Shown here piece after piece: positions 1 through 34,611 of a stretch of DNA of 34,611 nt. The position numbers were made by a program, and so were the translations under genes. Position 1 is the first letter of the stretch. The number at the start of each line of letters is the position of its first letter. Location of the stretch: positions 1-34,611 of the forward strand of contig JADGPX010000003.1 of NCBI GenBank assembly GCA_017882215.1, given 5' to 3'. A model generated the notes under the pieces. The model was given only the letters and a program-made list of their open reading frames with translations, did no database searches and was not told where the DNA came from. This DNA comes from Chitinophagaceae bacterium (GTDB lineage Bacteria; Bacteroidota; Bacteroidia; Chitinophagales; Chitinophagaceae).

Positions 1-83
1 CCGACCACGGCGAAGAAAAATTTTCATAAATGACGTGTTATCGGATTGTGCTTTACACAAAATATCGTATAACTTATTACTCA

Positions 84-848
84 CTACCATCCTCCGCTTG
101 CTCCACCGCCGCCGCCTGAGCCGCCACCAAAACCTCCAAATCCTCCGCCGCCAAATCCGCCACCACCAAAACCTCCACCTCTGCCACCACCACCTAACAT
201 ACTGCCAAGCATAAACCATGGCAAAACCCCAAGTCCTCTTGATCCGCGACGACTCATATAATTGCCGCCACCGCCGCCAATGCGTGAGATAATAAAAATT
301 ATAATGATAATTAAAAAGAATATTATTTTAAATAAAATGCCTGAACTTCTTTGTTGGGGAACTGATTTATATTCGCCAGCAGCCGCCAGAATAATCGCAT
401 CTATGGTTTGATCGAATCCCCGGTAATAATCATTTGCTTTAAAATTTGGGATCATCACCTCATCAATAATGTGCTTACAAGTAATATCAGGCAGCACACC
501 TTCCATTCCAGATCCCGTTTCTATTCTTGCTTTTCTTTCAGCCTTTGAAACCAGGATAACTACACCATTATTTTTCTCCTTTGTTCCAACACCCCAATCA
601 CGTAAATATTTTAAAGAAAGTTCAGCAATGTCGTAGCCTTGCAAATCGGGCACAGTAACAATTACAATTGCAGAAGAGGTGCTGTCATTATAATCTCTTA
701 TCTTTTTTTCTAACGCCTCTCTTTGAGATGGTTCAAGAAAATTACCAAAATCATTTACTGCAACCGGAGGATTAGGACGAGGCTGAATAGTTTGCGCATT
801 AACAAACTGAATTGAAAAAAGAATAAATATTAAGAAGAATTTCTTCAT
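84..848 (-). CDS. TPM domain (YgcG-like) membrane protein with Gly-rich C-terminal tail
   Basis: ORF 84..869; likely start is the internal Met (MKKFFLIF signal peptide). TPM-like core (YNDSTSSAIVIVTVPDLQGYDIAEL, GVVILVSKAERKARIETGSGMEGVLPD), TM segment, GGGGFGGGG tail. Confidence 0.88.
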   Translation of the reverse strand: MKKFFLIFILFSIQFVNAQTIQPRPNPPVAVNDFGNFLEPSQREALEKKIRDYNDSTSSAIVIVTVPDLQGYDIAELSLKYLRDWGVGTKEKNNGVVILVSKAERKARIETGSGMEGVLPDITCKHIIDEVMIPNFKANDYYRGFDQTIDAIILAAAGEYKSVPQQRSSGILFKIIFFLIIIIIFIISRIGGGGGNYMSRRGSRGLGVLPWFMLGSMLGGGGRGGGFGGGGFGGGGFGGFGGGSGGGGGASGGW

Positions 849-884
849 TGATTGTTTGATTAACCTCACCCTGCCCTCTCCAAA

Positions 885-908
885 GCCCGCCTGACCGGAC
901 GGGCAGGG
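885..908. repeat. Palindromic element CCCGCCTGACC/GGACGGGCAGG nested in a CCCTCTCC...GGAGAGGG hairpin
   Basis: gcccgcctgaccggacgggcaggg read directly; flanks ccctctccaaag / ggagaggg are complementary. Confidence 0.75.
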
Positions 909-914
909 AGAGGG

Positions 915-1370
915 TTATTTTCCAAAAATTATTTCATCGGGAAGTTCATTTTTGTTCGTGTCTTTATTATAAGGAAAATTTTCCTGCAGTGCCTCACCTA
1001 TTTCTTTAATACACTGGCTAATTCCTTCTGCATAATTTTCTTTACTAAAATGAGAAAGAATTTTATTTACAACTTCCTTCCAAAATTGATCTCCAACTTT
1101 TTCGTGAATACCACTATCCGCATAAACAGCAAGCTTCCTGTGTTTTAATGCCACATACAGCAGCACTGCATTGCGGTCTTGCGTATTTTGCATCTTTAGT
1201 TTAGAGAAAATTTTAATTGCTCTGTCAAGCGGATCAATAAATTTGCATTTGCTTTCCACAAAAACTCTCACTTCTCCGCTGGTGCATTTTTCAGCATTGC
1301 GGATAGCAGCAACAATTTTTTCATTTTCTTCTTTTGAAAAAAATTCTTTCTTTTTAAAAAGGGAGAACAT
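915..1370 (-). CDS. TPM domain protein (short, cytoplasmic form)
   Basis: TPM-like motifs (AIRNAEKCTSGEVRVFVESKC, AVLLYVALKHRKLAVYADSGIHEKVGDQFW); adjacent to lemA and a second TPM gene. Confidence 0.85.
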   Translation of the reverse strand: MFSLFKKKEFFSKEENEKIVAAIRNAEKCTSGEVRVFVESKCKFIDPLDRAIKIFSKLKMQNTQDRNAVLLYVALKHRKLAVYADSGIHEKVGDQFWKEVVNKILSHFSKENYAEGISQCIKEIGEALQENFPYNKDTNKNELPDEIIFGK

Positions 1371-1383
1371 TTATTTCCTGATT

Positions 1384-1974
1384 TTATTTTATATCAAAAT
1401 TCATATCAGGAACCTTTTCACTTCCGGGATCTGATTTGTAAAAAGGTTTTTCGTGGTAACCAAATGCACCGGCGAATATGTTATTAGGGAAAGTTTTTAC
1501 TTTTAAATTATATCCCTGCACCGCAGCGTTATAATCTTTGCGGGCAACATTGATCCGGTTTTCTGTTCCTTCTATCTGCGCCTGGAAATCCTGGAAAGCT
1601 TTGGTTGTTTTTATATCAGGATACCTTTCAACCACAGCCAATAATTTGCTGAATGAACTTTGTAATCCTGCCTGCGCCTGTTGATAAGCCTCCAAAGATT
1701 TTGGATCGCTAATATTAACATTAATAGAAGTTGCCTTAGCCCTGGCAGCAACTACTTCGGTTAATACAGATTTTTCAAAATTGGCAGAAGCCGAAATGGT
1801 TTTAATAACACTGGTATAGAGATCGGTTCTTCGTTGATAGTTGGTTTCCACATCTCCCCATTTTGCTTTCACCTGCTGGTCAACCCCTATCAAACCATTG
1901 TATGCGCCGCAACCCCAAAAAAATAATAAAACTACTACGGCGAGTATAACATATAAACCTGTTCTTGATTTCAT
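1384..1974 (-). CDS. lemA: LemA family protein
   Basis: N-terminal TM then YNGLIGVDQQVKAKWGDVETNYQRRTDLYTSVIKTI, typical LemA. Confidence 0.93.
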   Translation of the reverse strand: MKSRTGLYVILAVVVLLFFWGCGAYNGLIGVDQQVKAKWGDVETNYQRRTDLYTSVIKTISASANFEKSVLTEVVAARAKATSINVNISDPKSLEAYQQAQAGLQSSFSKLLAVVERYPDIKTTKAFQDFQAQIEGTENRINVARKDYNAAVQGYNLKVKTFPNNIFAGAFGYHEKPFYKSDPGSEKVPDMNFDIK

Positions 1975-2061
1975 TTTTATTTATTTTAATTAAAGATAAT
2001 AGTTTTAAGCAAATGCTATGCTTAACATTTTTACTGTCATTTTTACACCTCACCCTAAATT

Positions 2062-2079
2062 CCTCTCCACATGGAGAGG
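2062..2079. repeat. Intergenic palindrome CCTCTCCACATGGAGAGG
   Basis: Perfect inverted repeat; same family as 13966-13989 and 14290-14311. Confidence 0.75.
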
Positions 2080-2095
2080 GACTTCCGAAGTTTTT

Positions 2096-3295
2096 TTACA
2101 ATTGTATCGCTGCTATTCCCGGCAATGTTTTTCCTTCGAAATATTCAAGCAAAGCGCCGCCGCCAGTACTTACAAAACTCACTTTATCTGCAAGATTAAA
2201 TTTATTTACCGCAGCAACACTATCTCCTCCGCCAATAAGGGAAAATGCACCATTCTTTGTTGCATCTGCAATTGCCTGCGCTATTGCTTTAGTACCATGC
2301 TGAAATTTTTCCATTTCAAAAACTCCCATTGGACCATTCCATAAAATGGTTTTTGAGTTACTGATAACTTTGCAAAAAGTTTCAATCGCCATCTGCCCAA
2401 TATCAAGTCCCATCCAGCCATCAGGAATAGTATTGCTTAATGCGCCCGATACTTCTGCATTGGCATCAAATTTATCGGCAATGATCGAATCCTGCGGAAG
2501 ATGAATGCAAACATTTTTTTCTTTAGCCTTCTCCAATAACTCCTTTGCTGTTTCCACTCTGTCATCTTCACACAAAGAGTTTCCAATTTTACCACCTTCT
2601 GCTTTGAAAAAAGTATAAGCCATGCCACCGCCGATAATAATATCAGTTGCTCTGTCCAGAAGATTTTCTATGACCAGTATTTTGTCTGAAACTTTTGCTC
2701 CGCCTATGATTGCCAGGAAAGGTTTTTCGGCTTTATGTAAAATTTTTTCTGCGCTTTCCACTTCTTTTTCCATCAATAAACCAAACATTTTTTTATCAGC
2801 TGCAAAAAACTTTGCAATAATTGCTGTAGATGCATGGGCACGATGTGCTGTGCCAAATGCATCATTCACATACACATCGCCAAGCTTACTTAGTTTTTCT
2901 GCAAAACCTTCGTCACCCTTTTCTTCTTCTTTATAAAAGCGAAGATTTTCTAACAGCAGAACTTCTCCCGGTTTTAAATTTTTTGATTTGTTAACCGCAT
3001 CTTCTCCTATGCAGTCATCTGCAAATAAAACCTTCGTTTCATTTCCCAACAATTTCTGCAGATGATTAACTAAATGCTTTAAAGAATATTTTTCTGATGG
3101 ACCTTCTTTTGGTCTGCCAAAATGCGACATTAAAATAACACTGCCACCATCTTTTAATATTTTTTGAATTGATGGCAGTGATGCCCGCATCCGGTTATCA
3201 TCAGTAATTTCAAACTTATCATTAAGCGGTACGTTAAAATCCACACGTATCAGTGCTTTTTGACCTTTGAAATTATAATCTGAAAATTTGCTCAT
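2096..3295 (-). CDS. pgk: Phosphoglycerate kinase
   Basis: [57 protein letters not shown]. Confidence 0.97.
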
Positions 3296-3346
3296 AATAA
3301 TTTTTTATTTGCTCTGTTATTAAAAACCCTTTTATCATAAAAAAAT

Positions 3347-3525
3347 AACGCAAAGAACACAAAGAAAAAACGCAAAGCATTGCAAAGTTTTCTTTGCGTC
3401 GCTTTGCGTATACAGCGTTCTTTGCGTTACCAAAAAAGATAAATAAAGAACTAACAGTACAAGTGAGTCCCGATTACTATCGGGACAATCCTGCCCGACT
3501 GACACTGGTCAGGCGGGGATGTTGA
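3347..3525. repeat. Composite dispersed repeat, copy A (AACGCAAAGAAC.../GTCCCGAT..ATCGGGAC/CCTGCCCGACTGACACTGGTCAGGCGGGG)
   Basis: Matches the reverse complement of 29214-29414 over several blocks. Confidence 0.85.
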
Positions 3526-3553
3526 TTAATGAACATTTGCTTGTCCCAAAAAC

Positions 3554-4567
3554 TTATTTATTAATCAAGCCAGCGAAATAATGAACAGTACGTACCAATT
3601 GAGATACATAGCTCATTTCATTATCGTACCAGCTAACTGTTTTCACCATTTGTGTATCACCAACGGTTAATACTCTCGTTTGTGTAGCGTCAAACAAAGA
3701 ACCGTAATGAATACCTATAATATCTGTGCTAACTATTTCATCTTCTGTATAGCCGAAACTCTCGTTGCTGGCGGCTTTCATGGCAGCATTCACTTCTTCC
3801 AAAGATGTTTTTTTATTAAGGATCGTGGTAAGTTCAGTTAGTGAACCGGTAATGACTGGAACTCTTTGCGCAACACCATCAAGCTTTCCTTTTAGCTCGG
3901 GCAAAACCAATCCAATTGCTTTTGCTGCGCCTGTACTGTTGGGAACAATATTTTGTGCTGCAGCTCTGGCCCTGCGCAGATCACCCTTGGGATGAGGTGC
4001 ATCCAAAGTATTTTGGTCATTGGTATAAGCATGAATGGTTGTCATAAAACCGGCAGTAATTCCAAAAGTATCATTCAGCACTTTTGCCATTGGCGCAAGA
4101 CAATTAGTAGTGCATGATGCACATGATATAATTGTTTCACTGCCATCTAAAATATTGTGATTAACATTAAATATAACTGTCTTAAGATCGCCTGTTGCAG
4201 GCGCAGAGATAACTACCCGTTTTGCACCTGCAGTAATGTGAGCCTGGGCTTTATCCTTATCGGTAAAAAACCCTGTGCTCTCTATTACAACATCTACGTT
4301 GTGCTGTCCCCATGGAATTTGAGCAGGATCTTTCTGTGCATAAATTTTTATTTCATGCCCGTCAACTACTATAGCATTTTCAGTAGAAGTTACCTGCTGA
4401 TCAAACCTTCCATGTGCACTGTCGTACTTTAATAAATGTGCCAACATTTTAGGGCTGGTAAGGTCGTTGATGGCAACAACTTCTATATCTTTCATATTAT
4501 ATATCTGGCGAAATACTAATCTTCCTATTCTTCCAAAACCATTAATGGCAACTTTAACTGTGCTCAT
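3554..4567 (-). CDS. gap: Type I glyceraldehyde-3-phosphate dehydrogenase
   Basis: [50 protein letters not shown]. Confidence 0.97.
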
Positions 4568-4688
4568 AGCTTAATTATTTAATAAATTTTTAGGAGACAA
4601 AATTACAGTAAGTGAGAGAATAATAATAGAGAATATTTTTAATACTTATAGAGGTTAGGCGTGGTAAGCAGGAATATTGCCGTGTGTT

Positions 4689-5570
4689 TTATTTTTCATC
4701 ATCGCGGTCAGGGTGCGATTCTCTTTTTTCATTATCTCCCATTAACAGATGCGTTTCAGGGTCTTTCATCACTTCTTCCATATTGCGATCGTTGTCAATA
4801 ATACCTTTTTCTTCCAGCATACGCATGTCTTTCGCATCTCTTAAAAATTCAGATGCAAAAATGAATTCATTCAATTTCTGATTCTTACTGAAAATAATTT
4901 CTTTATTGTTGCCTACCCATTCTTTTTCTCCCTGGTACAAGTATAAAATAGTTTGACCAATCTCCATCACACTGTTCATATCATGTGAATTGATAACCGT
5001 GGTCATATTATATTCTTTGGTGATCTCTTTTATTAGCAAATCAATTACCATTGAGGTTTGAGGATCAAGCCCTGAGTTAGGTTCATCGCAAAACAAATAT
5101 TTTGGATTTAATACAATAGCCCGTGCAATCCCAACTCTTTTTTTCATACCGCCGCTTACCTCTGCAGGAAATTTTTTATTTGTATCCTTTAGATTTACTC
5201 TTTCCAAAACTTCATTTACCCTGTCTATTTTTTTCTTATGATCCCATTTGGTAAACATATCCAGCGGAAATTTTACATTCCGTTCAACCGTCATACTGTC
5301 GAATAAGGCAGAACCCTGGAAAAGCATTCCTATCTGTTGGCGTAATTGTTTTCGTTCTTCTTCCGGCATTGCAGGCAGGTTATTGCCGTCAAATAAAATT
5401 TCTCCTTCATCAACTTCAAATAAACCTACCATGCATTTTTGTAAAACAGTTTTCCCACTTCCGCTGATGCCAATAATTAAATTGGTTTTACCGGTTTCCA
5501 TAACAGCACTTACGCCTTTAAGAATTTGTATATCCCCAAATGACTTGCTTACATTTTTTATTTCAATCAT
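4689..5570 (-). CDS. ABC transporter ATP-binding protein, MlaF-like
   Basis: Walker A GISGSGKT, signature VSGGMKKRVGIARAI, LFCDEPNSGLDP; likely start MIEIKNVSKSFG inside ORF 4689..5615; beside an MlaE-like permease. Confidence 0.92.
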   Translation of the reverse strand: MIEIKNVSKSFGDIQILKGVSAVMETGKTNLIIGISGSGKTVLQKCMVGLFEVDEGEILFDGNNLPAMPEEERKQLRQQIGMLFQGSALFDSMTVERNVKFPLDMFTKWDHKKKIDRVNEVLERVNLKDTNKKFPAEVSGGMKKRVGIARAIVLNPKYLFCDEPNSGLDPQTSMVIDLLIKEITKEYNMTTVINSHDMNSVMEIGQTILYLYQGEKEWVGNNKEIIFSKNQKLNEFIFASEFLRDAKDMRMLEEKGIIDNDRNMEEVMKDPETHLLMGDNEKRESHPDRDDEK

Positions 5571-5802
5571 AGTGCTCAGCTGCAAGTTACAAGCGGCAAG
5601 CTGCAAGAAATGCATATGCCGTATATAACTCTATTGTATTAATTTATTAATAAGTGAAATTAACATTTTTTGAATCTCCACATTTTATTATTCAATGCTT
5701 CTATTTCTGTTTGAAATTGTATCAATTTTTTAAAATCTTTCATAAATAATTTGTTTGGAATAAGGTGAAAGTTTATTTTCCTGAAGCTATCAGCTTGCAG
5801 TT

Positions 5803-6540
5803 TTATAAAAGTATTGCTGCCAATATATAATCGGCAAATAATATTAAAATGCAGCTTGTTATAACAGCGGTAGTGCTTGCTCTTCCTATTTCCAGCGCAC
5901 CTCCTTTAACGTTATAGCCATAAAATGCAGGAATGCTGCTGATGATAAATGCAAATGTGTATGACTTAGCCAGTGCAAATGTTACGTTCTTCGGAATAAA
6001 ATTTTCAAGCAATCCTTTATCAAAAATATCTGTGGAAACAATGTTAGACATACTGCTTGCAAACCTTGCGCCCCAAATGCCTAACACCATAGAAATGATA
6101 ACCAGCAAAGGAATTGTGATAAGCGCTGCCAATATTTTGGGCATTACTAAATATGATTTTGTGTTGATGCCCATTATTTCCAAAGCATCAATTTGCTCAC
6201 TCACTCTCATGTTGCCTAATTCACCCGCAATCTTACTTCCGATAACTCCTGCCAATACAATACAAACCAGTGTGGGAGCAAACTCCAGGATAACCGTATC
6301 TCTAACCACCTGAGAAATTGTAGTTTTAGGAACCAGCGGACTTATTAATTGATAACCCGTTTGCACAGCACTTACAGCTCCCATAAATACTGAGATAATT
6401 GCCACGATGCCCAGCGCTCCAATGCCAATCTCAACACATTGATGCATGAGTTCCTTCCAATACATTTTAAAGTTTTCAGGCTTGGTAAACATGCCTTTTA
6501 TCAGTAAAATATATTCGCCAAATAATTTGAAAAATTTCAT
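5803..6540 (-). CDS. MlaE family ABC transporter permease
   Basis: Multi-TM protein with GVIGSKIAGELGNMRVSEQIDALEIMGINTKSYLVMPKILA, the MlaE signature. Confidence 0.93.
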   Translation of the reverse strand: MKFFKLFGEYILLIKGMFTKPENFKMYWKELMHQCVEIGIGALGIVAIISVFMGAVSAVQTGYQLISPLVPKTTISQVVRDTVILEFAPTLVCIVLAGVIGSKIAGELGNMRVSEQIDALEIMGINTKSYLVMPKILAALITIPLLVIISMVLGIWGARFASSMSNIVSTDIFDKGLLENFIPKNVTFALAKSYTFAFIISSIPAFYGYNVKGGALEIGRASTTAVITSCILILFADYILAAILL

Positions 6541-6566
6541 TCGCTATTTTTAAAATATTTTAAGCC

Positions 6567-8912
6567 TTATATATCGTAGTTTACCTTTTTAAATTTTTTC
6601 CACCAGCGGGAACTCTGAACAATCTCCTCTGTTTTATAATTTCCTTTTATTTGTGCATCAATAACCGCAATCAACACCATATTAAATATACTGCGTACCT
6701 GGCTGCCGATTTGTAAAATATGTACAGGCTTACGCAGACCTAATAAGATCGGGCCAATTGCATCAGCCCCTCCAATTTCCTGTAACAGATTATACGCAAC
6801 ATTGCCTGCTGCCAGGTTTGGAAATATCAAAGTATTTACATCCTGGTTAACCAACTCACTGAAAGGATAATTGTCTTTTATTATTTCTTTATTAAAAGCA
6901 ACATTAGCCTGAACTTCTCCATCAACAATTAATGTAGGATCTTTTTGCTTTACAATATCTCTTGCACAAGCCACCAGTTTTGCTTCCGGAGAATGGCTAC
7001 TCCCAAAGTTTGAATAGCTCAGCATTGCTATGCATGGTGTGATTCCGAAATGCTTTACTTCTTTGGCTACTAAGAGTGTAATATCAGCCAGTTCTTCAGC
7101 AGTTGGATTAAAATTTACAGTTGTATCTGCCAAAAATAGCGGACCTTTTTTTGTCATGATAATATACATGCCTGCCACTTTTTTAGCGCCTTCTTCCATA
7201 CCAATAATATGTAATGCAGGCCTGATTGTATCAGGATAGTTTTTAGAAAGCCCGGATATCATTGCATCAGCATCACCTGTTTCAACCATCATACAACCAT
7301 AATAGTTGCGGTCTCTCATTATTTTTTTTGCTTCATAAAAATTAAATCCTTTCCGTTGTCTTTTTTTGAAGAACAGCTCACCATATTCAGCACGCTTGGA
7401 ATCCATCTCATGGCTTTTAGGATCGATTATTGGAATTCCCTCGAGTTCAATTCCGTTTTCCTGCGCAATTTTTTTGATCTTTATTTCATCACCTAACAGA
7501 ATTGGATATGCTACTCCTTCATCCTGTACAAGCTGTGCCGTCTTTAATATTTTTTGATTCTCTGCCTCCGCAAACACAACTCTCTTCGGTTCTTTTCTTG
7601 CCTTATTGCCAATGATCCGCAATAATTGATTATCTATACCAAGTCTTCTATTCAGATCAACCTTATAAGTTTCCCAATCAGTTATCGGGTATTTTGCTAC
7701 ACCACTTTCAATTGCAGCTTTAGCCACTGCCGGCGCTACCGTTGAAAGCAATCTTGTATCAAGAGGCTTTGGAATAATATAATTAGGACCAAACACGAGT
7801 GTTCTTTCATTATATGCCATGGTAACGATATCCGGAACAGGCGATTTTGTTAGTTCAGCCAAAGCCTTTACTGCAGCCAGTTTCATCGCTTCATTTATTT
7901 GTGTTGCTCTCACATCCAAAGCGCCGCGAAATATGTAAGGAAAGCCAAGCACATTATTTACCTGGTTAGGATAATCGCTGCGGCCTGTGGCCATAATAAT
8001 ATCTTTGCGTGCCGCTGTTGCATCTTCATAAGATATCTCAGCATCAGGATTTGCCATGGCAAAAACAATTGGATTTTTTGCCATGCTTTTTACCATATCA
8101 GGGGTAACAACATTACCAGCACTAAGACCTATAAAAACATCAGCATCCTTCATAGCTTCAACCAATGTGAGATCTTTTTTACGGGTTGTAGTAAACTGAA
8201 TTTTATATTCATTAAGATCATCTCTTTCAGCATGGAGCACTCCTGTTCTATCAAACATTACAAAGTTGTCGGGCTTTGCACCCAGCGCCTGGTATAAACG
8301 TACACAAGCCATAGCAGCAGCCCCGGCACCATTCACAACAAACTTTACTTTCTCAATTTTTTTCTTTTGAATTTCCAATGCATTTAAAAGAGCAGCAGAG
8401 CTGATTATCGCAGTGCCATGTTGATCATCGTGCATTATGGGAATATTCAACTGCTCCCTTAATTTTTTTTCTATATAAAAACATTCAGGCGCTTTTATAT
8501 CTTCCAGATTTATTCCGCCAAATGTTGGTTCTAATGACTTTACTATCTGAACAAATTTCTCAGGATCTTTTTCATTTATCTCGATATCAAAAACATCAAT
8601 ATCAGCAAATATTTTAAACAGAACTCCTTTGCCTTCCATCACAGGTTTCCCTGCTTCAGGACCAATATTTCCTAAGCCTAAAACAGCCGTACCATTACTT
8701 ATAACAGCTACAAGGTTTCCTTTAGCGGTGTACTTATAAACTGATTCAGGGTTTGCATGAATTTCCATGCATGGCACCGCCACACCTGGCGTATAAGCCA
8801 ATGAAAGATCTCTTTGCGTTTTAGTTGCTTTGGTTGGGATAACCTCAATTTTTCCCGGTCTTCCTTTGGAGTGATAATCCAATGCCTCCTGTTTTCGAAG
8901 TTCTTTTTTCAT
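6567..8912 (-). CDS. maeB: NADP-dependent malic enzyme with C-terminal phosphotransacetylase-like domain
   Basis: Malic enzyme core ([34 protein letters not shown]) fused to a Pta-like region ([41 protein letters not shown]). Confidence 0.95.
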
Positions 8913-9007
8913 ACTTTTTATTTAGCACAAATTAATTTACGATAGATATAGTATTTAATTTGTGTTATAAAGATATTACTAATCTCCCCAAGTCCCCTCT
9001 AAATCTC

Positions 9008-9025
9008 CTCCGCCATTTGGCGGAG
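9008..9025. repeat. Palindrome CTCCGCCATTTGGCGGAG
   Basis: Perfect inverted repeat, preceded by AAGTCCCCTCTAAATCTC, also seen near 26860. Confidence 0.7.
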
Positions 9026-9061
9026 AGACTTATGAAAGTTTATATAATGGGTGTTCAAATC

Positions 9062-10246
9062 TCACTTATTCTCAACAGATACAGCCAGCCATGCCATTAT
9101 ACCTATCCCGGTTTCAATGGCACTTTCATCAATATTAAATTTGGGAGTATGAACGCCTGACATAATTCCTTTTGAAATATTGCCAACGCCTAACCGGTAA
9201 AAGCATGCAGGTATCTGGTGAGAATAATATGCAAAGTCTTCTGCGCCCATTCTTAATTCTGTCTGCTCAATATTTTCGTTGCCCATATACTCGCCTGCTT
9301 TTAGTTTGGCTGTATTAGTCAGCTGTTCATTATTTAAAACAAATGGATAACCTACATCAATAGTAATATCAATTTCAGCACCCATAGCATGCACCAACTC
9401 TGTGCTGTGTTTTTTTATAAGATCATGCGCTTTAAAACGCCAGGCTTCATTCATTGCTCTGAAAGTGCCCATCAGCTTAACTTCAGAAGGAATAACATTG
9501 GTAGTATTGCCTCCCTGGAATGAAGTGATAGAAAGAACGGAAGGATTAAATGGATCGTTATTCCTGCTAACCAATTGCTGCAATGAAATGATAAGATGTG
9601 AAGCAATTAAAATGGTATCGGTAGTAAGATGCGGTGATGCTGCATGACCGCCTTTACCTTTTATTGTGATATAGATCTCATCTGCGCTTGCCATTACCAT
9701 TCCACTTCTGAAACTTAATTTACCAACTTCCAGACCGGGATGAACATGCAATGCTAAAATTGCCTGTGGTTTCGGATCTTCCAGCACACCTTCTTTTATC
9801 ATTATGCTTGCGCCGCCGGGATTTTTTTCTTCGCCCGGCTGAAAAATTAATTTTACTGTTCCTTCAAATTCATCTTTTAATTCATTAAGAATTTTTGCAG
9901 CGCCAAGCAAACAGGTACTATGCACATCATGTCCGCAGGCATGCATTACACCTGCATTTTGAGATTTGTATTCAACATTATTTTCTTCAGTAATAGGCAA
10001 TGCATCCATATCTGCCCGGAGTGCAATTATTCTTTTTTGAGGATCTCTCCCTTTTATCAATCCAACCACGCCGGTCGTGGCCAGCACTTTGTATTCAATA
10101 CCAAATTCAGCTAATTTTTTTTGTATAAATTTTGATGTTTCAAATTCTTTATAGCTTAATTCAGGATGCGCATGTAAATGATGACGAATCTGTATGAACT
10201 CATCAGTATATTCAGCAGCTAACTTTTTTATTTTCTCTTTGATCAT
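9062..10246 (-). CDS. M20 family amidohydrolase / metallopeptidase
   Basis: RHHLHAHPELSYKEFETSKFI, RADMDALPITEENN, MHACGHDVHSTCLLGAAKIL, GAEDFAYYSHQIPACFYRLG. Confidence 0.94.
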   Translation of the reverse strand: MIKEKIKKLAAEYTDEFIQIRHHLHAHPELSYKEFETSKFIQKKLAEFGIEYKVLATTGVVGLIKGRDPQKRIIALRADMDALPITEENNVEYKSQNAGVMHACGHDVHSTCLLGAAKILNELKDEFEGTVKLIFQPGEEKNPGGASIMIKEGVLEDPKPQAILALHVHPGLEVGKLSFRSGMVMASADEIYITIKGKGGHAASPHLTTDTILIASHLIISLQQLVSRNNDPFNPSVLSITSFQGGNTTNVIPSEVKLMGTFRAMNEAWRFKAHDLIKKHSTELVHAMGAEIDITIDVGYPFVLNNEQLTNTAKLKAGEYMGNENIEQTELRMGAEDFAYYSHQIPACFYRLGVGNISKGIMSGVHTPKFNIDESAIETGIGIMAWLAVSVENK

Positions 10247-10295
10247 AAAGTAATTTAATCAATACTAATCATAGCAATCACCGGTCAAAAATAGA

Positions 10296-10321
10296 AAAGA
10301 GTTTCGCTAATGAAACTCTTT
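10296..10321 (-). terminator. Rho-independent terminator downstream of the SPOR-domain gene
   Basis: AAAGAGTTTC-GCTAAT-GAAACTCTTT, 10-bp stem; minus-strand 3' side is T-rich (TCTATTTTTG). Confidence 0.7.
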
Positions 10322-10347
10322 TCTTTTGGAATAAAAATTTATAAAGC

Positions 10348-10797
10348 TTATTTGTTAGTATCGTCTTTTATTTCTTTTTCAGGTTTTATTTCAATTCTTT
10401 GTGATAGTATATAAACAGATGCGCCGCCCAACATCCGGCTGATCTGGCTTTTATACATTTCCGCTTCCTGCTTTGTTGTAAAATTACCAAAGGTTAAATG
10501 TACATAAGGCGCCTGGTAATACATGTAAGGTTTTTGTTCAGGAAATTTTTGAAGTAGTTGTGTTTTTGTTTTCATTGCAAGCTCCCTGTCGTTAGTGCTT
10601 AATACCTGCAGACGATAACCCATTCCTGTTCTTGCAGCTGCTTTGGCAGCAGCAACATTTAATTCTGCCTCTTTGCTTGCTAAAATATCCAACCGAAAAT
10701 CTTTGTAAACAACAACAGGTATTGTATTTGCACTGTCAGTTTGCGCAAAGGTTTGTAAACCCGTAAAACACAAAATTGAAAATATAAGCTTCTTCAT
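10348..10797 (-). CDS. SPOR domain-containing secreted protein
   Basis: Signal peptide MKKLIFSILCFTGLQTFAQ; GYRLQVLSTNDRELAMKTKTQLLQKFPEQKPYMYYQAPYVHLTFGNFTTKQEAEMY resembles SPOR. Confidence 0.8.
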   Translation of the reverse strand: MKKLIFSILCFTGLQTFAQTDSANTIPVVVYKDFRLDILASKEAELNVAAAKAAARTGMGYRLQVLSTNDRELAMKTKTQLLQKFPEQKPYMYYQAPYVHLTFGNFTTKQEAEMYKSQISRMLGGASVYILSQRIEIKPEKEIKDDTNK

Positions 10798-10915
10798 ATC
10801 TAATACCTGAGTTGGCAAAAATAATACCATTAGTTTTAATGAGATGAAACTATAAGAAATATGGTTGTATTGGATATTTTATTGACAATTTCCTAAGGAA
10901 AGTTTATCCAAAAAA

Positions 10916-11872
10916 TTAATATCCCGCTTTAGCCCCGCCAATATTTTCTATCGGATGCCATGTGGTTTTTATTTCCTGTGTATCCATAATGAAATAAGGT
11001 GACTGACCATTTTCGGTGAGCCAGTTTATTTTATTGTACAGTACTACACGCTTTATATTCAGCGATGCTTTTTCCTGCATCATTTTTTGTGTATCGGCAT
11101 CGTTTTCGCAAAACACCAAAGCATTCACATCCATGTGATCGGCAAAATAAGAAGCCAGCTCCGCAACCTTGCCGGTAAGAATATTTACCACACCGCCGGG
11201 AACATCAGAAGAATTGAGCACTTCAGCAAAGGTGACTGCACAAAGCGGCTTTGTGAACGATGCCAACACGATGCATGTATTGCCTCCTGCAATTACCGGG
11301 GCAATCACCGAAACCAGTCCGAGTAATGAACTTGCCTGCGGCGCAATGATGGATACAACTCCTGTTGGCTCCGGAGTTGAGAAATTAAAATGAGATGATG
11401 CAACAGGGTTTACACTACTGTACAATTGCTGAAATTTATCGCACCATCCTGCATAATAAATTAAGCGGTCGATAGAAAGCAACACTTCATTTTCTGCTTC
11501 TTCTTTTGTTGTATCCTGTTTTATAAGTTCATCTATAAATTGCGCTTTTCTGCCTTCGAGCATTTCTGCAATGCGATACAATATTTGTCCGCGGTTGAAT
11601 GCTGCTCTTGAGCCCCAATCACCAAAAGCACTTCTTGCAGCCACTACAGCTTCTCTAAAATCTTTACGTGAGCTAAGACAAACATTGGCAAGTTTTTCTT
11701 TGTCTCCATTTTCTGCAATGTAGTACCTGCCGGATTCTGTTCTCGGAAATTTTCCGCCGATATAAATTTTGTAAGTCTTTAAAATTTCCAAACGCTTTTT
11801 AGGAGCACCGTTGGTTTGAGCTTTTTCGAGTTTTGGTACTTTAGCGGTTTTGTTTATAGTTGATGTTTGCAT
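10916..11872 (-). CDS. Aldehyde dehydrogenase-like protein lacking the catalytic Cys region (pseudo-ALDH)
   Basis: ALDH N-terminal fold motifs (YIGGKFPRTESGRYY, AGGNTCIVLASFTKPLCAVTFAEVLNSSDVPGGVVNILTG) but only 318 aa; no GQxCCAGSR or ELGGK motif. Confidence 0.82.
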   Translation of the reverse strand: MQTSTINKTAKVPKLEKAQTNGAPKKRLEILKTYKIYIGGKFPRTESGRYYIAENGDKEKLANVCLSSRKDFREAVVAARSAFGDWGSRAAFNRGQILYRIAEMLEGRKAQFIDELIKQDTTKEEAENEVLLSIDRLIYYAGWCDKFQQLYSSVNPVASSHFNFSTPEPTGVVSIIAPQASSLLGLVSVIAPVIAGGNTCIVLASFTKPLCAVTFAEVLNSSDVPGGVVNILTGKVAELASYFADHMDVNALVFCENDADTQKMMQEKASLNIKRVVLYNKINWLTENGQSPYFIMDTQEIKTTWHPIENIGGAKAGY

Positions 11873-11876
11873 GTGA

Positions 11877-11911
11877 ATCGTTTAAATCGTTTAAGGGTTT
11901 AACGTTTAAAG
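11877..11911. repeat. GTTTAA-rich repeat, copy 1
   Basis: atcgtttaaatcgtttaagggtttaacgtttaaag. Confidence 0.8.
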
Positions 11912-12301
11912 TTATTTTTTCCGTTCGCCCTGAATAACTGTTTTTTGTAAATATGAAATAAATTTTTGCAATATAGAACTGATTCTAACTGCTAATGAAT
12001 AGAAATCATCGAACTGTTGTTGATTTATATATTTTCTATCTAACGCTCTATATAGTTGAGAACGTAATTCGCCACATGAACCTTTTGAATATCCCAAAAA
12101 CTGAATGAACTCTGCTCTAGTTCCTCTTTCAAATCCTTCAGCAATATTATCCATTATAGATCCTGATGAGCCTTCAATCTGACCAATTAATCTGTAATTA
12201 CTTTTAAACGAACCATTATCAATTAGGCTTCCAATATTATTACATAATTCCCTGCTAACCTTCCATGCCTCTACATCTTCAAATTTTTTTATAGTTGCCA
12301 A
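11912..12301 (-). CDS. Four helix bundle protein (S23/IVP-like family)
   Basis: FEDVEAWKVSRELCNNIGSL, GSSGSIMDNIAEGFERGTRAEFIQFLGYSKGSCGELRSQLYRALD, typical of the family. Confidence 0.9.
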   Translation of the reverse strand: MATIKKFEDVEAWKVSRELCNNIGSLIDNGSFKSNYRLIGQIEGSSGSIMDNIAEGFERGTRAEFIQFLGYSKGSCGELRSQLYRALDRKYINQQQFDDFYSLAVRISSILQKFISYLQKTVIQGERKK

Positions 12302-12308
12302 TGTTTTG

Positions 12309-12365
12309 AATCGTTTTAGGGTTTAAAAAGAACGTTTAAGGGTTTAACGTTTAAATCGTTTAAAG
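12309..12365. repeat. GTTTAA-rich repeat, copy 2
   Basis: aatcgttttagggtttaaaaagaacgtttaagggtttaacgtttaaatcgtttaaag. Confidence 0.8.
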
Positions 12366-12423
12366 TTTTTTTAATTGATGCATTCATTGATTAAGATGTT
12401 GATGCTAAATTTTAATTCGCTAA

Positions 12424-12465
12424 CCTTTAAACGTTAAACGATTTAAACCCTTAAACGTTAAACGA
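12424..12465. repeat. GTTTAA-rich repeat, copy 3 (inverted, overlaps ALDH stop codon)
   Basis: cctttaaacgttaaacgatttaaacccttaaacgttaaacga; complement of the GTTTAAGGGTTTAACGTTTAAA unit. Confidence 0.8.
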
Positions 12466-13942
12466 TGCCCCCCAACTTCACATAAGCCGACAATCCATGT
12501 AATCCGCCTTCTCTTCCGTATCCGCTTTCTTTGTATCCGCCAAATGGTGATGTAGGATCGAATTGATTAAATGTGTTTGCCCAAACAACACCTGCTCTTA
12601 ACTTTGTTGTCATGTTAAAAATCTTAGAGCCCTTGTCTGTCCACACTCCTGCAGAAAGTCCGTAAGGTGTGTTGTTTGCTTTTTCAATTACTTCATCATC
12701 TGTTCTAAAACTTTGAATTGCCAGTACAGGACCAAAAATTTCTTCCTGAGAAATTCTGTTTGATTGCGCCACGTTGGTAAAAATTGTAGGGCGACAAAAA
12801 AATCCTTTACTTGGTAAGTCGCAACTGCTTTGATACATTTCAGCGCCTTCCTTTTGTCCGATCTTTAAATATTTATTTATCTGGTTTAATTGCTGTTTTG
12901 AATTGATGGCGCCAATGTCAGTGTTCTTATCCATCGGGTCACCAACGATCAAAGTTTCCAAACGGTCTTTCAGTTTGCGAACCACTTCTTTAAAAACAGA
13001 TTCCTGCACATACAATCTTGAGCCTGCACAACAAACATGTCCCTGGTTAAAAAATATTCCGTTAATAACACCTTCCACTGCCTGGTCAATTGGTGCATCA
13101 TCAAAAATTATGTTAGCAGCTTTTCCGCCAAGTTCCAATGTTGCTTTTTTATTTGTTCCTGCAATTGCCCGCTGAATAATTTTTCCAACTTCTGTTGAAC
13201 CGGTGAAAGCAATTTTATTTATATCAGGATGATTAACGATGGCTGCTCCTGTTGCACCGGCGCCTGTAATAATGTTCACTACACCCGGCGGCAAGTCTGC
13301 TTCCTGAATTATTTCTGCTAATTTCAATGCAGTCAATGAAGTTGTTTCTGCAGGCTTCAAAACAACGGTGTTACCTGTTGCCAAAGCTGGTGCAATTTTC
13401 CATGCAGCCATCAGCAAAGGAAAGTTCCATGGAATAATTTGCCCTGCAACACCAAGCGGCTGTGCATTACGGTTAGGAAATGCATACTCTAATTTATCAG
13501 CCCAACCGGCATAATAAAAGAAATGATTGGCAACAACAGGTATATCAAAATCACGGCTCTCACGAATTGGCTTTCCACCATCAAGCGTTTCAATTATTGC
13601 CAGCTCTCTTGCACGTTCCTGCACCATCCGTGCAATGCGAAAAAGATATTTGCCTCTTTCTTTCGGCGGCATTTTCTTCCACACATTCTCATATGCATTT
13701 CTCGCCGCTTTCACCGCCCTGTCTACATCTGCCGCGTTTGCGTCAGCAACTTCCGAAAGTTTTTCTTCATTCGCCGGATTGATGGTGTCAAAATATTTTT
13801 TACTCAGGGGCTTCTCAAATTTTCCGTTTATGAACAGATCGTACCGCGGATTTATTTTTGCAGCCGACTTGCTTTCCGGTGCTGGTGCGTATTTACGGGC
13901 ACTGTCGAACTTTAATTTTAGTGTGTTGTTTTTTGTAGCCAT
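12458..13942 (-). CDS. Aldehyde dehydrogenase (catalytically complete)
   Basis: NPANEEKLSEVADA, IPWNFPLLMAAWKIAPALATGNTVVLKPAE, ATLELGGKAANIIF, FNQGHVCCAGSRLYV, EEIFGPVLAI; likely start MATKNN. Confidence 0.95.
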   Translation of the reverse strand: MATKNNTLKLKFDSARKYAPAPESKSAAKINPRYDLFINGKFEKPLSKKYFDTINPANEEKLSEVADANAADVDRAVKAARNAYENVWKKMPPKERGKYLFRIARMVQERARELAIIETLDGGKPIRESRDFDIPVVANHFFYYAGWADKLEYAFPNRNAQPLGVAGQIIPWNFPLLMAAWKIAPALATGNTVVLKPAETTSLTALKLAEIIQEADLPPGVVNIITGAGATGAAIVNHPDINKIAFTGSTEVGKIIQRAIAGTNKKATLELGGKAANIIFDDAPIDQAVEGVINGIFFNQGHVCCAGSRLYVQESVFKEVVRKLKDRLETLIVGDPMDKNTDIGAINSKQQLNQINKYLKIGQKEGAEMYQSSCDLPSKGFFCRPTIFTNVAQSNRISQEEIFGPVLAIQSFRTDDEVIEKANNTPYGLSAGVWTDKGSKIFNMTTKLRAGVVWANTFNQFDPTSPFGGYKESGYGREGGLHGLSAYVKLGGIV

Positions 13943-13965
13943 AAGTATTTCCCCCTCACCCCCAG

Positions 13966-13989
13966 CCCCTCTCCACAAGTGGAGAGGGG
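13966..13989. repeat. Palindrome CCCCTCTCCACAAGTGGAGAGGGG
   Basis: Perfect inverted repeat preceded by CCCCCTCACCCCCAG. Confidence 0.8.
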
Positions 13990-14289
13990 AGCCGGGAAGT
14001 TTATATTTATTGAATATTTTATTTGCAATTCAGCATTTTTGGTTATTCATCTTTAATATTATTTTTTATGACCAACTTCATCTCATAACTCATCATCGTT
14101 GTGTCATTCACTTGTACATTATGTTCTTCATTCAGCAACCTCATCCTCCATCTCTTTCTCCTTGAGGAGAAGGAGCGGTGCTTCATTCCTAATCCAAACA
14201 TTATATCTTCCAATTCATCAATAAATCATTGTTCATCTCTATTGCCGATGTGTTAGCACATAATTTATCAAAAAACTTCTGTTTGGCCT

Positions 14290-14311
14290 CCCTCTCCACT
14301 TGTGGAGAGGG
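14290..14311. repeat. Palindrome CCCTCTCCACTTGTGGAGAGGG
   Basis: Perfect inverted repeat followed by ACACAGGGTGAGGGGG; opposite orientation to 13950-13998. Confidence 0.8.
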
Positions 14312-14330
14312 ACACAGGGTGAGGGGGCTT

Positions 14331-15266
14331 TTAATCTATCGAAAAATAGTCTTTCCCCTGGTAAACTCCGGTTTTCTCTTTCATTAGTTGCATCAAAATA
14401 TCATTGGCAAGACTGCTTGCACCAAACCTGAACCAATGATTATTCATCCAGTCTTCACCTAAAATTTCATTCAGCATAACAAGATAATGTAAAGCCAGTT
14501 TTGCTTTTGAAATTCCGCCGGCTGGCTTCATGCCGATCATCTTACCTGTCTTGTAATAAAAATCTCTTATCGCTTCAAGCATTACCAATGTTACAGGCAT
14601 GGTTGCAGCAGGCGTAACTTTCCCTGTTGATGTTTTAATAAAATCTGCGCCTGCATACATTGCAATATCACTTGCCTTGCGAACCTTATCAAATGTTACC
14701 AGTTCCCCTGTTTCCAAAATAACTTTCAATCTTGCATCACCACATGCCTCCTTTATTGTAGCAATTTCATCAAACACGTAATTGTATTCACCTTCTAAAA
14801 ATTTACCACGACTTATAACCATATCCACTTCATCGGCTCCCTGCTGAACAGCAAATTTTGTTTCCCGAATTTTCACATCTCTTGGCGCCTGTCCGCTTGG
14901 AAAACCTGTTGCCACTGAAGCCACTTTTATTCCTGAACCTTCCAATGCTTTTTTTGCTGTTTTAACCATTGACGGATAAACACAAACCGCTGCAACTGTT
15001 GGTAAGCCTGGATATGCATCGAGTAAGTGCATAGCTTTGTAACACATTTGTTTCACTTTGCCTTCTGAATCTTTTCCTTCCAAGGTGGTAAGGTCTATCA
15101 TATTTAATGCAAGCAACAAACCGTTTACCTTAGTTTCTTTTTTAATACTTCTTTTGGTGAACCTTGCTGCCCGTTCTTCAATACCAACCTGATCAACTCT
15201 TGGTGAAAGGGTGAAACCTGCCTGCCGGTAGGCAAGATCCGGCATTGCTACGGTTGTTTCTGCCAT
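14331..15266 (-). CDS. deoC: Deoxyribose-phosphate aldolase
   Basis: MIDLTTLEGKDSEGKVKQMCYKA, VAAVCVYPSMVKTAKKAL, EVDMVISRGKFLEGEY, ADFIKTSTGKVTPAATMPVTLVM, MKPAGGIS. Confidence 0.95.
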   Translation of the reverse strand: MAETTVAMPDLAYRQAGFTLSPRVDQVGIEERAARFTKRSIKKETKVNGLLLALNMIDLTTLEGKDSEGKVKQMCYKAMHLLDAYPGLPTVAAVCVYPSMVKTAKKALEGSGIKVASVATGFPSGQAPRDVKIRETKFAVQQGADEVDMVISRGKFLEGEYNYVFDEIATIKEACGDARLKVILETGELVTFDKVRKASDIAMYAGADFIKTSTGKVTPAATMPVTLVMLEAIRDFYYKTGKMIGMKPAGGISKAKLALHYLVMLNEILGEDWMNNHWFRFGASSLANDILMQLMKEKTGVYQGKDYFSID

Positions 15267-15314
15267 ATTATTTTTTGTAGAAATTAAATTTACTATAAAT
15301 GCTGAATAGATACC

Positions 15315-18300
15315 TTAGCTTTCTTTCCCATGGCAGTTCTTATATTTCTTTCCGCTGCCGCAGGGACATGGATCATTCCTTCCTATTTTAGGACCAACTT
15401 TTATAGGTTCTCTTTTTACCGGTTCTGAAGGATCGTTGTAATCATTTTCATTTGAAAGATATTCGGGTCCACCGCCTGCTGCTGCAAATTCTTCTTTACG
15501 CTGGCGCATTTTGCTCATATCTGTTCTTTGTTCTCTTCCTTCTCTTATTCTTCCGGGTTGATTTTGCTCAATAGGAATTCCGCAATGACACAGGAAGCCT
15601 ACAATATCTTTATTTACCTCGTCGTCCATTTGCTTAAATGCATTGAATGCTTCTATCTTATAAATAACCAATGGATCTTTTTGTTCATAACCCGCTGTTT
15701 GAACACTTTGACGAAGATCATCCATCGCTCTTAAATGCTCTTTCCAGGCATCGTCTATCAAAGCCAGTGTGAGACTGCGTTCCAAAGCATTGGTCAATTC
15801 ATCGCCGTTGGTAGCAATTGTTTTATCAAGATTAGCCAATGCCTGTATCGCTTTTTTTCCATCAGTAAATGGCACTGCTACATTTTCAATATGTGAGCCT
15901 TGCTCCCTACGGATATTTTTAATAACCGGCAAAGTTTGCTGGCTCATCGCCTGGTTTTTGTGATTGTAGTGAGCTTTTGCTTCTTCATACAATCTTTCAG
16001 TTAAAACATTCGTATCCCCTTTATCCAATTCCTCAGCAGTTATGGAAGTATCAATTCCAAAATTCAGGATAGCAGCTAATTTAAAATCTTCGTGATCGCT
16101 GGTTTCTTTAAATGAAATTATCAATCCTTCTGCAACGGAATAAAATGCATTATCAAGATCGAGTGCAAGCCTTTCTCCAAACAATGCATGATTGCGCTTA
16201 CCATAAATTACGGTGCGTTGCTTGTTCATTACATCATCATATTCCAACAGTCTTTTTCGTATACCGAAGTTATTTTCCTCCACTTTTTTCTGCGCTCTTT
16301 CAATGCTCTTGGAAATCATGCTGTGCTGGATAACCTCGCCTTCTTTGTAACCCATTCTATCCATCAAAGAAGCGATCCTTTCACTTCCAAACATACGCAT
16401 CAGATCATCTTCAAGCGAAACAAAAAATTGTGAAGTACCCGGATCACCCTGGCGACCGGCACGTCCACGAAGCTGTCTATCAACACGACGGCTCTCATGT
16501 CTCTCAGTACCTAAAATTGCAAGACCTCCTGACTGAACAACGCCGGGACCTAATTTGATATCTGTACCACGACCAGCCATATTTGTAGCGATGGTAACGC
16601 CTTGTGCATAACCTGCTTCAGCAACAACCTGTGCTTCCCGCTGATGTTGTTTTGCATTCAATACATTATGCGGAATTGCTTTTTGTTTCAGCATCCTGCT
16701 GAGCAATTCACTCACCTCTACCGAAGTTGTACCAACAAGAATTGGTCTGCCTGCATCACGCATTTTTTCAACTTCTTCAATAACTGCTTTATATTTTTCT
16801 CTCTTTGTTTTATAAACAAGATCCTGTGTATCTTTTCTTGTAACAGGTAAATTGGTTGGAATGGTTACTACATCCAATTTGTAAATATCCCAAAGCTCTG
16901 CTGCTTCTGTTTCTGCAGTACCCGTCATACCTGCCAGCTTGTGGTACATCCTGAAATAATTCTGTAATGTAATGGTGGCGTATGTTTGCGTAGCCGCTTC
17001 GATCTTTACATTTTCTTTTGCTTCAATTGCCTGGTGCAAGCCATCACTATATCTTCTGCCATCAAGAATACGGCCTGTTTGCTCGTCCACAATTTTTACC
17101 TGCCCCTCCATTACCACATATTCAACATCAATATCAAATAATGTGTAGGCTTTTAATAATTGCTGAACGGTGTGAATTCTATCTGCTTTTACAGAATAAT
17201 CATTAAGAAGAATTTCTTTCTGGTGCAACTTTTCATCAGCACTTAAAGAGCCTTTTTCAATTTCAGAAAGCTTTACGCCGATATCAGGAAGAATAAAAAA
17301 TTCCGGATCCTCTCCTGATTTGGTAATAAGGTTAATTCCCTTATCAGTCAATTCAACCTGGTTATTTTTTTCATCAATATGAAAATATAATTCATTATCA
17401 ACCTCAGGCATTTTTCTTTGCTGATCTGCCAGGTAATAATTTTCTGTTTTCTGAAGTTTTACTTTTATACCCGGTTCACTTAAGAATTTTATTAAAGCGC
17501 TGTTCTTTGGCAATCCTCTCCAGGAACGCATAAGAGCAAGCCCGCCGTCTTTAGGATCATCGTTGCCTTCAGCAATTTTCTTTTTTGCTTCTATCAAAAA
17601 ATTATTGGTAACTTTTTTCTGTGCATCAACAATCCTTTCAATTCTTGGTTTAAGAGAAAGAAATTCCTGCTGATCACCTTTTGGTACCGGACCGGAAATT
17701 ATCAATGGCGTTCTTGCATCATCAATTAAAACACTATCCACTTCATCCACCATTGCAAAGTGATGTTTGCGCTGCACCATCTCATCAGGAGAATGAACCA
17801 TGTTGTCTCTTAAATAATCAAAACCAAATTCATTATTGGTGCCGTAAACTATATCCGAATTATATGCAGCCCTGCGCTCATCACCGTTGGGCTCGTGTTT
17901 GTCAATACAATCAACAGTAATGCCCAGCCACTCAAAAATAGTTCCGTTCCATTCGCTATCACGACGTGCCAGGTAATCATTCACCGTTACAATATGAACA
18001 CCTTCGCCGGCCAAAGCATTTAAATAAGCAGGTAAAGTTGATACTAACGTTTTACCCTCACCCGTAGCCATCTCTGCAATTTTACCTTCGTGCAAAACGA
18101 TACCGCCTATTAGCTGAACATCATAGTGCATCATGTTCCAGGTAACTTCTCCGCCTGCGGCTGTCCATGTATTTTTAAAAATAGATTTATCGTCCTCAAT
18201 ACTGATGTAATTCTTTTTAATGCTAAGATTCCTGTCTAATTCAGTTGCGGTTGAAACCAGTTCTTTATTATTCTTAAAACGGTTTGCTGTTTCTTTAACC

Positions 18301-18644
18301 ACTGCAAATGCTTCGGGTAATATCTCTTTTAAAATTTCTTCAATTTTTTGATCGCGGTCCTTGCGCATCTTATCTACTTCCTGGTAGATCAGATCTCTGC
18401 CGCTAATATCAAGCGCCGTAAGGTTTTCTGCATCCTGCTTTTTTGCTGCGATCTCTGCATCAATTTCTGCAAGGTGTTCCTTGATCCTTAATTTAAATTC
18501 CTGCGTTTTATTGCGAAGCTCATCATTGGTTAAGGATTGATATTGGTTAAAGAACTGGTTGATCTCTCCAACCATAGGACTTATCTTTTTTACATCTTTT
18601 TCACTTTTATTACCACCAAACAATTTAGAAAGTAAACCTGCCAT
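15315..18644 (-). CDS. secA: Preprotein translocase subunit SecA
   Basis: ATGEGKTLVSTLPAYLNAL, VDEVDSVLIDDARTPLIISG, TNMAGRGTDIKLG, RQLRGRAGRQGDPG, C-terminal RNDPCPCGSGKKYKNCHG. Confidence 0.98.
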   Translation of the reverse strand: MAGLLSKLFGGNKSEKDVKKISPMVGEINQFFNQYQSLTNDELRNKTQEFKLRIKEHLAEIDAEIAAKKQDAENLTALDISGRDLIYQEVDKMRKDRDQKIEEILKEILPEAFAVVKETANRFKNNKELVSTATELDRNLSIKKNYISIEDDKSIFKNTWTAAGGEVTWNMMHYDVQLIGGIVLHEGKIAEMATGEGKTLVSTLPAYLNALAGEGVHIVTVNDYLARRDSEWNGTIFEWLGITVDCIDKHEPNGDERRAAYNSDIVYGTNNEFGFDYLRDNMVHSPDEMVQRKHHFAMVDEVDSVLIDDARTPLIISGPVPKGDQQEFLSLKPRIERIVDAQKKVTNNFLIEAKKKIAEGNDDPKDGGLALMRSWRGLPKNSALIKFLSEPGIKVKLQKTENYYLADQQRKMPEVDNELYFHIDEKNNQVELTDKGINLITKSGEDPEFFILPDIGVKLSEIEKGSLSADEKLHQKEILLNDYSVKADRIHTVQQLLKAYTLFDIDVEYVVMEGQVKIVDEQTGRILDGRRYSDGLHQAIEAKENVKIEAATQTYATITLQNYFRMYHKLAGMTGTAETEAAELWDIYKLDVVTIPTNLPVTRKDTQDLVYKTKREKYKAVIEEVEKMRDAGRPILVGTTSVEVSELLSRMLKQKAIPHNVLNAKQHQREAQVVAEAGYAQGVTIATNMAGRGTDIKLGPGVVQSGGLAILGTERHESRRVDRQLRGRAGRQGDPGTSQFFVSLEDDLMRMFGSERIASLMDRMGYKEGEVIQHSMISKSIERAQKKVEENNFGIRKRLLEYDDVMNKQRTVIYGKRNHALFGERLALDLDNAFYSVAEGLIISFKETSDHEDFKLAAILNFGIDTSITAEELDKGDTNVLTERLYEEAKAHYNHKNQAMSQQTLPVIKNIRREQGSHIENVAVPFTDGKKAIQALANLDKTIATNGDELTNALERSLTLALIDDAWKEHLRAMDDLRQSVQTAGYEQKDPLVIYKIEAFNAFKQMDDEVNKDIVGFLCHCGIPIEQNQPGRIREGREQRTDMSKMRQRKEEFAAAGGGPEYLSNENDYNDPSEPVKREPIKVGPKIGRNDPCPCGSGKKYKNCHGKES

Positions 18645-18694
18645 ATAGCCGTATTATTATATTAAATATTTCTGATAAGAATTTTACTTTGTCA

Positions 18695-18875
18695 AATATG
18701 GTGCGGAAAAATTTCGTAGCCAAAATGACAGCCCAAAGGACTCCTTTGGAGAAAAGCAAAGGTATGAAATAGTAAATAGCGAAGTAATTAAATCCAACAT
18801 CGCTGACACATCCCATTATTATAGTTTGGGCATGGTTGTGCACTATTGAAGCCTCCTGGTGAGGCTTTTTCTTTT
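18695..18875 (+). ncRNA. Candidate structured small RNA (6S-like) with intrinsic terminator
   Basis: Non-coding gap between divergent secA and atpG. Long-range pairs: AATA(TG)GTGC 18695-18704 with GCACTATT 18840-18847; AGCCA 18718-18722 with TGGTT 18833-18837; GCCCAAA 18731-18737 with TTTGGGC 18825-18831. Then GCCTC-CTGGT-GAGGC-TTTTTCTTTT. 5' boundary approximate. Confidence 0.55.
18851..18875 (+). terminator. Rho-independent terminator of the candidate ncRNA
   Basis: GCCTC CTGGT GAGGC TTTTTCTTTT; no plus-strand CDS ends upstream of it. Confidence 0.75.
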
Positions 18876-18916
18876 CCACCTTTCATGCTCACCTTTTTTT
18901 ATTAACACCATTAACA

Positions 18917-18924
18917 TAACTTTG
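18917..18924 (+). promoter_or_regulatory. Bacteroidota-type -7 element for atpG
   Basis: TAACTTTG matches the known TAnnTTTG consensus, upstream of the ATG at 18945. Confidence 0.55.
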
Positions 18925-18944
18925 CACCCCGCAAATACATATAA

Positions 18945-19826
18945 ATGAGTGGTGCATTAAAAGAAGTAAGGAACCGGATTAAGAGCGTTCAAAGTACTCA
19001 GCAAATTACCAAAGCAATGAAAATGGTAAGCGCTTCCAAATTGAGAAAAGCACAGGATGCCATTACACAAATACGACCTTATGCAAAAAAACTGCAGGAA
19101 ATGCTGAGTAATATTGTTAGCAATGCAGAAGGCAATATCAGCATGAACCTGGCAACGGCAAGGCATGTTGAAAAAGTGCTGGTGATTGTTGTTACCAGCG
19201 ACAGGGGATTATGCGGCGGATATAACAGCAATCTTATAAAACTTGCCAGGCAAACAATAAAAGAAAAATACAGTGCACAAAGCGCAAAAGGAAATGCGGA
19301 GCTTCTTCCCATTGGCAAAAAAGGTTATGAGCATTTTTTAAAAAATAATTTTAAAGTAGTTGATCATTACTGGAATATTTTTTCTGATATAAGCTTTGAA
19401 AATGTACAAAGAGCCGCAAAATTTGCTATGGATGCATTTGCCTCAGGACAGGTGGATGCAGTTGAATTAGTTTACAGCGAATTTAAAAATGCTGCAACAC
19501 AAAGGTTTGTTTCAGAACAATTTTTGCCTGTAATGAAAACAGAAAAAATAAAGGGACAAAAGCAGCAGGATTTTATTTTTGAACCGGATAAGGATGTGTT
19601 GATAGAAGAATTAATGCCTAAAATTTTAAACACTCAATTATACAAAGCAGTATTGGATGCAAATGCAAGTGAGCATGGCGCACGAATGACTGCAATGGAT
19701 AAAGCAACTGAAAATGCAAATGAGTTATTAAAGGCTTTAAAAATAAGCTACAACCGTGCAAGACAGGCTGCTATTACAACTGAACTTACTGAAATTGTTA
19801 GTGGCGCTGCGGCATTGCAGGGATAA
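18945..19826 (+). CDS. atpG: ATP synthase F1 gamma subunit
   Basis: KEVRNRIKSVQSTQQITKAMKMVSASKLRKAQ; C-terminal SYNRARQAAITTELTEIVSGAAAL. Confidence 0.97.
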   Translation: MSGALKEVRNRIKSVQSTQQITKAMKMVSASKLRKAQDAITQIRPYAKKLQEMLSNIVSNAEGNISMNLATARHVEKVLVIVVTSDRGLCGGYNSNLIKLARQTIKEKYSAQSAKGNAELLPIGKKGYEHFLKNNFKVVDHYWNIFSDISFENVQRAAKFAMDAFASGQVDAVELVYSEFKNAATQRFVSEQFLPVMKTEKIKGQKQQDFIFEPDKDVLIEELMPKILNTQLYKAVLDANASEHGARMTAMDKATENANELLKALKISYNRARQAAITTELTEIVSGAAALQG

Positions 19827-19833
19827 AGTAAAA

Positions 19834-19915
19834 AGTCATTAGTCAATAAGTCATTAAATAAATAATTAATTTATTCTTTTCATGATAATGGCTAATGACT
19901 TATTGACCAATGACT
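19834..19915. repeat. Long imperfect inverted repeat downstream of atpG
   Basis: AGTCATTAGTCAATAAGTCATTA (19834-19856) vs reverse complement of TAATGACTTATTGACCAATGACT (19893-19915): 22/23 match. Confidence 0.8.
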
Positions 19916-19934
19916 AATTACCAATTGACCTTTT

Positions 19935-20567
19935 ATGGATTTAAGTACAATCATTCCACATATTGAAGCATTAATTTTTGCCAGTGATAAACCATTGAGC
20001 ACTCTGGAATTAGTGGACCTTATAAACAATGCTTTGGGATTTATAGAAGACAAGGCAACACTTGAGCAGGTGGAATCTGCTATAGAAGCCATACGTGAAA
20101 AATATGATTCAGAATTTTATGCTTTTGAAATGAAAGAAAGCGGAGGCGGCTGGCAATTTCTTACTAAAAAAGAGTTTCATAAAACTATTGCACAACTTAA
20201 TGCTGATAAATATTTAAAAAAATTGTCTACAGCGGCATTGGAAACTTTATCTATCATAGCTTATAAGCAGCCCATCACAAAAAGTGAGATTGAAAATATC
20301 CGCGGAGTGAATTGTGATTATGCCGTACAGAAATTATTAGAAAAAGAACTGGTTATTATTGCCGGCAGAAAAGAAGATGCAGTTGGTAAGCCTCTCATCT
20401 ATACAACTTCAAAATCTTTTATGGATTATTTCGGGATAAACAGTGCTGATGAGCTTCCCAAAATAAAAGAAGTGCTGATGGAAGAATTAGTTGAAGCTAC
20501 TAAAATTCATAATGAAGAATCTTCAAAGCCAAAACAGGAAGAGCCAATTGAAGAAATAGAAAAATAA
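19935..20567 (+). CDS. scpB: SMC-Scp complex subunit ScpB
   Basis: IEALIFASDKPLSTLELVDLI, LSTAALETLSIIAYKQPITKSEIENIRGVNCDYAVQKLLEKELVIIAGRKEDAVGKPLIYTTS. Confidence 0.95.
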   Translation: MDLSTIIPHIEALIFASDKPLSTLELVDLINNALGFIEDKATLEQVESAIEAIREKYDSEFYAFEMKESGGGWQFLTKKEFHKTIAQLNADKYLKKLSTAALETLSIIAYKQPITKSEIENIRGVNCDYAVQKLLEKELVIIAGRKEDAVGKPLIYTTSKSFMDYFGINSADELPKIKEVLMEELVEATKIHNEESSKPKQEEPIEEIEK

Positions 20568-20611
20568 TAATTCATCCGAATTTATTACTTGCCAAATCGT
20601 ACATCGTAAAT

Positions 20612-20640
20612 CCCCGCCTGACCGAATCAGTCGGGCAGGG
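20612..20640. repeat. Palindromic element CCCCGCCTGACCGAATCAGTCGGGCAGGG
   Basis: Same family as 3490-3518, 29221-29249 and 31082-31105. Confidence 0.75.
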
Positions 20641-20667
20641 TACATAGGAATAATGTAAATTCGCCTC

Positions 20668-21876
20668 ATGTCAAAAGTTTTATCAAACACAGAGTTGGCA
20701 AACATTGCTGATGAATTTGGCACGCCGGTTTATGTTTATGATGCAGAAAAAATAAAGGAACAATACAATAAGCTCATCACAGCATTTAAAAATACTGACA
20801 CTGTTTTTTTTTACGCATGTAAGGCATTAACTAATATTAATATTCTACAGTACATTAAATCATTAGGACCTAATGTAGACTGCAGTTCTATTAACGAAGT
20901 TAAGCTCGCATTACATGCAGGTTTTCCTCCTGAAAGAATTTTATATACATCAAACGGTATTGCATTCAGCGAAATTGAAGAAGCGAAAGATCTTGGCGTT
21001 ATTATAAACATTGACAGCCTTTCAAACCTTGAAAAATTTGGAAAAAAATTCGGACATAGCTATCCTATAGGGATTCGTTTGCGCCCCAACATTATGGCAG
21101 GCGGGCATATAAAAATTTCTACCGGGCACGAAAAAAGCAAATTCGGAATTCCTGTAGAACAAACTGATCAAATAATTTCTGTTGTTGACAAATACAATAT
21201 TTATATCAACGACCTGCATATACATACCGGCAGCGAAATAGAAAATGTAGATGTTTTTGTAAAAGGCATTGAAGTATTATTTGATATCATACCTCATTTC
21301 AGAGAACTGAAGGTTATTGACCTTGGCGGAGGATTTAAAGTCCCTTATCAAAAAGATGATACTGAAACTGATATTAATTTATTGGCTCAAAAAGTAAATG
21401 AATTATTTGCTTCACATCCTAATCCTGGTGGCAGGCCTTTGCAGGTTTGGTTTGAGCCGGGTAAATTTTTGGTTAGCGAGTGTGGATATTTCATTACAAA
21501 AGTAAACGTAATAAAAGAAACCACTGCGGCAACATTCGTGAGTGTTGATAGTGGGTTTAATCATCTTATCCGTCCTATGTTTTATGACGCTTATCATCGC
21601 ATACAAAATATCACTAACCCCGGTGGTGCCGAAAAAATATATTCTGTTGTTGGGAACATTTGTGAGACTGATACTTTTGCATGGGACAGAAAATTAAATG
21701 AAGTTAGAGAAGGCGATTATTTGGTTTTTTATAATGCAGGTGCTTATGGATTTCAGATGTCATCTAATTATAATTCAAGATTAAAGCCTGCGGAAGTGTT
21801 TGTAGAAAATGGTAAGACAAAATTAATCAGGCAAAGAGATGTTTTCGAGGATCTTTTAAAAAATCAGATTATTTAA
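20668..21876 (+). CDS. lysA: Diaminopimelate decarboxylase
   Basis: FGTPVYVYDAEKIKEQY, FFYACKALTNINIL, HIHTGSEI, VIDLGGGFKVPY, EPGKFLVSECGYF, ICETDTFAWDRKL. Confidence 0.95.
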   Translation: MSKVLSNTELANIADEFGTPVYVYDAEKIKEQYNKLITAFKNTDTVFFYACKALTNINILQYIKSLGPNVDCSSINEVKLALHAGFPPERILYTSNGIAFSEIEEAKDLGVIINIDSLSNLEKFGKKFGHSYPIGIRLRPNIMAGGHIKISTGHEKSKFGIPVEQTDQIISVVDKYNIYINDLHIHTGSEIENVDVFVKGIEVLFDIIPHFRELKVIDLGGGFKVPYQKDDTETDINLLAQKVNELFASHPNPGGRPLQVWFEPGKFLVSECGYFITKVNVIKETTAATFVSVDSGFNHLIRPMFYDAYHRIQNITNPGGAEKIYSVVGNICETDTFAWDRKLNEVREGDYLVFYNAGAYGFQMSSNYNSRLKPAEVFVENGKTKLIRQRDVFEDLLKNQII

Positions 21877-21893
21877 ATTCTTATTTAGTAATA

Positions 21894-22382
21894 ATGAATT
21901 CCTCAACAGAAAAATTTATAAAAATGGTAAAGCATCCTGTAAAATTCAGGATGTTTTTATTTGCAAAACTTCCTGCTGCATTTTTTTCAGGAGTAAGAAT
22001 TAAAGAAATTGATGAAGGAAGATCGGTTGTAAGTGTCCCCTACAAATGGTTAACGCAAAATCCATTCAGGTCAACTTATTTTGCATCACTTGCAATGGCT
22101 GCAGAAATGAGCACAGGAGTATTGGGAATGATGCATGTTTACAAAAGAAAACCTTTGGTTTCAATGCTGATAACAAATATGGAAGCATCGTATTTTAAAA
22201 AAGCAACAGGTAAAACTTTTTTTGTTTGTGAAGATGGTAAACAAATTCATGATGCAATTGAAGAATCAATAGCTACAAGAGAACCCAAAAGCATTACAGT
22301 AAAATCTACCGGCACAAATAAAAACGATGAAGTGATTGCAGCGTTTTTATTTACATGGTCGTTCAAAGTAAAAAAGATTTAA
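21894..22382 (+). CDS. DUF4442-like hotdog-fold (putative thioesterase) protein
   Basis: PVKFRMFLFAKLPAAFFSGVRIKEIDEGRSVVSVPYKWLTQNPFRSTYFASLAMAAEMSTGVL. Confidence 0.8.
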   Translation: MNSSTEKFIKMVKHPVKFRMFLFAKLPAAFFSGVRIKEIDEGRSVVSVPYKWLTQNPFRSTYFASLAMAAEMSTGVLGMMHVYKRKPLVSMLITNMEASYFKKATGKTFFVCEDGKQIHDAIEESIATREPKSITVKSTGTNKNDEVIAAFLFTWSFKVKKI

Positions 22383-22449
22383 AGAATTTTTGTTTGCTAC
22401 CTTCATCACAGTTATTCATTTTATAACTTCATTTTATAATTCTCAATTT

Positions 22450-23853
22450 ATGAAGATTGCTTTTCACGGCGCAGCCAGAACGGTAACAGGCTCTAAACAT
22501 TTGCTCACCTTATCCAACGGAAAAAAATATTTACTCGATTGCGGAATGTTCCAGGGCATGGGTAAAGAAACCGAGGCTTTAAATCGTGAATTTGGTTTTG
22601 ATGCTGCTGCAGTTGATTATCTTATTTTATCTCATGCCCATATTGATCATTGCGGGTTAATTCCAAAGTTGGTTAAAGATGGCTTTAAAGGAAAAATATT
22701 TGCCACAGATGCAACAAAAGATCTTTCAGCAATATTAATGGAAGACAGTGCAGGCATTCAGGAGAATGATCTGAAATTTGTAAATAAGCGCAGAGCTGCT
22801 GAAGGAAAATCTTACTTATTGCCATTGTACACAACTGAAGATGCATTAAAAGCAGTTGACCATTTTGAAATTGTAGAATATAATCAATGGTTTGCCATTG
22901 ATGAAAGTGTGCAGGTGATGTATAAAGATGCCGGGCATATTATAGGAAGTGCAACAGTGCATTTAAAAATTAAAGAGAACGGAAAAGAAACACGATTAAC
23001 ATTTTCCGGGGATGTAGGCAGATACAGAGATGTTATTCTAAAATCACCTGATGAGTTTCCGCAGGCAGATTATATTTTACTGGAATCAACTTATGGTAAC
23101 AGTTTACACGAACAGATAACAGGCACAAATGATCTATTACTTCAATGGATAATTAAAACATGTTTGCAGAAAAAAGGGAAACTGATTATTCCTGCATTTA
23201 GCGTTGGGCGTACACAGGAAATTTTATTTGCATTAAATCAATTGGAATCTGAAAATCGATTACCCAATCTGACATACATCGTAGATAGCCCGTTAAGCCA
23301 GGAAGCAACACAGGTAATAAAAAGCTATCCTCAGTATTTTAATACAACTATTCAAAAATTAATTGAGACTGATAATGATCCTTTCAATTTTAAAGGATTA
23401 AAATTTACTAAAACAGTTGAAGAAAGTAAACAGCTTAACTACAGCAAAGAGCCGCTGGTAATTATTTCAGCAAGCGGTATGGCAGAAGCCGGAAGGGTTA
23501 AGCACCACATCAGCAACAACATTGAGAACAGCCGCAACACAATTTTATTTACCGGTTATTGTGAGCCAAATTCTTTAGGCGGAAGATTAAAACTGCATCC
23601 AAAAGAAGTGAATATTTTTGGCGCTCCACATGAAGTAAATGCAGAGATTGCAGAGATAAGAAGTATGAGCGCTCATGGAGATTATAATGATCTTTGCCAA
23701 TGGCTTGCCTGCCAGGATCCAAAACAAGTGAAGAAATTATTTTTAGTGCATGGCGAATATAAGGTACAGCAGTACTTTCAGCAAAGGCTTATCAGCAAAG
23801 GTTTTGCAGATGTTGAAATACCGGAAAGGCATTATGAAATTGGGTTGATATAA
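22450..23853 (+). CDS. MBL-fold beta-CASP RNA exonuclease/endonuclease family protein
   Basis: LLDCGMFQGMGKE, LSHAHIDHCGLIPKL, GHIIGSATVHLKI, FSGDVGR, LESTYGNSLH, ASGMAEAGRVKHH, MSAHGDYNDLCQWL; likely start MKIAFHGAARTVTGSKH. Confidence 0.94.
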   Translation: MKIAFHGAARTVTGSKHLLTLSNGKKYLLDCGMFQGMGKETEALNREFGFDAAAVDYLILSHAHIDHCGLIPKLVKDGFKGKIFATDATKDLSAILMEDSAGIQENDLKFVNKRRAAEGKSYLLPLYTTEDALKAVDHFEIVEYNQWFAIDESVQVMYKDAGHIIGSATVHLKIKENGKETRLTFSGDVGRYRDVILKSPDEFPQADYILLESTYGNSLHEQITGTNDLLLQWIIKTCLQKKGKLIIPAFSVGRTQEILFALNQLESENRLPNLTYIVDSPLSQEATQVIKSYPQYFNTTIQKLIETDNDPFNFKGLKFTKTVEESKQLNYSKEPLVIISASGMAEAGRVKHHISNNIENSRNTILFTGYCEPNSLGGRLKLHPKEVNIFGAPHEVNAEIAEIRSMSAHGDYNDLCQWLACQDPKQVKKLFLVHGEYKVQQYFQQRLISKGFADVEIPERHYEIGLI

Positions 23854-23861
23854 ACTTTCGC

Positions 23862-23913
23862 AGACCTTGAAGGTTTTTGCAGACCTTGAAGGTTTCTAAA
23901 ACCTTCAAGGTCT
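23862..23913. repeat. AGACCTTGAAGGTTT repeat: two direct copies and one inverted copy (15-bp perfect stem, CTA loop)
   Basis: 23862-23876 and 23881-23895 AGACCTTGAAGGTTT; 23899-23913 AAACCTTCAAGGTCT. Confidence 0.9.
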
Positions 23914-23929
23914 AATACAATAAATCTAA

Positions 23930-24612
23930 CTCCGCCTTTTAAGGCGGAGAAATAATAAAAAAACGTAATGGGCTTTAGCCCTGATAATTATGTCCTTCGT
24001 AAAAGTAATGATACATGCAGTATGGGGTACAAAAAACCGTGAACCATACTTAATGAATGCTGTCAGGCAAAAAATCATTCAGCATATAAAAGACAATGCA
24101 AAGTCAAAACAAATTTATATAGACACTATCAACGGTCACAATGATCATCTACATTGTCTTTTCGGATTAAATGCAGATATGAGCATTTCAAAGGTTATGC
24201 AACTCATAAAAGGAGAATCTGCTTTTTGGGTGAATAAAGAAGAAATAATAAAGACAAAATTTGAATGGGCTGATGAATATTTTGCAGTGTCAGTAAGCGA
24301 ATCAATGATTGATAAAGTAAGAGTGTATATAAATAATCAGGAAGAGCATCATAAAAAAATAACTTTTGCTCAGGAATATGAAAATTTTATTAAGCAATAT
24401 AATTTCAATATTCATGGCTAAAGCCATTACTACATTTAGCTTTGTCTCCGCCATAAATGGCGGAGTTAATACAAGAATTAATAGACTGCATATGAAATAT
24501 CGGGAGTATTCTTCCCCTTAAAAGGCAGAGCTAAACTAGCTTAGCCATAAAATTTATTAACTCCACCTTTTAAGGCGGAGAAACAAGGTTAATAACAAAT
24601 CCGGCTTTAGCC
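23930..24612 (+). mobile_element. RAYT element with flanking REP-like palindromic units
   Basis: CTCCGCCTTTTAAGGCGGAG (23930-23949), GGGCTTTAGCCC (23970-23981), RAYT CDS, ATGGCTAAAGCCAT (24414-24427), CTCCGCCATAAATGGCGGAG (24446-24465), CTCCACCTTTTAAGGCGGAG (24561-24580), GGCTTTAGCC (24603-24612). Confidence 0.82.
23990..24421 (+). CDS. REP-associated tyrosine transposase (IS200/TnpA-like Y1 superfamily)
   Basis: MIHAVWGTKNREPYL, IDTINGHNDHLHCLFGL (HUH-like), SISKVMQLIKGESAFWVNK, FEWADEYFAVSVSESMIDKVRVYINNQEEHHKK. Confidence 0.92.
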   Translation: MSFVKVMIHAVWGTKNREPYLMNAVRQKIIQHIKDNAKSKQIYIDTINGHNDHLHCLFGLNADMSISKVMQLIKGESAFWVNKEEIIKTKFEWADEYFAVSVSESMIDKVRVYINNQEEHHKKITFAQEYENFIKQYNFNIHG

Positions 24613-24664
24613 ATGAATAAATAATTTGGTTTATTCATCAATAAACGACATCTAAAATTCTCTT

Positions 24665-26869
24665 ATGAAATATATTTTTCTTTTTTTGTTTCTTCCTCTA
24701 TTTTCTTTCTCCCAGCAATTTTCAAAAGAAGAAATAGCAAAGTTTGAATTACAGGCAAAACAAGTAACGATCATTCGTGATACATGGGGGATACCCCATA
24801 TTTATAGCAAAACCGATGCTGATGCAGTGTTTGGATTATTGTTTGCACAATGCGAAGATGATTTTAAAAGAGTGGAAATGAATGCGCTGGAAAATCTTGG
24901 GCGAACATCTGAAGCAACCGGTGAAAATAATTTATATGATGATCTGCAAATGCGTTTGATCTATGATTCGGTTGCTGCAATAAATGATTATAGAAAATGC
25001 CCGGCATGGTTTAAAAAATTATTGGATGCTTCTGCTGATGGAGTAAATTATTATCTGTATAAACATCCTGAAGTAAAGCCTGCTGCATTACATCGTTTTC
25101 AGCCGTGGTATGCACTCATGCGTACGAATGGAAGCATCTCTGCAACCAATACCGGCGGAGTAAGTGTGCAGGAAACTAAAAAATTTTATACAAACAATAA
25201 TTCAATATCTGATAATGATGAAACATCATTTATAAGAAAATTAAATGAAGAAGATTACCAAAATATAACAGGCTCCAACGGTTTTGCAGTTGCGCCATCA
25301 AAAACAAAATCTAAAAATGCAATCCTTTATATCAACCCACATGTTACTTTTTATTTCAGAAGCGAAGTGCATATGGTGAGTGATGAAGGATTAAATGCTT
25401 ACGGCGCAGTTACGTGGGGACAGTTTTTTGTTTTCCAGGGATTTAATCAGCATTGCGGCTGGATGCATACTTCAGGTATAGCAGACCTGGCTGATCTATA
25501 CATGGAAAAAATTGTAAAGAAAGACAATCAATTATTTTATAAATATGACAATACTTTAAAGCCTGTAACCAGCAAACAAATTACAATCAGTTATAAAAAA
25601 AATGATCAGCTGATTCCGCAAACTTTCACTGCATACTTTACACATCATGGGCCGGTAATGGCAAGCCGAAATGGAAAATGGTTAAGCCTGAAAGAAAATA
25701 ATCGTTCACTAAATGGACTGATGCAATCCTGGCTAAGAACAAAAGCAAAAAGCTTTACTGAATTTGAAAAAATAATGCAAATGCGTTCAAACACATCTGA
25801 CAATACTGTTTATGCAGATGATAAAGGAAACATTGCTTACTGGCATGGAAATTTTATTCCCATAAGAGATACGAAATATAATTGGTCGCAACCGGTAGAT
25901 GGAACAACATCAGCAACTGAATGGAAAGGAATTCATACTTTAAATGACATCGTACATGTTCATAATCCATCAACTGGCTGGATACAGAATTGTAACTCTA
26001 CACCATTCACTGTTTCAGGAAATGCAAGCCCGAATAAAAATAAATATCCTTTGTACATGGCGCCTGACGGAGAAAATCCACGGGCTGTAAATGCCATTCG
26101 TCTTTTAAGCAATGAAAATAATTTCACATTAGATAAGATGATTGAAACAGGCTACAATACTTATCTTTCTGCATTTGATATTTTACTGCCTTCGTTATTT
26201 ACAGCATACCAGGTAAAAAATGATATGGCAGATCAATCACTGAAGGAAGCTATAGAATTATTAAAAGAATGGGATAGAAAGTCTGCAACATCATCTGTTG
26301 CCACAACATTGGCTATTGAGTGGGCTACAAAACTTTCTCAAAAAATACCACCTCCGAAAACTGATGAAGAAAGAACAAATCTGATTGGGCGCCTTGAAAC
26401 AATGGCAAAAAATATTACTGCAAAAGAAAAAATAAATCTTTTGGAAGATGTGCTAACAGAATTGAAAAATAATTTCGATACATGGCAAGTTAAATGGGGA
26501 GAAATAAACCGTTACCAACGTCTTACAGCGGATCTTCAGCAAAAGTTTGATGATAATAAACCAAGCTTTCCTGTTGGCATGGCATCATCAGCATGGGGAT
26601 GTCTTCCTTCCTTCAGTACTGTTAAGCCATCCGGTTTAAAACATCGTTATGGAACAAGTGGTAATAGTTTTGTTGCAGCAGTTGAGTTTGGAAAAACAGT
26701 TAAAGCAAGATCAGTTGTAACAGGTGGCGAAGGAATGGATCCATCCTCAAAACATTTTCTTGATCAAACACCATTATATATCAATGGTACGTTTAAAGAT
26801 GTATGGTTTTATAAAGAAGATGTTCTAAAACACGTAGAAAGAAAATATCATCCGGGAAGCCCCCTCTAA
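24665..26869 (+). CDS. Penicillin acylase family protein (S45, Ntn hydrolase)
   Basis: Signal peptide; TIIRDTWGIPHIYSKTDADAVFGLLFAQCEDDFKRVEM; SNGFAVAPSKTKSKNAILYINPH (candidate autoprocessing G-S); GMASSAWGCLPSF. Confidence 0.92.
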   Translation: MKYIFLFLFLPLFSFSQQFSKEEIAKFELQAKQVTIIRDTWGIPHIYSKTDADAVFGLLFAQCEDDFKRVEMNALENLGRTSEATGENNLYDDLQMRLIYDSVAAINDYRKCPAWFKKLLDASADGVNYYLYKHPEVKPAALHRFQPWYALMRTNGSISATNTGGVSVQETKKFYTNNNSISDNDETSFIRKLNEEDYQNITGSNGFAVAPSKTKSKNAILYINPHVTFYFRSEVHMVSDEGLNAYGAVTWGQFFVFQGFNQHCGWMHTSGIADLADLYMEKIVKKDNQLFYKYDNTLKPVTSKQITISYKKNDQLIPQTFTAYFTHHGPVMASRNGKWLSLKENNRSLNGLMQSWLRTKAKSFTEFEKIMQMRSNTSDNTVYADDKGNIAYWHGNFIPIRDTKYNWSQPVDGTTSATEWKGIHTLNDIVHVHNPSTGWIQNCNSTPFTVSGNASPNKNKYPLYMAPDGENPRAVNAIRLLSNENNFTLDKMIETGYNTYLSAFDILLPSLFTAYQVKNDMADQSLKEAIELLKEWDRKSATSSVATTLAIEWATKLSQKIPPPKTDEERTNLIGRLETMAKNITAKEKINLLEDVLTELKNNFDTWQVKWGEINRYQRLTADLQQKFDDNKPSFPVGMASSAWGCLPSFSTVKPSGLKHRYGTSGNSFVAAVEFGKTVKARSVVTGGEGMDPSSKHFLDQTPLYINGTFKDVWFYKEDVLKHVERKYHPGSPL

Positions 26870-26870
26870 A

Positions 26871-26889
26871 TCTCCCCCGTTAGGGGAGA
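26871..26889. repeat. Palindrome TCTCCCC-CGTTA-GGGGAGA overlapping the end of the acylase gene region
   Basis: 7-bp perfect stem directly after the stop codon. Confidence 0.7.
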
Positions 26890-27096
26890 CTTGCTAACGC
26901 ACAAAGTGCAGTATTTGCTGAATACAGGATAGAAAGTACAAGAGAGTGACACAATCCCGCATTTGCGGGGCCATGAAAAACTTCTGCCGGCAACAAAAAT
27001 AAATTGCGAAAATTTGAAATACACCAAATAAGACCATCTGCAGCCATCATAAAAACCGCATCATTATTTTATCATTATCATCATTAAAATCATTGG

Positions 27097-27891
27097 TCAA
27101 TCTTTAGCTATCTTTTTATAACTCACAACAACACCACGAATTAATGAAGAGCTGAATCCCCGATGTTCCATTTCGTTTAAACCTGCTATGGTGCAGCCTT
27201 TCGGAGTAGTTACTTTATCAATTTCCTGCTCCGGGTGATTACCTGTTTGAATAAGCAATTCAGCAGAACCTTTAATAGTTTGTGCAGCAATAATGCTTGC
27301 GGTTTTAGCATCAAAACCAATTTCAATTCCACCTTGTATATTAGCCCTGATAAAACGTAAAGCATACGCAATACCGCAAGCCCCTAATACCGTTGCGGCT
27401 TCCATTAGTTTCTCATCAATTGTAATAACCTCGCCAAGATTTTTAAAAAGCTCATTTACATATTTTACTTCCTCTTGTGATGCATTGCTGCTGCAAATAC
27501 ACGTCATGCTTTGCTGTATAGCGATTGCTGTGTTAGGCATAGCACGAAAAAGTGGAAGTGTTTTTTGAATGATCTCCTGCATATCATTTATCAATACACC
27601 GGTTACAACTGATATAAAAATTTTATTAGTATCAAGATCGTTTTTAATTCCATTAAGTACATCAGCAACCTGGAAAGGTTTTACTGCCAGTATTACTACA
27701 TTACTTTTTCTTACAGCCTCATTGTTATTATCAGTTATTTCAATTCCTTTTTCTTTTAAAGATTGTAAAGTAGCTGTGTTACGTTTGGTAACAATAATTT
27801 CGGATGCTTTATTAAATTTGCTTTTCAATAATCCTTCGGCAATGGCAGAGCCAAGATTTCCTCCGCCGATGATGGCTATTCGCTTACTCAT
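27097..27891 (-). CDS. proC: Pyrroline-5-carboxylate reductase
   Basis: RIAIIGGGNLGSAIAEGLL, VILAVKPFQVADVL, FRAMPNTAIAIQQSMT, VTTPKGCTIAGLNEMEHRGFSSSLIRGV. Confidence 0.95.
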   Translation of the reverse strand: MSKRIAIIGGGNLGSAIAEGLLKSKFNKASEIIVTKRNTATLQSLKEKGIEITDNNNEAVRKSNVVILAVKPFQVADVLNGIKNDLDTNKIFISVVTGVLINDMQEIIQKTLPLFRAMPNTAIAIQQSMTCICSSNASQEEVKYVNELFKNLGEVITIDEKLMEAATVLGACGIAYALRFIRANIQGGIEIGFDAKTASIIAAQTIKGSAELLIQTGNHPEQEIDKVTTPKGCTIAGLNEMEHRGFSSSLIRGVVVSYKKIAKD

Positions 27892-27943
27892 TTGATTATA
27901 ATTTATTCAAAGGTAAGCAGATGAATTTTACTATTGTTGTGGA

Positions 27944-29188
27944 TCAAAATCTTTCAACTCTAAAAGCACTCATATCAATAGTAGTATTTTTTCTTCCAAT
28001 AATTTCAGTCACCAATTTTCCGGTGCCCGGAGCCAGCGAAACCCCCATCATTGCATGCCCACCTGCTATTACTACATTTTTAAAATTTTTTAGTCTACCA
28101 ATGTATGGTAATCCATCCGGTGTAACAGGCCGTAAGCCATGCCATATTTTATCAGCAGGTGGAAGATCAATTTTTAAACCGGGATAAAAATCTTTTACAG
28201 AATCATAAATGCCTTTCATACGTTTGGGCAGTATCGTTTCATTAATACCGCTTATTTCCATTGTGCCACCGATCCGTAGCTGTTGTCCCCATGGAGTCAT
28301 AGCGCATCTTCCTTCAATTAATATTGCAGGATAACGGATATTTTTTTCTACATGATCATACGTATAACTATATCCTTTGCCGGGCTGCAATAATAATTTC
28401 ACACCCATCATTTTTGCAACAGCCGGCAGCCAGCTTCCTGTTGCAATAACTAATTCTTCGCATTCAAATTTTCCTTTGTTGGTAACAACTGCAGAAATTT
28501 TATCATTCTTTTTCTCAAAGCAGGTAACTGTAGTATTCAATTGAAACTGCACTCCTTTATTTCCTAAATAATTTTTTAATGCTACCATAAATTTTTCGGG
28601 ATTTATGTGACAATCATCTCTAAATAGAACTGCGCCTGATACATTCAATTCAACATCCGGTTCTAATACCTGCACCTGTTCCTTATTCAAACGCTCCACT
28701 TTTAATCCAAGTTTTTCTGCATCATCTGCCAGGTGAAATTCATGATCTAAAGTTTTTTCTTCCCTGCACATCAGTAAACATCCCTTCTCTTCCATTAAAA
28801 AAGAATTTCCGATCTCATCTCTTATATCATTTATCAAATGCCTGCTTAGCTGTAAAATATTATTCAGATGCGGAGCATGTTTGGCAACTGTAGATGCATT
28901 GCTGTTCTTCCAGAAATGATAAGCCCATTGCATGAGTGGCAAGCTGAGCCTTGGTTTAATATAAAACGAGCTGCTACTGCGAAGCATATATCTAAGTCCT
29001 TCTGCAATTATTCCGGGTGAAGCCAAAGGAATAAAATGACTTGGAGAAAAATAACCCATGTTTCCGAATGAACAGCCATTAGTAATATCGCCTCTTTCGA
29101 TTACAGTAACTGCATATCCTTCCTTTTGCAAATAATATGCACAGTTTAATCCGATTATACCACCTCCAATTATTGTAATATTTTTCAT
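27944..29188 (-). CDS. FAD-dependent amino-acid oxidoreductase (DadA-like D-amino-acid dehydrogenase)
   Basis: NITIIGGGIIGLNCAYYLQKEGYAVTVIERGDI, GCSFGNMGYFSPSHFIPLASPGI, HGLRPVTPDGLPYIGRL, AGGHAMMGVSLAPGTGKLV. Confidence 0.92.
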   Translation of the reverse strand: MKNITIIGGGIIGLNCAYYLQKEGYAVTVIERGDITNGCSFGNMGYFSPSHFIPLASPGIIAEGLRYMLRSSSSFYIKPRLSLPLMQWAYHFWKNSNASTVAKHAPHLNNILQLSRHLINDIRDEIGNSFLMEEKGCLLMCREEKTLDHEFHLADDAEKLGLKVERLNKEQVQVLEPDVELNVSGAVLFRDDCHINPEKFMVALKNYLGNKGVQFQLNTTVTCFEKKNDKISAVVTNKGKFECEELVIATGSWLPAVAKMMGVKLLLQPGKGYSYTYDHVEKNIRYPAILIEGRCAMTPWGQQLRIGGTMEISGINETILPKRMKGIYDSVKDFYPGLKIDLPPADKIWHGLRPVTPDGLPYIGRLKNFKNVVIAGGHAMMGVSLAPGTGKLVTEIIGRKNTTIDMSAFRVERF

Positions 29189-29213
29189 TATGTAATCTTC
29201 ATTTATTCTTTAC

Positions 29214-29414
29214 TCAACATCCCCGCCTGACCAGTGTCAGTCGGGCAGGATTGTCCCAATAGCTATCGGGACTCATTTATAGAGTTCCATTTTTACTCAG
29301 CATTTTTGGTAACGCAAAGAACGCTATAAATTCACTAAGAGCCGCAAAGAAAAACTTTGCGATACACTGTCTGCCGTCAGGCAGGTTTGCGTTTTTCTTT
29401 GTGTTCTTTGCGAT
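29214..29414. repeat. Composite dispersed repeat, copy B (inverted relative to copy A)
   Basis: Reverse complement shares GCGTTCTTTGCGTTACCAAAAA, GAGTCCCGAT and GGGACAATCCTGCCCGACTGACACTGGTCAGGCGGGGATGTTGA with 3347-3525. Confidence 0.85.
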
Positions 29415-29431
29415 ACAAATCTAAAGATCAC

Positions 29432-29677
29432 TCACTTGTACTTGTTTAAAACCACAGGAATTCCATCACATTTTTCAATGGCAAATTTTACAAGTGTTTC
29501 TTTTTCATCTGTAGATAATACGCTTGCTTCTCCTAAAGTTCCACCTAATACAATTCCATCCACACCTGCTTCAAGTTGCGCATAAAGATTTTTTTGAAAC
29601 ATTGAAAGATCCAGCTGATCATCTGCTGTGAATTTGGTAGTAAGTGCAGGAAAAATTCCCTGCCATTGAATTCCCAT
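29432..29677 (-). pseudogene. 5'-fragment of a dihydrodipicolinate synthase (DapA)-family gene
   Basis: QWQGIFPALTTKFTADDQLDLSMFQKNLYAQLEAGVDGIVLGGTLGEASVLSTDEKETLVKFAIEKCDGIPVVLN then KYK*; family members are about 300 aa, so the C-terminal ~70% is missing. Confidence 0.82.
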
Positions 29678-29861
29678 AATTTGTCAAAATTTTTCACAAA
29701 CTACGAATAGAAATTGAATCTGAATTCTAAGAAAGACAGTTAAGTTTTAATGAACAAAAAGTAAGCTTAAAAAAGATTATTGCTTTCACTAAACTTTCAC
29801 AATTCTTCCTTATCCATAGCATAATATTTGACGTATATAAAGTATAAAAAAAGGAGTAAAT

Positions 29862-30452
29862 ATGTCACGATTAAAAAGTTTTTATATACTGGTTTTAGCT
29901 GTTGGTGCTATGCTGTTAAATAGTTGCGGAACTTCTGCTCATATAGAAAAAGATCCGGCAATAAATCTTGCAAATTATAGAACTTATTCATGGACTGAAA
30001 AAGATAATAACATTACAAAGAAAAAAAGTCATCTGAATGACATGGCAGAGCAAAACGTTAAAAGCGCAGTGAATGCAGAATTACAAAAGCATGGATGGAG
30101 AGAGGTAACATCTGATCCTGATGTTTTACTAAGTTATGATCTTGTTATAGAGAGAAGCGTATCACAACAAAGAGATCCTGTATATTCACAACCTTATACC
30201 AGGACTTACTTTAATCCTTATACCAGAAGGTTTGGAACAATTTATTATCCTTCTCAATTTTGGGGATACGATACTTATGATATTCCTGTAAAAGAAGGAA
30301 CTGTAATGATTTCCATGATAGATCCTAAAATGGATAAAACAATTTGGCAGGGATGGGCAACCAAACAATTAAACAGTAATCGTATTACTGCTGAGGATGT
30401 ACAAAAAAATGTAAAATCGATCTTTAAAAAGTTTGATACAGCTAACAAATAA
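29862..30452 (+). CDS. DUF4136-like lipoprotein
   Basis: Lipobox LLNSCG; DPAINLANYRTYSWTEKD; GTVMISMIDPKMDKTIWQGWATKQL. Confidence 0.85.
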   Translation: MSRLKSFYILVLAVGAMLLNSCGTSAHIEKDPAINLANYRTYSWTEKDNNITKKKSHLNDMAEQNVKSAVNAELQKHGWREVTSDPDVLLSYDLVIERSVSQQRDPVYSQPYTRTYFNPYTRRFGTIYYPSQFWGYDTYDIPVKEGTVMISMIDPKMDKTIWQGWATKQLNSNRITAEDVQKNVKSIFKKFDTANK

Positions 30453-30474
30453 CCAGCACAACAACAAATGTTAA

Positions 30475-30500
30475 TCCCGCCAGTTGGCGGGACTTTTTTT
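30475..30500 (+). terminator. Rho-independent terminator
   Basis: TCCCGCCA-GT-TGGCGGGA then CTTTTTTT. Confidence 0.85.
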
Positions 30501-30514
30501 ATGCAACCTTTTAG

Positions 30515-30586
30515 TACCACGTACGGGACTCGAACCCGTGATTCCTCCGTGAAAGGGAGGCGTCTTAACCTCTTGACCAACGCGGC
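30515..30586 (-). tRNA. tRNA-Glu (anticodon TTC), intact
   Basis: GCCGCGT TG GTC AAGAGGTTAA GAC G CCTCC CTTTCAC GGAGG AATC ACGGG TTCGAGT CCCGT ACGTGGT A; all four stems pair; CCA not encoded. Confidence 0.95.
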
Positions 30587-30593
30587 ATTTATT

Positions 30594-30845
30594 TTAAGAG
30601 GACGGCAAAGATAATTGTTTTTGTATGAATTTTTTGCCTGCAGATGTTTTAAGATATTTCTCTCTTATTCTTCCCTCAGTAAAATTTAAAGCCTGTTCGG
30701 TATAAATAACTCTCCACGGCTTATAGGCAGATGTAAATTTTGATCTTCCGGCATTATGTTCTTTCAAACGGTTTTTCAAATCTTCAGTCATGCCAACATA
30801 AAGTTTTTTAGCAACCATGCTTTCCAAAACATATATAGTAACCAT
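30594..30845 (-). CDS. GIY-YIG nuclease domain protein (short, UvrC N-term-like)
   Basis: TIYVLESMVAKKLYVGMTEDLKNRLKEHNAGRSKFTSAYKPWRVIYTEQALNFTEGRIREKYLKT; start 30845 or 30866. Confidence 0.92.
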   Translation of the reverse strand: MVTIYVLESMVAKKLYVGMTEDLKNRLKEHNAGRSKFTSAYKPWRVIYTEQALNFTEGRIREKYLKTSAGKKFIQKQLSLPSS

Positions 30846-30861
30846 AAAAAATAAAAAATTA

Positions 30862-30880
30862 CCCATACTCCACGTATGGG
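30862..30880 (-). promoter_or_regulatory. Hairpin CCCATAC-GTGGA-GTATGGG plus T-rich tract (possible terminator/attenuator) at the 3' end of the tRNA-Glu copy
   Basis: Perfect 7-bp stem; minus strand continues TAATTTTTTATTTTTTATGG into the GIY-YIG start. Confidence 0.6.
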
Positions 30881-30966
30881 ACTCGAACCCGTGATTCCCT
30901 GCCTGACTGCGTCACGCAGGCAGGCTCCGTGAAAGGGAGGCGTCTTAACCTCTTGACCAACGCGGC
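30868..30966 (-). pseudogene. tRNA-Glu(TTC)-like copy with 27-nt palindromic insertion and altered 3' end
   Basis: Identical to the intact tRNA for the first 42 nt; insert CCTGCCTGCGTGACGCAGTCAGGCAGG; then GAATCACGGGTTCGAGTCCC identical; then CCCGT>CCCAT, acceptor end T>A, discriminator A>G. Confidence 0.88.
30898..30924. repeat. 27-bp palindromic insertion inside the tRNA-Glu copy
   Basis: Plus strand cctgcctgactgcgtcacgcaggcagg; absent from the otherwise identical position in 30515-30586. Confidence 0.92.
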
Positions 30967-31081
30967 ATTTATTTTAAGAGGACGGCAAAGATACTCTCAG
31001 GCATTTTCGCTGCCAAATTTTTTATGTTATAAACATGCTTATTCATTTATTGTGCATGATTGTATTATTTTTGAGCATTCT

Positions 31082-31105
31082 CCCTGCCTGTTCGGTCAGG
31101 CGGGC
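31082..31105. repeat. Palindromic element CCCTGCCTGTTCGGTCAGGCGGGC upstream of sucD
   Basis: Same family as 20612-20640. Confidence 0.7.
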
Positions 31106-31135
31106 ATTTCAATTATTTCACAATCAATTTGCAGT

Positions 31136-32035
31136 ATGTCAGTATTAGTTAATAAAAATTCCAAAATTTTAGTGCAGGGTTTTACAGGAACCGAAGGCAC
31201 TTTTCATGCAACTCAAATGATTGAATATGGAACTGATGTAGTTGGCGGTGTTACACCAAACAAAGGCGGCACAACCCATTTAAATAAACCTGTGTTTAAT
31301 ACTGTTGCAGATGCTGTAAAAAATACAGGCGCTGATGTAAGCATCATATTTGTTCCGCCGGCATTTGCAGCCGATGCAATTATGGAAGCAGCAGATGCAG
31401 GAATTGCTTTGGTGGTTTGTATCACAGAAGGTATCCCTGTTCAGGATATGATAAAAGTGAAAAATTTTTTGGCAGATAAACAAACAAGATTGATAGGACC
31501 TAATTGCCCCGGAGTTATTACCGCTGATGAATGCAAGGTGGGTATTATGCCGGGCTTTATTTTTAAAAAAGGAAGAATAGGAATTGTTTCAAAATCAGGA
31601 ACATTAACGTATGAAGCTGCTGACCAGGTAGCAAAAGCAGGACTGGGAATATCAACTGCCATTGGCATTGGAGGCGATCCTATAATCGGCACAACTACTA
31701 AAGAAGCTGTTGAATTATTTATGAATGATCCTGATACAGATGGTATTGTAATGATCGGCGAAATCGGCGGGGGAATGGAAGCAGAAGCTGCCCGATGGAT
31801 AAAAGAATATGATTATGTTGCTGAATCTCTTGGTAAAAATAAAAAACCAGTGATTGGTTTTATTGCAGGACAAACAGCACCTCCCGGTCGCCGTATGGGT
31901 CATGCAGGCGCAATTGTTGGCGGTGCTGATGATACCGCAGCTGCTAAAATGAAAATATTAAATGAATGCGGAATTCATGTAGTGGCAAGCCCTGCTGATA
32001 TTGGTAAAACAATGGCTGAGGTAATGAGGAAATAA
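31136..32035 (+). CDS. sucD: Succinate-CoA ligase subunit alpha
   Basis: [72 protein letters not shown]; start [10 protein letters not shown] inside ORF 30929..32035. Confidence 0.96.
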
Positions 32036-32041
32036 AAAAAA

Positions 32042-32064
32042 CTCTTCGTGATTGAAGAGCTTTT
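32042..32064 (+). terminator. Rho-independent terminator of sucD
   Basis: CTCTTC GTGATT GAAGAG C TTTT. Confidence 0.7.
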
Positions 32065-32082
32065 ATCTTATCTAAGTATTTA

Positions 32083-32400
32083 TTAATAGCGATTTCCTCT
32101 TATATATCTGTCTAACTCATTTCTGCTGCTTTGGCTGCTGAATAAATTCTATAGCTGTGCAAAATTTGCAGGATCAGCAACCACTCGGTATAACAATTCA
32201 GCTAACTCCAATCTGTTACTTTCTGAATTTATTAATTGCAGAAGCTGACTTAGGTTGAAAACTAAGTTGCTGTAGTATTAAATCCATTTCTTTCTGCAGT
32301 AACTTTTGCGGACTGAAACCATTTATCACATATGGTTTGCAATATTTGGCCAAATTGATAATCTGCCATTGTTATAACCACCATTATTATAACTGCGATC
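32083..32400 (-). pseudogene. Degraded DUF4476-like gene
   Basis: Minus-strand pieces: YNNGGYNNG / MADYQFGQILQTICDKWFQSAKVTAERNGFNTT / SQLLQLINSESNRLELAELLYRVVADPANFAQL*NLFSSQSSRNELDRYIRGNRY*, split by frame changes and an in-frame TAG. Confidence 0.65.
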
Positions 32401-32530
32401 TCTTTCAACACTTGTTTTAAATTTTTAATATTACAATGAGAAAAAATAATGTCAATAACTGATTTAGGTTGATAAAAATGTATGGTTATGTCATAAAGAT
32501 TTATCACTTTTATCTTCTAAAACCAACAAC

Positions 32531-32794
32531 ATGATAATCGTAGTAAATCACAAAATCAATAACCCCGAAAGCTTTTGGGCATCCGCTCAAAAAAGTTTAC
32601 CGGAATTGCCTGTAGATGGTGTAAAAAGAATTATACAGGTAATGCCAAACGCTGATAATACAGCAGCTACCTGTGTTTGGGAAGCTGACAGCAAAGAAGC
32701 ATTGGATAAATATTTAAGAAGTAAAGTTGGAGACTGGAGCACAGAAACATACCAGGAAGTAAATACTGCCGCGGCTATGGGGCTTTCTGTTTAG
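32531..32794 (+). CDS. Small conserved-looking hypothetical protein (possible dimeric alpha/beta-barrel)
   Basis: 87-aa ORF with reasonable composition (VWEADSKEALDKYLRSKVGDWSTETYQEVN) followed by a terminator. Confidence 0.65.
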   Translation: MIIVVNHKINNPESFWASAQKSLPELPVDGVKRIIQVMPNADNTAATCVWEADSKEALDKYLRSKVGDWSTETYQEVNTAAAMGLSV

Positions 32795-32818
32795 TGCCTT
32801 ATTATAATAAAGTATGTT

Positions 32819-32853
32819 AAACCCATCTTATAAAAATAAGGATGGGTTTTTAA
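32819..32853 (+). terminator. Rho-independent terminator
   Basis: AAACCCATC ... GATGGGTTT followed by a T-rich run. Confidence 0.75.
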
Positions 32854-32943
32854 TTTGTATGCAATTACAACTATTTTGCATCATAAGCAATCAATTAAGC
32901 AGCAGCATCGCTAACGTTTCTTGTCTTTATTTAAACAGGTATT

Positions 32944-34611
32944 ATGAATTATAAAAAATACAGTCTTCTCTTTGCCTTTATTCTTCTCTTTTCTTTTCTG
33001 CAAACAAATTTATTTGCACAGGCAAATGATTATACTAAACAATGGAAACAGGTTGATGAACTCATAAAGAAAGGTCTTACAAAATCTGCATTGGAAGAGA
33101 CAGTAAAAATTTATGAAACAGTTAAAAAAGATAATAATGATCCTCAAATAATTAAAGCCTTACTCTTCCGGGTTACATTGAGCAGAAACCTGCAGGAAGA
33201 TGCAAACGTAAAAAGCATTGCACTCGTTGAAAAAGAAATACAATCATCCAAACAACCTGCAAGATCCATACTGAACAGCATCCTGGCAGAAATGTATTGG
33301 AACTTTTTACAACAGAACAGGTACAAACTTTATAACAGAACCAAAACAATTGATTTTAAAAAAGATGATATCCTGACATGGGGGATAGATGATCTGCATA
33401 AAAAAATTGGTGAGCTTTATCTTACGTCTATTAAAGAAGAAAAACTTCTGCAACAAACAAAGCTTGAACCTCTTGATGCGATTATTATTAAAGGAAATGT
33501 GCGGTACCTGCGCCCCACATTATACGATCTGTTAGCTCATCGGGCATTGGATTATTTTAAAAATGATGAACGTGATATAAGCCGTCCTGTTTATGCTTTT
33601 GAAATTAAAGATGAAAAAGCTTTAGCTCCTGCCACTGTATTTTCTGCCCACAAATTCATAAATAAAGATTCTTCTTCTCTTCATTACTATGCATTACTCA
33701 TTTATCAAAAGCCTTAAATTTTCATGCTGCTGATGCAAAGCCTGACGCATTGATAGATGCTGATATTGAACGCCTGAATTTTGTGAAGCAATATGGTGTG
33801 ATGAATAATAAAGATGAACTGTACATAAGGGCTTTGGAAAATATTGTTGCTGCTTACCCCAATAATCCTGCTACTGCGCAGGCAAGTTTTTTTCTTACAC
33901 AGGAAATTTATAATACCGCATTAACAGAAGATAAAAAGTCTGAAAAGAAATATACAGTTAAGTACGCAAAAGAATTATTAGAAAATATTTTTAGAAAATT
34001 CCCTGAGAGCGAAGGAGGCATCAATGCAAAAAATTTATTGAAACAAATTTTGCATAAAGAATTAAACCTAACCTCTGAAAAAGTAAATGTACCCGATGAG
34101 CCTTTTAGAACATTGGTTAATTACAAAAATATTTCTGCAGTAAATTTTAGAATAATTGAAATGACTCCTGAATTTAAAAAACTAATAGAAACAAATTCTG
34201 ACAATGATGAATTATGGAAGAAATTAACTGCTCAAAAAAATATCAGAAGCTGGAAACAACCATTACCTGCAACAGATGATTATCTCAATCATTCAGCAGA
34301 AATAAAAGTGGATGCTTTACCTGTTGGTCAATATGCTTTGCTGGCAAGTGTTTCAGAAGATTTTAATCTGAATAAAACCCCACTATCAGCACAGTATTTT
34401 TATGTCTCTAATATCAGCTATATAAATAATGGAACCGAATATTTTGTATTGGACCGCACTAACGGAAAACCTTTAGCCGGCGCTAAAGTACAGGTGTGGA
34501 ATCAGCGATACGATTATAATACAAGAAAAAATATATTTGAGAAACTGGAACTTTTAACTGCAGATAAAAATGGATATATCAAAATAGCTGAAACTAAAAA
34601 GAATGAACAAC
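32944..34611 (+). pseudogene. Alpha-2-macroglobulin/MG2-like secreted protein gene, frameshifted near 33706-33710; continues past window end
   Basis: ORF 32944..33717 ends LLIYQKP*; the frame read from 33708 continues KALNFHAADAKPDALIDADIERLNFVKQYG...GTEYFVLDRTNGKPLAGAKVQVWNQRYDYNTRK with no stop to 34611. Confidence 0.72.

Follow-up and report, generated by a model that had tools for sequence, protein, structure and literature searches.

The closest characterised analogue of the elements described here is SegB of phages T4 and T6, on which Brok-Volchanskaya reportedly published an earlier study in 2008, cited in a later SegB paper. This free-standing homing endonuclease of the GIY-YIG type belongs to tRNA gene regions, cuts in tRNA genes with a motif, RAWTSGAAC, that matches the T-loop, and amplifies a segment consisting of segB and tRNA-Tyr (PMC13096335). 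Like SegB, our elements place a GIY-YIG gene beside tRNAs and occur as tandemly amplified nuclease-plus-tRNA segments, and the T-loop, which the SegB motif matches, is also where insertions are most frequent here. Unlike SegB, which is phage-borne, they are chromosomal and encode about 80 amino acids with a GIY-YIG domain only, and the SegB account describes neither a hairpin-split tRNA remnant nor a resupplied tRNA half, and in it no tRNA isotype is said to be preferred (PMC13096335). The Slx1-like or UPF0213 proteins (YhbQ, COG2827), the minimal standalone form of GIY-YIG, share the single small domain and provide the closest solved structures, although we found neither tRNA linkage nor mobility reported for them (PMC1564403). 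Elements with a tyrosine integrase likewise integrate into tRNA genes, which they restore, but membership of that class is excluded because the unit of about 0.4 kb encodes only the GIY-YIG protein, with no integrase and no second protein, such as the Y1 (RAYT) transposase of a REP/RAYT system, within the unit itself, and, in contrast to those elements, both tRNA halves appear to serve as entry points. Fungal mitochondrial GIY-YIG elements, in Allomyces and others, duplicate a gene end, and double-hairpin elements exist; there too an endonuclease ORF enters a gene and resupplies the lost end, and short GC hairpins lie in genes, but these elements are organellar and their targets are protein genes. 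In these fungi the nuclease and the hairpins are not known to form a single unit. The open full-text literature yielded no account of bacterial GIY-YIG elements tied to tRNAs, nor one of hairpin-split bacterial tRNAs, which is weak evidence, as subscription papers and most preprints lie outside that scope.

Anatomy of the tRNA-Glu locus

The window is a stretch of 34,611 nucleotides from a Chitinophagaceae genome (G000). Between 30514 and 30993 its minus strand reads, in order, native 5' flank, tRNA-Glu copy, GIY-YIG ORF, repeated 27-bp flank and intact tRNA-Glu. A first-pass annotation of the letters alone had proposed the succession of tRNA-Glu copy, nuclease ORF and intact tRNA-Glu, and sequence, ARAGORN, Rfam and Pfam agree with it. 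The parts are as follows:

30514-30586, minus strand: intact tRNA-Glu(TTC) (ARAGORN; Rfam tRNA, 63.1 bits)
30587-30613, minus strand: 27-bp 5' flank, copy 2, encoding the nuclease C-terminus and stop (sequence, repeat)
30594-30845, minus strand: GIY-YIG (Slx1-like) nuclease ORF, 83 aa (PF01541, E=8e-14)
30862-30880, minus strand: terminator-like hairpin CCCATACGTGGAGTATGGG with a T-rich tail (pattern scan)
about 30868-30966, minus strand: broken tRNA-Glu copy (Rfam tRNA with insert; alignment to the intact copy)
30898-30924, minus strand: 27-bp palindromic insert CCTGCCTGCGTGACGCAGTCAGGCAGG (alignment of the copies)
30967-30993, minus strand: 27-bp 5' flank, native copy 1, within the 69-nt exact direct repeat
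30986-30993, minus strand: -7-like promoter TATCTTTG of the Bacteroidota TAnnTTTG type (sequence)

The two tRNA copies were said to lie 380 bp apart behind an identical 27-bp 5' flank, and they do: an exact direct repeat of 69 nt (30545-30613 equals 30925-30993, spacing 380) is joined by a second block of 29 nt at 97% identity (30517-30545 and 30870-30898). The flank TATCTTTGCCGTCCTCTTAAAATAAAT is present twice, and the copy adjoining the intact tRNA encodes the end of the ORF (LSLPSS*), so that the earlier claim of a nuclease C-terminus and stop supplied by the duplicated flank also stands. Chance is ruled out by this exact repeat and by recurrence in more than 100 loci. Between the two repeat blocks, the broken tRNA differs from the intact one by an exact 27-bp palindrome, CCTGCCTGCGTGACGCAGTCAGGCAGG, which lies within the anticodon stem, in its 3' strand, and separates a 5' piece (30925-30966) from a 3' piece (30870-30897). 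The first-pass annotation omitted this palindromic insert or left it unstressed; it is the key to the element. The broken copy reaches 32.7 bits with the Rfam tRNA model, barely above the gathering score of 29, and receives no tRNA call from ARAGORN.

The terminator-like hairpin lies between the broken tRNA end and the nuclease ORF, which would be 90 aa long if it started at the upstream ATG at 30866. This hairpin arises from a base change at the broken tRNA end together with adjoining sequence and is, judged by its sequence and position, a possible attenuator. A whole-genome DNA search found no further tRNA-Glu in the assembled genome; as the intact tRNA-Glu(UUC) is the sole one found there, the resupplied copy is probably essential. 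A group I intron was considered and rejected, as an Rfam scan of 29400-32600 finds tRNAs and no intron family.

Empty sites, tRNA linkage and isotype lineages

The first-pass annotation had expected empty sites in relatives, and three sister genomes (G008, G011 and G012) carry an empty allele of the kind that marks homing elements, a single uninterrupted tRNA-Glu adjoining sucD with no nuclease. Two of them, G008 and G011, were reached via SucD (95% identity) and have a lone tRNA-Glu behind the same promoter flank, with neither nuclease nor hairpin at this site beside sucD, and the third, G012, has a lone tRNA-Glu between the same two neighbours, a DUF4136-like lipoprotein gene and sucD. The tRNA-Glu of G012 (L129 1353-1425) runs in the opposite orientation to its counterparts in the other sister genomes. 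In the window TATCTTTG leads the broken copy, and since the same flank precedes the lone tRNA-Glu of G008 and G011, it is the broken copy that has kept the native promoter flank; we infer from the sequence that TATCTTTG is the promoter of the native tRNA-Glu. The empty-site genomes have 3' flanks that cannot be aligned with G000, so that the insertion endpoints are only partly defined, the second, beyond the tRNA, not being fixed to base level in this comparison.

Our survey covered 60 relatives, 30 public loci and 248 genomes of the phylum, with close homologues defined as GIY clusters scoring at least 75 bits (n=136) and linkage as a same-strand tRNA within 400 bp. By this measure 117 of the 136 clusters are tRNA-linked, none has a tRNA on the opposite strand only, and 12 of the 19 unlinked clusters lie no more than 400 bp from an end of the stretch read. 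In 12 complete genomes the proportion is 24 of 25, in line with the earlier expectation that homologues would be enriched beside tRNAs, whereas lower-scoring GIY proteins (45-65 bits) in the same genomes, our internal control, are mostly unlinked (5/38 linked). Single-contig complete genomes show the same arrangement as well as tandem arrays, which, with the many independent assemblies, rules out the assembly artefact that the first-pass annotation had named as a danger. That annotation was thus right to see a tRNA-linked unit, but not in restricting it to tRNA-Glu: the window genome holds more members beside tRNA-Asp, tRNA-His, tRNA-Pro and tRNA-Met, and the sixteen isotypes used across the family, in isotype-faithful lineages, exclude a tRNA-Glu-only element. 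At least one nuclease homologue at E<=1e-8 is present in 162 of the 248 sampled genomes when a subfamily without tRNA linkage is counted in.

The only unlinked close homologue in the 12 complete genomes (L235, genome G121) lies inside an RNase P RNA gene. In the region 1000-1644 its ORF is flanked by complementary P1 strands, GGAAAGCC and GGCTTTCC, and by a long inverted repeat, CCAGCACATAACGTTCATTGTTC and its complement, and appears to occupy the apical loop of helix P3, a placement that comes from manual reading of the sequence, the automatic Rfam alignment putting the 5' strand elsewhere. Two lower-scoring GIY-YIG genes were also noted: one forms a seven-unit tandem array (381 bp) with no tRNA near (L213, G282:C1:541830-544319), and the other lies about 200 bp downstream of tmRNA (L196, G087), a position that possibly points to other RNA-gene targets.

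Lineages stay with one target across hosts, as those of homing elements do. A tree of 121 nucleases requires 41 isotype changes against a shuffled mean of 89.7 (0/200 as low), and the nearest nuclease from another family sits at the same isotype in 72 of 121 cases, where the null gives a mean of 10.6 and a maximum of 26 (2000 shuffles). Hairpins follow the same pattern, their similarity within an isotype across families being 0.40 against 0.316+-0.012; the identical window 27-mer recurs in the T-loop of a broken tRNA-Glu in G033 (L043), and a Cytophagaceae locus (L009) carries a variant of the window hairpin with compensating changes. Isotype fidelity alone is no proof of recognition by the protein, because the element carries its tRNA along.

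Broken tRNA copies and the geometry of their hairpins

We examined 120 loci at which the nuclease adjoins an intact tRNA, scoring second copies against shuffled controls. At 104 of them a second, broken copy of the tRNA lies across the nuclease, which bears out the direct repeats expected earlier: repeats or broken tRNA copies flank the nuclease at these loci. Among the broken copies, inserts of at least 12 nt occur in 70 and hairpins, as judged by energy and z-score, in 50, and about half lack a hairpin meeting the energy criteria. The inserts are palindromic and lie at arm loops, frequently at the dyad centre of the T-arm, and many fall exactly at T-loop GTTC^GA or D-loop TA^GA; the recurrent sites are GTTC^RA in the T-loop (n=21) and TA^GA at the D-loop end (n=11). 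Cloverleaf loops or junctions hold 61 of 67 hairpins against 53% expected (p=2e-11, somewhat optimistic because related loci are not fully independent), the window hairpin being one of six in a stem. Broken copies at six loci (L058, L067, L091, L168, L173 and L260) carry hairpins in more than one loop, two or three per copy.

The position of the hairpin predicts the side on which the intact tRNA lies. With the intact tRNA upstream, 26 of 31 hairpins lie in the 3' half of the broken tRNA, and with the intact tRNA downstream 35 of 37 lie in its 5' half (Fisher p=1e-11), a rule that would follow if entry took place at the hairpin point and the element supplied the shorter missing part of the tRNA. 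These statistics bear on a simpler history, in which an ordinary tandem tRNA duplication trapped a neighbouring nuclease gene and then decayed. The window repeat, which spans the 5' flank and nearly the whole tRNA, suits that history, but it would need the trap to have sprung at 16 tRNA types, with nucleases that are homologous and lie on the same strand, and to account for hairpins and a strict side rule as well, so that as a general account it runs against the recurrence statistics and we regard it as very improbable.

Broken copies also occur without a nuclease. In three GIY-rich genomes, 8 of 26 sampled tRNAs with no GIY gene within 1.5 kb have a broken second copy, a proportion that is no phylum average since these genomes were chosen from the high-count end; two of the eight have hairpins, and their geometry is that of the nuclease loci. 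Three complete genomes without the nuclease family at E<=1e-8 gave broken copies at 0 of 30 tRNAs (Fisher p=3e-20 for GIY-adjacent against GIY-free and p=0.0011 for GIY-rich against GIY-free). The GIY-less copies would be relics or non-autonomous derivatives. Broken copies beside intact tRNAs with no nuclease nearby were seen at L272, L273, L275, L284, L286, L288 and L289, and in G018 a broken 3' tRNA piece and its flank are tandemly duplicated as a 137-bp unit lacking a nuclease (L048, G018:C2).

The hairpins might instead be independent dispersed palindromic repeats, unrelated to the nuclease, that gather in dispensable tRNA copies. The window genome does contain 30 dispersed CCTGCCTG...CAGGCAGG palindromes (pattern CCTGCCTGN{3,20}CAGGCAGG; control 0; for example L112-L125), mainly of a shorter type, mostly CCTGCCTGCCGGACAGGCAGG, and we saw no shared insertion motif among them. 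Short direct repeats flank some of the palindromes (L119, L120 and L123). By chance, however, some 30 copies spread over 2.95 Mb could not have landed in roughly half of the 73-bp broken tRNAs, and a repeat unrelated to the nuclease would account neither for a hairpin type that tracks the tRNA and nuclease lineage across families nor for the side rule; we hold this reading to be quite unlikely.

The nuclease and a proposed mechanism

The window protein has a single Pfam domain, GIY-YIG, spanning residues 3-70 of its 83, and no separate DNA-binding region. It carries the catalytic Tyr, Arg/His and Glu of the GIY-YIG superfamily, with Y5, Y16, G18, H30 and E62 invariant and R26 and K66 at least 90% conserved among 24 divergent members. 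Its AF2 model (pLDDT 93.7) is closest by Foldseek to UPF0213 and SLX1 structures and then to I-TevI; the best matches, 1zg2 and SLX1 entries, all have E>0.001, yet a probability of about 1 for 1zg2/SLX1, and phmmer matches among solved structures are 1zg2 and 6seh. A weak PHROG match to a family named 'homing endonuclease with GIY-YIG motif' covers 32 residues only. Phage origin was rejected, as the homologues in the phage collection searched are distant (at most 34% identity) and the one inspected has no adjoining annotated tRNA.

Related nuclease pairs show dN/dS of 0.05-0.32, and the nuclease is therefore under purifying selection and kept for function. Like SegB, the family forms tandem arrays of tRNA part and nuclease, with 3-15 units that are 95-100% identical, several of them in finished genomes: the longest array inspected, behind tRNA-Asp in G018 (L072), consists of 15.5 units of 360 bp that are 99% identical, every unit holding an intact nuclease ORF plus a 3' tRNA piece split by a hairpin, and finished genomes (G292, G227 and G189) hold arrays of 5.3 x 450, 5.2 x 365, 3.1 x 323 and 3.1 x 317 bp. 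Strong purifying selection, these arrays and retention beside tRNAs in many genomes could also mark a domesticated host function, either amplification or repair of tRNA genes or a guard against tRNA-cleaving defence systems or toxins, with a precedent in SegB amplification, used by phage T6 against Septu (PMC13096335). As the units of the G018 array carry broken tRNAs only, tRNA dosage would not rise there, and patchy presence, empty sites in sister species and lineages that track tRNA isotype rather than host also speak against domestication, which we consider unlikely.

We think it probable that these loci are a family of miniature homing-type mobile elements that live in tRNA genes and resupply the missing tRNA part. 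The element is a minimal Slx1-like GIY-YIG gene set on one strand between an intact and a broken copy of the same tRNA, and from this geometry and the empty sites we infer that the unit is mobile and enters tRNA genes, which its nuclease would cleave. On entry it would insert in the tRNA gene at the hairpin point, leaving the host's orphaned piece beside the hairpin, and would bring its own copy of the shorter, missing part, such that one complete tRNA stays; entry at the T-loop would accordingly place the intact tRNA upstream of the nuclease, and entry in the 5' half would place it downstream. The first-pass annotation's proposal that a tRNA-Glu and GIY-YIG unit had inserted or duplicated, restoring a working tRNA, is supported in outline but is better put as an insertion that leaves a tRNA remnant interrupted by a hairpin and supplies the missing tRNA part anew. 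The nuclease may be read through from the tRNA promoter and freed by normal tRNA processing. To spread, it would break DNA at tRNA arms or at the hairpin, and homologous repair would copy the element into the same tRNA of other genomes, hence the isotype-faithful lineages, and sometimes amplify it into tandem arrays. The hairpin itself could be an insert that destroys the target or a substrate of the nuclease.

Several observations count against this mobile-element model. About half of the broken copies show no hairpin by the energy criteria, the window hairpin lies in a stem, and some broken copies have no GIY gene. The intact tRNA keeps an uninterrupted loop, so that a simple sequence-recognising nuclease should cut its own locus, and because the downstream copy comes with a duplicated 5' flank, a tandem duplication also fits the window. 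A version of the model in which the nuclease is directed by structure would have it cut cruciforms, formed by the inserted palindrome and tRNA arms, and not a sequence; the hairpin would then be the element's mobility signal, and isotype fidelity would come from recombination through tRNA homology only. The proximity of UPF0213 and of the branched-DNA nuclease SLX1, ahead of I-TevI, argues for this version, as do the want of an additional DNA-binding domain within 83 aa, the palindromic inserts at arm loops, often at the T-arm dyad centre, and the one GIY ORF that appears to occupy the P3 loop of RNase P RNA. Against it, specific sites such as GTTC^GA recur, SegB shows a sequence preference and many loci have no recognisable hairpin. 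We regard structure-directed cutting as quite possible though short of expected, and, being a form of the mobile-element model, it shares its probability with that model.

Our findings describe what we propose as a new form of homing-type mobile element, and there is a real chance that it represents a new class. More tentatively, we suggest that such a class would comprise structure-guided elements that plug hairpins or a nuclease gene into the loops of structured-RNA genes, at tRNA arms and, in one genome, in the P3 loop of RNase P RNA. They would exist in autonomous (GIY-YIG) and non-autonomous (hairpin- or tRNA-only) forms; a minimal Slx1-like nuclease would spread them, and one working RNA would always be left. 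The side rule and the site motifs make the element model directly testable. If it is right, a large share of the genomes of this phylum may carry tiny selfish elements in essential tRNA genes, usually annotated merely as 'GIY-YIG nuclease', and these elements would explain tandem arrays of tRNA fragments as well as broken tRNA copies. They would then also serve, in bacteria, as a model of how homing into essential RNA genes works and point to a role for the minimal Slx1-like nucleases of bacteria.
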